Source of the DNA: an uncultured Gammaproteobacteria bacterium
Lineage (GTDB): Bacteria > Pseudomonadota > Gammaproteobacteria > GCA-002705445 > GCA-002716945
Direction: 5' to 3'
Length of the DNA stretch: 64,000 nt
Assembly: GCA_902559355.1 (NCBI GenBank)
Contig: CACEHM010000001.1
Location: 209,829-273,828, forward strand
In this document: positions 1-64,000 of the stretch, in pieces
Layout of the letters: each line of letters starts with the position of its first letter
How positions within the stretch are numbered: the first letter of the stretch is position 1
Notes under the pieces: model-generated
Database searches by the model: none
What the model was told of the DNA's origin: nothing
What the model saw: only the letters and a program-made list of their open reading frames with translations
Position numbers and translations under genes: made by a program

Positions 1-928
1 TTGAAATTACTTTAAAGTCATTGAATTTAACTTTTATAAATATCTCTTTTACCGAATTTATAGATATCTCATTAATTCTACATCTTTGTATAAGTTTTTT
101 ATAAAGAAATTCTATTTTAGAAATACATGATTCAACATTTTTTATATCTTCTAAAAATGTATCTTCAACACTTATGCTTTTTCTAATCCTGTTTATGTTT
201 ACGTCTCTTTGATCTATTCCTCTGATTAGATTATATAAATTAGCTCCGTAGGAACCAAATATTTTTTCAAGTTCATCAATGCTGTAGATATACATATCTT
301 TGCAGTATTTCATATTTAAATTGATACATTTTTGAAAATTTACTTTACCAATCCCTGGAATCATATCAAGTCTGATATCTTTTATAAAATCAGAAACTTG
401 GTCATCACTCAAAGAATATTGATTATTAGGCTTTTTCCAATCTGAGCAAATCTTTGCTAAGAGCTTATTACATGATATTCCTGCTGAAGCAGTTATTTTA
501 AAATCTTTCCATATACATGATCTTATTTGATGGGCCATTTTTTCTGGATCAGATTCACAATAATCTGAATCGGTCACATCAATATAAGCCTCATCTATTG
601 ATATGGGTTCTATTTTTTTTGAATAGCATTTAAAAACTTTAAATATCTCTTTTGACTCTCTCTTATATTTATCTATATCAACAGGTAGAACAATTAAGTT
701 TTTACATAATGATAATGCTTTTTTAGTAGGCATAGCGGAATGTAAACCATATCCCCTAGCAATATAGTTACATGTTGTAAGCACCCCTCGCTCATGGGCC
801 TTGCCGCCAACAGCTACAGGTTTATTTTTTAACTCAGGTTTGTCTCTTATTTCCAATGAAGCAAAAAAACTATCCATATCTACATGAATAATTTTTTTAC
901 TTTTCCAAATGCTATTTTTCTGATTCAC
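1..928 (-). CDS. dinB: DNA polymerase IV, partial (3' end lies outside window)
   Basis: Minus-strand reading from a GTG at ~928 gives VNQKNSIWKSKKIIHVDMDSFFASLEIRDKPELKNKPVAVGG...SIDEAYIDVT, the Y-family polymerase motifs; open to position 1. Confidence 0.92.
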   Translation of the reverse strand, partial: MNQKNSIWKSKKIIHVDMDSFFASLEIRDKPELKNKPVAVGGKAHERGVLTTCNYIARGYGLHSAMPTKKALSLCKNLIVLPVDIDKYKRESKEIFKVFKCYSKKIEPISIDEAYIDVTDSDYCESDPEKMAHQIRSCIWKDFKITASAGISCNKLLAKICSDWKKPNNQYSLSDDQVSDFIKDIRLDMIPGIGKVNFQKCINLNMKYCKDMYIYSIDELEKIFGSYGANLYNLIRGIDQRDVNINRIRKSISVEDTFLEDIKNVESCISKIEFLYKKLIQRCRINEISINSVKEIFIKVKFNDFKVIS

Positions 929-1142
929 TTAGAGTCATGGCTTTAATAGTCAGGGCATGAATTTCGCCTGTCTTAATGTAACTATCTAATAATGCGTAGA
1001 TTATTTTATGTCTTTGAATGGTAGATTTTTTATCGAATACATCACTTACTATCTTTACTTCGTATTTAGATTCTGACCCTTCTACTGTTAATTTATCGTA
1101 TTCTATTCCCTCTGTTAGTGCTTTGGTAATTACATCTTTCAT
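912..1142 (-). CDS. BolA-family protein (likely start at MKDVITKAL)
   Basis: Short ORF with BolA-like H-x-IYALL pattern and size; upstream part of the track ORF looks like 5' extension. Confidence 0.75.
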   Translation of the reverse strand: MKDVITKALTEGIEYDKLTVEGSESKYEVKIVSDVFDKKSTIQRHKIIYALLDSYIKTGEIHALTIKAMTLSESEK

Positions 1143-1144
1143 TA

Positions 1145-1579
1145 TTATTTCTCCCAGAGCTCTGGATTTGCCCAATTTTTGTTGTTTAACCAATCAGGGT
1201 TATCTTTGTATTCTGCTATATCATAAATGAAAACTAATACTTTATCATCATTACATTTACCCTGGTATTTATAACCATAACTAAAAAAAATATTTTTACA
1301 TTGTGTTTCATTATCCTGCATATATGTATCATCAATAATATAAACGAGAACATTATTCAGCTTATTAGTTATTTTAAATATAGTTTTGTTTTTAATTTTG
1401 TGAGAATCGATTACAAATATAACCAAATCTTTTTCTGAAAAGATATTTTCAGTAGATTTCTTGAACTTATCTGAATTAGGATAATCTGCTAAATTCAGTT
1501 CATTTAATATAGCTTTGTTTTTTGTTAGGTTAAAAACGCAGCATTTATTTTTTTGATTGATATAGTTTGTAATATCCAT
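1145..1579 (-). CDS. DUF6231-like hypothetical protein
   Basis: C-terminal NPDWLNNKNWANPELWEK resembles DUF6231 tail; between bolA and rsmJ. Confidence 0.5.
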   Translation of the reverse strand: MDITNYINQKNKCCVFNLTKNKAILNELNLADYPNSDKFKKSTENIFSEKDLVIFVIDSHKIKNKTIFKITNKLNNVLVYIIDDTYMQDNETQCKNIFFSYGYKYQGKCNDDKVLVFIYDIAEYKDNPDWLNNKNWANPELWEK

Positions 1580-2249
1580 TTTTCCCCTGGAGTAGATGAT
1601 ATTTTACAACCTTCTCTTTATATGTGTTAATAATATCTAAATGTTGATAATTATTGGATTTAATATGTTCTTTGATTATAACTTTACAACCAACTCTTTG
1701 TAAAACTTCTTCAACTATAGCTTTATTAGTATTAATGTCATTTTTTACTATTTTTCTGAGAAATTGCTCTCTTTTTGAGGGCAAAGCAGTACTACAATTA
1801 TTAAACATGAAATCGAAATAAATATAATCATATATTTTGTTTGTAGTTTTTATATATTCTAGGCAGCTGCCTAATTTAGTAGTAATTCTTTTGAATATAC
1901 AATCAACTTTTCTATTTTGTATTCTACTCATTGCATCTTTTAGAATCCTCATCACAATTAGGTTCTCTTCAATCATAGTAACGTTGTTTCCAAGTGATGA
2001 GATAATAGCAGAATCTCTTGCAAATCCTCCAGTGCAATCAAGAATCATTAATTGATCTTTTTTGAGTATTTTACTAAGAACATGTTTTTTATTCTGTCTG
2101 ATTATGTTGTCATAATCATCCAGTTCAAGAGAAAAAGTCATCTTACTTATACGATCTATAAGCATGAGACCTTTTTTAGATTCTTTAATGAAAATATTTT
2201 CAGACAAATTATTAAGAATTTTTTTAATATCTAAAACTTCACCTTTCAT
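1545..2249 (-). CDS. rsmJ: 16S rRNA (guanine1516-N2)-methyltransferase
   Basis: LDCTGGFARDSAIISSLGNNVTMIEEN motif of RsmJ; likely start MKGEVLD. Confidence 0.85.
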   Translation of the reverse strand: MKGEVLDIKKILNNLSENIFIKESKKGLMLIDRISKMTFSLELDDYDNIIRQNKKHVLSKILKKDQLMILDCTGGFARDSAIISSLGNNVTMIEENLIVMRILKDAMSRIQNRKVDCIFKRITTKLGSCLEYIKTTNKIYDYIYFDFMFNNCSTALPSKREQFLRKIVKNDINTNKAIVEEVLQRVGCKVIIKEHIKSNNYQHLDIINTYKEKVVKYHLLQGKNGYYKLYQSKK

Positions 2250-2713
2250 TATCCTCCATTGACAACCCATTTTCTTCTAGCGAACCTTAACGAGAAATAA
2301 ATGAACGGCCAAAGAGTTGCCGTGGTCAATGTACTTATGATGAGTGTTTGATAATCTATATCCAGACCAAACATATAAAATGTCCAAATAAAGAAATGCT
2401 GTTTAACTATTAACAAAAAGAAAAGCATAATCGTCTGTTGAGGTATTGTCATGTATCTAAGGGAATTGTATAAAGAAAGAATTATATATATAAAAATTAC
2501 ATAACTCAGAGATGAAATACCCAAGGGTTGGCCTAAAACTATATCTACAAAAAATCCAGATACGAATGCTAGTAACATCTTAGTATTTGATGGTAAAGCT
2601 ATGGCCCAGTAGATATTTATTAGTAATATCCATTCAGGCGCTATATATCCAAATGGCAACATCATTAGAGTAAGCATGAGACCTATAACGAATGTTAGTA
2701 AGATTATTAACAT
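2249..2713 (-). CDS. mreD: Rod shape-determining protein MreD
   Basis: Small multi-TM protein directly downstream of mreC. Confidence 0.85.
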   Translation of the reverse strand: MLIILLTFVIGLMLTLMMLPFGYIAPEWILLINIYWAIALPSNTKMLLAFVSGFFVDIVLGQPLGISSLSYVIFIYIILSLYNSLRYMTIPQQTIMLFFLLIVKQHFFIWTFYMFGLDIDYQTLIISTLTTATLWPFIYFSLRFARRKWVVNGG

Positions 2714-3547
2714 TTATTTAACCTTATATTCATCTGGTGTTACTATGACCTCATTAATATTTTCTATATATTCTGATGGCTCTACCACAACTTCTGCAAA
2801 CCTCTCTCCTTCATTCATCTCAATTTTTACTATCCTGCCAATTTTTAAAGATGCAATAAATCTTCCTGCTTGACCAGATGTCACTATTAAGTCACCAGAT
2901 TTAATATCTGTATCATCAGTAAAAGAGATTTCTAACAAATTATCCTGTGAGCGACCTTTAATTATTACTTGTTTACCCGTTCTGGTTATTATTGCTGGAA
3001 CATTACTGTTAATATCAGTTATTAAAAGTACTTTACTAGAGTACAGAGAAACTTCTACTATTTGCCCTATTAAACCGTTTGCACCCATCACAGTTTGTCC
3101 CTTAACTACTTTATCATTCGATCCAATGTCTATCTTAATAGATTCTTTATTTGGTATCACATCTCCTTGTATAACTTTAGCTATTTGAATATTTTCAAAT
3201 TTTTTTGACATTACTCTTTTAATAGACCTCAAACGTGAAACTTCATCTTCTAAAATATCTATTTTTTGAAGATTCATCTTCATCATCTTATTGTCTTTCT
3301 CAAGTCTTTCTATTTTTGACTCTAATTGGGCAATTGTTTCTGTTTCTTCTAATAGGCTATGAAAAAAACTAGATGGTGTTTTTACAACGTATTGAATAGG
3401 GCTTACGATAAAGTCGTTTACCACAGTTCGGGTAAAATTTGTAGAGGGATATTTTAAGTCAACTATAATACTCAATATAGATAGACTAATTAAAAATAAA
3501 AGTAGATAAAAATTAGTTACACTTTTTTTAAAAATAGATGAAGACAC
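2714..3547 (-). CDS. mreC: Rod shape-determining protein MreC
   Basis: N-terminal TM, coiled coil, MreC beta domain (MGANGLIGQIVEVSLYSSKVLLITD). Confidence 0.92.
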   Translation of the reverse strand: MSSSIFKKSVTNFYLLLFLISLSILSIIVDLKYPSTNFTRTVVNDFIVSPIQYVVKTPSSFFHSLLEETETIAQLESKIERLEKDNKMMKMNLQKIDILEDEVSRLRSIKRVMSKKFENIQIAKVIQGDVIPNKESIKIDIGSNDKVVKGQTVMGANGLIGQIVEVSLYSSKVLLITDINSNVPAIITRTGKQVIIKGRSQDNLLEISFTDDTDIKSGDLIVTSGQAGRFIASLKIGRIVKIEMNEGERFAEVVVEPSEYIENINEVIVTPDEYKVK

Positions 3548-3550
3548 AAT

Positions 3551-4600
<1,050 letters not shown>

Positions 4601-6031
4601 TTATTCACCTTTTAATAACTTATTTAATATTTGATTTAAAGCTTTTGGATTAGCTTTTCCTTGTGTTTCTTTCATGACTTGTCCTACAAAAAACCCCATG
4701 AGTTTATCTTTACCATTTTTATAATCTTGAACTTCTTTAGGGTGCTTTTCCAGTATTTTCTTCGCTTCATCTGATAATAAATCAATATTGGATATTTGTT
4801 CTATACTCTTAGATTTTATTATCTCATCCACATCAGTTTTATTTTGCCAAGATTCATTTAATACCTCTTTAGCTTGTTTTATAGATATTTTTTCATCACT
4901 TACGTATGTAATCAATTTAGCTACTTCCTCAGAGCTAACTGGAGCTTTTGATATATCAAGGTTATGTTTATTAGATAAACCTACTACTTCACTTAGAATG
5001 AAGTTTGCAAGTAGCTGGAATTTTGATGAAACATTACTACTAGCTTTCTCAAAATATTCAGATAAGTCTAACGATGAGGATAATATTTCTGCATCAGCAT
5101 TCTTTAGACCATATTCCTCGATGAACCTTTCTTTCTTAGCATCGGGTAACTCTGGAAGACTTTTTTTAATTTCAGATATTTGTTTTTCGGTAATTTCTAC
5201 TGGTAATAAATCAGGATCAGGAAAATATCGGTAATCATTTGCTTCTTCTTTTGATCTCATTGGGCGAGTTTCATCTTTTTTTGGATCATACAAACGAGTT
5301 TCTTGATTTACTGCTCCGCCTGACTCAAGAATATCTTGTTGTCTACCTACCTCATAATTTATTGCATTCTCAACAAATCTGAAAGAATTAATATTTTTTA
5401 TTTCAGCTCTAATACCAAAATCTTCTCCTGGTTTTCTCAGAGATATATTAGCATCACATCTAAATGAGCCTTCCTCCATATTGCCATCACTTATCCCGAG
5501 AGACTTAACAATTGAGTGTATCTTTTTTAAGTAAGTCACTGCTTCTTTTGCAGATCTCATATCAGGTTCCGAGACAATTTCTATAAGAGGGGTTCCAGCT
5601 CTGTTTAAATCAATAGCACTCTCTCCGTCAAATAGATCATGAATTGATTTTCCTGCGTCCTCTTCTAGATGAGCTCTTGTAATTCCTACGGTCTTGCTTT
5701 TGCCTTCTACGTTTATTTCTAGTTTCCCGTCATAAACGACAGGAAGCTCATACTGAGAAATTTGGTAGCCTTTAGGTAAGTCAGGATAAAAGTAGTTTTT
5801 ACGTGCAAATATTGATTTATCAGCAATTTTTGCATCTACAGCTAACCCAAACATTATTGCCATATTCACAGCCTTTTTATTCAAAACTGGAAGTACTCCT
5901 GGCATGGCTAAATCAATAATGGATGCTTGCGTATTTTGCTCAGAACCAAAATTAGTTGATGATGAGGAAAATAACTTACTATCGGTCGCAAGTTGTACAT
6001 GAATTTCTAGTCCTATGACCGTTTCCCACAT
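4601..6031 (-). CDS. gatB: Asp/Glu-tRNA amidotransferase subunit B (start at MWETVIGLEIHVQ)
   Basis: WETVIGLEIHVQL, NRAGTPLIEIVSEPD motifs. Confidence 0.97.
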   Translation of the reverse strand: MWETVIGLEIHVQLATDSKLFSSSSTNFGSEQNTQASIIDLAMPGVLPVLNKKAVNMAIMFGLAVDAKIADKSIFARKNYFYPDLPKGYQISQYELPVVYDGKLEINVEGKSKTVGITRAHLEEDAGKSIHDLFDGESAIDLNRAGTPLIEIVSEPDMRSAKEAVTYLKKIHSIVKSLGISDGNMEEGSFRCDANISLRKPGEDFGIRAEIKNINSFRFVENAINYEVGRQQDILESGGAVNQETRLYDPKKDETRPMRSKEEANDYRYFPDPDLLPVEITEKQISEIKKSLPELPDAKKERFIEEYGLKNADAEILSSSLDLSEYFEKASSNVSSKFQLLANFILSEVVGLSNKHNLDISKAPVSSEEVAKLITYVSDEKISIKQAKEVLNESWQNKTDVDEIIKSKSIEQISNIDLLSDEAKKILEKHPKEVQDYKNGKDKLMGFFVGQVMKETQGKANPKALNQILNKLLKGE

Positions 6032-6032
6032 A

Positions 6033-7478
6033 CTAAGCCCCCGGTTCCTGTTCATGCCAATCCGTTTCTTTTTGATATAAATAGGATAGTTTAAGAATAT
6101 CTTTCTCATCGAAATGATTGCCTATTATTTGTAAACCTAGCGGCATACCTTCCTTAAAACCCATCGGTATGGACATTGCTGGAAGGCCTGCTAAATTAGT
6201 GCTAACTGTGTAAACATCAGACAAGTACATTGCAATCGGATCATTCATTTTTTCACCTATCTTAAATGCTTTATCTGGGGTTGTTGGCCCTAAAATCAAG
6301 TCTACTTTTTCAAATGCTTGACTAAAGTCTTGAGCAATTAAATTTCTGACTTTTTGTGCTTTAAGATAATAAGCATCATAATAGCCTGCTGATAAAGCAT
6401 AAGTCCCAACTAAAATTCTTCTTTTAACTTCTTTACCAAAGCCTTCAGACCTTGATTCTCGATATAAACTTTCCAATGATTCTGATTTTTTAGATCTATG
6501 TCCATATCTTACACCATCAAATCTAGAAAGATTAGAAGAACACTCTGCAGGAGCTACCACTTGATATGCTGATACACCTAAACCTGTATGTTTTAAATTA
6601 ATTGTTTTAATTTTGCATCCAATATTTTCTAGAATTTTGACTGATTCATAAAATGAATTTTTTACATCATCATTCAAGTCATTAACAAATTCTTCTGGAA
6701 TACCAACTGTAAAGTTTTTTTTATCAGAATTAATACAGTAGTCATGATAGTTTGGAACTTCAACAGTTGAGCTTGTAGAGTCTTTTGGATCATGACCTGA
6801 TATTTCTTTTAATAAAATCGCAGCATCTAGTGCATCTGTGGTAAATAGACCCGCTTGATCTAGGCTCGAGGCAAATGCAATCATTCCAAATCTTGAGACT
6901 CTTCCATATGTTGGCTTCAATCCACAAATACCACACAGTGATGCTGGCTGTCTAATTGACCCGCCTGTATCTGTCCCTGTCGAACAAGGAGAAATCCTTG
7001 CTGCAACTGCTGAGGCTGATCCGCCAGAAGATCCCCCTGGAACATATTCATAATCCCATGGGTTTTTAACTGCACCATAAAAGCTTGTTTCATTAGAGGA
7101 CCCCATAGCAAATTCGTCCATATTTGTTTTGCCAAGCATTATAGTCCCTGCTTCATTTAATTTATCAACAACTGTTGCATCATATGGGCTTATAAAATTA
7201 TCTAACATTTTAGATCCACATGATGTCTTTACACCTTTTGTACAAAATATATCCTTTTGAGCTATTGGTAACCCCGAAAGAGGTTTAAGATTATTTTTAG
7301 AAATATCCTTATCAATTTTTTTAGCTCTATTTAGAGCAGAATCTTCGGTAAGTGTTATAAAGCAATTTAGGTCATCAGACGCTTTGATACGTTTGAAATA
7401 ATCTTTCGTTATCTCAGTCGCACTAATATCTTTCTTTTTAATTGCTTCAAGAATTTCAGTTACAGATTTATAGGTCAT
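6033..7478 (-). CDS. gatA: Asp/Glu-tRNA amidotransferase subunit A
   Basis: Amidase signature [13 protein letters not shown] and [12 protein letters not shown]. Confidence 0.97.
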
Positions 7479-7479
7479 A

Positions 7480-7761
7480 TCAGTCTAATATTTTTGGCAC
7501 GGTATAATAACCATCTTTTGTTTTTGAAGAGTCATGCTGATTTGCATCTCTGTTGATATTTTTTTGACATACATCGTCTCTAAGGGGCTGAGTAAAGTCT
7601 AGAGGGTGGGCCATAGGCAACATGCCATCTGTGGGTGCAGCATCTATCTCACCAATCAGTTTCAATATATTGTCTAGATTTTTAGAAAGTTCATCTATAT
7701 CACTTTCTGGAATACTGAGTTTTGATAAGTAGGTAAGTTTTTTTATTGTGTTTTTATCCAT
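7480..7761 (-). CDS. gatC: Asp/Glu-tRNA amidotransferase subunit C
   Basis: [13 protein letters not shown]... LRDD pattern; adjacent to gatA. Confidence 0.9.
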
Positions 7762-8617
7762 TATTTTTCCGAGATGATGTGAATCTGTCGTGTCCATTAT
7801 AATCTATGTGTACCCTTATGTCTGTAAAATCATTTAATTCTAAAAGTACTGATATGTCTTTTGATTGACCAGTTCCATTTTCCAAAAATAAAATTCCATT
7901 TGTTGACAACGCCTCCCTTGAATATTCAATAATTTTATTAATATCTTCAAGGCCATTTTTCATCGAAAACAGGGATGAAGCGGGTTCATTACATTTTACG
8001 GATTCATCAATAGATTCATCATTGATTGCTATATATGGAGGATTACTGAATATAAAATCAAATGAATTATTAGCTATTGGTTTTAGCCAATCAGAACGAA
8101 TTAAATCTATGTTATTTTTTTTACATAGCTTTAAGTTTATTTTTGCAACTTCAATTGCTTCAGAATCAAGTTCTAACAATAGTACTTTCCATTCCGGCCT
8201 TTGATTTGCAATTGTGATTCCAACACATCCTGATCCTGTACCAGCATCCAGAAAAATACATTTCTGATTTTCTTTGAATAATAAATCACCTTGTCTTATC
8301 ACTTCGTCAATAATTGATTCCGTCTCTGGTCTTGGAATTAAGACATTATCATTAATATAAAACTCATCTTTGTAAAATACATGTCTTTTTAATATATATG
8401 ATAAAGGCTTATTTTTTCTTAATTCTAAAATATCTTTAATTTTTTTATTATTATAATCAGTAAGATTATTATTAAATTGTTCATAAAGTTTTGGTCTATT
8501 CACATTTAGAACAAACATAAATATATGTTCCGCTTCGATTTTAGATTCTGACTGCGATTGATTGGTGAATTGCTCAACAAATTTTGTATATTTTTTGAGC
8601 GCTTGTAAAATTCTCAT
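7754..8617 (-). CDS. prmC: Release factor glutamine methyltransferase
   Basis: FLDAGTGSGCVGI and FSNPPYI motifs; next to prfA. Confidence 0.95.
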   Translation of the reverse strand: MRILQALKKYTKFVEQFTNQSQSESKIEAEHIFMFVLNVNRPKLYEQFNNNLTDYNNKKIKDILELRKNKPLSYILKRHVFYKDEFYINDNVLIPRPETESIIDEVIRQGDLLFKENQKCIFLDAGTGSGCVGITIANQRPEWKVLLLELDSEAIEVAKINLKLCKKNNIDLIRSDWLKPIANNSFDFIFSNPPYIAINDESIDESVKCNEPASSLFSMKNGLEDINKIIEYSREALSTNGILFLENGTGQSKDISVLLELNDFTDIRVHIDYNGHDRFTSSRKNNG

Positions 8618-9675
8618 TACTTTCTAGATTCTTCTGTAAGAGCCTCAATTAGTGGCTCAATATCACCTTCAATGAGTTGTTCAAGTTTATATAGAGTAAG
8701 ATTAATTCGGTGATCTGTCACTCTACCTTGTGGGAAATTATACGTCCTTATTCTCTCTGAACGATCACCAGATCCTACTTGTTTCTTTCTGCTCGCATCA
8801 GTATCTCTTTTTTGTTTTTCTTGTTCAGCAGATAAAAGCCTGGAATGTAAGTACTCCATCGCTTTTGCTTTATTTTTATGCTGTGATCGATCATCTTGGC
8901 ACTCTGAGACAATGCCTGTTGGTATATGTGTGACTCTTACAGCTGAATCTGTTTTATTTACATGTTGTCCACCCGCACCAGATGCCCTGTATGTATCAAT
9001 TCTCAAATCCGCAGGATTAATATCTATATCATCAACTTGTTCAACTATAGGCAAGACAGCTACGGTGGATGCTGAAGTATGTACTCGACCTTGAGTCTCT
9101 GTATTTGGCACCCTTTGTACTCTGTGAGTTCCGGATTCAAACTTAAGATTGCTATAGACATTAGATCCAATAATTTTGAAAATTATTTCTTTAAATCCTC
9201 CATGATCACTGATATTGCTATTGATAATTTCAATATCCCATTTATTCTTTTCTGAGAATTTTGAGTACATTTTATATAAGTCACCAGCAAATATAGCTGC
9301 CTCCTCTCCACCAGTACCTGCTCTGATTTCCATATATATATCTCGCGAATCATTAGGGTCCTTTTCCACCGTTGCTTCAATTATTTTATTTTCAATTTCT
9401 TTCAATAATTGTTCATGATTTTTTAATTCTTCTTGAGCTATTGCTCTCATTTCTTTATCTTCATCTTCCAGGAGTTCTTTTGTATCAATAATTGATTTCT
9501 CGATATTAAGATACTTTTGAAATAATTTAACGCTAGGTTCCAGCTTTGTGAGTTTTTGATTAAGCGTTTTCATAAGACTTCTATCAGAATAAACTTCAGA
9601 TGTACTTAATTGATTAGTAATATCTTTATAACTTGAGACATGATTCTCAAGTTTGGCTCTTAATTCTTGATTCAT
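8617..9675 (-). CDS. prfA: Peptide chain release factor 1
   Basis: [29 protein letters not shown]. Confidence 0.98.
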
Positions 9676-10916
9676 TAGTTTTCTTTGAAAAGATCGTTAA
9701 GTTTTTGAGCCTTGTCTTCATCTAAATGTGGATAAAGCTCTTTTAACTTTATTGTGGTTTCATGTGCCAGCTTATTTTTAAGAGACTCAGATATATATTC
9801 AATTATAGAGTCTATGTCATCTCCGCTATTTGACATTCTTTTGGCTTTTATTACAATTCCCTTTGTAATATCATCAACATATTCTCTGTAATTCTTTATA
9901 ACTTCAGAGCTATTATTTTCAGAAAGCCAATTTTTGTATTCAATAATTTTAAATTTAATTATCTCTTCAGCTTGTTCTATCGACTTTTCTCTAATCTTAT
10001 AATTCTTTTCAATGATTTCACCGAGATCATCAATGGTATAGAGATATACATTATCCAGATTTTTAATTTGTGATTCTATATCTCTAGGCACACCAAGATC
10101 AATAAGAGCAATGGATTGATTATTCCTTTTGTCAAGAGCACTCTCGATATTACCTTTTCCTATAAGCGGAAGGGAACTTGATGTTGATGTAATTATTATA
10201 TCGTATTCATGGATGATGTTGGACAAATTATTCAAATGGGAATATCTGCAATTATTTTCGAAGGCTAATTTTTTACCTTTTTCTTCTTTTCTATTACATA
10301 TAGTAATGTCGTTTACGTTATTTGATTTTAGATATTTTAATGCAAGCTGAGTCATCTCACCCGCACCTATTAATAAACATTTTTTTTCTTCGATATTAGA
10401 GAAGATTTTTTTTACAAGTAAAATTGATGTGTACATGAAAGATATAGCATTACCACCTATATCTGTATTTGTTCTTACGTTTTTTGCGACAGAAAACGAA
10501 TATTCAAACAACCTTTTCAATTTACTATCTATTGTTTTATTTTCTAGGGCGATTTTATAAGATGTTTTCACTTGTCCTAAAACTTCGCTTTCACCAACTA
10601 CCATGGAATCAAGTCCGGAAACCACCTTAAATAAATGTCTTATTGCATCTTCTTCCCGATGAACATACATATGACTTGTAAAAGGTCGATATTCTTTTTC
10701 TCCCGCCAGCCATTTTTGAATATCATCAGATCCAGATACGCTATCTGTATAAATCTCGGTTCTATTACATGTAGAAACAACAAGTACCTCATTTATCTCA
10801 GTCATTTTTTTTATTCTTCGAAGCAACAAAGAACAAGCATCGCCTGTAAAAGAATATTTTTCTCTTATATCTAAACTAGCAGATTTATGATTAAGCCCTA
10901 TAACTGATATGGTCAT
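9675..10916 (-). CDS. hemA: Glutamyl-tRNA reductase
   Basis: [24 protein letters not shown] motifs. Confidence 0.98.
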
Positions 10917-10960
10917 TTTTGTTTCCTTATTAACATATTAGCATGTGCTATTATACATAG

Positions 10961-12673
10961 ATGGTAAAAAATTTGAAATTTGTAGTATTAATTAGCCTTT
11001 TATTTCTTATATCTTGTGGCTCACAGATCAGTTCTGAACAGAGGGACTTTAAAGAGGAGGTCTCATATAAAAGTCCAGAATTAAAATACAATTATGCATA
11101 TTATAAAATAGTCGTAGAATTACTGCTTCACAAGGGCAGGACTAATGATGCCATCAATACATTTACATCAAACATAACCTATTTCAATAATGAAACCGAT
11201 TTCATGAATATGATCAATAGAGCAAGAGAGCTTAATAAATTTGATTCAATCATGACAATCGTGAATAGATGGATAGAACTAGACAATCAAAATATCTATG
11301 CTCATAAAGCTGCATTTTCTGCATATATAGAACTTGAACAATATCAATCAGCAAATATACACTTCGATTTTTTATACAACCTCTACTTAGAAAATAAAAA
11401 TGAATCCTATGTTGATATTGAAAGTATTTTATCAAGAAATGTAATTATAAAGAATATAGTAGATTATTTTGAGTTGAATCTTCCAAGATATAAAGATAAA
11501 ACAATTTTATTATCCTACATTAATATATTACAAAAAAATAACATTGATGAACTTGCTGTTTTCTACATAGAAGATATTAATTTCAAAAAAAATAGAACAT
11601 TAACTAGGAAGTATGCAAAGTCACTATCCCAATTAAATAAAACTAATAAAGCTATATCAACATTAGAAAGTTTTATTGAATCATCATCTATTTTAGACCG
11701 AGAAGTATCATTTGAACTTTTAATGTTCTATCTTAAAGAAGAAAAGTTAGATCATGCGACTCCACTCATTGAGAAACTCATAAGCATTGATCCTTCCGAT
11801 GATGATTTTATTTTTAGAGTTGCTTTATTATGTTTTGATAATGAGAGGTATAGTCTGGCAGAAAAGTATTTTAATATTTTATTATCTAAATTTTATGTAC
11901 CTGATAATATTAATTTTTTCTTAGGTCAGATTGATTATAAAAATAAAAGATATGATGAAGCATTGTTACATTATCAAAGAATACAGCAAGGAACGTTTGT
12001 TAATGTTAAAACTTTAAATGTTTCTAAAGCTTTGTTAAAAAAATATAATGTTGAAAAAGCTTTATCCTATATTGACAAGGAAATCAAAATAAAAAATCAG
12101 AATAATCTCCTTAATTCTTTATCGCTTAAGCTGTCTATTTTCGAGGAGATAGGTGAATCAGCTGATATTATTAAGCTGTCCAGTCAAATTCTTAAATCTT
12201 TTCCAAATAATGAGAGAGCACTTTATAGTCGTGCTATTGCTTATGAAAAAGAAGGAAATATTTCAAGTATGAGTAAGGATTTTGATGAGATGATCAAACT
12301 TAATAAATACAATTCAATTGCTTTAAATGCATATGGATACAGCCTTGCATTGCATAAACTTCATCTTGATAAATCAGAAAATCTAATAAGAAAAGCTCTT
12401 GACATCCGACCTGGTCAAGCGGCAATCTTGGATAGTTTAGCGTGGGTATTATATTTAAAAGGCTCTTATAAAGAAGCAGCGAAATACTCATCTTTAGCTT
12501 ACTCCAAGGATCAAGATCCTGAAATTGTAGAACACCATTATTTAATACTTTTAAAAAATGGTAATTCTAATGAAGCAAAATATATCTTAAATCAGTCTAT
12601 AAAAAATAATCCTAACAGTGAAAAGTTACTGAAGCTCTTAGATAATAGTAAAAATGCAGCTATTAAATTGTAA
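10961..12673 (+). CDS. TPR-repeat lipoprotein
   Basis: Lipobox LLFLISCGS; repeated TPR-like helices (SLAWVLYLKGSYKEAAKYSSLAY). Confidence 0.8.
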   Translation: MVKNLKFVVLISLLFLISCGSQISSEQRDFKEEVSYKSPELKYNYAYYKIVVELLLHKGRTNDAINTFTSNITYFNNETDFMNMINRARELNKFDSIMTIVNRWIELDNQNIYAHKAAFSAYIELEQYQSANIHFDFLYNLYLENKNESYVDIESILSRNVIIKNIVDYFELNLPRYKDKTILLSYINILQKNNIDELAVFYIEDINFKKNRTLTRKYAKSLSQLNKTNKAISTLESFIESSSILDREVSFELLMFYLKEEKLDHATPLIEKLISIDPSDDDFIFRVALLCFDNERYSLAEKYFNILLSKFYVPDNINFFLGQIDYKNKRYDEALLHYQRIQQGTFVNVKTLNVSKALLKKYNVEKALSYIDKEIKIKNQNNLLNSLSLKLSIFEEIGESADIIKLSSQILKSFPNNERALYSRAIAYEKEGNISSMSKDFDEMIKLNKYNSIALNAYGYSLALHKLHLDKSENLIRKALDIRPGQAAILDSLAWVLYLKGSYKEAAKYSSLAYSKDQDPEIVEHHYLILLKNGNSNEAKYILNQSIKNNPNSEKLLKLLDNSKNAAIKL

Positions 12674-13475
12674 GTCATTTGCAAAACTTAACTTATGTTT
12701 ACATATTCTTGATAGAAGGAAAGACGGTTACCACAATCTAGAAAGTATCTTTTGTGCGATTGATTTCTATGACATGTTATCTTTCCAAAAAAATAATTCA
12801 ACCAAACTCAACTTTAAAACGAACTCTAATCAAATTGACTCTACTTATAATTTAGTTACTAAAGCATATGATGTAATTTCTAATTTATATGATATTGAAG
12901 GTGTAGATATATTTTTAGATAAACAAATACCCATAGGTTCTGGTTTAGGTGGTGGCAGTTCAAATGCTGCAGTCACCTTATTGGCATTAAATGACATTTT
13001 CAAATTAAACATATCAAAGGGTAATTTGATGAAAATATCTGAGGACATTGGAGCAGACGTACCGTTCTTTATTAATGGTGGAGCTGCATATATTGGTGGA
13101 AAGGGAGAAATTGTTAATAATATTTCTGTAGATAAAAAATACTTTGTTCTTATCCTGCCAAATTTAAAGATATCAACAAAAGATATGTATGCATCTTTAT
13201 CCTCAGAAGACTTTATGACTCAATACAGTCTTGATGAGCTAATGGCATCAAATATTAATTCCTTTGAAAAAATAGCTATGTCCAAATATCCTTCATTAAA
13301 AGAGACAAAATATTGGCTTTCCGCCTTTGGTAGCGTTAGAATGTCCGGTACGGGAAGCACGCTATACATTGAGTATGATAATTACGAAGGTGCATTAGAA
13401 GCCAATAAGGAGATTGGACGCAAATACAAATCATTAATGGTGAGTAGTCTAGAGTCGTATGATATTTTTTCTTAA
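12654..13475 (+). CDS. ispE: 4-diphosphocytidyl-2-C-methyl-D-erythritol kinase
   Basis: GHMP motif IPIGSGLGGGSSNAA; AKLNLCLHI. Confidence 0.96.
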   Translation: MQLLNCKSFAKLNLCLHILDRRKDGYHNLESIFCAIDFYDMLSFQKNNSTKLNFKTNSNQIDSTYNLVTKAYDVISNLYDIEGVDIFLDKQIPIGSGLGGGSSNAAVTLLALNDIFKLNISKGNLMKISEDIGADVPFFINGGAAYIGGKGEIVNNISVDKKYFVLILPNLKISTKDMYASLSSEDFMTQYSLDELMASNINSFEKIAMSKYPSLKETKYWLSAFGSVRMSGTGSTLYIEYDNYEGALEANKEIGRKYKSLMVSSLESYDIFS

Positions 13476-13481
13476 TAATTT

Positions 13482-13552
13482 GGGGTGTAGCCAAGCGGTA
13501 AGGCAGCGGGTTTTGATCCCGTCATTCGGAGGTTCGAATCCTTCCACCCCAG
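13482..13552 (+). tRNA. tRNA-Gln (anticodon TTG)
   Basis: TGGGGTG acceptor pairs with CACCCCA; anticodon loop ttTTGat; GGTTCGAATCC T-arm; no encoded CCA. Confidence 0.95.
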
Positions 13553-13567
13553 ACATTAGGTGACGAG

Positions 13568-14521
13568 ATGGTTGATATAAAAACATCGATGATATTTTCG
13601 GGAAATGCTAATAAAGCACTTGCTAAATCTGTTGCTAAAAACTTAGGAATTACTCTAGGTAAAGCTTCTGTTAAAACGTTTAGTGATGGCGAAATCTCTG
13701 TTGAAATTGAAGAAAATGTGAGAGGTCAGGATATTTATATAATCCAGCCACTGTGTGATCCTGTTAATGATAACCTCATGGAACTACTTATAATGGTCGA
13801 TGCTCTTAAAAGATCATCTGTTGAGAGAATATCAGTAGTACTTCCATATTTTGGCTATTCAAGACAAGACAGACGAGCAAGATCTGCTAGAGTGCCAATC
13901 ACAGCAAAAGTTGTTGCTAATATGTTAACAAGTATGGGCGTAGAAAGATTATTAACTATTGATTTACATGCTGATCAAATTCAAGGCTTTTTCGATATAC
14001 CAGTCGATAACATATATGCAACACCACTATTTTTAGCGGATATACACAAACAGAATTACCAGGATACCATTATCGTTTCTCCTGATGTCGGAGGTGTTGT
14101 AAGGGCAAGGGCATTAGCTAAACAATTGAATTCAGATTTAGCGATCGTAGATAAAAGGCGACCGGAAGCTAATGTTTCAGAAGTTATGCAAATTATAGGA
14201 GATGTTAAAGATAAGTGTTGCATCATAGTTGATGATATATGTGATACAGCAGGAACACTATGCCATGCAGCAGACGCGCTAAAAGATCAAGGTGCATCAA
14301 AAGTTTTTGCTTATATCACTCACCCAATATTCTCAGGTAAGGCTGATCAAAATATTAATAACTCCACTATAGATGGAATAATCGTTACAGATACGATTAA
14401 ACTCTCAAAGAAAATTAATGATACAGGAAAAATTAGGCAGATAACTGTTGCGGAGATGCTAGCGGAAACATTAAGAAGAATAGATAATAAAGAATCTGTT
14501 AGTTCACTTTTCATAGAATAA
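13568..14521 (+). CDS. prs: Ribose-phosphate pyrophosphokinase
   Basis: [11 protein letters not shown] and [17 protein letters not shown] motif. Confidence 0.98.
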
Positions 14522-14546
14522 GAGTATAATCCATTGAAAAATAGCT

Positions 14547-15233
14547 ATGAACACTGAATATATATTACAAGCAAAACCAAGAGAAACCATAGGGACAGCC
14601 ACTTCTAAGAAAATTAGAAGGGAAAATGGTATACCCGCTGTCGTATACGGAGACGTTGATAACAGCAACATAGTTCTTGATGCAAATGAAGTAGCTAAGC
14701 AAGTCAGAGATGCTGGTTTCTACAGTAGTGTAATCAAACTTACAATAGATAAAAACACAATTGATGTCATATTAAAAGACCTACAAAGAGATCCTAGAAA
14801 ATCAGATATTACTCACATGGACTTCTTTGCTGTTGATAAAAACAAAGCAGTTGTTGTAAATGTTCCTATTATGTTCGTAAATGAAGATACATGTGCTGGG
14901 GTTAAGTTAGGTGGTGGTATGATATCACACATACAATCTGAACTTGAAATCTCTTGTTTACCTAAAGATATTCCGGAAAACATCACTGTTGATATCGCTG
15001 AATTAGAATTGGGACATAGTGTTCATTTATCAGAAGTTAAATTACCTGCAAATGTAGAACTTGCGACACCTGTTGACGAAGAACATGATTCGCCTGTTGT
15101 TAGTTGTTATGAGCCTAAAGCTGAAAAAATCGAAGAAGTTGAAGCGGCACCAGCAGATGATGAAGCTGGCGATACTGATGATAATACCAAAGCCGATGCT
15201 GACGCTGACTCCAAAGAAGAAGATAGTAAATAG
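14547..15233 (+). CDS. rplY: 50S ribosomal protein bL25 (Ctc form) with acidic C-terminal tail
   Basis: VVYGD..N, DLQRDPRKSDITHMDFFAV; CTC-type second domain. Confidence 0.94.
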   Translation: MNTEYILQAKPRETIGTATSKKIRRENGIPAVVYGDVDNSNIVLDANEVAKQVRDAGFYSSVIKLTIDKNTIDVILKDLQRDPRKSDITHMDFFAVDKNKAVVVNVPIMFVNEDTCAGVKLGGGMISHIQSELEISCLPKDIPENITVDIAELELGHSVHLSEVKLPANVELATPVDEEHDSPVVSCYEPKAEKIEEVEAAPADDEAGDTDDNTKADADADSKEEDSK

Positions 15234-15244
15234 CCTCCTTTAAT

Positions 15245-15844
15245 ATGATTTCTGAAGATAATCCTCCAGCATTGATTGTAGGATTAGGTAATCCTGATAG
15301 TAAATTTCTTAATACAAGACATAACATAGGTTTTTGGTTTATTGACTCTTTGGTTGATAGCCTACGAATCCACTTCAACGATAACTTGAAAAAAGGTTTT
15401 TGTGATACTGATTATCAATCAGAGGGTATAGATATAAAATTACTTAAACCAATGACTTTTATTAATGATAGCGGGACACCTTTGAAAAACTTCATTAAAA
15501 ATAAAAATATCATACCATCTCAGATAATTGTCGCTTACGATGATTTAGATTTAGCCGCCGGCAAAATTAGACTAAAATTTTCAGGTGGAAGCGGCGGGCA
15601 CAACGGAATCAAAGATATTATAGAAAAAATCGGTACAAAAGATTTTTGGAGATTAAAAATAGGAATCGGTAAGCCTATGCATAAAGATGATGTCATTTCC
15701 TATGTATTGGGTAAGCCATCACCTGATGATAAAAAACAAATATTAGAGGGGATAGAGAATATCATTCAAAATTCTCAAGATTTGCTAGACGGCTCTTATA
15801 CAAATTTCATGAATAATCTAAATGGTGATAACAATGGGATTTAA
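15245..15844 (+). CDS. pth: Peptidyl-tRNA hydrolase
   Basis: LIVGLGNPDSKFLNTRHNIGF; FSGGSGGHNGIKDI. Confidence 0.97.
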   Translation: MISEDNPPALIVGLGNPDSKFLNTRHNIGFWFIDSLVDSLRIHFNDNLKKGFCDTDYQSEGIDIKLLKPMTFINDSGTPLKNFIKNKNIIPSQIIVAYDDLDLAAGKIRLKFSGGSGGHNGIKDIIEKIGTKDFWRLKIGIGKPMHKDDVISYVLGKPSPDDKKQILEGIENIIQNSQDLLDGSYTNFMNNLNGDNNGI

Positions 15845-16910
15845 ATGCGGTTTGGTTGGTATGCCAAACGTAGGTAAGTCATCCATATTTAATTTATTAA
15901 CTTCACAAAAAATTGATGCTAAAAACTTCCCTTTTTGTACAATTGATCCAAACATAGCAACCGTTGAAGTACCTGATGATAGATTAGATAAATTATCAGA
16001 ATTAAACTCATCAAAAAGTAAAATTAACGCAGTCATTGAGTTTGTAGATATTGCTGGATTAATAAAAGGAGCATCTAAGGGAGAGGGGCTTGGAAATGAT
16101 TTTCTTACACATATCAGAAATACTGATGCCATAGCACATGTAGTAAGATTCTTTATTGATGATGATATTATTCACGTCAACGGAAAACCTGACCCTGTGT
16201 CAGACTTTAATGATATTAATACAGAATTGATATTATCTGATATCACTACATTAGAAAGTATCACAAATAGAATCACTAAAAGTAAAACATCTGAAAAGGA
16301 AAAAAATCTTTTAAAAGAAGAAGCGATAAAAGCTCTCGATAAACTGAATAACAATAAATTTTTACAAAAAAAAGATTTAGACAAAGTTCAAGAGTTTTTT
16401 CCTGATATTAAATTGTTGACTCAAAAGCCAATGTTTGTGATTGCTAATATTAATGAAAATACCTCAAAACAGGAAATTAATGACTTCATTAAATCAATGC
16501 CAGAAAATATAAAATTAGTTGAGGTGAATGTTAAAGTAGAAATAGATCTTGATGAGCTCTCAGAAGATGAAAAAAAAGAATTTATGGAGGAGTTTGGTAT
16601 AGATGAGTCTGCATTATCAAAAATTATCAAAATGGGATATAGTCTTCTCGATCTTAAAACATTTTTTACATCGGGCGAAAAAGAATCAAGGGCATGGGCA
16701 GCAAAAAAGTATTTTAATGCTCAGGAATGTTCAGGTATCATACACACAGATATCCAAAAAGGATTTATAAGAGCTGAAACTGTCTCATATCATGATTACG
16801 TTGAAAGCGGAAGTGAGCAAGCTTCAAAAGCCAATGGCGTATGGAGACAAGAAGGTAAAGATTATGTTGTTTGTGAAGGCGATGTGATCTATTTTAGATT
16901 TAATATATAA
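15834..16910 (+). CDS. ychF: Redox-regulated ATPase YchF
   Basis: CGLVGMPNVGKSSIFNLLT; FVDIAGLIKGASKGEGLGN. Confidence 0.97.
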   Translation: MGFKCGLVGMPNVGKSSIFNLLTSQKIDAKNFPFCTIDPNIATVEVPDDRLDKLSELNSSKSKINAVIEFVDIAGLIKGASKGEGLGNDFLTHIRNTDAIAHVVRFFIDDDIIHVNGKPDPVSDFNDINTELILSDITTLESITNRITKSKTSEKEKNLLKEEAIKALDKLNNNKFLQKKDLDKVQEFFPDIKLLTQKPMFVIANINENTSKQEINDFIKSMPENIKLVEVNVKVEIDLDELSEDEKKEFMEEFGIDESALSKIIKMGYSLLDLKTFFTSGEKESRAWAAKKYFNAQECSGIIHTDIQKGFIRAETVSYHDYVESGSEQASKANGVWRQEGKDYVVCEGDVIYFRFNI

Positions 16911-16984
16911 GGTCATGTAGCTCAGTTGGTTAGAGCACAGCACTCATAACGCTGCGGTCGGTGGTTCAAGTCCACCCATGACCA
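16911..16984 (+). tRNA. tRNA with CAT anticodon (elongator Met or Ile2/lysidine type)
   Basis: GGTCATG/CATGACC acceptor, CTCATAA anticodon loop, GGTTCAAGTCC T-arm. Confidence 0.9.
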
Positions 16985-17071
16985 AAATCTAAGCTTTTAA
17001 ATCCTACAACCCGCATAAACACTAGGTTCTTTTTTTTCAAAACGCCACCCAATATGCATCTCATGAAGTCT

Positions 17072-17134
17072 AACTGTACATATAGGATTCATATGTACAG
17101 TTTTCTTATATTTGAAATTTTTATATGTACAGTT
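17072..17134. repeat. Three copies of a 12-bp element ATATGTACAGTT (two as an inverted pair, one direct)
   Basis: AACTGTACATAT at 17072-17083; ATATGTACAGTT at 17091-17102 and 17123-17134. Confidence 0.9.
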
Positions 17135-17252
17135 TATGTCAGTTGTTATATAAGAAGTAATTTATTTATTAATAATTTATGAGTGATGTCAGTTATAATG
17201 TTGTATTTTGAAGGAAGCAGGTAAACCAGAGAATCTTGCTAGGAGCTCTATT

Positions 17253-18506
17253 TTAGTAATCTCCTGCATAATCATATTCTCTAACATACACTTTTAGATT
17301 ATCTAGACAATCAACTATTGGACTCAGATCGTCATTACTAATTTGTGTGATAAGCTTTTCTTTGGTATTTACAAATATACATGGAATATTTTTTTCGAGT
17401 AGCTCGTTTATAAACATTTCAAGTTTAGCTGAATTAGCATCACCCCCATCAATCTTATTTACAATTTCTGCGAAATCTAATTCATCTTCAATATCCCCAA
17501 CTATTTCAGTGCTTAACTGAGATGGATCATATTCGGCCCAATTTCTAGAGATTTCTCCATCTTCATCTAATACAAATGAGTGATAAGCAGTAGATACTAC
17601 CAATCTAGACGCATCATAATCAACCTCATCTGAAAAAAAGTAAACTACTTTCCCATCACCATCTCGCATGGTTCCAAATGGACCGTCAAGTGTTTCTATC
17701 GTGTATGAATCCTTTTGTTGCGATTTAATTTGTTTAATTAGTTTTTTATCATCGCCATGCTCCTCAAGATGATCAATAATATCCGAGTACAAATCATCTT
17801 TTTCCATATGCCCAAGGTTTCCCCTATTTTCCAGAATATTGACTCTCCATTTTTCAAATAACTTAGCGAGAGATTTTTTATCGAGTTTTCCAGATGAGGC
17901 AATAGTGCCAAAATCATCCCACCATTCCACTGCAAATTCTGCAAAGTCAGCTGCTTTACTATACAATCTTGATGCTGAATCATCATCAGCCTCACTTGCT
18001 AGGTCGCAATAGCTTGTGCACTTTTCCGACACATCATCGCTTTCATCTATTTCTAATTCTTGTTTCGCAAAATTCTCACCATCTACTTCTCCAGATTGCT
18101 CAATGGCTAGAATAACATCTTTATCTTTTTGTAATTTCTTATCGGCATACTCAAGAGCGTCTTCATGATCTTTCACTGCCTCAAGTACGACTTCTTTATC
18201 GGCTTTTAATTTCTTATCGGCAAATTCAAGAGCAAACCCATAGCCTTTCACTGCCTCGAGTACGACTTCTTTATCGGCTTTTAATTTCTTATCAGCAAAT
18301 TCAAGAGCAGCTCCACTATCTTTTACTGCTGCAAGAACAACTTCTTTATCTTCTTTTAATTTTTTATCAGCATATTCTAGATCAAGTGGATTATTTTTTA
18401 TTACGGCAAGAACAACTTCTTTATCTGCTTTTAATTTTTTATCAGCATCGTCAAGAAAAAAATCGTCCTCTTTTATTTTTTTTAATGCTTCTTTCTTATC
18501 CATCAT
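17253..18506 (-). CDS. DUF4116-repeat protein
   Basis: Tandem ADKKLKxDKEVVLxAVKxxxxALEF units typical of DUF4116. Confidence 0.8.
   Translation of the reverse strand: MMDKKEALKKIKEDDFFLDDADKKLKADKEVVLAVIKNNPLDLEYADKKLKEDKEVVLAAVKDSGAALEFADKKLKADKEVVLEAVKGYGFALEFADKKLKADKEVVLEAVKDHEDALEYADKKLQKDKDVILAIEQSGEVDGENFAKQELEIDESDDVSEKCTSYCDLASEADDDSASRLYSKAADFAEFAVEWWDDFGTIASSGKLDKKSLAKLFEKWRVNILENRGNLGHMEKDDLYSDIIDHLEEHGDDKKLIKQIKSQQKDSYTIETLDGPFGTMRDGDGKVVYFFSDEVDYDASRLVVSTAYHSFVLDEDGEISRNWAEYDPSQLSTEIVGDIEDELDFAEIVNKIDGGDANSAKLEMFINELLEKNIPCIFVNTKEKLITQISNDDLSPIVDCLDNLKVYVREYDYAGDY
18072..18446 (-). repeat. Five in-frame ~75-bp (25-residue) tandem repeats inside the DUF4116 gene
   Basis: ADKKLKEDKEVVLAAVKDSGAALEF / ADKKLKADKEVVLEAVKGYGFALEF / ADKKLKADKEVVLEAVKDHEDALEY etc. 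Confidence 0.85.
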
Positions 18507-18665
18507 ATTTATATTTAGTTTTAATACCCATTTCGTTCACCCTTAATTAAATTATACAATTATCTAGTGTTAATAACCACGGTTGGGGAGAAGAAAATAA
18601 GTCTATGTCCCTGAAAATATTGGGCTGTAGAAATCAGTAAATTATTTTATACACCTATTTATACA

Positions 18666-19286
18666 CTAGTACCATTTAGTGGTAATTTCCCAAAGATTCT
18701 TATCCTTGTTATTAGACCGTATTTCTTGTTTATCTTTAATCTTGTTGAAAGCTCTGAGTCTTTCAACAACCTCTTTAGTATACTTCCAACCTACCTGTCT
18801 TGCTGGGAAAAAATTTTCAAAATCCTGCGGCGTAAATAGATAACATCCCTTACTAATCTCTTTGCCAGACTTATTTTTTTCTGATTCTGGTCTTTTTTTG
18901 TCTATAGCCTTGTCAATATGTGTATTCTCATGTTTGAGTGACATTATGGTTATATCTTTCTCCCACAAAAAAGCTAAGAGTTCGTCTTTTGTCATTTTGT
19001 TTTTGCCTTCGAAGATTTTTCTCAAGAAATCTTTTCTTTCATAAACATGCGATCTAGTTATCGGAATGTTTTTACGGTCAAAATTATTCTGTTCTAATTC
19101 TTTTAATAGATTCTTTGTGATACCAATTGCTTTCCATGGGTGCTCTGCAAGTTGATAATAAATTCTGCCGAATGCTATATGCTTTACATCGTTTGGTCCT
19201 TTAGGTTTAATTTCTTCTTCATCAAAAAGCAAGCTGTAAATATTATAAATTAGTTGCCCATATCTAAAGTTTATTTTTTTATTCAT
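18666..19286 (-). CDS. Hypothetical protein, 8-bp overlap with the Cas4-like gene
   Basis: Operon context; no family recognised. Confidence 0.7.
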   Translation of the reverse strand: MNKKINFRYGQLIYNIYSLLFDEEEIKPKGPNDVKHIAFGRIYYQLAEHPWKAIGITKNLLKELEQNNFDRKNIPITRSHVYERKDFLRKIFEGKNKMTKDELLAFLWEKDITIMSLKHENTHIDKAIDKKRPESEKNKSGKEISKGCYLFTPQDFENFFPARQVGWKYTKEVVERLRAFNKIKDKQEIRSNNKDKNLWEITTKWY

Positions 19287-20088
19287 CTGCTAACTTATTT
19301 GCTTGTTCGATATAAGCACAATTCTCACAACAAGGGTTGCGATCTGGAATTTCATTAGAGTCCAATAATGCTTTCATAGACTTAATCTCGCCTGAAATCC
19401 ATTCAACATTAGTTTTATATTTAATTAATTTAGACGTAAAGATAAGTTGATTATTAAATGCATCTGGTGTTTTCTCTCCATTGCAAACTAGAAAATATGC
19501 ATCATCACTCACATCAAAACCCATTTGCCTTAAAACATAAACATAAAAGTCTAACTGCATTTTATAACCTTGATGGTAAACACTCTCCAAATAAGACTCT
19601 TGTTCAACAGGGTGATTAGATGATTGTGCTTTATAATCCAAGACTACTAATTTTTTAGTATCCAAATCATACCAAATATCATCGACTCCCCCTTGAATAA
19701 TAAGATTAGTATCTTGATCGTGATAAGAGATTCCACCTGCTAAAGAATTTCTCCATTTATCTAAATCCTCATGTTCATAAGGAATGAAATTGAGATTATA
19801 TTCTTTAAAAATGGGGTGGGGTTGCTGTTTTTTGCGATACTCATCAAACTCTTTTTTTAACAAATCATCAACAGCTATATTAAGTGACCAACCTGGCATG
19901 CTTGGGCTTGCTAAGCCTTTAACGCGATCTAGATAAAAACACCTTTTACAATTTATGTAATCAGAGAATTTTGATCGGCTAATTTTAAAAGTATCAGATT
20001 GACCTGGTTTATACATGCTACTCATTCGTGATCTGATCCCTGTAGCTTCTTTTAAATTTCCTTTTGTGTCTCGTTTGATACTTATCAT
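19279..20088 (-). CDS. PD-(D/E)XK nuclease, Cas4/RecB-like with putative Fe-S cysteines
   Basis: SKFSDYINCKRCFYLDR, GGVDDIWYD...LVVLDYKAQ, C-terminal NPCCENCAYIEQA. Confidence 0.8.
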   Translation of the reverse strand: MISIKRDTKGNLKEATGIRSRMSSMYKPGQSDTFKISRSKFSDYINCKRCFYLDRVKGLASPSMPGWSLNIAVDDLLKKEFDEYRKKQQPHPIFKEYNLNFIPYEHEDLDKWRNSLAGGISYHDQDTNLIIQGGVDDIWYDLDTKKLVVLDYKAQSSNHPVEQESYLESVYHQGYKMQLDFYVYVLRQMGFDVSDDAYFLVCNGEKTPDAFNNQLIFTSKLIKYKTNVEWISGEIKSMKALLDSNEIPDRNPCCENCAYIEQANKLADE

Positions 20089-20441
20089 AACTCAACCTCA
20101 ACATTACCGCTGTCCATGCGACGAGAGACAGGTTCGGTTTTTCCTTCCCATTTACGCCCCCTTGCTTCAACCTCAGCTTTGAACTTAAAAATAATCCTAT
20201 TTTCAGGATTATCATCTTTAAATGAATAACTTAGAATCTCGCCACCAAAGTATGATTTGTCCTCTTTAGTTCGGTGAAAAAATATCTTACCTCCTATTAG
20301 GGCGTCTGCATCATTTTTAGTGACTTTCCAATAACCCGAACAATAGATATGATTTTCTTTATCTTCCATCCACATATTTTTCGATGTTGATAAAGTTGCT
20401 TCATCCTCTTTGCAGAGAAAATGTCTTACAATTGTCTTCAT
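20085..20441 (-). CDS. Hypothetical protein, 4-bp overlap with downstream Cas4-like gene
   Basis: 118-aa ORF, translationally coupled. Confidence 0.7.
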   Translation of the reverse strand: MKTIVRHFLCKEDEATLSTSKNMWMEDKENHIYCSGYWKVTKNDADALIGGKIFFHRTKEDKSYFGGEILSYSFKDDNPENRIIFKFKAEVEARGRKWEGKTEPVSRRMDSGNVEVEL

Positions 20442-20466
20442 AGTATTACTCCTTATTTATGTTAAT

Positions 20467-20604
20467 TTAATTAATCAAAACAATCATCAATCCAAGCAGA
20501 AAAAATGCGATTAGGTAGAATAAAATCAAATAAATTCCAATTTTTAGTATGAATCTAAAAAACTGTTTCAACTCTTGACTTATCTCACTAATAATCGATT
20601 TCAT
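20467..20604 (-). CDS. Small membrane protein (45 aa)
   Basis: MKSIISEISQELKQFFRFILKIGIYLILFYLIAFFLLGLMIVLIN; not in ORF track. Confidence 0.55.
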   Translation of the reverse strand: MKSIISEISQELKQFFRFILKIGIYLILFYLIAFFLLGLMIVLIN

Positions 20605-20833
20605 GAAAATTACTCCTAGAAAGCTTTTTTTTTACCCTTTCCATTTGCTTGTCATACCTTTTTTGATTTATCTCATCTAACGGCTTTGTAACAATGCCAT
20701 CGGGGTATTTCTTTGATAACATCCTTAGTACCTGATATTGCAAAAACAGCGTTTTAATATCTTCTTTGATACATAGCCATGATTCTCTACAAGCACAGAT
20801 GTCATGCCACCAATTTTTAAGGTATTTTTTCAT
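20588..20833 (-). CDS. Hypothetical protein (start likely MKKYLKNWW)
   Basis: ORF in the same minus-strand run. Confidence 0.5.
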   Translation of the reverse strand: MKKYLKNWWHDICACRESWLCIKEDIKTLFLQYQVLRMLSKKYPDGIVTKPLDEINQKRYDKQMERVKKKLSRSNFHEIDY

Positions 20834-21064
20834 AGATTTGTTGATTAATGGTGTCTGAAACGACGTAAATAATATGACATACTGAAACAAGTTTTGTCAA
20901 ATTTATTTTAATAAATCCATATATATCAATGATTTATGAGTGATGTGAGCTTCGATAATGTATTTTTAGTTAAGGAGATTTACTAGATATAAGACTTATA
21001 TTTTGACTATAATAAATAATATTCATTAACTTAAAGTGAATGGTAATTTAACAAGGTGAGCTAA

Positions 21065-22705
21065 ATGGGTGAATGGACAAAACAGACATGCGCACTCTGT
21101 GGTATTAGAAGGCCAGTACAGTATATGGAAAGAAAACTTGTTGACTCAGGCAAGTTAGGTGCCGGTATAGGAGTAAGCCCTTTTGGAAGAAAGAAACAGG
21201 GTGCAGTTGCAAGAACTGTAAGAATACATTCTTCAAGAAAAAGAAAAAGTATGAGATGGTGTTGTGCAGATAGCGCTGCATGTAACAATCCGCAATATTA
21301 TGTTCAAAAAGCTAAAAGAGAGGCTGAACAAGCAAGACTTGACGCTATCAGAATAGAGGAAGAAAAAAAAAGAAAAGCAGAGGAGGATGCTAAAAAAGCA
21401 CTTCTTCTCGCCCAAAAAAAAGAATACCAATCTTTCAGAAAATATTTCAATGAAAAATTAGCAGGAAGTTTCCTTAAATCTTCAGAAATAACTGAAGAAT
21501 TTTTATCAATACATAAAAGGAAGCGACAAGACAGATTCTATTATTATCAAAAAAAACTTAAAACATTATTAAACAGTCTCAAAAAAATTATTAATGGTAA
21601 TACCTTAACAGACGGAAGTTATGAATTAATAGTTAAGACTTTTTATGAATCTTGTAATTTATCTTCATCAAAGTATGGCATGAACAATAAATTTTTTTCT
21701 ATAAAAAAACCTTTTGCTTTACCTAAAGGATATATAATGCTCTCCTTTTCTTTTGGTATAGTTTTTTTAACTGCTTATGCTATTGGCATTATACTTTCCT
21801 ACATAACCTATCCAAACCTTGAGCATTCTTCTGCAATTATTTCATTATTGATTGCACTACTCATAACATTTACAGATAATAAATTATATGGGAAGGCAAG
21901 GCATGCTTTCAGAGAGATTGAAGGTTACATAAATCAAGAACAGCAATATCTTTCTAATTTTTATGCTGCGGTACACCATCCTATAGTTACAAAACAGCTA
22001 TTTAGTGATAGTCATGCAAGAAGTAGTTTTTGCCAGTACGATACATTCACAAAGTACTCTGATAAATATATAGAAGAAATTTTTGGTAAAGAATCAGATC
22101 AAGATATTCAAAAGTTAAAGTCATGTGTAGAAGATTCTTCAATCGAGGAAGATGATATCTCATCAGACAATAACAAAAATAAATTTCAAGAAGTAGATGA
22201 AATTTGGAAAACAAAATCAGAAGCATGGACAAAAAAACATTATATTAGTCTTTTTAACAGAGATGACTTCTTAGAGCTATGTTCTTTATTTCTTTCATCA
22301 CAAGTAGCACTTGCAGATAAAACGCTTCAAGATGAAGAAAAAGAATTTATAAGAAATCTCGAGGGTATTGAAAATATTAGAAATTTTATACTTCCAAGTA
22401 AAGAACCATCAATAAAAACTTTAGCTCAACTCATTAACAAGAAATATAAGCTTGATGATAAGTTAGATTTAATTAATACATTATTCGCAATGGCAGAGTC
22501 TGATGGCATTCTTAAAAATGAGGAAATAGAGTTAATCAGAAAGATATCGGATTTACTTGAAATACCTAGTTATAAATATGAAGAAATTAAAAATAAATCC
22601 ATTTCCAATATTGCAGAAGCTAGAGCTAAAGAAGAAGCAGCAATAATTGAGCAGGAGGCTATTGATGATGAATTTTCAGATGTAGATTTCGATGATGATG
22701 AATAA
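21065..22705 (+). CDS. Zinc-finger N-terminus, two TM helices, C-terminal TerB-like domain
   Basis: TCALCG...WCCADSAAC; hydrophobic ~230-275; LINTLFAMAESDGILKNEEIELIRKIS TerB-like. Confidence 0.75.
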   Translation: MGEWTKQTCALCGIRRPVQYMERKLVDSGKLGAGIGVSPFGRKKQGAVARTVRIHSSRKRKSMRWCCADSAACNNPQYYVQKAKREAEQARLDAIRIEEEKKRKAEEDAKKALLLAQKKEYQSFRKYFNEKLAGSFLKSSEITEEFLSIHKRKRQDRFYYYQKKLKTLLNSLKKIINGNTLTDGSYELIVKTFYESCNLSSSKYGMNNKFFSIKKPFALPKGYIMLSFSFGIVFLTAYAIGIILSYITYPNLEHSSAIISLLIALLITFTDNKLYGKARHAFREIEGYINQEQQYLSNFYAAVHHPIVTKQLFSDSHARSSFCQYDTFTKYSDKYIEEIFGKESDQDIQKLKSCVEDSSIEEDDISSDNNKNKFQEVDEIWKTKSEAWTKKHYISLFNRDDFLELCSLFLSSQVALADKTLQDEEKEFIRNLEGIENIRNFILPSKEPSIKTLAQLINKKYKLDDKLDLINTLFAMAESDGILKNEEIELIRKISDLLEIPSYKYEEIKNKSISNIAEARAKEEAAIIEQEAIDDEFSDVDFDDDE

Positions 22706-23882
22706 AGCGCTCGAGTATTTTGGAATTCTAATTGGCTTAATTGTCCTTATAATTTTAATTGACATTGAAAATAAAAATAAAGTTCTTTATGAAGCTTCTC
22801 AGACACTTGTTTTCGCGATTGTTTTAATTATCTATTTTTTTAGAGAAAAAAAAATACAGACATCAAATATCTTTATAAAGATAATTTATTATGTTTTTCT
22901 TTATGGCGCAATAGGAGCAACGTTAGAGAGACTATTGGATAGTGATGTTAGCACTACACTGTCACTCTTAATAGTTTTTCTGTTTTATATTTTCTTTGAT
23001 AAAAGTATGCTGCTTACAGGTTATTTGAGTAAATTTAATAGTTTTTCATTTTATCAACCAAATGTCCCGAAGAGTTCTTTATTGATAGGTATACTTATGG
23101 GTTTTTTAATTACTTTTCTAATTGAGCTAGTATCAACTAATTCCACAATTACAATTAATGTAGATAATTTTGGAGATCACTACATAGAAATAATACCCGG
23201 GAAAGAAAAAGAACAATCCATTAAAATGAAAGAATCTCAAAGAAAAGCTCTGAATGAGGCAGAAAAGAAGAAACAAGATCAAATAAATCTAGCTAAGCAA
23301 CAAAAAAAACAAAAAGAAATTAATTACTATAACGATAAGATAATGAATCATACGAATTGTAATTCAAGTCTTGGTGGCTATATAGGTATTGAAACAAAAT
23401 ATATCTCTCAAATAAACTATTATACTAATTACTTTACTAGAGAATGGAGAAGTCAATCACACCATCATTATAATTATAACTATCCAGGTGGAGGTTTAGA
23501 GATAACTTACGTTGCTCCTCATAGCCCTGCAGAAAAAGGTGGTCTTGTGGTCGGTGATGTCATTATAGTATTAAATTATGATAGTTTGTTTTCTACAAAT
23601 GAATACACTAACTACGGTCTGATTCCAATTCCAAGAACAGCTTATGTTAAAAAAAGACACATAGATAAAATTTTAAAAAAATGGACATGTCAAAATTACT
23701 CTTTTACTGTTTTTAGGTTTGATATGATTGATAAAGATACTGGAAAAATCTGTAATGCAATCAGATCTGGTACCAGGCAAAGACAAACATCACCTCTTGA
23801 CTGTTATATTGATATTAACGTAACAGTTGGCGATATAGAGATGAGGCCTCAATTCACGAACCGTGAGATGGAAATCCAGTGA
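22692..23882 (+). CDS. Multi-TM protein with C-terminal PDZ-like domain
   Basis: N-terminal TM helices, charged coiled coil, GGLEITYVAPHSPAEKGGLVVGDVIIVLN. Confidence 0.7.
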   Translation: MMMNKALEYFGILIGLIVLIILIDIENKNKVLYEASQTLVFAIVLIIYFFREKKIQTSNIFIKIIYYVFLYGAIGATLERLLDSDVSTTLSLLIVFLFYIFFDKSMLLTGYLSKFNSFSFYQPNVPKSSLLIGILMGFLITFLIELVSTNSTITINVDNFGDHYIEIIPGKEKEQSIKMKESQRKALNEAEKKKQDQINLAKQQKKQKEINYYNDKIMNHTNCNSSLGGYIGIETKYISQINYYTNYFTREWRSQSHHHYNYNYPGGGLEITYVAPHSPAEKGGLVVGDVIIVLNYDSLFSTNEYTNYGLIPIPRTAYVKKRHIDKILKKWTCQNYSFTVFRFDMIDKDTGKICNAIRSGTRQRQTSPLDCYIDINVTVGDIEMRPQFTNREMEIQ

Positions 23883-24010
23883 TCACATTTTATTTAACTA
23901 GAAATACCAAAATACGAACGTGACATATATCTAGTATAACAAGTGTACGTATAAGTGTACCTATTGATTAAAAAGCGAATACACCCCAATGTTTATAAGG
24001 GGTAATATTA

Positions 24011-24373
24011 TTATAATTCTGTGCTCTGATTTGGTGGCCTATACCTAATAATAAGACAAGCAATTGCAATTAGTAATATCGCACCTGCCTCATAAATTAA
24101 TGTACTTGGTTCCATGTCCTTACCTTGCAGTATTATCAATCTTGACAATGCCGTCATGGCAATAAACAATGGCAATGTGATAGGTATCTTATTACTCACA
24201 TAGAATACACCTATCATTCCTAAAACCTCGGTGTATATGAATAGTAATAACAAATCAGGCAAGTTAACTCTACCTACCATGTATATACTCATTATCTCTT
24301 GTATGGTTGCAACAATTGTTAGTAACGCAATCACACCTAGTAGTCCTTTTTCTATAGTTTTTATTAAATTCAT
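24011..24373 (-). CDS. PsiE-family (phosphate-starvation-inducible) protein
   Basis: Four-TM protein with PsiE-like IPITLPLFIAMTALSRLII region. Confidence 0.75.
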   Translation of the reverse strand: MNLIKTIEKGLLGVIALLTIVATIQEIMSIYMVGRVNLPDLLLLFIYTEVLGMIGVFYVSNKIPITLPLFIAMTALSRLIILQGKDMEPSTLIYEAGAILLIAIACLIIRYRPPNQSTEL

Positions 24374-24483
24374 ATTATAACTCTCTCGTTAAGTATATAT
24401 TCATAATCTTTATCTTAACCGTAAATATACATATGACCATAATTTTATGTAATAATAGTTCAAACATTAGCAGGGGAAAAGAC

Positions 24484-24576
24484 ATGAAATTCTTTAACGA
24501 AAGACCAAACGGAAGTCCATTTGTAGAGTTGGCCGTATATGCACTGATTGTGTTTGTGGTTATAGCACTAGTATAA
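24484..24576 (+). CDS. Small single-TM protein (30 aa)
   Basis: MKFFNERPNGSPFVELAVYALIVFVVIALV preceded by aggggaaa RBS-like sequence. Confidence 0.6.
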   Translation: MKFFNERPNGSPFVELAVYALIVFVVIALV

Positions 24577-24586
24577 ATAATTTAAG

Positions 24587-24754
24587 TTATTCTATAGGCC
24601 TTTTGAACATCAAGACCCAGACACGGTAATCTGTATCATAATTGGTTGAAACCAGCTCCCAACCTTGTCCGCCTAGATTCTCCGGCTTTTGGCTTTCATT
24701 GAGTGCGTGTTTAAGTACTTCCCACTCAAATGTTTTATATTCCCATTTAACCAT
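24587..24754 (-). CDS. DUF4177-like small protein (55 aa)
   Basis: MVKWEYKTFEWEVLKHALNESQKPENLGGQGWELVSTNYDTDYRVWVLMFKRPIE; GWELV motif. Confidence 0.65.
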   Translation of the reverse strand: MVKWEYKTFEWEVLKHALNESQKPENLGGQGWELVSTNYDTDYRVWVLMFKRPIE

Positions 24755-24860
24755 AATTCATTCTAACCTGAATATTAAAAAATAACGTAAATTTTTCTTG
24801 CTATGAGGGACGAGAGGGATAAAGATAAATTATAGGCAAGTTATTCGTACAGGGGAAATT

Positions 24861-25205
24861 ATGAATAAGATTAAAATTGCTAATAAAAAAGTAGCCATAA
24901 ATATACAGGGTTATTTAACTAACTTTGATGAATGGTCTGAAGATTTTGTTAAAAAAATGGCCATACGAGACAATATCAAATTATACAATGATCATTGGGA
25001 AGTAATATATTATTTTAGAGAATATTATATTCAAAATCTTGTGTGCCCAACTATGCATCATCTGATTATTGGACTTATGTCAAAGAATATTAAATTTCAT
25101 GACAGAAAGAAATATGAAGAGCATATCTACTCTCTTTTTCCAACAGATCCAATAAGAGAGATATGTAAACTTGCAGGGTTACCAATGCCTCAAGCAGATA
25201 GTTAA
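24861..25205 (+). CDS. DsrC/TusE-family sulfur-relay-like protein with non-canonical C-terminus
   Basis: GYLTNFDEWSEDFVKKMA, HWEVIYYFREYY, ICKLAGLPMPQADS. Confidence 0.85.
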   Translation: MNKIKIANKKVAINIQGYLTNFDEWSEDFVKKMAIRDNIKLYNDHWEVIYYFREYYIQNLVCPTMHHLIIGLMSKNIKFHDRKKYEEHIYSLFPTDPIREICKLAGLPMPQADS

Positions 25206-25209
25206 GAAA

Positions 25210-25311
25210 TTAAATAAGTAATGATATCGCATAAACTCCAACATATGCAAAGACTGTCAGTATAATAACAGCGATAATAAATCCTTTGAGTAGTTTAACT
25301 AAATCAGACAT
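25210..25311 (-). CDS. Small single-TM protein (33 aa)
   Basis: MSDLVKLLKGFIIAVIILTVFAYVGVYAISLLI. Confidence 0.45.
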   Translation of the reverse strand: MSDLVKLLKGFIIAVIILTVFAYVGVYAISLLI

Positions 25312-25371
25312 AATTGGAAATATATATAAATAATTTATAAATCTTGAACATAGTATAAAGTATTAGAATAT

Positions 25372-25803
25372 ATGAGACTAATTATATCAATAGGACTAAT
25401 TTCTTTTCTGTTATCTTTAAATGCATTTTCATACCCACGTTACTCCAGTGACGATGATACTAAGAATCAAAAATTATTTTTTGTTATACCCAGTAATGGA
25501 GAAGAAGTGACAAGTCCATTTAAAGTGGAGTTTGGTCTTATAGGGATGGATGTTGTCCCTGCTGGAATTGATAAACCTATGTCAGGGCACCATCATCTTT
25601 TAATTGATGTGGAGAAACTACCAAATATGAAAGCGCCTATTCCTGCAGATAAAAGCCATCTGCATTTTGGTAAAGGTCAAAAAGAAACAATGTTAGAGTT
25701 ACCAAAAGGTAAGCATACACTACAATTATTACTTGGCAATTATCTACATATTCCGCATGATAAGCCCCTGATATCAGAAAGAATTGAAATTATCGTAAAG
25801 TAG
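25372..25803 (+). CDS. DUF4399 secreted protein
   Basis: Signal peptide; SPFKVEFGLIGMDVVPAG...GHHHLLID. Confidence 0.8.
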   Translation: MRLIISIGLISFLLSLNAFSYPRYSSDDDTKNQKLFFVIPSNGEEVTSPFKVEFGLIGMDVVPAGIDKPMSGHHHLLIDVEKLPNMKAPIPADKSHLHFGKGQKETMLELPKGKHTLQLLLGNYLHIPHDKPLISERIEIIVK

Positions 25804-25832
25804 TTTCAAGTAAAATATATTGAATAAGCACG

Positions 25833-25982
25833 TTATTCGTAATCTTCAATTTTAGGATAATCCGCTTCAGATAACTCTTCTTCACACTCAGGTTTAAGAT
25901 AATCCCTAATAATTTTTTTGTCTTGCTCTTTTTTCTTTACTTTGCTGTCTATAGGTACCGCATTGTCATTCTTCTTATTCAT
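25833..25982 (-). CDS. Small charged protein (49 aa)
   Basis: MNKKNDNAVPIDSKVKKKEQDKKIIRDYLKPECEEELSEADYPKIEDYE. Confidence 0.4.
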   Translation of the reverse strand: MNKKNDNAVPIDSKVKKKEQDKKIIRDYLKPECEEELSEADYPKIEDYE

Positions 25983-25983
25983 A

Positions 25984-26073
25984 TTAAATATCTGTATTAT
26001 CATCTAAGCACATCATAATGACTGCAAAAACAATTGCGGATATAAAAAAAGATAATACAAAGAAGCCATCCAT
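25984..26073 (-). CDS. Small single-TM protein (29 aa)
   Basis: MDGFFVLSFFISAIVFAVIMMCLDDNTDI. Confidence 0.4.
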   Translation of the reverse strand: MDGFFVLSFFISAIVFAVIMMCLDDNTDI

Positions 26074-26090
26074 AATTTATAATATATCAA

Positions 26091-26651
26091 ATGACTGATA
26101 ATGAGTGGGAAATATTTGAGACTAATCTCGTAAAAAGATATGAAACTAATCCTAATGCTGAGTTAGCTGAGGCATTGATCAAAGAATATGCTGCTCATAT
26201 GCTTAATAAAACGGATTATGCAAAAGAGTTAGGACTTTATATTGATAATATTTCAATCAAATCCTCAAAAGACAAAATACATTTATCAGAAGCTTTCGGC
26301 CTGAATGGTAAATGGGGCAGATCCAAAATAGAACTTAAGTATATTTTTATAAATGCTCAGACTTGGAAATTTATATTTGAAGGGAAACCTTTATCGTTAG
26401 CATATGAAAAAACAGCTCAAACACTATCTGTATCAATAGATGATGTAAGAATTGGATTTGAGAGAAAAAACCATGATTTTGGCACGAGAGAATTATCTAG
26501 ATTTGGTCTAGACATATTTATAGCGCTCAATAAAAGACAACTTACATCAGAGGAAATAACTCTAGCTGATGAATATCTTAAAGAGGATATCAGGGTACAA
26601 ATGTCAAAAGACCTTCATCATCACAGGATAAAGTATAAGTTTACTTGTTGA
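26091..26651 (+). CDS. Hypothetical protein
   Basis: 186-aa ORF; no family recognised. Confidence 0.6.
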   Translation: MTDNEWEIFETNLVKRYETNPNAELAEALIKEYAAHMLNKTDYAKELGLYIDNISIKSSKDKIHLSEAFGLNGKWGRSKIELKYIFINAQTWKFIFEGKPLSLAYEKTAQTLSVSIDDVRIGFERKNHDFGTRELSRFGLDIFIALNKRQLTSEEITLADEYLKEDIRVQMSKDLHHHRIKYKFTC

Positions 26652-26904
26652 TTAGCTTCAATAGCTCATCCACTTTCGTATCAAGAGCTTTTTTGTTTTT
26701 AAATGAATTTCTAACGCATGATTCAACATGTGTTTTGAGTACTTTTGACTCCACAGATACTAGTGCTGATTTTGCAGCCTTAATCTGATTAAGAACATCA
26801 ATACAATATTTACCATTATCAATCATATTAATGATTCCACGTATTTGACCTTCAATCCTCTTTAATGAAGCTAGTTGCTTTTTATGTGATGGATTTTCTA
26901 TCAT
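26641..26904 (-). CDS. CsoR/RcnR/FrmR-family metal-sensing repressor
   Basis: LKRIEGQIRGIINMIDNGKYCIDVLNQIKAAKSAL; C...H-x3-C ligand pattern (YCIDVL, THVESC). Confidence 0.88.
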   Translation of the reverse strand: MIENPSHKKQLASLKRIEGQIRGIINMIDNGKYCIDVLNQIKAAKSALVSVESKVLKTHVESCVRNSFKNKKALDTKVDELLKLINK

Positions 26905-26905
26905 G

Positions 26906-27283
26906 TTATAGATAAATAGGTAATATATATGTAAAAAAACTAGCGAAAATAAATATTCCAATAGAAGCAAAATAAATAACTTTAGATCTTTTTCTAGTTT
27001 TTAGACACGTATCTCTTAAATCTGGATCTGTTGGACATGGTAGCAAGGAAGTTTTTTTTATTAACAAACCTGCAAGTAGTAAAATAATTCCTGTAACTAT
27101 GGAAATAGTAACTTTGTGTTGAGAGATAACAATCAGCTGAGGAAAAAAATTCACTATTGATGCAAATGTGGCACCTGCTCCAAGTAGAACAAATAGAGCA
27201 GGTAAAGCACAACATATAAGTGTTGATGAAGAAGCAAAAAGTGTAATCAACCCAAGTTTCATTGATTCATTATTTTTAAACAT
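26906..27283 (-). CDS. MerT-like metal transporter
   Basis: TLICCALPALFVLLGAGATFASIV with vicinal CC; multi-TM. Confidence 0.7.
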   Translation of the reverse strand: MFKNNESMKLGLITLFASSSTLICCALPALFVLLGAGATFASIVNFFPQLIVISQHKVTISIVTGIILLLAGLLIKKTSLLPCPTDPDLRDTCLKTRKRSKVIYFASIGIFIFASFFTYILPIYL

Positions 27284-27286
27284 AAT

Positions 27287-27697
27287 TTAAACTTTTCGTA
27301 TTACAATTCCAGTAGCTGTTTGCCCGTTGGATAAGAAAATATTCTTAATTTCATCCAAATCGACTTTTTTGTTCATAGAATAAGCAATCATAACTTTTCC
27401 TTTATCCAGGCTTACATCTACTTTTTTAACATCTTTGTCATCATTAAATGTTTTTTCTATTCCTCTTGCACAGAAATCACATACCATTCCTTGGACATCA
27501 ACAATTACAATCTGTGTATTAGACAAACCAGCACTAAAACTTGAAAACATCTCATCAGTAATCTTTGTTTTAGATCCGTCTACATAGGTCATATCTTGAT
27601 GCTTATTATGATTATGTGAATCATGATTGTGCATACCATCCATAGCAAGGACAGTATTTGATGATAATATAATTAATGATAATAATATTTTATACAT
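27287..27697 (-). CDS. Exported heavy-metal-associated (HMA/MerP-like) protein with His-rich segment
   Basis: Signal peptide; MHNHDSHNHNKHQDM; VQGMVCDFCARGIEKTF. Confidence 0.8.
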   Translation of the reverse strand: MYKILLSLIILSSNTVLAMDGMHNHDSHNHNKHQDMTYVDGSKTKITDEMFSSFSAGLSNTQIVIVDVQGMVCDFCARGIEKTFNDDKDVKKVDVSLDKGKVMIAYSMNKKVDLDEIKNIFLSNGQTATGIVIRKV

Positions 27698-27713
27698 AAT
27701 AGTTCTCCTAAAT

Positions 27714-28322
27714 TTAAAACCTTAACATATAGTGAATATCCCAGTGTGAATTTTTTGCACCAATTTCTACAAGAGAATCACCTTTAAAAAATTTCATGAA
27801 TGGATATGTCTCCCAATTATTCTTTATTGTATCTTTTTTAGCTTTTACCATAACCCAGGTATGTAAATCATTATATTCACCAAGATAAGGCGCTACTCCA
27901 AATGTTAGTTCATTTTCCGTATAATCTTTTACATCTGTGTCTTTATTAATGACTGAGAATGACGCAAATAATCTTCTTGTTTCCCAATCACCATGAACAC
28001 CATAAAAATGATTATTCTTTGATTTGGTTGATACACCTCCCGTTAAATACAAATTGGCTTGTGATGATTTAGTATTTTTCCTTCCTAAAAGGTATGTCGT
28101 TTTTAGATTAATATACTGGTCGTTAAAATGACGATCGTTAATATATTCTAATCCTAGTGAGTATTTATATAGAGGGGAGTAATGGTAATAATATGATGAA
28201 TACATGCTGTTGGTTTTATACATAATAGTTGACCCTCCCGACCATGATATAGGTCTTGAGAATGCAGCATCAGTAGTTACAACTAACAATAAAATAATAA
28301 CTGTTTTATTTATTATACCCAT
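27714..28322 (-). CDS. Predicted outer-membrane beta-barrel protein
   Basis: Signal peptide, alternating aromatic strands, C-terminal ...DIHYMLRF. Confidence 0.6.
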   Translation of the reverse strand: MGIINKTVIILLLVVTTDAAFSRPISWSGGSTIMYKTNSMYSSYYYHYSPLYKYSLGLEYINDRHFNDQYINLKTTYLLGRKNTKSSQANLYLTGGVSTKSKNNHFYGVHGDWETRRLFASFSVINKDTDVKDYTENELTFGVAPYLGEYNDLHTWVMVKAKKDTIKNNWETYPFMKFFKGDSLVEIGAKNSHWDIHYMLRF

Positions 28323-28332
28323 AGGGGGTATA
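28314..28332. promoter_or_regulatory. Putative CsoR-type operator TATACCCATAGGGGGTATA
   Basis: G/C-tract interrupted palindrome flanked by TATA at the head of the metal operon. Confidence 0.5.
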
Positions 28333-28398
28333 TTATAATATTAATCAACGCGATTCAATATTCTATATTAATGATTTCTATCAATAAGAAGTTATGTG

Positions 28399-28797
28399 CT
28401 ACAGCGAATAGACTATTGCAGTTATTAATACAATAAACCCTGTGAATGTGAGTATCATTCCACCTACTCTTAGGATCATATTTGGTTTCATAAAAGAGAA
28501 AACTATGCCGTGTATGAATCTTCCTGCTGTAAAAATGCTACCACTAATATGTAAATATAATGAGGATAAACCATTTAGCTCTGCTATGAGCATCAAAATC
28601 AAAAATAGTGGCGCGTATTCAATTAAATTTCCATGCGCCCTGACTGCTCTGTATAAGGTATCCTCATCTACTAAGCGATCATCAGAGTGGAGAAATTTAG
28701 TAACCGGGCTCCCTCGCAAGTCTATGACTCTGAAAGCTAAAATTAACATGAAGATTATAAGAATAATTGTGTAAGTGATTGTTATATTTATTTGCAT
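28399..28797 (-). CDS. MAPEG-family membrane protein
   Basis: RVIDLRGS...RAVRAHGNLIEYAPLFLILM. Confidence 0.85.
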   Translation of the reverse strand: MQINITITYTIILIIFMLILAFRVIDLRGSPVTKFLHSDDRLVDEDTLYRAVRAHGNLIEYAPLFLILMLIAELNGLSSLYLHISGSIFTAGRFIHGIVFSFMKPNMILRVGGMILTFTGFIVLITAIVYSL

Positions 28798-28960
28798 GCG
28801 ATCTTATACTAGTATTTTATGAAAACTATGTCTATTCCTCATTAGATATGGAAAAAACAATATCTTTTTTAATCCCTTAGAACCTCATTATAAATTGAAA
28901 AAATAGTTCTTTAAATTATAATAATAATTCAGGGATAGAAAAATATGACAGGAGTTTATA

Positions 28961-29491
28961 ATGAAAGCAGGCGATTCTATACCTGATATTAAATTTTGTT
29001 TCCGCGAGGGTGACATAAGACCAGAAAGCGGCACTTGTCCAGTTGGTGGAAAATTTATTGAAAAATCAACCTTAGAGTTATTTTCTAATCAAAGAGTTAT
29101 AATCTTTTCTCTACCTGGAGCTTTTACACCGACTTGTTCTACATATCAATTACCTGGGTTTGAAAATAATTTTGATAAATTTAGAGAGAAAGGTATTGAC
29201 GATATATATGTGGTTTCTGTTAACGATGCTTTTGTGATGAATGCTTGGGCTTCTGATTTAGGTATCAAAAATATAAAAATAATTCCAGACGGTAATTGCG
29301 AATTTACTACTGCGATGGGCATGAATGTTTCAAAGGGAAACCTTGGATTTGGTATTAGAAGCTGGCGATACGCCATGATAGTTGATAATTGTAAAATTGA
29401 AAAAATTTTTGAAGAGCCAGGGAAATCTGACGATTTTTCTGATGATCCATATGGGGAAACCTCACCAGAAAACATAATGGCGCAGTTATGA
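28961..29491 (+). CDS. Prx5-type peroxiredoxin
   Basis: FSLPGAFTPTCSTYQLPGF. Confidence 0.92.
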   Translation: MKAGDSIPDIKFCFREGDIRPESGTCPVGGKFIEKSTLELFSNQRVIIFSLPGAFTPTCSTYQLPGFENNFDKFREKGIDDIYVVSVNDAFVMNAWASDLGIKNIKIIPDGNCEFTTAMGMNVSKGNLGFGIRSWRYAMIVDNCKIEKIFEEPGKSDDFSDDPYGETSPENIMAQL

Positions 29492-30039
29492 AAATAGTAT
29501 CAAATTTATTAATAGCTGGGCTTTTCTTTTCAATATCGATTTTTATCAATGCTGAGGAATTAATAATCGGGAAAGGCAATCTTAGTAATGATATCAATAT
29601 AGTATTTGAAGCTGCACCAAAAGATACTTTGTATAATAATGCCAGGGAAGTGCTTTCTGAAAAAGAAACAGATATTCACATTGAATCGCTTGTTAATTGG
29701 AATAATGATATTGATATCAGTGGACAGTTACCAGAAGCGTTTATTCCATACCTCATTATAATATCTGAGATTACAAATCAAAATACAAAAGAAAAAAGTA
29801 TTGTTGAGTTAACACCTCATATAAACCTAAGCGATGGTTTTCATTATGCAGAAAATATAAAGCTTCCCGGCTTAAGGAGCGATACTTATAAAATTAAATT
29901 TACTGTTTCTATTGATGAAAAAAACTTAACTTATCATAATGACTGGAAAGAATTGTATTCCTATCCACTTTTTGATGAGAAAGAATTTGAATATAGAAAC
30001 CTAGACTTTAAAAAGATGGCTGAAGAAGTACGCAACTGA
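29488..30039 (+). CDS. Secreted protein, weak resemblance to P19/Tp34-type periplasmic metal-binding proteins
   Basis: Signal peptide; VELTPHINLSDGFHYAENIKLPG. Confidence 0.45.
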   Translation: MKIVSNLLIAGLFFSISIFINAEELIIGKGNLSNDINIVFEAAPKDTLYNNAREVLSEKETDIHIESLVNWNNDIDISGQLPEAFIPYLIIISEITNQNTKEKSIVELTPHINLSDGFHYAENIKLPGLRSDTYKIKFTVSIDEKNLTYHNDWKELYSYPLFDEKEFEYRNLDFKKMAEEVRN

Positions 30040-30107
30040 ATAAGTATGCTTACAAACATAGATAATAAGCCTTTTTGTAGGAACTGCCTCGCTTAGTAGA
30101 TTAAATT

Positions 30108-30368
30108 TTGATAATATTGCACAAAGTGAACATAAATACTAAATGTTATGACCATACCCATGACCATACCCATGAGCATCAGCATGAGCATGAGTGTAGT
30201 GTGGATAAGCATGTGTGCGGACAATGCGGTAAGCTTCATTCCAAGTATTTCATTGAAAATCATTATTGTGTTTGTCAAACATTATTCAATATTCCATCTA
30301 AAGATTTTGAAGAATATGTAGTCACTAACTTTCATACTCGTGGACCACCAGCTTCTAATTTTATTTGA
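30108..30368 (+). CDS. His/Cys-rich probable zinc-binding protein (non-ATG start)
   Basis: CYDHTHDHTHEHQHEHECSVDKHVCGQCGKLH; begins at TTG or a later GTG. Confidence 0.65.
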   Translation: MIILHKVNINTKCYDHTHDHTHEHQHEHECSVDKHVCGQCGKLHSKYFIENHYCVCQTLFNIPSKDFEEYVVTNFHTRGPPASNFI

Positions 30369-30397
30369 ATAGTAAAAAATAAAATTAGGAGAAAAAA

Positions 30398-32356
30398 ATG
30401 TTTTTAAAACGTTTATTTTACGTTTTGATAATTACGAGTACATCTTTTGTACAAGCAGATGATTTAACACCTCTTGAAGTAGAGTCATCTCTTTTATCAA
30501 ATACAGTAGGGGAGAGTAGGTATCCACTTGCAATAATTGGAAGCACAGATATTAACTCAACAAATAGTATTGGAACAATAATTAAAAAAATACCTGGGAT
30601 ATCGAATTCCGATTATGGTGTAGCAACAGGTCAGCCAGTAATTCGTGGATTAGGAGGTAGCAGAGTTAAGGTGTTATCTGATAATGATAATGTTAACGAC
30701 TTAAGCTATATCAGCGCAGATCATCCGAACATGGTTAATACAAGTAATGCCTCTCATATTGAGGTAATTAAAGGACCTGCATCTATATTTAATTATAGTG
30801 GAACAACTGGCGGTATAGTCAACGTGATTACCGGTTCTATCACAGACCAGCCTTATTCTGATCAGATGATTCGTTTAGGTAGGACTTTCGATAGTGCAAG
30901 CGAAGGATACTCAAATAATGTACTCATGAAGAAGAATATGGGTAACCTAAGTTTATTTTTCTCTCATGATAGAAGACATCACAGTAATTATGATTTAACT
31001 GATGGATCAAAACTCGAAGATGGCGCATTTGAGGCGTCACTTCACAATTCAGATTTTGCTGATGAAAATCATACTGTAGGATTGTCTATGATTAAAGACT
31101 GGGGATTTATTGGATTCTCATTTGAAGATAATAAAGGACATTACGGCATACCTTTTCATTCCCCACCCCCAGGCGAAGAGCATGGTGAGGAAAGATTATA
31201 TAGTACTCATAAAACTGATAACTATAGAATTAAAGGAAGAATTGATAATATAGTTATTGCAAATTCTGTAGATTTTTCTTTCAATAATTCTAATTCCAGT
31301 ATTAGAGAACATGAAGATGGAGAATTCACAGAGCTAAAAAATAATTCATCATCTTGGAATTTAAAATTTAATCTAGATGATGAAAACATAAACAAACGCT
31401 TATTGCTTTCATATAATCATCAAAAATCACCGATGTCATCTGGCGCTTATATCCCATCATCAGATTCTTATGATCAATCGATTGCATACTTTATGAATAG
31501 TGGTTATTTGGGACATGATGTAGATGTTGCTATAAGATATGATAACAATGAGAGACTAACAGCTGGTAAAAATTATGAAGATTCAGCTATAAGTTTTTCT
31601 GCAAACTCTATTTTTTCTATTACAGATAATCTGAAATATTCCGTTGGATATTCGCACGTATCAAGAAGTCCAAATATGGCAGAATTATTTGCTGCTGGTA
31701 AACATGGGCCAACTAATAGATATGAAATAGGAGACAGTAATCTCAATAGAGAAATAACAAGAAACATTGATCTTGGTATAGACTATAATCTAAAAAACAC
31801 ACTGATTTCTCTAGATATATATAGAAATAATACTAACAACTATATTTATCTAAAAGACTTAGGTACCACAGCTAATTTAGCAGGTGTGCAAGATGCACGT
31901 TGGTCACAAAAAGATGTTGTGATTCAAGGATATGAATTATCTTTAGAAAAATCTTTTCTTATTGGGGGCGCAGATGTTCTTCTTACAATAAGCAGGGATG
32001 ATATATCTGCAGTCTTCGATGATAATACATATGTTCCTAGAATACCTAGTGCAAGTAATATGATAGACATCACACTTTTTGGAGAAAAAAACAAAAAATA
32101 TTCTCTAAACCTTCTACACTCTGAAACGCAAGATGACTTTTCATCTATAGAATCTTCAACAAATTCTTATATGGACTTAACAATGAAGTATTCTGATAAA
32201 ATAATGATTAGCAATCTTTATGATTTAAATATAAATCTTTTTGCAAGTAATTTGCTTGATAAAACAAGAAGAAATCATGCATCGTTCATAAAAGGTGAAG
32301 TTCCATTACCAGGTGCAAGTTTTGGATTTGATGTGTCGGTCGATTATAAGTTCTAA
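30398..32356 (+). CDS. TonB-dependent receptor, ZnuD-like
   Basis: Plug domain (QPVIRGLGGSRVKVLSDN, ADHPNMVNTSNASHIEVIKGPASIFNYSGTTGGIVNV), C-terminal ..DVSVDYKF. Confidence 0.85.
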   Translation: MFLKRLFYVLIITSTSFVQADDLTPLEVESSLLSNTVGESRYPLAIIGSTDINSTNSIGTIIKKIPGISNSDYGVATGQPVIRGLGGSRVKVLSDNDNVNDLSYISADHPNMVNTSNASHIEVIKGPASIFNYSGTTGGIVNVITGSITDQPYSDQMIRLGRTFDSASEGYSNNVLMKKNMGNLSLFFSHDRRHHSNYDLTDGSKLEDGAFEASLHNSDFADENHTVGLSMIKDWGFIGFSFEDNKGHYGIPFHSPPPGEEHGEERLYSTHKTDNYRIKGRIDNIVIANSVDFSFNNSNSSIREHEDGEFTELKNNSSSWNLKFNLDDENINKRLLLSYNHQKSPMSSGAYIPSSDSYDQSIAYFMNSGYLGHDVDVAIRYDNNERLTAGKNYEDSAISFSANSIFSITDNLKYSVGYSHVSRSPNMAELFAAGKHGPTNRYEIGDSNLNREITRNIDLGIDYNLKNTLISLDIYRNNTNNYIYLKDLGTTANLAGVQDARWSQKDVVIQGYELSLEKSFLIGGADVLLTISRDDISAVFDDNTYVPRIPSASNMIDITLFGEKNKKYSLNLLHSETQDDFSSIESSTNSYMDLTMKYSDKIMISNLYDLNINLFASNLLDKTRRNHASFIKGEVPLPGASFGFDVSVDYKF

Positions 32357-32373
32357 ATACTTATAATTTAACT

Positions 32374-32408
32374 TATCTATACCGTGAAAAACTTTCTCGG
32401 TATAGATA
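32374..32408. terminator. Strong hairpin after the TonB receptor (11-bp perfect arms)
   Basis: TATCTATACCG - 13 nt - CGGTATAGATA; no strong T-tract follows, so terminator role is uncertain. Confidence 0.5.
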
Positions 32409-32439
32409 GTCTTAGATCTGTGTATGTTATATTAAATAT

Positions 32440-32631
32440 ATGATTGTCGATATATTTACCTATATAATTGTTGGTGCAATAGCAGTTTTCATTGTCTTTG
32501 ACTTATATAGGTTTCTTAATACTTGGTTTAGTAGCCCGAGGATGTCTTTTGAATTATTAAAGGCCAACCCATTTGGTAGCGTTGTATTTCCATTAGTTCT
32601 AATCATCATCTGGTTCTTCGTATTTGGATAA
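32440..32631 (+). CDS. Small two-TM protein (63 aa)
   Basis: Hydrophobic ORF. Confidence 0.55.
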   Translation: MIVDIFTYIIVGAIAVFIVFDLYRFLNTWFSSPRMSFELLKANPFGSVVFPLVLIIIWFFVFG

Positions 32632-32654
32632 TTATTTAATGATATTATTTATCA

Positions 32655-32765
32655 ATGGCTGAAAAAGACAAATCAATAAATAAAATACTTTTAGAGGTGC
32701 TTAAGTTACTGGCTATTGCTGCAATAATAATTTCCAGTTCAGCGTTCATACTGCTGGCCTTATAA
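32655..32765 (+). CDS. Small single-TM protein (36 aa)
   Basis: MAEKDKSINKILLEVLKLLAIAAIIISSSAFILLAL. Confidence 0.45.
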   Translation: MAEKDKSINKILLEVLKLLAIAAIIISSSAFILLAL

Positions 32766-32781
32766 TTCGATTATGAATTTA

Positions 32782-32904
32782 TTATTCTCTAAAAAATGTA
32801 TGTATAGCTAAAGCAAGAACTAAAATACCAACTACAAACTGATAAACATAGAAAGCGACTGCACTAAAAATTATTAATATTATTGATTTGGTATTTTTAG
32901 TCAT
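32782..32904 (-). CDS. Small single-TM protein (40 aa)
   Basis: MTKNTKSIILIIFSAVAFYVYQFVVGILVLALAIHTFFRE. Confidence 0.4.
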   Translation of the reverse strand: MTKNTKSIILIIFSAVAFYVYQFVVGILVLALAIHTFFRE

Positions 32905-32975
32905 TATTTTTTAAAAGAATCATATTTTTAAATATATTTGTAAGTTAATTCTAATATGCCTATACTGAATCACCA

Positions 32976-33344
32976 ATGTCAAATTTAATTAAAATACCTT
33001 TCATCATCTTAATAATTATACCTGGACTAGTTTCATCAGATGAGGCAGATCTCAAAAGTGAGAGGAATAACATTATAAAATGTTCTGCATACCATATGAA
33101 AGCTATGTTAAATAGTCAATATTATAATAAAGAAAAATACGAATACCATAAAAACTATTTTGATACCTTAAATGAGGAGTTCTTGATTATAAGTCCTAAT
33201 TCTTCTCAGGCGGCATTCATCCTTTCAGCGACAAGTGTTATAGAGTCATGGTCATACATAGCTCAAGAAAAAGGACAGCGTTTTGCTAACATGAAAATTG
33301 AGAATGAATATAAGGATCTTTGTAATTCTGGCTTAAACAAGTAG
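32976..33344 (+). CDS. Secreted hypothetical protein
   Basis: Signal peptide; no family recognised. Confidence 0.6.
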   Translation: MSNLIKIPFIILIIIPGLVSSDEADLKSERNNIIKCSAYHMKAMLNSQYYNKEKYEYHKNYFDTLNEEFLIISPNSSQAAFILSATSVIESWSYIAQEKGQRFANMKIENEYKDLCNSGLNK

Positions 33345-33516
33345 TTTATTTATTTTTCTTTGTACCACCATATTGATAGCTTTTAGAATAATTAGCTTTA
33401 ACTATAGTGAGGCATTGTTGACATAAGAATTCCCATTCTTTTTTATAATTGTACCTACATCTAAATAACGCATTTGCCGAAGTCGAACATATAGAACAAG
33501 TTTTTTTGGATTTCAT
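33334..33516 (-). CDS. Small Cys-rich (zinc-finger-like) protein
   Basis: MKSKKTCSICSTSANALFRCRYNYKKEWEFLCQQC...; C-x2-C pairs; absent from ORF track. Confidence 0.35.
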
Positions 33517-33644
33517 GCTTTAGATTAGTGTAGCTAAAAAGACTAATGTAACTACCTGATTATATATTAACTTTTATATACAATGTTGTCGAGATATTTA
33601 TTTAAATAAATTTATTTTAAGCACAAAAGTGTGATGGTAAACTC

Positions 33645-33833
33645 TTACGGCGCTAAATTCATTGCTAATAATAAACCAAGGACTGTACCAACAACCCAAG
33701 ATAAAAATAGAAAAGCAAGTATATCTGCAAGTGTTTTGAATTTGTAATCGATAATATCTTTCATATAGATAGGTCGTAAGATAAAAAAGACTATTGCGGC
33801 TGATAAAAGCGTAATAATAGTTATTTGATTCAT
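33645..33833 (-). CDS. Small two-TM protein (62 aa)
   Basis: Hydrophobic ORF. Confidence 0.5.
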   Translation of the reverse strand: MNQITIITLLSAAIVFFILRPIYMKDIIDYKFKTLADILAFLFLSWVVGTVLGLLLAMNLAP

Positions 33834-34302
33834 GATTATTTGGGTATTTTTATCAAATATTAAGAATAGGCAATATTATAATAAATATATTTATCAATGA
33901 CTATCTTGTTTCTACTTAATAATTATGAATGATTTATTTAATGCAAATTAATGAATCCTTATAAACAAATATGTCAATAATAATAATTTATTTTTTTTTA
34001 ATACTTGGTTTATTTTAGGTGTATGTTTAATCTATGAGGATATTTATTACGGATATGTACATAAATGCTCAACACACGACAGAGCACTCTGTCGATGAAA
34101 TTCTTCATCATAAAAATCATAAGAATCAATCCCGCGAATTCATTCTAGATAAGCTTCGGCCAAGGTAGACTATAATTAATAAATATCACCACTTTTCTCT
34201 TTTTTAACCACCCGAAACATACTAAAAATACAGTAAAAATATTGAGTTCCTGTTAGAATCTTAATGTTTTTATTAGCTATATTATAAGGTATATTTCTAA
34301 CT

Positions 34303-34425
34303 ATGTTTGATTACGCAGGTTACATATTTTGGGCATATTTTTTGGTCATCGTTCCAATGATTATTGTGGTAGCTGTGTTGGTGTATAATGGTAGGCAAAT
34401 CAAAAAAAATATAACTAAGCCCTAG
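34303..34425 (+). CDS. ccmD: CcmD-like heme exporter subunit D (40 aa)
   Basis: MFDYAGYIFWAYFLVIVPMIIVVAVLVYNGRQIKKNITKP immediately upstream of ccmE. Confidence 0.75.
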   Translation: MFDYAGYIFWAYFLVIVPMIIVVAVLVYNGRQIKKNITKP

Positions 34426-34430
34426 ATAGC

Positions 34431-34886
34431 ATGAAAAAGAGATCAGTCAGAATTTATTATGTTTCATTCTTGCTAGTCATTCTCGGATTTGTGTTGTTTC
34501 TTTTTGTGAAAACATTCAATGATAATCTCCTATATTATAGAAGCCCCACACAACTTGTTGATGGTAATTTTCCTGAAAATTATATATTCAGGATTGGCGG
34601 AATGGTTGAGGAAGGATCCCTAGTAAGAGTAAAAGGCACCAAAAAAGTAAGATTCTTTGTTACAGATTTTGATAATAAAATGTTAATTAAATATGATGGA
34701 ATACTGCCTGATTTATTCAGAGAGGGTCAAGGCGTAGTAATTAGAGGCCATGTTGAGCAAGATTATTTTGTAGCTGAGGAGGTTTTAGCTAAACATGACG
34801 AAACATACATGCCCCCAGAAGTTCAAGAATCACTTGGTATAAGTGAAAAAAGTAAAAATAAAACAACACAAAGCATTAAACAATGA
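34431..34886 (+). CDS. ccmE: Cytochrome c maturation heme chaperone CcmE
   Basis: FRIGGMVEEGSLVR; YDGILPDLFREGQGVVIRG; LAKHDETYMPPEV. Confidence 0.97.
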   Translation: MKKRSVRIYYVSFLLVILGFVLFLFVKTFNDNLLYYRSPTQLVDGNFPENYIFRIGGMVEEGSLVRVKGTKKVRFFVTDFDNKMLIKYDGILPDLFREGQGVVIRGHVEQDYFVAEEVLAKHDETYMPPEVQESLGISEKSKNKTTQSIKQ

Positions 34887-36766
34887 TTATTGAAATAGGC
34901 TATATCGGTTATTTTCTCCTTCTGCTAGGTCTGATGAACTGCATGTTGTTGCTTACACCAAAGTTTGTATCCGGCCTAAATGTTTCTAGCAATATTTTAT
35001 TGTCAGCTAGTAAACTTCATTTCCCAATACTACTTATATCATTTATATGCCTTGTAATTACTTTTGTTGGTGAGGATTATTCTTTAGATTATGTTGCGAA
35101 AAATTCTAATTCTAACTTACCTCTAATATATAAGATTTCTGCAGCTTGGGCCGGCCACGAAGGTTCTATGCTTCTTTGGTGTGTAGTTTCGAGCTTTTGG
35201 ATGTTTTTAGCTAGTATATTTAGTGAGGATTTACATAAATCTTTACGTATCAATTTTCTAGCAACGATGGGTTTACTCAATCTTGGATTTCTATTATTTG
35301 TTGTTGCAACATCGAATCCATTTGATAGAACAATGAATGTTCCTATTGATGGTAGTGATCTTAACCCTTTACTCCAAGACTTTGGACTGATAGTTCATCC
35401 GCCAATGCTCTATATGGGTTATGTTGGTTTATCAGTTGTGTTTTCCTTTGCTATTGCATGCTGTTTCGAAAGCGACTTTAAAAAAGAGTGGGCACAATGG
35501 ATAAGGCCTTGGATTCTAGCATCATGGTCATTTTTAACACTAGGTATTGCTTTAGGAAGTTGGTGGGCTTACTACGAATTAGGTTGGGGTGGATGGTGGT
35601 TCTGGGACCCCGTTGAGAATGCATCTTTTATGCCATGGTTAATGTCAACCGCACTTCTTCATTCTGTAATAGCAACTGGTGAGAAGGGTATGTTTAAAAG
35701 CTGGACAATTCTTTTATCAATATTCACATTTTCACTTAGTCTATTAGGAACATTTCTAGTAAGGTCAGGTATTTTAATTTCCGTTCATTCTTTTGCCAGC
35801 GATCCAACGCGCGGAATCTTCATTTTGCTCATGCTATTAGCTCTTATTGGAGGAGGACTTATAATATACAGCATGAATTCAAAAAAATTTGTTGATGATA
35901 ATGAAGTTACACTCTTTTCTAAAGAGGGCTTTTTCTTGCTCAATAATATCCTTTTAGTTACTGCAACATTTACAATACTTCTAGGAACAATGTACCCTTT
36001 ATTTTTAGATGTACTTGGTCTTGAGAAAATTTCAGTAGGCGTACCATACTATAATGCAGTTTTCATACCTCTTATGATTCCATTAATGTTATTCGTAGGA
36101 TACATACCTATTCTTTTAGCAAGAAATTCGAAAAACTCACAGCTAATTCAATTAGTAGTTATTTTGATTTTGAGTATTATTTTGTCTTTAACTTTTTCTG
36201 TTAACTCTATTTTATTCTTTATTGGAATATTCTCAGCAACATGGATAATAGTGAACATTCTATATGATGTATTTTTTTCTCTTGATAATAAAATTAAATT
36301 GAAAAATAGAATGGGCATGTATTTTGCTCATTTTGGATTAGCAATATTTATACTAGGCGCAAGTATTTCTGAAAATAATAAAATAGAAAAAGAATTTGTA
36401 TTAAACGTAGGTGAATCGAAAACAATTGGTCTATTTGAATATAAACTTGAAAAATTAAGTGAACTTAAATCTGTTAATTATGATGCAATTATTGCATCAG
36501 TACTTGTTAGCAAAGACAACCAGTTCATAACTGAGATTAATCCTGAAAAAAGGCTCTATCATTCAAGCGAATCACCCATGACAGAAGCCGGAATTCATGG
36601 AAGGATTGATAGAGATCTCTATGTCTCTTTAGGAAATATGATAGACGATAATAAATGGTCGCTTAGAATATATGATAAACCATTTATTAGATTCATCTGG
36701 ATAGGGACTATATTTATGATCATAGGTTCAATATTTAGTATAAGATTTAAAAAGAAATCATCATGA
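34883..36766 (+). CDS. ccmF: Cytochrome c maturation heme lyase CcmF
   Basis: AWAGHEGSMLLW; WGGWWFWDPVENASFMPWL. Confidence 0.98.
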   Translation: MIIEIGYIGYFLLLLGLMNCMLLLTPKFVSGLNVSSNILLSASKLHFPILLISFICLVITFVGEDYSLDYVAKNSNSNLPLIYKISAAWAGHEGSMLLWCVVSSFWMFLASIFSEDLHKSLRINFLATMGLLNLGFLLFVVATSNPFDRTMNVPIDGSDLNPLLQDFGLIVHPPMLYMGYVGLSVVFSFAIACCFESDFKKEWAQWIRPWILASWSFLTLGIALGSWWAYYELGWGGWWFWDPVENASFMPWLMSTALLHSVIATGEKGMFKSWTILLSIFTFSLSLLGTFLVRSGILISVHSFASDPTRGIFILLMLLALIGGGLIIYSMNSKKFVDDNEVTLFSKEGFFLLNNILLVTATFTILLGTMYPLFLDVLGLEKISVGVPYYNAVFIPLMIPLMLFVGYIPILLARNSKNSQLIQLVVILILSIILSLTFSVNSILFFIGIFSATWIIVNILYDVFFSLDNKIKLKNRMGMYFAHFGLAIFILGASISENNKIEKEFVLNVGESKTIGLFEYKLEKLSELKSVNYDAIIASVLVSKDNQFITEINPEKRLYHSSESPMTEAGIHGRIDRDLYVSLGNMIDDNKWSLRIYDKPFIRFIWIGTIFMIIGSIFSIRFKKKSS

Positions 36767-37284
36767 GTAAAAGCGCCGTTTTTGCAATTGCAGCATTTAG
36801 TTTTATGAGTTTTTTTCTATATCAAGGTTTATATAATGATCCAAAAAAAGTTGAGTCTCCTTTAATAGGAAAGGAATTTCCAAAATTTAAACTAAATGAT
36901 TTATTTCTAAATACAGCACATGATAATGATAGTTTTCAGAATAAAAAAACAATCATTAATGTATGGGCAAGTTGGTGTCTTGAGTGCGAAAGAGAACATT
37001 CATATTTGATTGCTCTTTCAAATAATAAAAATTTTGATTTAGTAGGCATTAATTACAAAGATAATGCTGATGATGCAAAGGGATGGCTAAATATGAGAGG
37101 TAATCCATATCGTATTATTATTGCTGATTTTACAGGTGATCTATCCTTAGATTTGGGTGTTTATGGGGTACCAGAAACTTATATAATTGATAAGAATCAA
37201 ATTATTCTATACAAACATATTGGGCCAATTAATAATAAAATTATTCAACAGGAAATGATGCCTTTATTAGGAATGAACGAGTGA
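36763..37284 (+). CDS. ccmG: Cytochrome c biogenesis thioredoxin CcmG/DsbE
   Basis: INVWASWCLECEREH; GVYGVPETYIID. Confidence 0.95.
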   Translation: MSKSAVFAIAAFSFMSFFLYQGLYNDPKKVESPLIGKEFPKFKLNDLFLNTAHDNDSFQNKKTIINVWASWCLECEREHSYLIALSNNKNFDLVGINYKDNADDAKGWLNMRGNPYRIIIADFTGDLSLDLGVYGVPETYIIDKNQIILYKHIGPINNKIIQQEMMPLLGMNE

Positions 37285-37631
37285 AGAAAATATTTATAGT
37301 AATTGCTTTTTTATTTTCTAGTAATAGTTTCTCAGCAGATATTGATAAACAATATAAGTCACTCATAGAGGAGCTTAGATGTATGGTTTGCCAAAATCAA
37401 AATCTGTCTGAATCAGAAGCACCTCTTGCGGTCGATATGAAACAGAAAATAAAAGAAATGTTAAAATCAGGGAAAAATGAAGAGCAAATAAAAGCTTTTT
37501 TGTCTGAGAGATACAGCTCTTATATTCTATATGAACCGCCAGTAAATAGCCAAAATATAATTTTATGGTTTGGTCCACTAGTATTTATAGTTATATTGAG
37601 TTTTGTCCTTTTTAGGCGATATATTAGATGA
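37281..37631 (+). CDS. ccmH: Cytochrome c maturation protein CcmH
   Basis: LRCMVCQNQNLSESEAPLAVDM. Confidence 0.96.
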   Translation: MKKIFIVIAFLFSSNSFSADIDKQYKSLIEELRCMVCQNQNLSESEAPLAVDMKQKIKEMLKSGKNEEQIKAFLSERYSSYILYEPPVNSQNIILWFGPLVFIVILSFVLFRRYIR

Positions 37632-38596
37632 TTTATTTTTTCATTATTATATCTACAATAGTTTATTTTTATTTCCTAACTATCTATAAGACAACAGAGT
37701 CACAATCACAGGGTAAAAAAATAAAGATTACTCTATCATTGGTTTTATCGTTAATTATTATATTTATATTTTCATATTCATATGATTATACAAACTCAAA
37801 GGCCTATAAAAGCATTTATTCTAAAAATTTAAGTGTAAGAAATAATATTAAGACCATTAAGGATAATGTTCCCATGCTAGAATCAAAATTATTAAATAAC
37901 CCAGATGATTTTAATGGCTGGCTCATGTTAGGTAAGTCATATTCTATTTTAAAAAAATATCAAAAAGCCTCACGGGCCTATCAAATCGCAATAAATCTAA
38001 GACCAAATAACATGGATGCCATCAAAGAGTATATTTTAGTACTTAGAAGTGATAGCGAGACTATTAACAAAGAACTTATAAAAAAATATTTTAATATCTA
38101 TCTTGCATCTACTAATGATGCACAAGGCCTTTTAGATCAATTAAGTTTTTCATTTACGATAAACGACAATTCACTTGCACAAAAAACACTAAATAAAATT
38201 ATTAAACATCCTGATATCAAAAATAAAATACAATATAAAGATTTACTATCTCAACTAAAGGATAACTCATCTGAATTCAACTCTATATTAGATATCCGCG
38301 TTTCAACCAATATGATTTACCAAGGCTATTTTTTTATGATTTTGAAAGAAATTAATGTTAATCAACCTTTTGCTATTAAAAGAATATCTGCAAATCAAGA
38401 TAATATATCAGTTAATTTTACTAAGAATGATTTCATGATAAAAGAAAATATGAAGATACCTAATAAGTTTGATTTTGTAATCAAGCACTCAAATATGGAA
38501 AGATTCTCATCAGAAAATAAACTTATTGAAGTTTTCAAGATAACCATTGAAGACTATGCTTCAGTTAAAGATAGTATTCTAAAAGTTAGTTTCTAA
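37628..38596 (+). CDS. ccmI: Cytochrome c maturation TPR protein CcmI
   Basis: TM start, TPR (GWLMLGKSYSILKKYQKASRAYQIAI), follows ccmH. Confidence 0.88.
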   Translation: MIYFFIIISTIVYFYFLTIYKTTESQSQGKKIKITLSLVLSLIIIFIFSYSYDYTNSKAYKSIYSKNLSVRNNIKTIKDNVPMLESKLLNNPDDFNGWLMLGKSYSILKKYQKASRAYQIAINLRPNNMDAIKEYILVLRSDSETINKELIKKYFNIYLASTNDAQGLLDQLSFSFTINDNSLAQKTLNKIIKHPDIKNKIQYKDLLSQLKDNSSEFNSILDIRVSTNMIYQGYFFMILKEINVNQPFAIKRISANQDNISVNFTKNDFMIKENMKIPNKFDFVIKHSNMERFSSENKLIEVFKITIEDYASVKDSILKVSF

Positions 38597-39285
38597 TAAA
38601 AAATTCTGTCATCAAAAACAAAACAGTTACCAATCCATTTGTTTGTTTTTTTATATGAATCAAGGTAATTGATTATACCCCCATCTAATTGATAAACGTC
38701 ATTAAATCCTATTTTATTTAGGTACAAACCCGCTTTCTCACACCTTATACCACCAGTGCAAAATATTGCAGTTTTTTTATTTTTATCAAGGATCTCTAAA
38801 TCTTTTGATCTATCTTTTAAATCTGTAAAATTTTTTAGTCTTAAACCAATTGCATTTTTAAATGTACCTAATGAATATTCAAAATTGTTTCTCATATCAA
38901 TTAATTGAACATCTTCATCAAGTAATTTCTCCCATTTTCGAGGACTTATTGATTTAAGACCACTTCTCTTCATATTATGACTCTCAATAGAGTAGTCAAA
39001 CTTAATAATCTCATTTTTTACCTTAACTTTAATTTTTTGGAATGCTATTTCTTCGGTTTTAGACTTATTAATTAATACTTTAGTTAGATTAATTATTTTG
39101 CTGATATCTCTAATCGCTAAATCAAGTAGATATTTTTTTTGACTCATATTCACGTTTATTCCTTCATGTGACAGTAGGACTGTACCTTTGATACTATATT
39201 TATTCAAACAATTATAGATTTCCTCTCTCAATTTAGAAAGGCTGTCAAACTTTTGGAATTTATAAAAACTATATACGTACATCAT
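38593..39285 (-). CDS. trhO: tRNA uridine(34) hydroxylase, rhodanese domain
   Basis: AIFCTGGIRCEKAGLYL; GTVLLSHEGINVNMS. Confidence 0.9.
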   Translation of the reverse strand: MMYVYSFYKFQKFDSLSKLREEIYNCLNKYSIKGTVLLSHEGINVNMSQKKYLLDLAIRDISKIINLTKVLINKSKTEEIAFQKIKVKVKNEIIKFDYSIESHNMKRSGLKSISPRKWEKLLDEDVQLIDMRNNFEYSLGTFKNAIGLRLKNFTDLKDRSKDLEILDKNKKTAIFCTGGIRCEKAGLYLNKIGFNDVYQLDGGIINYLDSYKKTNKWIGNCFVFDDRIFY

Positions 39286-39944
39286 TTAACATAGCAAATT
39301 GTCATGCCATCATAAATAGTTAATAGAGTGTGTTCAACTCTTTTATCAGAGTTAATCAATTGATTGATATCTCTTATAGATTGAGTGCTACTATTGTTAA
39401 TACTATTGTCATAAACTCTACCTTTCCAAAGAGTATTATCTATACATACCACACCACCTTTTTGCATCAATGGAATGATTTTTTCATAATACAAACAGTA
39501 ATTAGATTTATCTGCATCAATGAATGCAAAATCAAAATTATTGAGATCTTTTTTACTAAGCATACTCAATGCATCAATTGCATTATCCTCGATTAAATTA
39601 ACTTTATGTTCTATTTTTGCTTTTTTCCAATACTTTTTTGCAACATTTAAATATTCTTTATTGTTATCAATACATGTCAGTTTAGAGTCATCAGAAATAG
39701 ATGAACCAATACATAGAGAGCTATAACCTGTGAAGACGCCAACTTCCAAGCAATTCTTAAACTTTGAAATTTTACAGAGTATAGATAAAAGAGCTCCTTG
39801 TGCTGCACCTATTTGCATGATTGATATCGCCCCAAGCTTTTTTGTCTCTTTTCTATTTTCTTTAAGAATGTTTGATTCAGCATATCCTACAGAATCAACA
39901 TATTCTCGTAAGTCATCAGATATTATTGGCGATTCTACTGACAC
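39282..39944 (-). CDS. SAM-dependent O-methyltransferase
   Basis: LEVGVFTGYSSLCIG; FDFAFIDADKSNY. Confidence 0.9.
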   Translation of the reverse strand: MSVESPIISDDLREYVDSVGYAESNILKENRKETKKLGAISIMQIGAAQGALLSILCKISKFKNCLEVGVFTGYSSLCIGSSISDDSKLTCIDNNKEYLNVAKKYWKKAKIEHKVNLIEDNAIDALSMLSKKDLNNFDFAFIDADKSNYCLYYEKIIPLMQKGGVVCIDNTLWKGRVYDNSINNSSTQSIRDINQLINSDKRVEHTLLTIYDGMTICYVK

Positions 39945-40555
39945 TATTGTCTTCTTGCTTCAAACTCTATGATCAAGTCTATTTCATCTCCAACTAGATT
40001 ATCCTTAATCGCATACATCATTGCATGATCCGATCTTTTTATTGTTCCTCTGGCTGAAATTCCCATCACATAAGGTTTAATAATGCCACCAAAAGGATAT
40101 TTACCTATTTTATTTATCTTGCCAGTAAGGATAAGTGGTTTAGTGATTCCCAGTAATGTTAAATTTCCATTTATAATTGATTCATTATCATCAATTTTAA
40201 TATCTGTGGCTTCAAAAACCATTTCTGGATACTTTTCTACATATAAAAAATCTGGACTCATCAGATGCTCATCCCTTTTCTCGTCATTAGTAAATACACT
40301 GCTAGTTTTGATGACAATTTTTATATCATTAATCTTTTTATTTATTACATCATGTATGTAACTTCCATCTATATCCTTAAACATACCTAAGGTTTTTGCA
40401 TAACCTACATGTTCAACTAAAAAACCTACTGAAAAATGAGATTTATCAATAACATATTCATCTTCTGAGGCCCATACAGCTATTGGGAATAAGATTATTA
40501 AAATATATTTCTTAAACATTTCTTCTCCTATATAACCATATTGTATCTCTAACAA
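39944..40555 (-). CDS. YceI-family periplasmic protein
   Basis: YVIDKSHFSVGFLVEHVGYAKTLGMF. Confidence 0.92.
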   Translation of the reverse strand: MLEIQYGYIGEEMFKKYILIILFPIAVWASEDEYVIDKSHFSVGFLVEHVGYAKTLGMFKDIDGSYIHDVINKKINDIKIVIKTSSVFTNDEKRDEHLMSPDFLYVEKYPEMVFEATDIKIDDNESIINGNLTLLGITKPLILTGKINKIGKYPFGGIIKPYVMGISARGTIKRSDHAMMYAIKDNLVGDEIDLIIEFEARRQ

Positions 40556-41249
40556 AAGAGTAAGTTAATAAAATAATAATGACATATAACATATAAATTA
40601 TTGCGTCTATTGTATATAAATAGTTAGAAAGGATTAATATGATTATCATTGATACGCATATAATCTTTCTAAAGTATGAGCTAGGAAGGTTGCCATTACT
40701 TATGTATCCATATTTTACTAAAAATAAGAAAATATATCTATAAATTGGGACGCACATAATCATAAAACAAAAAGAATAATTATATATAAGAGAAAAACTA
40801 AGAATAAATATCAAAAAATTATCAACTTCTTGATCAAAAGTCTCTCCAAATTCTGTCTGCTGTCTAAGAAATCTTGATAGGTAGCCATCAGCCCCATCTA
40901 ATAATAGACTTATTACGCTTAGTACAAGAAGAAGGTAATGATTATAGTAATTTATATTCATCACTAATATTAAAATGAAGCAATTAATAATTAATCTATA
41001 GTTAGTTATCATATTTGGAATATTGTAAGAAAATTTATCTTGTCTCAGCAGGTAATGAAAAAGCATGCACGTAATTATATATATCATAATAGAGTCGTTT
41101 ATTATCAAAGGGATAGTATTTTTATCTGTTAAAGAAAAAATAAGAAATGATAAAAATATTAAATTAGTCACAATAACTTGAATGCTTATGTATCCACCGA
41201 TTATATTTTTGTTATAATTCATACATGAATCAGTATACAGCACAATCAT
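40512..41249 (-). CDS. CDP-alcohol phosphatidyltransferase family protein
   Basis: DGADGYLSRFLRQQTEFGETFDQEVD matches D-x2-DG-x2-(A)R-x8-G-x3-D-x3-D (A to S). Confidence 0.88.
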   Translation of the reverse strand: MIVLYTDSCMNYNKNIIGGYISIQVIVTNLIFLSFLIFSLTDKNTIPLIINDSIMIYIITCMLFHYLLRQDKFSYNIPNMITNYRLIINCFILILVMNINYYNHYLLLVLSVISLLLDGADGYLSRFLRQQTEFGETFDQEVDNFLIFILSFSLIYNYSFCFMIMCVPIYRYIFLFLVKYGYISNGNLPSSYFRKIICVSMIIILILSNYLYTIDAIIYMLYVIIILLTYSFVRDTIWLYRRRNV

Positions 41250-42193
41250 TTTGGGTATCTAAGAAAAAAGGTAGTATTAAAAAAGAACCTCTTGATACAT
41301 CTATGGAAAAAGATGAAATCTTAGTTAAGACATTATATTCCGGGATAAGTTATGGAACTGAAAAAATAGTTTTTGATGGACAAGTCCCGAAGAATCAATT
41401 TAGTTTTATGCGAGCTCCTCATCAAGAGGGTGAGTTTGATAGTGATCTAAAATATGGTTACTTAAATATAGGGAAGGTAATAGAGGGCCCAAAAAAATAT
41501 CTCAATAAGCATGTTTATACAATGTTTCCTCATCAGTCTATGTATATTATTCAAGCATCGCTAGCCACGCTTATTCCAAATGATATACCATTGAGAAGAG
41601 CTCTTCTTACGGCAAATATGGAAACAGCAATTAATGCCATGTGGGATACAAAACCAACAATAGGCGACAAAACATATGTCATAGGTGCAGGCATTGTTGG
41701 AATTCTTATGGCCTATGTTTTATCTGAGAGTTTTGGCATTGATGTTATTATCCTTGATAAGGATTCTAAAAAGAGAAAGACTTGTAAAGCTCTAGGGTTA
41801 ATATATAAAAGTGATCTAAGCTGTATAAATGAGGCTGACATTATTTATGAGTGTTCTGGTAACGCAGATGTGATAAATGAATTAATATCAAAATGTTCAT
41901 TAGAAACAAAGATATGCATTCTCAGCTGGTATGGCAAGCAACAAACTAAAATCAAAATGGGGGAAAACTGTTTTTCAAGAAGATTAGAAATTATATTCTC
42001 GCAAGTTGGGAATATATCAGCATATAAATCAAAAAAATGGAATAATTTAAGCAGAAGATTATTGGCTCTAAATATGTTGAAAGATAAAAGATTAGATACC
42101 TTGATTGATAAAAAAGAAATCTTTTTAAAAGACTTGCCGTCTTTTTTTAAAAAAGGAAATTCAAATGGTCTTTGTAAAGTTGTGAGATATTAA
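41225..42193 (+). CDS. MDR-superfamily dehydrogenase lacking catalytic zinc Cys
   Basis: YSGISYGTE in place of CG-x-CGTD; MRAPHQEGEF; Rossmann GAGIVG. Confidence 0.82.
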   Translation: MNQYTAQSFWVSKKKGSIKKEPLDTSMEKDEILVKTLYSGISYGTEKIVFDGQVPKNQFSFMRAPHQEGEFDSDLKYGYLNIGKVIEGPKKYLNKHVYTMFPHQSMYIIQASLATLIPNDIPLRRALLTANMETAINAMWDTKPTIGDKTYVIGAGIVGILMAYVLSESFGIDVIILDKDSKKRKTCKALGLIYKSDLSCINEADIIYECSGNADVINELISKCSLETKICILSWYGKQQTKIKMGENCFSRRLEIIFSQVGNISAYKSKKWNNLSRRLLALNMLKDKRLDTLIDKKEIFLKDLPSFFKKGNSNGLCKVVRY

Positions 42194-42586
42194 ATGTATG
42201 AACTGAAAATTAGAGACTATTGTTTCGTAGCACACAGTCTAAAAGATGATTTTTTCGGACCTGCTAAAAATCTTCATGGTGTTACCTATGTAGTTGATCT
42301 GATTATTTCTTCGAAGAAACTCATTGAGAAAAATGTAATTATTGATATTGGCATAGCGAATAAAGTATTAAAGACTGTTATTACACAATATAACTACAAA
42401 AATCTTGATGATATAGATAAATTTAACAATCACATTACTACTACAGAGTATATGGCAAAACAATTTGTTGATGATATTTGTATGGAATTACAGAATATTA
42501 ATTATCCAATTAACAAGCTTTACTCAATTAAAATTGAATTAAAAGAAAATCACATAGCTTCAGCTTCTTATTTAAAAATTATCTAA
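42194..42586 (+). CDS. Divergent PTPS/QueD-fold (6-pyruvoyltetrahydropterin synthase-like) protein
   Basis: FVAHSL...GPAKNLHGVTYVVDL, TTEYMAKQFVDDI; PTPS fold pattern with altered active-site residues. Confidence 0.82.
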   Translation: MYELKIRDYCFVAHSLKDDFFGPAKNLHGVTYVVDLIISSKKLIEKNVIIDIGIANKVLKTVITQYNYKNLDDIDKFNNHITTTEYMAKQFVDDICMELQNINYPINKLYSIKIELKENHIASASYLKII

Positions 42587-42587
42587 A

Positions 42588-43574
42588 GTGAACTATTTTA
42601 TTACTCCAGATCTCAAAAGTATATCTGGCGGGAATAAGTATGACTTAAATGTTATCGACTATCTTAATGCTCATAGATGTAAAATAGTCAATGTCACGCT
42701 AAAAGATATTAATTTATTATCATATAAGTTCTTCTTTAAAATTAATATGATTCCAAAAAACTCTACTTTACTGATTGATGGTCTAGTTGCATCGAAAATG
42801 AATCATCTTATAAAAATACTTTCAAAAAAATACAATATTATACTGCTGATTCATCACCCAGTATCATATGAGGAAAAGAAAAATGGAGATATTATTTCTA
42901 AGCTTAAAGAAAAGATAGTATTTTCTCACGCAAAAAGAATCATTACAGTTAGTCATACAATGAAAAAACTTATAAAAAATATGTTAACTAAAAATAAAAA
43001 TATTGACGTTATATATCCTGGAGTTGATAATATTTATCACCAGAATAAAATTACAAATCTAAGTATTAACCATAATATCGCCACTATAGGTTCTGTTATC
43101 CCAAGAAAAAATATAGAAAAATGCATTGAAACACTCAGTCATCTTGATAAAAAGTGGACTCTTTCGATATTCGGTGGGTTTTATGACAGCGATCCTTATT
43201 ATAAGAATCTTATTTCAAAAATAAATTATTATAATTTAAAAAATAGAGTTATTTTTCATAATACTGTTGACGAAAAAATATTAATTGAACATCTTAAAAA
43301 CTCTAGAGTTTATCTTTGCCTAAGTCAGTATGAAGGTTATGGAATGGCTAATATAGAGAGTGCAACTATTGGACTACCTCTAGTTGTATCAGATTTACCA
43401 GTATTCAGAGAAAATCTAATGGGGTTTAATAGAACTTACACAGATTCAAAATCTGCACGGGCAGTCGCAGATGCTATTATCAATACATCATTTGAAGATA
43501 ACCACATTAATTTAAGAACTAGAAGTTGGGGAGATGTCGGCTTTAGTTTTAAGCAGGTGTTAAATGGGCAATAA
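42588..43574 (+). CDS. Glycosyltransferase, GT-B family 4-like
   Basis: EX7E motif EGYGMANIE; IGSVIPRKNIEKCIE. Confidence 0.9.
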   Translation: MNYFITPDLKSISGGNKYDLNVIDYLNAHRCKIVNVTLKDINLLSYKFFFKINMIPKNSTLLIDGLVASKMNHLIKILSKKYNIILLIHHPVSYEEKKNGDIISKLKEKIVFSHAKRIITVSHTMKKLIKNMLTKNKNIDVIYPGVDNIYHQNKITNLSINHNIATIGSVIPRKNIEKCIETLSHLDKKWTLSIFGGFYDSDPYYKNLISKINYYNLKNRVIFHNTVDEKILIEHLKNSRVYLCLSQYEGYGMANIESATIGLPLVVSDLPVFRENLMGFNRTYTDSKSARAVADAIINTSFEDNHINLRTRSWGDVGFSFKQVLNGQ

Positions 43575-44436
43575 ATTTAGTAAATCATGGATTAATATGA
43601 GAGTAGGCTATGATAATATTTCTCGGAGTACAATCTTACTTGATCATATAAATAAATTATCACAAGAAGATGATATCGATCTTATAGATTTATACTGTGG
43701 ATCAGGTAACTTTTTAATATGGTCATTAGATAAAAATATTTCATTCAACAACTGTATATTAGTTGATCATGATATAAAATTGCTTAAATCAATAAAAAGT
43801 AATTTAAGAACTCATTTAAGACCAATGTATAGTATCCAGTCAAATACAAATAATCTTGATTTACTTATTAAAAAAAATTCCGAGATATTATCTACGATTT
43901 CAATTAAAAAAAATGATTGTGATAGTTACAGATGCTCATGTGAAAAATATCATGTAATAAGTTACTCAGCTGCACTCGATATTATGCCTAAGCCATCAAT
44001 AGGTAGCGCATTAAAAAGAATTAAAAAAAACAATATTCTTTATTTCTCCTTATGTTTTAATGGTAAAGTCAGGTGGACGCCTACAAATACATTTGATAAA
44101 TATATATTAACATTTTTTAATAATCATCAAAGATCAGACAAAGGATTTGGAAAGGCTCTCGGGTCTAAATCTATTGAATTTATAAAACAAAAAGCAGATA
44201 AACTTAATCTTAATATAACTATTAAAGATTCGCCATGGATTATAAAAAATAAATTTGATAAAGATAAAGTATTTATGAAAAGATATATTTTAGATATCAA
44301 GAAGTCTTTATTTCATATGGAGGGAATAGATAAAGATATACTTAGAAAATGGTATCAAGACAAAAAATCTGAAATTGATAATAAAAAAATCCAATTGTAT
44401 GTTGGGCACAATGATATCTTACTTTATAAAAAGTGA
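43564..44436 (+). CDS. Class I SAM-dependent methyltransferase
   Basis: LIDLYCGSGNFLIWSLD; FNNHQRSDKGFGKALG. Confidence 0.82.
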   Translation: MGNKFSKSWINMRVGYDNISRSTILLDHINKLSQEDDIDLIDLYCGSGNFLIWSLDKNISFNNCILVDHDIKLLKSIKSNLRTHLRPMYSIQSNTNNLDLLIKKNSEILSTISIKKNDCDSYRCSCEKYHVISYSAALDIMPKPSIGSALKRIKKNNILYFSLCFNGKVRWTPTNTFDKYILTFFNNHQRSDKGFGKALGSKSIEFIKQKADKLNLNITIKDSPWIIKNKFDKDKVFMKRYILDIKKSLFHMEGIDKDILRKWYQDKKSEIDNKKIQLYVGHNDILLYKK

Positions 44437-45305
44437 AAAATAATCTTAAATATTTTTTCTCAATAGCACTGATGAGCTATCTCATTGTATACTATGGAAA
44501 TGATATCAAACTTCTAATTAAAGAAGTCAATCTATTATATTTACCTTTAATTTTTTTATTAAGCTTGCTTCAATATTTTCTATCGGCATGGAGATGGCAT
44601 TTCATTGCCTCTAAAACAAGATCAAGAATTAACTACAAAGATGCGATAAGATTCTACTATATATCTGGATTTTTAAATAATATTCTTCCAACTGGGATAC
44701 TAGGGGATATCTATAGAAGTATAAATATAAAAATCAATGGGGAGAAAAGAGGAAATATCTTAAAATCCTTACAATCCGTCATTCTTGAAAGGCTATCAGG
44801 ACAAATAACGTTAGTTGTGACATTTATAATATCTCTATCATTATTTTTTTTTATTAATGAAAAATATACTGCATTCTATTATGTAGTAGGATCAATTCTT
44901 ATACTTTTCTTATTAATAAGATTATTTTTTAGATATAAACAAAATAATAAATATATTATTAATTTTAAATATATTTTTAGCGGAAAGCTTTTTTATAAGC
45001 ATTTCTTTTTATCATTGATAATTGTATTAACCTATATAACTACATACATAATTTGTGCATTTTCACTTAATCTCGATATCGATATCATTAGCTTCTTTGT
45101 CTTTGCGCCAATTATATTATTTTCAATGACTCTGCCTGTAAGCATAGGTGGCTGGGGTATTAGGGAAACAACTGCGCTAGCAATATCTTTTCTTTTAGGG
45201 TTAACGGTTTCTGCAAGCGTTACTGTTGCTATAGTATATGGTTTAACTAATTTATTTTGTTCACTTCCTGGTATGTATTTCTTAATCAACAGAAAAATTA
45301 GTTAA
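44433..45305 (+). CDS. UPF0104/lysylphosphatidylglycerol synthase TM-region-like membrane protein
   Basis: ILPTGILGDIYRSI, LPVSIGGWGIRETTALAISF. Confidence 0.88.
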   Translation: MKNNLKYFFSIALMSYLIVYYGNDIKLLIKEVNLLYLPLIFLLSLLQYFLSAWRWHFIASKTRSRINYKDAIRFYYISGFLNNILPTGILGDIYRSINIKINGEKRGNILKSLQSVILERLSGQITLVVTFIISLSLFFFINEKYTAFYYVVGSILILFLLIRLFFRYKQNNKYIINFKYIFSGKLFYKHFFLSLIIVLTYITTYIICAFSLNLDIDIISFFVFAPIILFSMTLPVSIGGWGIRETTALAISFLLGLTVSASVTVAIVYGLTNLFCSLPGMYFLINRKIS

Positions 45306-46077
45306 TTTCAATATCAAACAATATATCATTACCCATCTGATAATGATTTGGCTTGAAGGATTTTTGATTATTAAGCGCGATATATTTATCAGGTATAAAC
45401 GATGGTCGCCCACCTCCTAATATGATAGGGCACAAACAAATATGGATTTTATTTAAAATATTTTTGTTCATGAAATAAGATATAGTCCTACCTCCACCCT
45501 CGATGTAAATAGTCTGTCTTTCTTTATCATGTAAAGTCTTTTTCATTTCATCCAGATTATCTCTCAAATGGACTATATCACCCATGATATCTTTTTTTCT
45601 CAAAATTCTCTTTGGATCAAAAACATAAATCAACGGATTATTGCCCTTTACTAATCTAGTTGTTAGTTTTGGCTTATCTTCAAGATAAGTCTTTGCGCCA
45701 ACAATGATTACATCTGACACAGCTCTTAATCTATGAATATGTTCAAGATTTTCTTTACCACTGATATATTTTGACTCACCTGATTCTGTAGCAATAAACC
45801 CATCAAGAGATTGAGCAATGTGGGCGATATATTGAAATTTACCTTGAAAACAGACTATGGGCAAAAAAATATGGAATAGATTTTCAATATCTTTTTTTAA
45901 ATTTATATTAGTATCTTCAATATAATTTTTTTTTCGGTTATATCGAATTTGTAAAGTATTTTTCTGAGACTGTTCACTTATTTCAATAATATTTCTTTTA
46001 GTTTTATACTTCGTATTAGTATTAATGCTTAAAATAAGTGACCAAGCAGTTTTTTTTGTTATACTGATTTTAGACAT
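45298..46077 (-). CDS. RibD C-terminal (pyrimidine/DHFR-like) reductase without deaminase domain
   Basis: AQSLDGFIATESGESKYISG, LRAVSDVIIVGAKTYLEDKPKLTTR, IYIEGGGRT. Confidence 0.88.
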   Translation of the reverse strand: MSKISITKKTAWSLILSINTNTKYKTKRNIIEISEQSQKNTLQIRYNRKKNYIEDTNINLKKDIENLFHIFLPIVCFQGKFQYIAHIAQSLDGFIATESGESKYISGKENLEHIHRLRAVSDVIIVGAKTYLEDKPKLTTRLVKGNNPLIYVFDPKRILRKKDIMGDIVHLRDNLDEMKKTLHDKERQTIYIEGGGRTISYFMNKNILNKIHICLCPIILGGGRPSFIPDKYIALNNQKSFKPNHYQMGNDILFDIEIN

Positions 46078-46089
46078 ATTAGTAGTTAT

Positions 46090-46317
46090 ATGAATTTTTT
46101 AAAAAATGTAATTAACAACATACTCCATGGAGCTCTAATTTCTGTTCCATTATTAATATTCATTCATTTTACTCATGGGTATTTTTCTCAATATAGTCCA
46201 ATTCCATCAATCTTATATTTTTTCTCTTCAATGTCATTTGGAATAATTTATTTAGCAATTACTCTGTACATAATAGGATTGTTAGCCAACTTCTTTATTA
46301 GAAATCTAAATGTGTAG
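46090..46317 (+). CDS. Small membrane protein, possibly truncated DUF502-like
   Basis: Two hydrophobic helices; family call weak. Confidence 0.45.
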   Translation: MNFLKNVINNILHGALISVPLLIFIHFTHGYFSQYSPIPSILYFFSSMSFGIIYLAITLYIIGLLANFFIRNLNV

Positions 46318-46318
46318 T

Positions 46319-46774
46319 TTATAGTATGGTTGGATTTGGCGCGTCGCCATAAACTTCCTCAGGATCAAATATTTTTTCATCTTCAATAAACTTCAATTCT
46401 AGCTGTTTTGAATTTAAGTCAATCTCTCTATAAAAACATGACTTGTATCCAACATGACAGCTTGCTTCACCTCTTACTGAGACATTGAGCCATATACAAT
46501 CTTGATCATCATCAATAAAAATATTCTTAACATCTTGGATTAGACCGCTAGTAGCACCTTTATGCCATAAACACTTTCTACTACGACTGTAATAGTGAGC
46601 TTCTCTTGTTGTTATTGTCTTTTTTAATGCTTCCTCATTCATATATGCGTGCATTAGAACAACTCCTGTTTTAGCATCCGTGGTTACTACAGGAATAAAA
46701 CCATTTTTATCAAATTTAGGAGCTAGGTCTTTTCCTTCTTCAACTTGTTTTATTGTCTCTCTTTTTTTAAACAT
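46319..46774 (-). CDS. hisI: Phosphoribosyl-AMP cyclohydrolase, HisI-only (start MFKKRETI)
   Basis: MHAYMNEEALKKTITTREAHYYSRSRKCLWHKGATSG; CHVGYKSCFYR. Confidence 0.94.
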   Translation of the reverse strand: MFKKRETIKQVEEGKDLAPKFDKNGFIPVVTTDAKTGVVLMHAYMNEEALKKTITTREAHYYSRSRKCLWHKGATSGLIQDVKNIFIDDDQDCIWLNVSVRGEASCHVGYKSCFYREIDLNSKQLELKFIEDEKIFDPEEVYGDAPNPTIL

Positions 46775-46985
46775 TCTTTTTTTTCTTAAAGTTTTTTCTA
46801 GTTTTGCTAAGATGCTTTTCATGTACATCCTTTGTGACAAATATTTTACCACAGTAATAACATTCTGCACTCCCATCTTTTAATGTTAGATATACATTAG
46901 GATGCTTGCCAGAAATGACATCTCCATTACAAGAAGCGACTGTCACATGATTCTCTACTATCTTTAGGTTCTGACGTTTCAGCAT
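46767..46985 (-). CDS. Zinc-finger domain protein (zf-CHCC, NDUFS6-like)
   Basis: SCNGDVISGKHPNVYLTL...CYYCGKIF. Confidence 0.8.
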   Translation of the reverse strand: MLKRQNLKIVENHVTVASCNGDVISGKHPNVYLTLKDGSAECYYCGKIFVTKDVHEKHLSKTRKNFKKKKNV

Positions 46986-46987
46986 AT

Positions 46988-47647
46988 TTATAAAGAGGAA
47001 AAATCACCTAACTTCATTAGTCGTTCTCTAAATTTTTCTTTTATCTCTTCAGTTAAAGGCTTTATATCTAATGCTTGTTTCATTAATTCAATATTTTTTA
47101 CATCAACAAATAACAAATGAGCAATATCTTTTATACTCATAGAGTTTTCTTCAGAGTGCACTTTATCAATTGCATCACCCGGGCTAATTTCACCGTCATG
47201 TATTACGCGTAGATAACTACCAAGCAATCCTGATTGAGAAAACATTTTTGGAAATTCTCTACTATTTAGTTTAATTCCTATTTTGTAGCATGGGATTCTT
47301 GGCTGACTTACTTGGAGTAAACATTCATTTATTTTGAATTGATCTCCAATTTTAATTTTGTCTTCGTCGAAATCATCAATTGTCAAATTCTCGCCGACTA
47401 AACCGTACTCTTTGAAATCACTATTTAGCTTTTCACTCCACGTTTGATAATGTGTATATGAATATGCATATACAGCTTTATCATAACCGCCATGAACAGT
47501 TAAATCTGCTTGTCTATCACCCTCAATTCCTTGCGATGATACTGTAACTTTGTTACTTACAGGCTTTTTATAAATACTTGTGATAAGCTCTTTACCATTA
47601 AAAGTAACCTTTTGTGGCTCAGAAACATTTATAGACAGAATTTTCAT
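46988..47647 (-). CDS. MOSC-domain protein
   Basis: GIEGDRQADLTVHGGYDKAVYAY; YGLVGENLTI. Confidence 0.94.
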   Translation of the reverse strand: MKILSINVSEPQKVTFNGKELITSIYKKPVSNKVTVSSQGIEGDRQADLTVHGGYDKAVYAYSYTHYQTWSEKLNSDFKEYGLVGENLTIDDFDEDKIKIGDQFKINECLLQVSQPRIPCYKIGIKLNSREFPKMFSQSGLLGSYLRVIHDGEISPGDAIDKVHSEENSMSIKDIAHLLFVDVKNIELMKQALDIKPLTEEIKEKFRERLMKLGDFSSL

Positions 47648-47670
47648 ACATTTACCTTAATTATATTAAC

Positions 47671-48552
47671 ATGAATTTATTTAAAACTAACTGGTTCCTT
47701 CTAATAATACTATCTGCTATCTGGGGTGGTGCATTCACTTTGAATAAATTAGCTCTAGATTTCTATACCCCGGAGGTCATTGTTGCAGGTAGATTAATCT
47801 CAGGTTCAATATTTCTTGTTGTGCTTGTCTATTTTATGTATAAGAGATTCACAATCAGTTTCTCTGAGTTAAATTATTATCTTTTTATGAGTCTTGTAGG
47901 AATTGTTATTCCTTTCATTGCAATTATAAACGGACAAAAAAATATTGACAGTGCTATGGCCGGTATACTAATGGCTACAATGCCGATAACTACAATTCTA
48001 CTATCACACTTCTTTCTAGTAGATGAAAAAATGAATCAACAGAAGTTCATCGGATTTATAATATCTTTTTTTGGTGTTTTTATTCTTATATACCGAGATG
48101 ATCTGTTTATAAATAATTCATTTAGCTCGACTTTAGAATCTCAATTGTTAGTAATGCTAGGATCTACCTTGTATTCAGTAGCTGCTATTTATGGTAAAAA
48201 ATATAAAATGACTGATCCTGTTAGTGCCTCTACAGGAACAATACTCTTTGCGACATTTTTCATGTCAATATATCTGTTACTTATAGATAAAAGTAATCCT
48301 GATATAAGCGATTTGATGCTTAATACTAATATTCTTTTACTAGGCATATTATGTACTGCAATTGCAACAATAATTTATTTCCAAATATTACAAACATCAG
48401 GGGCATCCTTTTTATCAATTATGAACTTCCTTATACCGCTTTGGGCTATTCTTTTTGGCATATTGATACTGGATGATGCATTTAGTTGGAATTATATTTT
48501 AGGTTTAGCAGTAATCTTATCGGGTATTAAATTAGCAAATTCTAGGCGTTAA
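47671..48552 (+). CDS. EamA/DMT-family transporter
   Basis: SAIWGGAFTLNKLAL, 10-TM pattern. Confidence 0.92.
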   Translation: MNLFKTNWFLLIILSAIWGGAFTLNKLALDFYTPEVIVAGRLISGSIFLVVLVYFMYKRFTISFSELNYYLFMSLVGIVIPFIAIINGQKNIDSAMAGILMATMPITTILLSHFFLVDEKMNQQKFIGFIISFFGVFILIYRDDLFINNSFSSTLESQLLVMLGSTLYSVAAIYGKKYKMTDPVSASTGTILFATFFMSIYLLLIDKSNPDISDLMLNTNILLLGILCTAIATIIYFQILQTSGASFLSIMNFLIPLWAILFGILILDDAFSWNYILGLAVILSGIKLANSRR

Positions 48553-48591
48553 TTTATTTATCCATAACTATATATATAGTAGTATTAGGTC

Positions 48592-48885
48592 ATGAATAAA
48601 AAAACAGAAATTGAAGCTGCAACATTCAGGAGAATTGTAAAGCATTTACAAGAGAATCCTGATGTCCAAAATATTGATTTAATGAATTTAGCGAACTTTT
48701 GTAGAAATTGTATTTCAAAATGGTATGTATCAGAGTCTTCCTCCCAAGGTGAAGAATTATCATATGATGCTGCAAGAGAGTTAATATATGGAATGCCTTA
48801 TGATAGTTATAAAGAAAAATATCAGAAAGAGGCAACAAAAGAACAACTGGAAAAATTTAATGCTAGCCAAAAAAACAAAGGCTGA
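48592..48885 (+). CDS. DUF1244 protein
   Basis: NLANFCRNCISKWYVSES; ARELIYGMPYDSYKEKYQ. Confidence 0.88.
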   Translation: MNKKTEIEAATFRRIVKHLQENPDVQNIDLMNLANFCRNCISKWYVSESSSQGEELSYDAARELIYGMPYDSYKEKYQKEATKEQLEKFNASQKNKG

Positions 48886-49627
48886 TTTAACTGATAAACA
48901 ATTACTAAGATATAATAGACATATTGTTCTTCCTGAAATTGATATTGATGGACAAACAATACTTGTAAATTCAAAAGTTGCAATCATTGGTCTAGGTGGT
49001 CTAGGTTGTCCTGTATCTACATACCTTGCATCTTCTGGTCTCGGGACCTTATTGCTAATAGATGACGATACAGTATCATTAACCAATCTTAATAGACAAA
49101 CTCTATTCACTGAAAATGATCTTAATAAAAACAAAGTAGATGCGGCATCGAAAAGACTACTGGCTCTCAACTCTGACTTAACAATAAAGACTGATAGGTC
49201 TAGGGTTGATCAAAGATTTGATACAAGCAAACTCAAAGAATTCGATGTAATTATTGATTGTACAGATAACTTTGAGGCAAGAACCCTTATTAATCAAATA
49301 TCTCTTTTACATCGAATACCACTTATAACTGGAGCAGCATTAAAGTTTGAAGGGCAAGTCGCAGTCTTTAGAAATGATATTGATGATGAGCCATGTTATC
49401 GATGTTTATATCCAGACCTTCCTGATATAAAAAATACATGCATAGATTCTGGTATCCTTGGCAGTGTTACTGGTTTCGTCGGCACTATCTTAGCGACAGA
49501 ATGTATCAAAGTGTTGTGTAAATTTGGAAAAACATTTGAAAGTAAACTTTTTCTATTAGATCTAAAAAATAATGATTTTAAAACAATCAAAATTAATAAA
49601 GACGATGAATGTCGATACTGTAAATAA
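48860..49627 (+). CDS. moeB: ThiF/MoeB-family adenylyltransferase
   Basis: RYNRHIVLPEIDIDGQ; IGLGGLGCPVSTYLASSG; RCLYPDLP; C-x2-C tail. Confidence 0.9.
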   Translation: MLAKKTKADLTDKQLLRYNRHIVLPEIDIDGQTILVNSKVAIIGLGGLGCPVSTYLASSGLGTLLLIDDDTVSLTNLNRQTLFTENDLNKNKVDAASKRLLALNSDLTIKTDRSRVDQRFDTSKLKEFDVIIDCTDNFEARTLINQISLLHRIPLITGAALKFEGQVAVFRNDIDDEPCYRCLYPDLPDIKNTCIDSGILGSVTGFVGTILATECIKVLCKFGKTFESKLFLLDLKNNDFKTIKINKDDECRYCK

Positions 49628-50624
49628 ATACAAAGACGTGCTATCACGTGAATTTGAATATCTTAGGATATCAGTTACAGACCGTTGTAACTATAGATGT
49701 AGCTACTGTATGCCCTCTGAAATATTTAATAAGGACTATAGTTATATCAAACAAAGTAAAATTTTATCCTATGAGGAGATTATTCAAATAACAACAATAT
49801 TAAAGAAAATTGGACTAAAAAAGATAAGGATTACCGGTGGAGAACCTTTATTAAGAAAAAATATAGATAAGTTAATCTATAAACTAAAAAATGAAGTAGG
49901 TATCAAAGATGTAAGTATGACCACAAACGGTTCTCTTCTAACAGACAAGAAACTGAATGAGCTCAAAGCTTCAGGCTTAGATTCAGTTACTCTCAGTCTG
50001 GATACATTGCACTATGATAAGACTGCACAAATAAATGGAACTAAAAAAACATTTGACCTGGATAAAGTCTTAGAAGGCATAGAAAAATATTTCAATATAG
50101 TAAAGACAAATACTGTTGTTATTAAAAGTATCAATGACGAAGAAGTATTAGATATTATTGATAAAATGATTGGGATAACTTCAGAAGTAAGATTCATTGA
50201 ATATATGGATGTTGGTGAATCAAATAACTGGAACCTAGACAAAGTTGTGCCATCAAGTCAACTTTTAAAATTGATCATTTCAAGATATAACCTCTCGCTG
50301 ATTGAAACTAATAAATCTTCCACAGCGCAAAAATGGTCTATAGATAATACAAATACTTCTGTGGGCTTTATTTCATCTATTACCGAACCATTTTGCAATG
50401 GATGCAATAGGGCAAGGCTTTCTGTTGATGGAAAGTTATACACATGTCTATTTGCTACGGAAGGACATGATCTTAAAAAAATTATTAGAGCGGGAGCAAG
50501 TGGCCAAGATGTTTTAGACTACTTTTATAATATATGGAGTAAGCGATCAGATAGATATTCAGAGCTCAGATTTATAAATAAAATTGATTCACCAAAAGTC
50601 GAGATGTCTTATATTGGCGGATAA
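49605..50624 (+). CDS. moaA: GTP 3',8-cyclase
   Basis: LRISVTDRCNYRCSYCMP; C-terminal CNGCNRARLSVDGKLYTCLF. Confidence 0.97.
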   Translation: MNVDTVNKYKDVLSREFEYLRISVTDRCNYRCSYCMPSEIFNKDYSYIKQSKILSYEEIIQITTILKKIGLKKIRITGGEPLLRKNIDKLIYKLKNEVGIKDVSMTTNGSLLTDKKLNELKASGLDSVTLSLDTLHYDKTAQINGTKKTFDLDKVLEGIEKYFNIVKTNTVVIKSINDEEVLDIIDKMIGITSEVRFIEYMDVGESNNWNLDKVVPSSQLLKLIISRYNLSLIETNKSSTAQKWSIDNTNTSVGFISSITEPFCNGCNRARLSVDGKLYTCLFATEGHDLKKIIRAGASGQDVLDYFYNIWSKRSDRYSELRFINKIDSPKVEMSYIGG

Positions 50625-50625
50625 A

Positions 50626-50883
50626 ATGTTAAAGATTCTATCTTATATTTTTTACAGCATAGCTATCATCACATCATTTTTTGCAAGCTTTGGAATACTC
50701 GCACAAACCTTTCCTGAATATGGAGTATTTCATATTCTTGTCGGTTTTATTGGGACAGCTATGTTTTTCCCTTTGATACCAATTTATCCTCTAATAAATG
50801 ATGGTGACTGGATATATCTAACCATTTGTTATATAAGCATTCTATTGGGTGTAATTTTAAGCAATAAATCTAGAGCATCATAA
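50626..50883 (+). CDS. Small membrane protein
   Basis: Hydrophobic ORF; start MLKILSYIF. Confidence 0.6.
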   Translation: MLKILSYIFYSIAIITSFFASFGILAQTFPEYGVFHILVGFIGTAMFFPLIPIYPLINDGDWIYLTICYISILLGVILSNKSRAS

Positions 50884-50944
50884 TTTAGATAAATATATTA
50901 GATTTGAGTTTACTGACACATGAATGTATCATTCAGTCATAATA

Positions 50945-51178
50945 ATGGTAATTGTAGTAAAATACTTTGCAAGTATCAGTGATGCGATAGGAAAAACCTC
51001 TGAACAAATAGAATGGCAGGATAAAATAACTGCTGGCGATATTTGGGCAGATGTTTCAAAAAATATTAAATACACTGGAAAGGTGATGGTTGCAGTAAAT
51101 CATGAATATGTAGATATGACCTATCTGCTATCTGAAAATGATGAGATTGCATTCTTTCCTCCAGTAACAGGTGGTTAA
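50945..51178 (+). CDS. moaD: Molybdopterin synthase small subunit
   Basis: Beta-grasp size, C-terminal FFPPVTGG. Confidence 0.94.
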   Translation: MVIVVKYFASISDAIGKTSEQIEWQDKITAGDIWADVSKNIKYTGKVMVAVNHEYVDMTYLLSENDEIAFFPPVTGG

Positions 51179-51180
51179 AA

Positions 51181-51639
51181 ATGTATATTGAAATTATAAA
51201 TGAAGAATTCGATCCTTGGCAAAAACTTGTCGAATATAAAAGATCCCAACTCAAAGAAAAAAATAATATAGGAGCTTGTAGCGTCTTTCTAGGAACTATG
51301 AGAGACATTAATTCTGGAGATGCAATTAAATCTATGGAATTGCAACATTATCCTGATATGACAGAGGGTTACCTCGAGAAAATTGTTCAAAATGCAACAA
51401 AGAAATATAAGATTATAGATTCAATTGTCTTACATAGAGTAGGGCTTGTTAACCCTTCAGATCCAATTGTGCTTGTTGCTTCGTGGTCAGAACACAGAGA
51501 TGAAGCTTTTGAGGCTACAAGACAGATTATGGAAGCACTAAAAAGTGAAGCGCCATTTTGGAAAAAGGAAGCAACTGATAAGGGTTTCAGATGGGTAGAG
51601 CCTGAGATGCAATCATCAGAGGAAATGAATGAAGCCTAA
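51181..51639 (+). CDS. moaE: Molybdopterin synthase large subunit
   Basis: LEHYP-like [33 protein letters not shown]. Confidence 0.96.
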
Positions 51640-52825
51640 AAAAGTTGTATTAGCTTATTCTGGCGGTCTAGATACATCTGTAATAGCAAAATGGCTTATG
51701 GAGCACTATGATCTTGAGGTCATTACTTTTACTGCTGATATTGGTCAAGGTGAAGAAACTAGAGATGCCAAAGTAAAAGCTAAAAAACTTGGTATAAAAA
51801 AAATATATATCGAGGATTTGAGAGAGGATTTTGTATCTAATTATGTTTATCCAATGTTCAGAGCAAATGCAATTTACGAAGGTGAATATTTTCTGGGGAC
51901 ATCTATTGCTCGTCCTCTTATAAGTAAGAGACTTATTGAAATAGCAAAGAAAGAAAAAGCTGGATATATCTGTCATGGAGCAACCGGTAAAGGTAATGAT
52001 CAAGTAAGATTCGAATTAGCTGCTTATGCATTAAATCCTAAAATTAAAGTTATAGCGCCATGGAGAGAGTGGGACTTCATATCTAGATCAGATTTAATGG
52101 GTTATGCAAAGAAACATAAAATTGCCGTTGATTTTGATAAAGGTAAAAAAAGCCCATACTCTATGGACGCAAACATTCTTCATACATCATATGAGGGAGG
52201 TATTTTGGAGGACCCATGGAAGAAACCTGAAGAAGTAATGTGGTTGAGAACAAAATCTCTTGAAAAAAGTAAATCAAGATCAGAGTTACTCCAATTAACA
52301 TTTTATAAAGGCGACATAGTTGCTATCAATAATAAAAAAATGAGCCCTTCTAAAGTATTAAATCAACTTAACATAATAGCTGGTAATCATGGCATTGGCA
52401 GAGATGATATTGTTGAGAACAGATACGTTGGTATTAAATCTAGAGGATGTTATGAAACTCCAGGCGGAACGATTTATTTCAAGGCTCACAAGGCAATGGA
52501 ATCGATAACGCTAGACAGAGAAATGCTCCATTTAAAGGAAGATTTAACTAATAGATACTCAAGATTAATTTATAATGGTTATTGGTTTAGCCCGGAGAGA
52601 GAATCTCTTCAAAGCTTGATTGATCAATCTCAAAAGAGAGTTTCTGGTGATGTTAGGCTTAGATTATATAAAGGTAATGTCATTGTTGAGGGGAGAAGAT
52701 CCGAATATTCATTATATTCTGAAGATCTATCAACATTTGAGAGCGACTCTGGAGCATATAATCAAAGGGACGCTGAAGGCTTCATAAAAATTAATGCACT
52801 TAGGCTAAAAACAAGGAAAAAATAG
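51629..52825 (+). CDS. argG: Argininosuccinate synthase
   Basis: [29 protein letters not shown]. Confidence 0.98.
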
Positions 52826-53548
52826 TCACTGCTCAAGATTAATAAGTTTTGCAGTAACTTTAAGTTTATCTAATCTATATTGTTCAATTACAATAGGTAT
52901 ATAATTATTTTCTATTGAATACCAAGTGATGGTACTTCTTTTACTTTGGCTAATATTTTTTTTAACGATAAGCGCTTCAGTTAATCCAAATGGTGATGCA
53001 ATAGTATCTTTTCCAAGAATCTCAAACCTATATTCACGTTCTCTCCCTTTATCGCTAACTAAAACATTTGTGTAAGCATAACCAAATGATTGCGCTACTA
53101 ATCTATCAATATTAATATTCGCTCCATGAGTTATAGTTATCCCATCTTTTGAAGTAACTAGAAGATTATTAATTCTTCTAATTCGAATCATTTGATTTTT
53201 CTTAGAACTAATTCTAGAAAACATATAACTATTTGTTTTTGCAAAGTCATTTTTTATTGATTTATTATTTAAAAATTCTAAATATTTTTTTTTATCATAA
53301 TAAAAACAACTCATTTCGCTTCTATTATCTTTTTTTATACTAAATATTCCTACGGTATAGCTATCTATTTTTAGGCACCATTCATTGGATTCAGTATCAT
53401 AGCTTGAATTGTGAATTGAATGCCCAAATTCTATTCCACTTTTTTGTAAACTATATGTTGCATTATATATATTTGGTAAAGCACTTACTTTTTCAGAAAA
53501 GACAAATATTAAAAGAACTAGTAGGTACTTTTTAAATAAATTGATCAT
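52826..53548 (-). CDS. DUF3108 exported protein
   Basis: YNATYSLQKSGIEFG; next to purN. Confidence 0.8.
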   Translation of the reverse strand: MINLFKKYLLVLLIFVFSEKVSALPNIYNATYSLQKSGIEFGHSIHNSSYDTESNEWCLKIDSYTVGIFSIKKDNRSEMSCFYYDKKKYLEFLNNKSIKNDFAKTNSYMFSRISSKKNQMIRIRRINNLLVTSKDGITITHGANINIDRLVAQSFGYAYTNVLVSDKGREREYRFEILGKDTIASPFGLTEALIVKKNISQSKRSTITWYSIENNYIPIVIEQYRLDKLKVTAKLINLEQ

Positions 53549-54182
53549 TAGTTACATTAACTTGATAAACAATAGGTTCAGTTATAAGTTTATCTTTTAA
53601 ATAAATTTTTCCTTTTTTAAATTGAATTATATTCTCAGCAAACCATTCCACCACTATTGGAAATATAATATATTCAGTTTTGTGTGTAAACTTCACAAGC
53701 TCAGCTTTTGTCATTCCTTCTCTAACGGGAAATGAACCTTGTAATATTATGGGCCCTTCATCTAAATCTTTTGTAACAAAATGGACTGTCGCACCTTGAT
53801 ATCGATCATTATTTTCTATCACTTTTTCATAGGTATTTAGTCCTGGATATTTAGGTAATAAGGAGGGGTGTATATTAATTATTTTCCCTAAATACATATT
53901 TACTATTAATTCTGGAATTATTTTCATATAACCCGACAAGATTATCAGATCAGGATTATTATTTAAGAGAAATTTATTTAGATCTTCATGGATCGTATCT
54001 CTTTTACTTACGATAACATCCAGATTGAATTTTTTACAAACTTCGATACCTTTTGCTTCTGCATTATCGGTGAAAGCAGAAATATAATTTAGCTTATCTT
54101 TAGTTTCATCTCTTTTGTTTAAAAGGTTCTCAAGATTAGAGCCATTCCCAGAAAACAAAACTACACAACTCTTAGTCGACAT
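53532..54182 (-). CDS. purN: Phosphoribosylglycinamide formyltransferase
   Basis: VLFSGNGSNLENLL; INIHPSLLPKYPGLNTYEKVIEN. Confidence 0.97.
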   Translation of the reverse strand: MSTKSCVVLFSGNGSNLENLLNKRDETKDKLNYISAFTDNAEAKGIEVCKKFNLDVIVSKRDTIHEDLNKFLLNNNPDLIILSGYMKIIPELIVNMYLGKIINIHPSLLPKYPGLNTYEKVIENNDRYQGATVHFVTKDLDEGPIILQGSFPVREGMTKAELVKFTHKTEYIIFPIVVEWFAENIIQFKKGKIYLKDKLITEPIVYQVNVTNDQFI

Positions 54183-55242
54183 AAATTATTTTAGAATCAG
54201 ATGGCTTTCTTACGACTTGACCAATTATTTTATATGAAGTCTTATGTTGTTTTAAAACCGAGTGAGCTTTAGATAGATATTTTTTATCAATTATTACCGC
54301 CATACCTATGCCACAATTAAAAGTTTTTAGTAATTCTTTGTCATTTATCTTAGATAATTCCTGTATATATCTAAATATTTTGGGAATCTTCAGAGAATTT
54401 AAATTTACACATGCAGAAAACTTATCAGGCAAAATTCTTGGAATATTATCAGTAATACCTCCACCTGTAATATGAGCCAAACCATTTATATTAATTTTTT
54501 TTAACAGCTCTGAGATTATACCTACGTATAGTTTTGTTGGCCTTATTAAATATTTACTTATAGACATTGATCCAAATACATTTTTTAATTTCAGCCTTCT
54601 TTTTTCGATAAGTTTATTGATGAGGGAATAACCATTAGAATGAAGTCCGCTTGAAGACAATCCTAAGATAATATCACCTTCTTTAATAAGCTTATTTTGT
54701 ATTATCTCTTTTTGGGAGACAATCCCTACACAGAAACCTGCAAGATCATAGTCTTTGCCATTATACATTCCAGGCATTTCCGCAGTCTCACCACCAATCA
54801 GAGTCATATTACATTTTTTGCACGCATTAATGATACCTCTGAGCACATCGGAGTGAACAATATGATTTATCTTACTTGTAGCTAGATAATCAAGGAAGAA
54901 CAATGGTTTTGCTCCACTTGTGATAACATCATTTACGCACATTGCCACTAGATCTTGACCAATGTATCTATGATTATTTAATACTTTGGCTATTTTGAGT
55001 TTTGTGCCTACACCATCTGTTCCAGATACGATTACAGGATCAATAATATTTTTATCAATTTTATAAAGACTAGAAAAACCACCTATACCCGATATTACAT
55101 TCCTATCTTTTTTTTCTGCTGTGGATTTAATTGAATCTATAAGTTTGTCAGCTCTGTGGATACTGACTCCAGCACCTTGGTAATTTATTTTCTTTTTTTG
55201 CTTACTACTCATAGCACTAGATAGGTTATAATTATAGCTCAA
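54172..55242 (-). CDS. purM: Phosphoribosylformylglycinamidine cyclo-ligase
   Basis: SGTDGVGTKLKIA; LIGGETAEMPGMY; HITGGGITDNIPR. Confidence 0.98.
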   Translation of the reverse strand: MSYNYNLSSAMSSKQKKKINYQGAGVSIHRADKLIDSIKSTAEKKDRNVISGIGGFSSLYKIDKNIIDPVIVSGTDGVGTKLKIAKVLNNHRYIGQDLVAMCVNDVITSGAKPLFFLDYLATSKINHIVHSDVLRGIINACKKCNMTLIGGETAEMPGMYNGKDYDLAGFCVGIVSQKEIIQNKLIKEGDIILGLSSSGLHSNGYSLINKLIEKRRLKLKNVFGSMSISKYLIRPTKLYVGIISELLKKININGLAHITGGGITDNIPRILPDKFSACVNLNSLKIPKIFRYIQELSKINDKELLKTFNCGIGMAVIIDKKYLSKAHSVLKQHKTSYKIIGQVVRKPSDSKIIYVD

Positions 55243-55264
55243 AGAAATTACTATAGATACTGAA

Positions 55265-55954
55265 ATGACACAAGACCTTCTATATGATCAAATTCCAATA
55301 AACTTTGGTTTTTACTCAAATAAAACCTTCGATAACTTCATTGTTGGCAATAATCAAGATTTATTTGACACACTCAAAAGTATAAATAGTGAGAATCAGT
55401 TAATTTTAGTTTATGGTTCAAAATCTTCAGGCAAATCTCATATATCTGAGGCTCTGATGAACTTAGAACTAATCAATTCTATTTGTATCAATCAAGAAAC
55501 AGATTTTAATACCTTATCAATTTTAGATTGTTATGATTTAGTAGTAATTGATGATATTGATAAGATAATTTCTAATCATAAAACTGAAGAAATATTATTT
55601 ACTCTCATAGATAATCAAATATTACATAATAAGTCAGTTGTTATTACTTCAACAGATAAGATCGAGACTTGTGGTATAGGTTTGAGTGATTTATTGTCAA
55701 GATTACTATCTGATAAAATATTTCATATTAAAGACCTTGATGATGAAAATAAGATAAAACTTCTTATGTCATATTGTTCAGAGAGAGGTTTAGTCGTTTC
55801 AGAGAAGGTTTTTAATTATATTATTAACAATTGTAGTCGAGATTTATTTTTTCTTTGTGCATTTATAAGGACGCTTGATAATGCATCGTTGTCTATGAAA
55901 AAAAGAGTAACGATACCTTTTATAAAAAAAGCTATTAGTAAACTAGCAAGTTAA
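55265..55954 (+). CDS. hda: DnaA-like regulatory ATPase Hda
   Basis: DNFIVGNNQDL; LVYGSKSSGKSHI; LVVIDDIDKI. Confidence 0.85.
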   Translation: MTQDLLYDQIPINFGFYSNKTFDNFIVGNNQDLFDTLKSINSENQLILVYGSKSSGKSHISEALMNLELINSICINQETDFNTLSILDCYDLVVIDDIDKIISNHKTEEILFTLIDNQILHNKSVVITSTDKIETCGIGLSDLLSRLLSDKIFHIKDLDDENKIKLLMSYCSERGLVVSEKVFNYIINNCSRDLFFLCAFIRTLDNASLSMKKRVTIPFIKKAISKLAS

Positions 55955-56514
55955 TTTTTCAAATCACATACAATCTCAGCAAATCTTTTTCCATAGGACA
56001 TGCATATTACTTTTTCCTCAGCAGTCAACTCACTTTTTTGATTGTGAGCTACATGTGTAGGGCCATATGGCGTTCCGCCAGATTTTGTAGAGGACAATGC
56101 TTTTTCGCTGTATGGTACGCCTGCAATCAACATACCATGATGAAGTAATGGAAGCATCATGCTTAAAAGAGTAGTTTCTTGACCTCCATGCATACTTGAG
56201 GTGGACGTAAAAACGCCACCTAATTTACTTTCCAGTGTATTGTTGAACCATTCTTCTGTTGTACTATCAAAAAATTCTTTTAATGGCGCTGCCATATTAC
56301 CAAAATGCGTCGGGCTTCCAATAATCATGCCAGAACAGCTTTTTAAGTCATCTTTGTTTACAAGCAGGTCATCACTTTCACTGTAATGTTTTGATTTTAC
56401 TGTCCTTATTATAGCAGTTGTGTTTGATACCGATTCTATACCTCTTGATATTGCACGAGCCATTCTTTTGGTTGAATCATTCTTTGAGTAATATAGAATT
56501 AATATGTCTTTCAT
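55951..56514 (-). CDS. WrbA-type NAD(P)H:quinone oxidoreductase
   Basis: ILILYYSKNDSTKRMARAI; GSPTHFGNMAAPLKEFFD; TSTSSMHGGQE. Confidence 0.9.
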   Translation of the reverse strand: MKDILILYYSKNDSTKRMARAISRGIESVSNTTAIIRTVKSKHYSESDDLLVNKDDLKSCSGMIIGSPTHFGNMAAPLKEFFDSTTEEWFNNTLESKLGGVFTSTSSMHGGQETTLLSMMLPLLHHGMLIAGVPYSEKALSSTKSGGTPYGPTHVAHNQKSELTAEEKVICMSYGKRFAEIVCDLKN

Positions 56515-56532
56515 GTAATTAGGATACCTTTT

Positions 56533-56934
56533 ATGAGCATTAAAAAGAATAGTTTTAAAATATTTTCACTCAGCTGCTTTTTATTGATCTCTTCTTGTTC
56601 ATCTAATGTGGCTAATATTGAGGGCACATCTAACTTTTCAACAATTCAAGCGGATCTAAATACCCATGAATTTCATACTGTAGAGTATGGTGATTCATTA
56701 TGGAGTATAGCGTCAATGCATTATGGGAACCCATTTTATTGGCCAAATATATATAAAAATAATACAGATAAAATATACGATGCAGATTTGATTTTGCCAG
56801 GTCAAAGCATCATAATACATAAAAATATTTCTCCTGTCGCGAAAGAGAGAGCCCAGACATATGCAAAAAATAGAGGTCTATGGGTAGTCGGTTATAGAGA
56901 GGAATCAGACATAGAATTTTTGGAGAACAACTAA
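56533..56934 (+). CDS. LysM-domain lipoprotein
   Basis: Lipobox LISSCSS; YGDSLWSIASMHYGNPFYWPNIYKNN. Confidence 0.88.
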   Translation: MSIKKNSFKIFSLSCFLLISSCSSNVANIEGTSNFSTIQADLNTHEFHTVEYGDSLWSIASMHYGNPFYWPNIYKNNTDKIYDADLILPGQSIIIHKNISPVAKERAQTYAKNRGLWVVGYREESDIEFLENN

Positions 56935-57239
56935 TGAAAGGTCTTTATATATTAATCGCACTAATTCTTCTTGTGCCTTCACTCAATATAGCTGCAAATA
57001 CATACGACCAGGCCACATCATCAAAGATTATTAAAGAAGCTGAGATAAATTATAAAAAAGCTCTCAAATTAAAAAATGCATGGAGAGATACTAAAAAGAT
57101 AATTAAAAACGCTAAAAAAGCACACGATAAAAAAGATTACGAAAAATCAACTACCCTTGCAAAAAAAGCACTCAATGAAGCTAATATGGCTATTGAGCAA
57201 TACGAAAAACAAAAAGATAACTATAGATTTCTAGATTAA
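56934..57239 (+). CDS. Secreted helical protein, SoxXA-binding-protein-like pattern
   Basis: Signal peptide; AWRDTKKIIKNAKKAHDKKDYEKSTTLAKKAL. Confidence 0.5.
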   Translation: MKGLYILIALILLVPSLNIAANTYDQATSSKIIKEAEINYKKALKLKNAWRDTKKIIKNAKKAHDKKDYEKSTTLAKKALNEANMAIEQYEKQKDNYRFLD

Positions 57240-58492
57240 TCTGAAGTAATTTTTATTAGATCCTCAATCGATAGACTGCTCTTATCATCTTGTCCTCGTT
57301 TCTTGAAAGTCACAGACTTAGTCTCCGCCTCAGATTTTCCAACTATCACAATATTAGGAACTCCAATTAATTCCCAATCATTAAGTTTATTTCCAAGCTT
57401 AGAATCTCTATCATCTAAAATAACCTCAACGCCTTTTGCAGACAGTCTCTCATAAAGTTCAGAAGTATATAATCTAACAGATTCATTCTTATGACCATCT
57501 ATTTCAATAATTACAATTTTAAATGGAGCAATGGTTGCGGGCCAAACTATTCCTTTATCATCATGATTTTGTTCTATTGCTGCAGCAATTATTCTTGAAA
57601 CACCAATACCATAGCAGCCCATTTCTATATTGCATATTTTTGATTCTGCATTAGCGATTGAGAGTTTCATTGATTTGCTATATTTATCTCCGAGCTTAAA
57701 GATGTGCCCAACTTCGATACCTTTCTTGTGCACTAGATTATTTTCTCTAATAATTTTTTTAATATCATCAGAATTATATTTTGTTTGTGCAATTTCATAA
57801 TTAACACCAATACCATCTTGGTCAATCAATAAATCATCTTCACCTGTATCTGCAATAACATGGAATTCATTTGATTTACTGCCACCTATGTTTCCACTAT
57901 CAGCGTCAACCATTGTGTATTCAAGTTGTAATCGAGTAAAAATTTTGTTGTAAGCTTTTTTATAATTTTCATACCATTCATCAAGGCATTCTTGATTCAA
58001 ATGAAATGAATATGCATCTTTCATTATGAATTCTCTTGCACGCATGATTCCAAATCTTGGTCTAATCTCATCTCTAAATTTTGAGGAAATTTGATACATA
58101 TTAATAGGTAATTGTTTATAGCTATTTAAATCTTTTCTAACTAAGTCTGTTATTACTTCCTCAAAAGTTGGCCCTAAACAATAGTCTCTTTGATGTCTAT
58201 CTTTCAGACGTAGTAATTCTAAGCCATATGTTTCCCATCGGCCTGATTCTTCCCACAACTCTGAGGGTTGAACTGATGGCATAAGTATTTCAGCAGAACC
58301 TATAGCATTCATTTCTTCTCTTATAATATTTTCAATTTTCTTTAAGACACGATATCCAATTGGAAGAAAGCTATACTGACCAGAAGATTGTTGCCTAGTG
58401 AGTCCTGCTTTAAGCATTAATTTATGACTTATAATTTCTGCATCTGAAGGATTATTTTTTTGAGTAAATAATGGATATTTCGATGCTTTCAT
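57236..58492 (-). CDS. proS: Prolyl-tRNA synthetase, short form lacking the editing insertion
   Basis: SGQYSFLPIGYRVLKKIE; CLGPTFEEVITDL; GCYGIGVSRIIAAAIEQNHDDKGIVWP; 418 aa. Confidence 0.96.
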   Translation of the reverse strand: MKASKYPLFTQKNNPSDAEIISHKLMLKAGLTRQQSSGQYSFLPIGYRVLKKIENIIREEMNAIGSAEILMPSVQPSELWEESGRWETYGLELLRLKDRHQRDYCLGPTFEEVITDLVRKDLNSYKQLPINMYQISSKFRDEIRPRFGIMRAREFIMKDAYSFHLNQECLDEWYENYKKAYNKIFTRLQLEYTMVDADSGNIGGSKSNEFHVIADTGEDDLLIDQDGIGVNYEIAQTKYNSDDIKKIIRENNLVHKKGIEVGHIFKLGDKYSKSMKLSIANAESKICNIEMGCYGIGVSRIIAAAIEQNHDDKGIVWPATIAPFKIVIIEIDGHKNESVRLYTSELYERLSAKGVEVILDDRDSKLGNKLNDWELIGVPNIVIVGKSEAETKSVTFKKRGQDDKSSLSIEDLIKITSD

Positions 58493-58577
58493 GAAGGATT
58501 TATTAAGTTTCTATTATGTGTTTAAGTTTAACATGTTTGTATGTATCATATATCAATAATTAAACAAAACTAAAATA

Positions 58578-59636
58578 ATGTTAAAGTTAATAAAAGACTG
58601 GTACACAAATAACTTTACTGATCCAAATCAAGTATCTTTAGCGATTGTATTGATATTTGCTGTACTGATAACGTATATACTCATTCATACTATTGCACCT
58701 ATTTTAGTGGCCATAGTTCTTGCATATATGTTAGAGGGATTAGTGCAGTACCTAATGAAAATAAGTAATTTAGTCCGAAAGTTTTCAGTCATAATCGTCT
58801 TTCTTGTATTTTTAATTTTAAGCATTTTAACATTATTCATGTTACTACCTTTGCTTCTAGACCAACTTACGTTATTTGTTAAATCACTACCGGAAATATT
58901 TAATAAAAGTAAACAATTTATTTTAGGACTATATGATGAGAATGAATATATGCCAAAAGATTATATTGATAGCATATTTTTAGGTTTACAAGGTGAAACA
59001 TCAAAGTTAGGAAATTCTATATTTACTTTTTCTCTGGCTTCAGCAGGAGGGCTATTTGCTGTGATTGTCTATGCAATATTAGTTCCAATAATGATTTTCT
59101 TTATGTTATTCGACAAGGAGACGATTAATAGTTGGATTTCAAAATTCTTTCCAGAAAAATTAGACCTTACACAAAAAGCTTACAAAGAACTAAACCTTAA
59201 AATCGGGAACTATATTCGCTGTAAGTTTATTGAAATTATTATTGTATGGATAGCATCTTTTATACTGTTTATATCATTAGGCCTCAATTATTCACTGCTC
59301 TTGAGTTTCCTATGCGGATTATCAGTTATTATTCCATATGTAGGTATGATTGCGGTAACCATCCCATTGATTCTAGTTGCATACTTCCAATGGGCATTAG
59401 GATCAGAATTTTGGTACATCATTATTGGTCACCTAATTATACAGGCAATAGACGGTAATGTGGTTGTACCTATTTTGTTCTCTGATGCTGTAAACATTCA
59501 CCCATTTGCTATATTATTATCTATATTGTTTTTTGGATCTGTTTGGGGTATCTGGGGCGTTTTCTTCGCAATACCACTCGCAGTTTTAATCAGTACGATA
59601 TTGAATGTATGGCCTCAACAGGCTGAATCAGGTTAG
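58578..59636 (+). CDS. AI-2E/PerM-family permease
   Basis: Multi-TM; FFAIPLAVLISTILNVW. Confidence 0.92.
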   Translation: MLKLIKDWYTNNFTDPNQVSLAIVLIFAVLITYILIHTIAPILVAIVLAYMLEGLVQYLMKISNLVRKFSVIIVFLVFLILSILTLFMLLPLLLDQLTLFVKSLPEIFNKSKQFILGLYDENEYMPKDYIDSIFLGLQGETSKLGNSIFTFSLASAGGLFAVIVYAILVPIMIFFMLFDKETINSWISKFFPEKLDLTQKAYKELNLKIGNYIRCKFIEIIIVWIASFILFISLGLNYSLLLSFLCGLSVIIPYVGMIAVTIPLILVAYFQWALGSEFWYIIIGHLIIQAIDGNVVVPILFSDAVNIHPFAILLSILFFGSVWGIWGVFFAIPLAVLISTILNVWPQQAESG

Positions 59637-59638
59637 AA

Positions 59639-60526
59639 ATGAGTATTTTTAAAGGAAGTATGGTTGCAATAGCGACACCGATGAATCTTGATGGTTCTCT
59701 AGATTTTGATTCACTACATCAACTAATAGAATTCCACGTAGACAATAAAACAGATGTAATAATTTCTGTAGGGACAACTGGGGAATCTGCAACTCTTGAT
59801 TTTAAAGAACACTCCAGTGTAATTAAGACTACTATTGAATTAGTCAAAGGTAGAATACCTGTAATTGCCGGTACAGGAGCAAATTCTACATCAGAAGCTA
59901 TTGAGCTTACTGAGAGCGCAAAAAAAAATGGTGCTGATGGTTGTTTGTTGGTAACTCCTTATTATAATAAGCCAACTCAAGAAGGACTCTTTCAGCATTA
60001 TAAAAAAATTGCTGACACCGTTGCCATTCCTCAAATATTATATAATGTACCTGGAAGAACATCTGTAGATATGCTTCCAGAAACTGTACAGAGATTATCT
60101 ACACATAATAATATAATAGGGATTAAAGAAGCATCTGGAAACAAAGATAGATCTATGGACCTCATGAAACTATGCTCGGAAAATATTCAAATTTTTACTG
60201 GAGATGACAAGACTTCAATGTCAGATATTATTAATGGCTTTTCTGGAAATATTTCGGTAACAGCGAATGTTGCGCCACTTGAAATGCATATGATGTGCAA
60301 GTACGCAATTGAGGGTGATATAGAAAAAGCTGAGGAAATTAATTCAAAAATAGAAATTCTCCATGATATATTATTTTGTGAATCTAACCCGATACCTGTG
60401 AAGTGGTGTTTGAATAGAATGGGCTTAATCAAAAAAGGTATCAGACTACCTTTAACATGGATGGATGAAAAGTATGACGAATCATTAAATAATGCTCTCA
60501 TTAAAACTGGTATAATGGATGAATAA
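59639..60526 (+). CDS. dapA: 4-hydroxy-tetrahydrodipicolinate synthase
   Basis: VSVGTTGESATLDFKEH; LLVTPYYNKPTQEGLFQHYK; YNVPGRTSVDM. Confidence 0.98.
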   Translation: MSIFKGSMVAIATPMNLDGSLDFDSLHQLIEFHVDNKTDVIISVGTTGESATLDFKEHSSVIKTTIELVKGRIPVIAGTGANSTSEAIELTESAKKNGADGCLLVTPYYNKPTQEGLFQHYKKIADTVAIPQILYNVPGRTSVDMLPETVQRLSTHNNIIGIKEASGNKDRSMDLMKLCSENIQIFTGDDKTSMSDIINGFSGNISVTANVAPLEMHMMCKYAIEGDIEKAEEINSKIEILHDILFCESNPIPVKWCLNRMGLIKKGIRLPLTWMDEKYDESLNNALIKTGIMDE

Positions 60527-61730
60527 ATATTTTTTTAGCTTTTTATTAGTATTTGCCCTAACAGGCTGTGCTGGAATGTCTGACTATGTTAAAAATGTTA
60601 TATCGGATCCTAGAAATGAAAAACTTGTATATAAAACAGATGAGGATTATTCATCAGGTCAGATTGATTTAGTCATACCCCCTAATCTTAATCAGCCAAA
60701 CACTGCAAGCTCATTATCATTGCCAGAAGTTATAGATAACGATAGTAACAAGCTCTTTACAATTGATACAAAGCTTGACGGCATAAAACTTTTTAAGCAA
60801 GGTCAGGATATGTTCTTATCAGTCCAAACTGAGGATAAAATCCTTCTATGGGAGAGAATCAAATCATTCTGGTATGAGGAGGGATTTCAAATTCTTAGCG
60901 AAGATCTGACTATATCATCTATGAGAACTAATTATCTTGAAAACCTTAGTGAAGTTCAACTAGGTACTATACAAAGGTACGTTGGTCGATATGTGCCATT
61001 GCTAGTCTCACCAGAGACAAGAGATAGCTATAAGACAAGAATAGTAAAAAAAGAAAATGGATTTGATATATTGATTTCTCACTATGGTAAAGAGTTTATG
61101 TCAGATGGAGATACAGAATTCAGATGGCAGAATAGACCTAGAGATAAGGAATTTCAAAATGAAATGATTAGCAGGATGTATATATATCTTGGAGGAAATG
61201 AAGCTAAAAACTCAGGGTATATAGTAGCTAAAAGATCAGGTATCAGAAATATAGTCTCTATTTATACTGATGAGAAGGGTCTTCAAACATTGTTTGTCCC
61301 TGATATTTATGAAAGAGTTTATCCAAAAATCATATCTAGTTTAGATATTCTTGGTATAAATATTTTATCTGAGGATGCCTCAGAAGGACTAATTCAAGTA
61401 TCGTTGGGCGATTCCGTGAATAATACAAGCGCACAAGTTTCCAAGGAGTTAGATAAATTACGATCCTTACGAGATAGATCAATAATAACTGAGAGTGAAT
61501 ATCTTGAAAAAAGTAAAATTATTATAAGGAAAAATACAAAAAATGAGAGCCCAGGATTCTTTGATAGATTTTTTGGTAAGGACAACACAGAGACGTTTTC
61601 TTTAAGGTTAACCCAAGGCGGAGAAAACCGTGATTCGACACTTATAACAATTGAAGATGGTGTCTTTAATCAAATGCAATCATTAGCATCAGATGAAGTC
61701 CTCAGAGGATTATACGTTAAACTAAGATAG
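60519..61730 (+). CDS. bamC: Outer membrane assembly lipoprotein BamC
   Basis: Lipobox LTGCAG; follows dapA; DLVIPPNLNQP. Confidence 0.88.
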   Translation: MNKYFFSFLLVFALTGCAGMSDYVKNVISDPRNEKLVYKTDEDYSSGQIDLVIPPNLNQPNTASSLSLPEVIDNDSNKLFTIDTKLDGIKLFKQGQDMFLSVQTEDKILLWERIKSFWYEEGFQILSEDLTISSMRTNYLENLSEVQLGTIQRYVGRYVPLLVSPETRDSYKTRIVKKENGFDILISHYGKEFMSDGDTEFRWQNRPRDKEFQNEMISRMYIYLGGNEAKNSGYIVAKRSGIRNIVSIYTDEKGLQTLFVPDIYERVYPKIISSLDILGINILSEDASEGLIQVSLGDSVNNTSAQVSKELDKLRSLRDRSIITESEYLEKSKIIIRKNTKNESPGFFDRFFGKDNTETFSLRLTQGGENRDSTLITIEDGVFNQMQSLASDEVLRGLYVKLR

Positions 61731-61735
61731 ATTTT

Positions 61736-62545
61736 TTAGTCTTTAACTTTATGAATTTGTGCATATGCGGAGTGATTGTGAATCGATTCAAAATTTTCTG
61801 ATTCAACTGTATATTCTGTTACTCTCTCATCATTCTTAAAATGAACGGCAATATCACGAACCATGTCTTCAACAAACTTTGGATTATCATAAGCTCGCTC
61901 TGTAACAAACTTTTCATCAGGTCTTTTTAAAAGACCGTATAATTCTGATGAAGATTCACTCTCGACGATATCAATTATTTCTTCAATCCAAATGAAATCT
62001 TTTATAGCTACAGTGATAGTCACATGCGATCTTTGATTATGAGCTCCGTATTCAGATATTTTTTTTGAGCATGGACACAAGCTTGTAACTGGAACCAAAA
62101 CTTTCACTTTAAGCTTGGATTTACCATCTTCAATTTCTCCTATAAACGAGACTGTATAGTCAAGGAGACTTTGAACTTTAGAAACTGGAGCAGTTTTGTT
62201 TATAAAATATGGAAACTTCATTTCTATATGACCTGAATCAGCTTCTAAGAGTATTAGCATTTCATCAATCATCTTTCTAAATGAATCAACCGTTATTTGC
62301 TCTTCATGATTATTCAAAATATGAACAAATCTAGACATATGAGTTCCTTTGAAATCATGAGGAAGATTTACATACATATTAAAGTTAGCAATGGTTGATT
62401 GCTGTTTTCCAGATCTTTGTTTTATTACCATAGGATGTAGAATATCTTTTATTCCTACTTTATTGATAGGCATATTTCTTGTATCAGCCTGTCCTTGTGT
62501 ATCTGGTAAATTTGAAATTTCTAATTTTGACTTTGATGTTGACAT
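61736..62545 (-). CDS. folE2: GTP cyclohydrolase FolE2 (type IB)
   Basis: [35 protein letters not shown]. Confidence 0.96.
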
Positions 62546-62549
62546 ATAT

Positions 62550-62918
62550 TCACTCTGTATAAGTTACTGCTGCGTTACTAGTTTCCCACAGTTTTATTTT
62601 ACTGACTTTTATATTATCAGTATTAATATTATTTGATAGTTCTTTATAAATATATTTCGATATATTTTCTGCTGTTGGGTTTTCATTGATAAAAGGTTCT
62701 AAATCGTTGAGAAATTGATGATCTAGATTAGAAATTATTTCTTTAAGGTTATTTTTAATATCTTTAAAATCTATTACCATACCAATTTCATTGGTATTAT
62801 CTCCTTGAACTTCTGCCTCAACAAGCCAGTTATGCCCATGCATTCTTTTACAGTTTCCTGGATGACCATGAAGTATATGGGCTGATGAAAATTCCTTTTT
62901 TACAATTAGCTTAAACAT
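62550..62918 (-). CDS. queD: 6-carboxytetrahydropterin synthase
   Basis: [28 protein letters not shown] with catalytic Cys and three zinc His. Confidence 0.94.
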
Positions 62919-64000
62919 TTATTTAATTACTTTTTCGTTTTTAGTGATGTGATTGTATAACTCATTTATTTTTATTTCTAATGATTTCTTGTCTAAACCA
63001 ATTTCTGTATAAAGTTCGTCTTGACTACCATGAGAAATAATTTTGTCAGGGATACCTAAGTTTAGAATATTTATATCTAAACCCTTTTGCATTATATGCT
63101 CATTTACTGCAGAGCCCGCACCTCCTATCAAGACATTATCTTCTAATGTGATGAAATATTTGTGAGTTTTAGACAATTCGTTTATTTTGTTTGTATCTAA
63201 AGGCTTTGCAAATCTCATATCAATGAGCGTTAGTGATAGTCTTTTTGATATATCAAAGACATTATTCAAAAGCTCACCAAATACTAATATTGCTATAGCG
63301 TCTCCTTCACAAACAGTTAATGATTTACCTACTTCAATAGTTTCATCTGTAATTATAACTTCGTTACCAGATGAATTACCTCTTGGATATCTAATTGCAG
63401 ATGGTCCCTCAAACTGTAAACCTGTATTCAACATCATCCACATTTCATTTTCATTGGAGGGTGTCATGATAACAATATTAGGAAGTACTCTCATAAAAGA
63501 AATATCATATATACCATGATGAGTTTCACCATCTGCACCTACTAGGCCTGCTCTATCAATGGCAAACATAACATTTAAATTCTGAAGATTAACATCATGT
63601 ATTAACTGATCATATGCTCTTTGAAGAAATGTTGAATAGATTGCAACGATTGGCTTTAATCCACCAATAGCCAATCCGGCAGCAAGAGTTACGGAGTGTT
63701 GTTCTGCAATACCAACATCGAAAAATCTTTTCGGATAGTTTTCCTCAAATTCCACTAAACCAGAACCTTCTCTCATTGCAGGTGTAATAGCTACAAAATT
63801 TTCATTATATTGAGCTGAATAATTAATCCATTTAGTAAAAATATTTGTATATGTAAGAGAGTTTTTAAGTTTAGGTTTGTCAGCAGCGCCTGTAGCAATA
63901 TCAAATGGCGTGACTCCATGATATTTTATTGGATTTTTCTCCGCTATTTTATAACCTTTACCTTTTTTAGTAATAACATGGAGTAATATCGGACCTTGCT
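62919..64000 (-). CDS. dxs: 1-deoxy-D-xylulose-5-phosphate synthase, partial (5' end outside window)
   Basis: Frame continues past the track start: PILLHVITKKGKGYKIAEKNPIKYHGVTPFD...RFFDVGIAEQHSVTLAAGLA; DRAGLVGADGETHHG. Confidence 0.97.
   Translation of the reverse strand, partial: QGPILLHVITKKGKGYKIAEKNPIKYHGVTPFDIATGAADKPKLKNSLTYTNIFTKWINYSAQYNENFVAITPAMREGSGLVEFEENYPKRFFDVGIAEQHSVTLAAGLAIGGLKPIVAIYSTFLQRAYDQLIHDVNLQNLNVMFAIDRAGLVGADGETHHGIYDISFMRVLPNIVIMTPSNENEMWMMLNTGLQFEGPSAIRYPRGNSSGNEVIITDETIEVGKSLTVCEGDAIAILVFGELLNNVFDISKRLSLTLIDMRFAKPLDTNKINELSKTHKYFITLEDNVLIGGAGSAVNEHIMQKGLDINILNLGIPDKIISHGSQDELYTEIGLDKKSLEIKINELYNHITKNEKVIK

Follow-up and report, generated by a model that had tools for sequence, protein, structure and literature searches.

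A gene at 42194–42586 (+) of the window (the whole 64,000-nucleotide stretch of DNA analyzed here) raises the question of what a member of the PTPS/QueD family can do once its catalytic cysteine and one of its zinc-binding histidines are gone. The reading frame is open and encodes 130 amino acids. It matches the PTPS family (PF01242) with an E-value of 1.8e-17 and 63.9 bits (cut-off 22.4), but scores 40 bits with the QueD equivalog model, far under the cut-off of 89.25. The QueD of the same window, against which the preliminary description had compared it, is indeed canonical (145.6 bits with PF01242, 107.7 bits with the QueD model); it lies on the minus strand at 62550–62918, the plus strand of this interval being rich in stops. 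Directly adjoining it is a gene called by eye as a FolE2-type GTP cyclohydrolase IB (61736–62545 (−)), and the two plausibly form a queuosine/folate entry pair.

Alignment of the two proteins sets the segment GPAKNLHGVTY against the corresponding eleven residues of QueD, such that the cysteine is replaced by Ala24 and HGH becomes HGV (V30), while two zinc-ligand histidines, H14 (of FVAHSL) and H28, are retained. Both replacements, and the survival of the first histidine, had been read correctly from the sequence beforehand. What had been overlooked is that the catalytic Asp-His pair of QueD (NLDHQFLND) is gone as well, being aligned with N67-Y68 (YNYKNLDD), and that the pterin-anchoring glutamate is kept (LWET in QueD, LKEN here; E118). 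The exchange of Cys for Ala24 combined with that of Asp-His for N67-Y68 means that the entire catalytic triad is lost. The zinc, triad and pterin-anchor roles of these positions are those that we take from established knowledge of QueD and PTPS. With one ligand lost the zinc site is predicted to be incomplete and, given that the Cys-Asp-His triad is also missing, the side-chain elimination performed by QueD and PTPS is not to be expected of this protein.

The motifs that separate the branches of the family tell the same protein apart. The CxxxHGH of QueD reads AxxxHGV, the ExxHGH of folate PTPS-III is absent, and the FGPAQ signature of PTPS-IV is present as FGPAK (FGPAQ in most relatives). An AlphaFold2 model (pLDDT 94.6) has the T-fold, which bears out the claim that the overall fold pattern remains and, with a PF01242 score over the cut-off, places the protein in PTPS/COG0720. 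The closest solved fold is that of SCO6650 from Streptomyces coelicolor (PDB 3D7J, TM 0.94), followed by E. coli QueD (4NTK, TM 0.75); dihydroneopterin aldolase and GTP cyclohydrolase IB are weaker matches. Comparison of sequence profiles also ranks 3D7J first (E 1.4e-36), and in a phylogenetic tree SCO6650 falls inside the subfamily of the window protein whereas QueD falls outside, on a long and fully supported branch. SCO6650 shares the T-fold, 34% identity and the pattern GPAQ/HGA/ESH with the window protein; its structure, described in 2008, reportedly contains no zinc and no catalytic triad but keeps the residues of the pterin site. QueD (PTPS-I) in turn has the T-fold, two zinc histidines and the pterin glutamate in common with PTPS-IV, which differs in lacking the cysteine, the third histidine and the Asp-His pair and in a neighborhood that is not of the queuosine type.

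The window protein is thus a member of the already described PTPS-IV (SCO6650-type) subfamily. In the AGeNNT study (PMC5445326) FGPAQ-type sequences are designated PTPS-IV and have GCH2 (PF00925, there named GTP cyclohydrolase I) and RibD_C genes as neighbors; Zallot et al. (PMC5041015) use the same name and mention an unpublished role in F420 synthesis. Our literature search on the cluster described below found nothing beyond these two papers, which name PTPS-IV, and no known reaction for an enzyme whose crystal structure has been available since 2008. The observation as worded in the preliminary description is therefore that of a known subfamily; the part worth following is the gene cluster around it, with its testable logic leading from GTP cyclohydrolase II (GCH II) to a pterin.

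Conservation across the subfamily supports the reading of the active site. Sixteen relatives from the same bacterial family (~1 Mb genomes, 45–76% identity) have A24, H14, H28 and E118 in common and a residue other than His at position 30; within this family Ala24 is found without exception (17/17). In a wider alignment of 88 sequences from several phyla, which includes plasmid-borne copies and SCO6650, A24, H14, H28 and E118 are each found in 88/88. The alanine is accordingly conserved; the valine is not, position 30 being A, V or T, but never His (0/88). At the positions of the catalytic Asp-His pair, N and Y/M predominate. Polar residues that are invariant in the subfamily include H14, S15, H28, T31, D51, N70, D72, T84, E85 and E118. 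A conserved replacement cysteine, which together with a third histidine would have spoken against the original reading, was sought in every column of the alignment and none was found (at most 7%). A histidine two residues past E118 (H120) occurs in 86/88, but some members have Pro or lack the residue, so that it is not an obligatory third ligand.

Most of the 88 sequences came from a genome scan using motifs around LHG[AVT]TY and L[NK]E[SN]H, so that frequencies at positions 30 and 120 are possibly biased. As a control, 274 class-level genomes were searched with a profile that required no motif; true members scored more than 130 bits. The search recovered PTPS-IV from 12 genomes (about 4%), of which three belong to the same family as the window; below them the scores fell to around 60 bits, with QueDs that carry CxxxHGH. 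All 12 members have Ala and HG[AVT], and 10 have the extra histidine. Pairwise dN/dS between the window gene and its near relatives is ~0.08–0.11 where synonymous change is not saturated. Judged by these sequences, the gene belongs to a stable subfamily under purifying selection. The replacements being fixed in a distinct clade, the earlier suggestion that standard 6-carboxytetrahydropterin synthesis is unlikely and that the protein has probably been repurposed gains support, as it does from the canonical QueD kept in the same genome and from the type of neighborhood. At least 581 relatives were confirmed, so that the automatic label ‘6-carboxytetrahydropterin synthase’ is corrected on at least several hundred genes.

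In the window PTPS-IV is the second of five genes arranged head to tail, with ends that abut or overlap. The stop of a dehydrogenase of the MDR superfamily (41225–42193 (+); similar to BchC, TarJ and polyol dehydrogenases, with the Asp/Glu that NAD-dependent enzymes have following the dinucleotide fold) abuts the PTPS-IV start. Downstream follow a GT4 glycosyltransferase (42588–43574 (+); PF00534, E 2.3e-20), a putative class I SAM methyltransferase (43564–44436 (+); weak matches to UbiE/TrmA-type models, orthologues annotated as SAM-dependent methyltransferase) whose gene shares 11 nt with that of GT4, and a flippase-like membrane protein of the LPG_synthase_TM family (44433–45305 (+); PF03706, E 3.7e-33) whose gene shares 4 nt with that of the methyltransferase. 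Genes on the opposite strand flank this series: on one side a stand-alone RibD_C reductase with no deaminase domain (45298–46077 (−); PF01872, E 1.6e-28), on the other a divergent CDP-alcohol phosphatidyltransferase (40512–41249 (−); PF01066, E 1.8e-18), the start of which overlaps that of the MDR gene by 25 nt, and a YceI-like periplasmic protein (39944–40555 (−); PF04264, E 1.5e-34), a frequent but less tightly linked neighbor. An Rfam search of the window and seven related loci returned only tRNAs and no riboswitch. Beside the cluster, at 46319–50624, lie hisI and genes read by eye as encoding a MOSC-domain protein, an EamA transporter, a MoeB/ThiF-like protein and MoaA; the order from hisI to MoaA is common to relatives of the same family, but not to Marinobacter and other carriers.

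The association of these families with PTPS-IV recurs. Neighbors within 8.5 kb (YceI anywhere in the locus) were counted in 35 dereplicated loci flanked by 6 kb or more in each direction: MDR was found in 32, GT4 in 31, RibD_C in 28, the methyltransferase in 27, CDP-alcohol phosphatidyltransferase in 20, GCH2 in 17, the flippase-like protein in 16, a creatininase-family protein in 14 and YceI in 13. The subfamily studied here thus shares with published PTPS-IV both the FGPA[QK] signature and the neighborhood of GCH2 and RibD_C, of which the window locus has RibD_C only; the MDR, GT4, methyltransferase, flippase-like, CDP-alcohol phosphatidyltransferase and creatininase genes go beyond the neighbors given in the main text of the published account. 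Carriers of the cluster belong to six phyla: Pseudomonadota, Bacteroidota, Gemmatimonadota, Acidobacteriota, Fidelibacterota and, by way of a Microbacterium plasmid, Actinomycetota. A set of seven to ten genes that is retained in ~1 Mb marine genomes, and that is also plasmid-borne, appears to make a pterin-type molecule, and its neighborhood yields a concrete and testable chemical order of steps.

Two of the families are those of the first two steps of riboflavin synthesis, RibA and the reductase domain of RibD. Zinc cysteines and the tyrosine of ordinary GCH II are kept in 19/20 aligned GCH2 ORFs, as judged against an E. coli GCH II reference; the twentieth, a distant ORF, is unlikely to be a cluster GCH2. 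In this retained tyrosine the loci differ from SCO6655, a GCH2 homologue near SCO6650 that is reported to make a formylated product. The cluster reductases carry no deaminase motif (0/50), in contrast to riboflavin RibD; their best PDB matches are 6P8C and 2AZN, and they are nearest to the 2,5-diamino-6-ribosylamino-pyrimidinone 5′-phosphate reductases. In the window genome the RibD_C is an extra paralogue, one RibBA-like GCH2 and one RibD being encoded on another contig; neither a cluster GCH2 nor a creatininase was found in this genome. For the MDR protein the nearest folds include TarJ and the sorbitol, xylitol and arabinitol dehydrogenases (13–17% identity), with no substrate singled out. 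Its members are mostly acidic (Asp/Glu) at the NAD-type position, and classical zinc-ligand motifs are absent from the conserved columns of their alignment.

From the chemistry of established pathways we infer a sequence of reactions and a product. GCH II, from the cluster copy in many genomes and from RibBA in the window genome, would open GTP to 2,5-diamino-6-ribosylamino-4(3H)-pyrimidinone 5′-phosphate. The stand-alone RibD_C reductase would then convert the ribosyl to a ribityl chain and leave the ring undeaminated; with no deaminating step the 2-amino group, which E118 would bind, is retained. Binding of the 2-amino group is the function of the conserved glutamate of T-fold enzymes. The MDR dehydrogenase, using NAD, may oxidize a hydroxyl of the side chain, most plausibly at C2′, in the manner of TarJ and the polyol dehydrogenases. 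The resulting 2′-ketone would be the Amadori-type intermediate of GTP cyclohydrolase I (GCH-I), and by condensing with the 5-amino group could give a monophosphate of the 7,8-dihydroneopterin type. PTPS-IV may hold the pyrimidine or pterin by way of E118 and promote ring closure, or the next step on the side chain, with no metal. Decoration of the pterin would fall to the GT4 and methyltransferase, and the flippase-like protein and CDP-alcohol phosphatidyltransferase may attach it to, or move it with, a membrane lipid; the presence of these four families suggests a decorated, membrane-associated product.

That PTPS-IV is a metal-free T-fold enzyme acting on a 2-amino-4-oxo-pyrimidine derived from GCH II and RibD_C, within a pterin pathway of the cluster, is the account that we tentatively favor, while holding its chance to be a little below even. 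The whole scheme, a GCH-I-independent pterin route running through GCH II, RibD_C, C2′ oxidation by MDR and ring closure at a PTPS-fold enzyme without zinc to a glycosylated, methylated, lipid-associated pterin, and distributed from streamlined marine Gammaproteobacteria to Bacteroidota and Actinomycetota, we regard as rather unlikely to be right in every part. Against the favored account stand an MDR protein without classical zinc-ligand motifs and whose fold matches point to no single substrate, Streptomyces plasmid copies of PTPS-IV without MDR, GT4 and RibD_C, and a window genome without cluster GCH2 and creatininase, in which GCH II activity would therefore come from the riboflavin enzyme and the coupling be indirect. 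In addition, a GCH-I route (FolE2, called by eye) already supplies dihydroneopterin triphosphate in the window genome, so that a second route to pterins needs a reason. The same FolE2-like gene is an argument for a different substrate: within the cluster pathway PTPS-IV could take a ready-made pterin supplied by GCH-I (dihydroneopterin phosphate) and act on it in the manner of FolB, for instance as an aldolase or epimerase that needs no metal, with RibD_C reducing pterins in the way of DHFR. There are T-fold enzymes that bind a pterin through a glutamate and use no metal, dihydroneopterin aldolase (FolB) is a weak fold match, and the RibD_C fold is DHFR-like, with one DHFR-annotated entry among its matches. 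However, it is GCH2 and not GCH-I that recurs beside PTPS-IV (17/35 loci; also PMC5445326), the RibD_C proteins are nearest to ribosylaminopyrimidinone-phosphate reductases, and the lysine typical of FolB is not among the invariant residues of PTPS-IV. We consider action on a preformed pterin possible, at well under an even chance.

The loss of every recognized catalytic residue while the pterin anchor is kept would also suit a protein that is no longer an enzyme but a scaffold or carrier binding the pterin or pyrimidine product of the cluster. Such a role seems improbable to us, since many other polar residues are invariant (the nine that accompany E118 in the set above) and point to an active site, and since genes of this kind in biosynthetic clusters are usually catalytic. 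Involvement in F420 synthesis, as stated for PTPS-IV (PMC5041015), fits the window lineage poorly. The products of GCH2 and RibD_C are precursors of the deazaflavin FO too, but in the 16 genomes searched there is no CofD and CofH gave only partial, sub-threshold matches (~20 bits, the cut-off being 374), and the families that recur in the cluster include no FO genes; the role is disfavored in this lineage and we rate it very improbable. Least probable of all, to the point of being scarcely credible, is a folate bypass of the PTPS-III/VI kind or a decaying paralogue of QueD. Membership of the PTPS fold family would accord with either, but the window genome and nearly all relatives encode FolB, and the bypass motif is missing. 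A dN/dS of ~0.1 together with the invariant replacements argues against a decaying QueD or pseudogene, as does retention throughout the family in ~1 Mb genomes that have a canonical QueD.

Several carriers place the gene on plasmids. On the Microbacterium plasmid pSGAir0570_2 a seven-gene set (locus L129, 1970–12969) lies a few kb from recombinase and Mu-type transposase genes, and horizontal transfer of the cluster is likely here; an Agrobacterium plasmid bears a similar set, with GCH2. The two Streptomyces plasmid relatives, in contrast to the window gene with its MDR, GT4 and RibD_C neighbors, stand alone: on these giant linear plasmids (L125 and L131, around 12000) the lone PTPS-IV is found beside genes for MBL-fold, cupin and MEKHLA-domain proteins. 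In many GCH2-bearing loci (L048–L116) the creatininase-family gene adjoins the cluster GCH2. The archaeal FAPy deformylase ArfB is of the creatininase family, so that a formylated intermediate could be the substrate of the cluster creatininase. In some carriers the neighborhood also includes a cytochrome b561-like gene (L126, 11528–12085; L127, 12011–12544; L094; L087), in one of them together with YceI, which hints that the product has a redox role in the periplasm.
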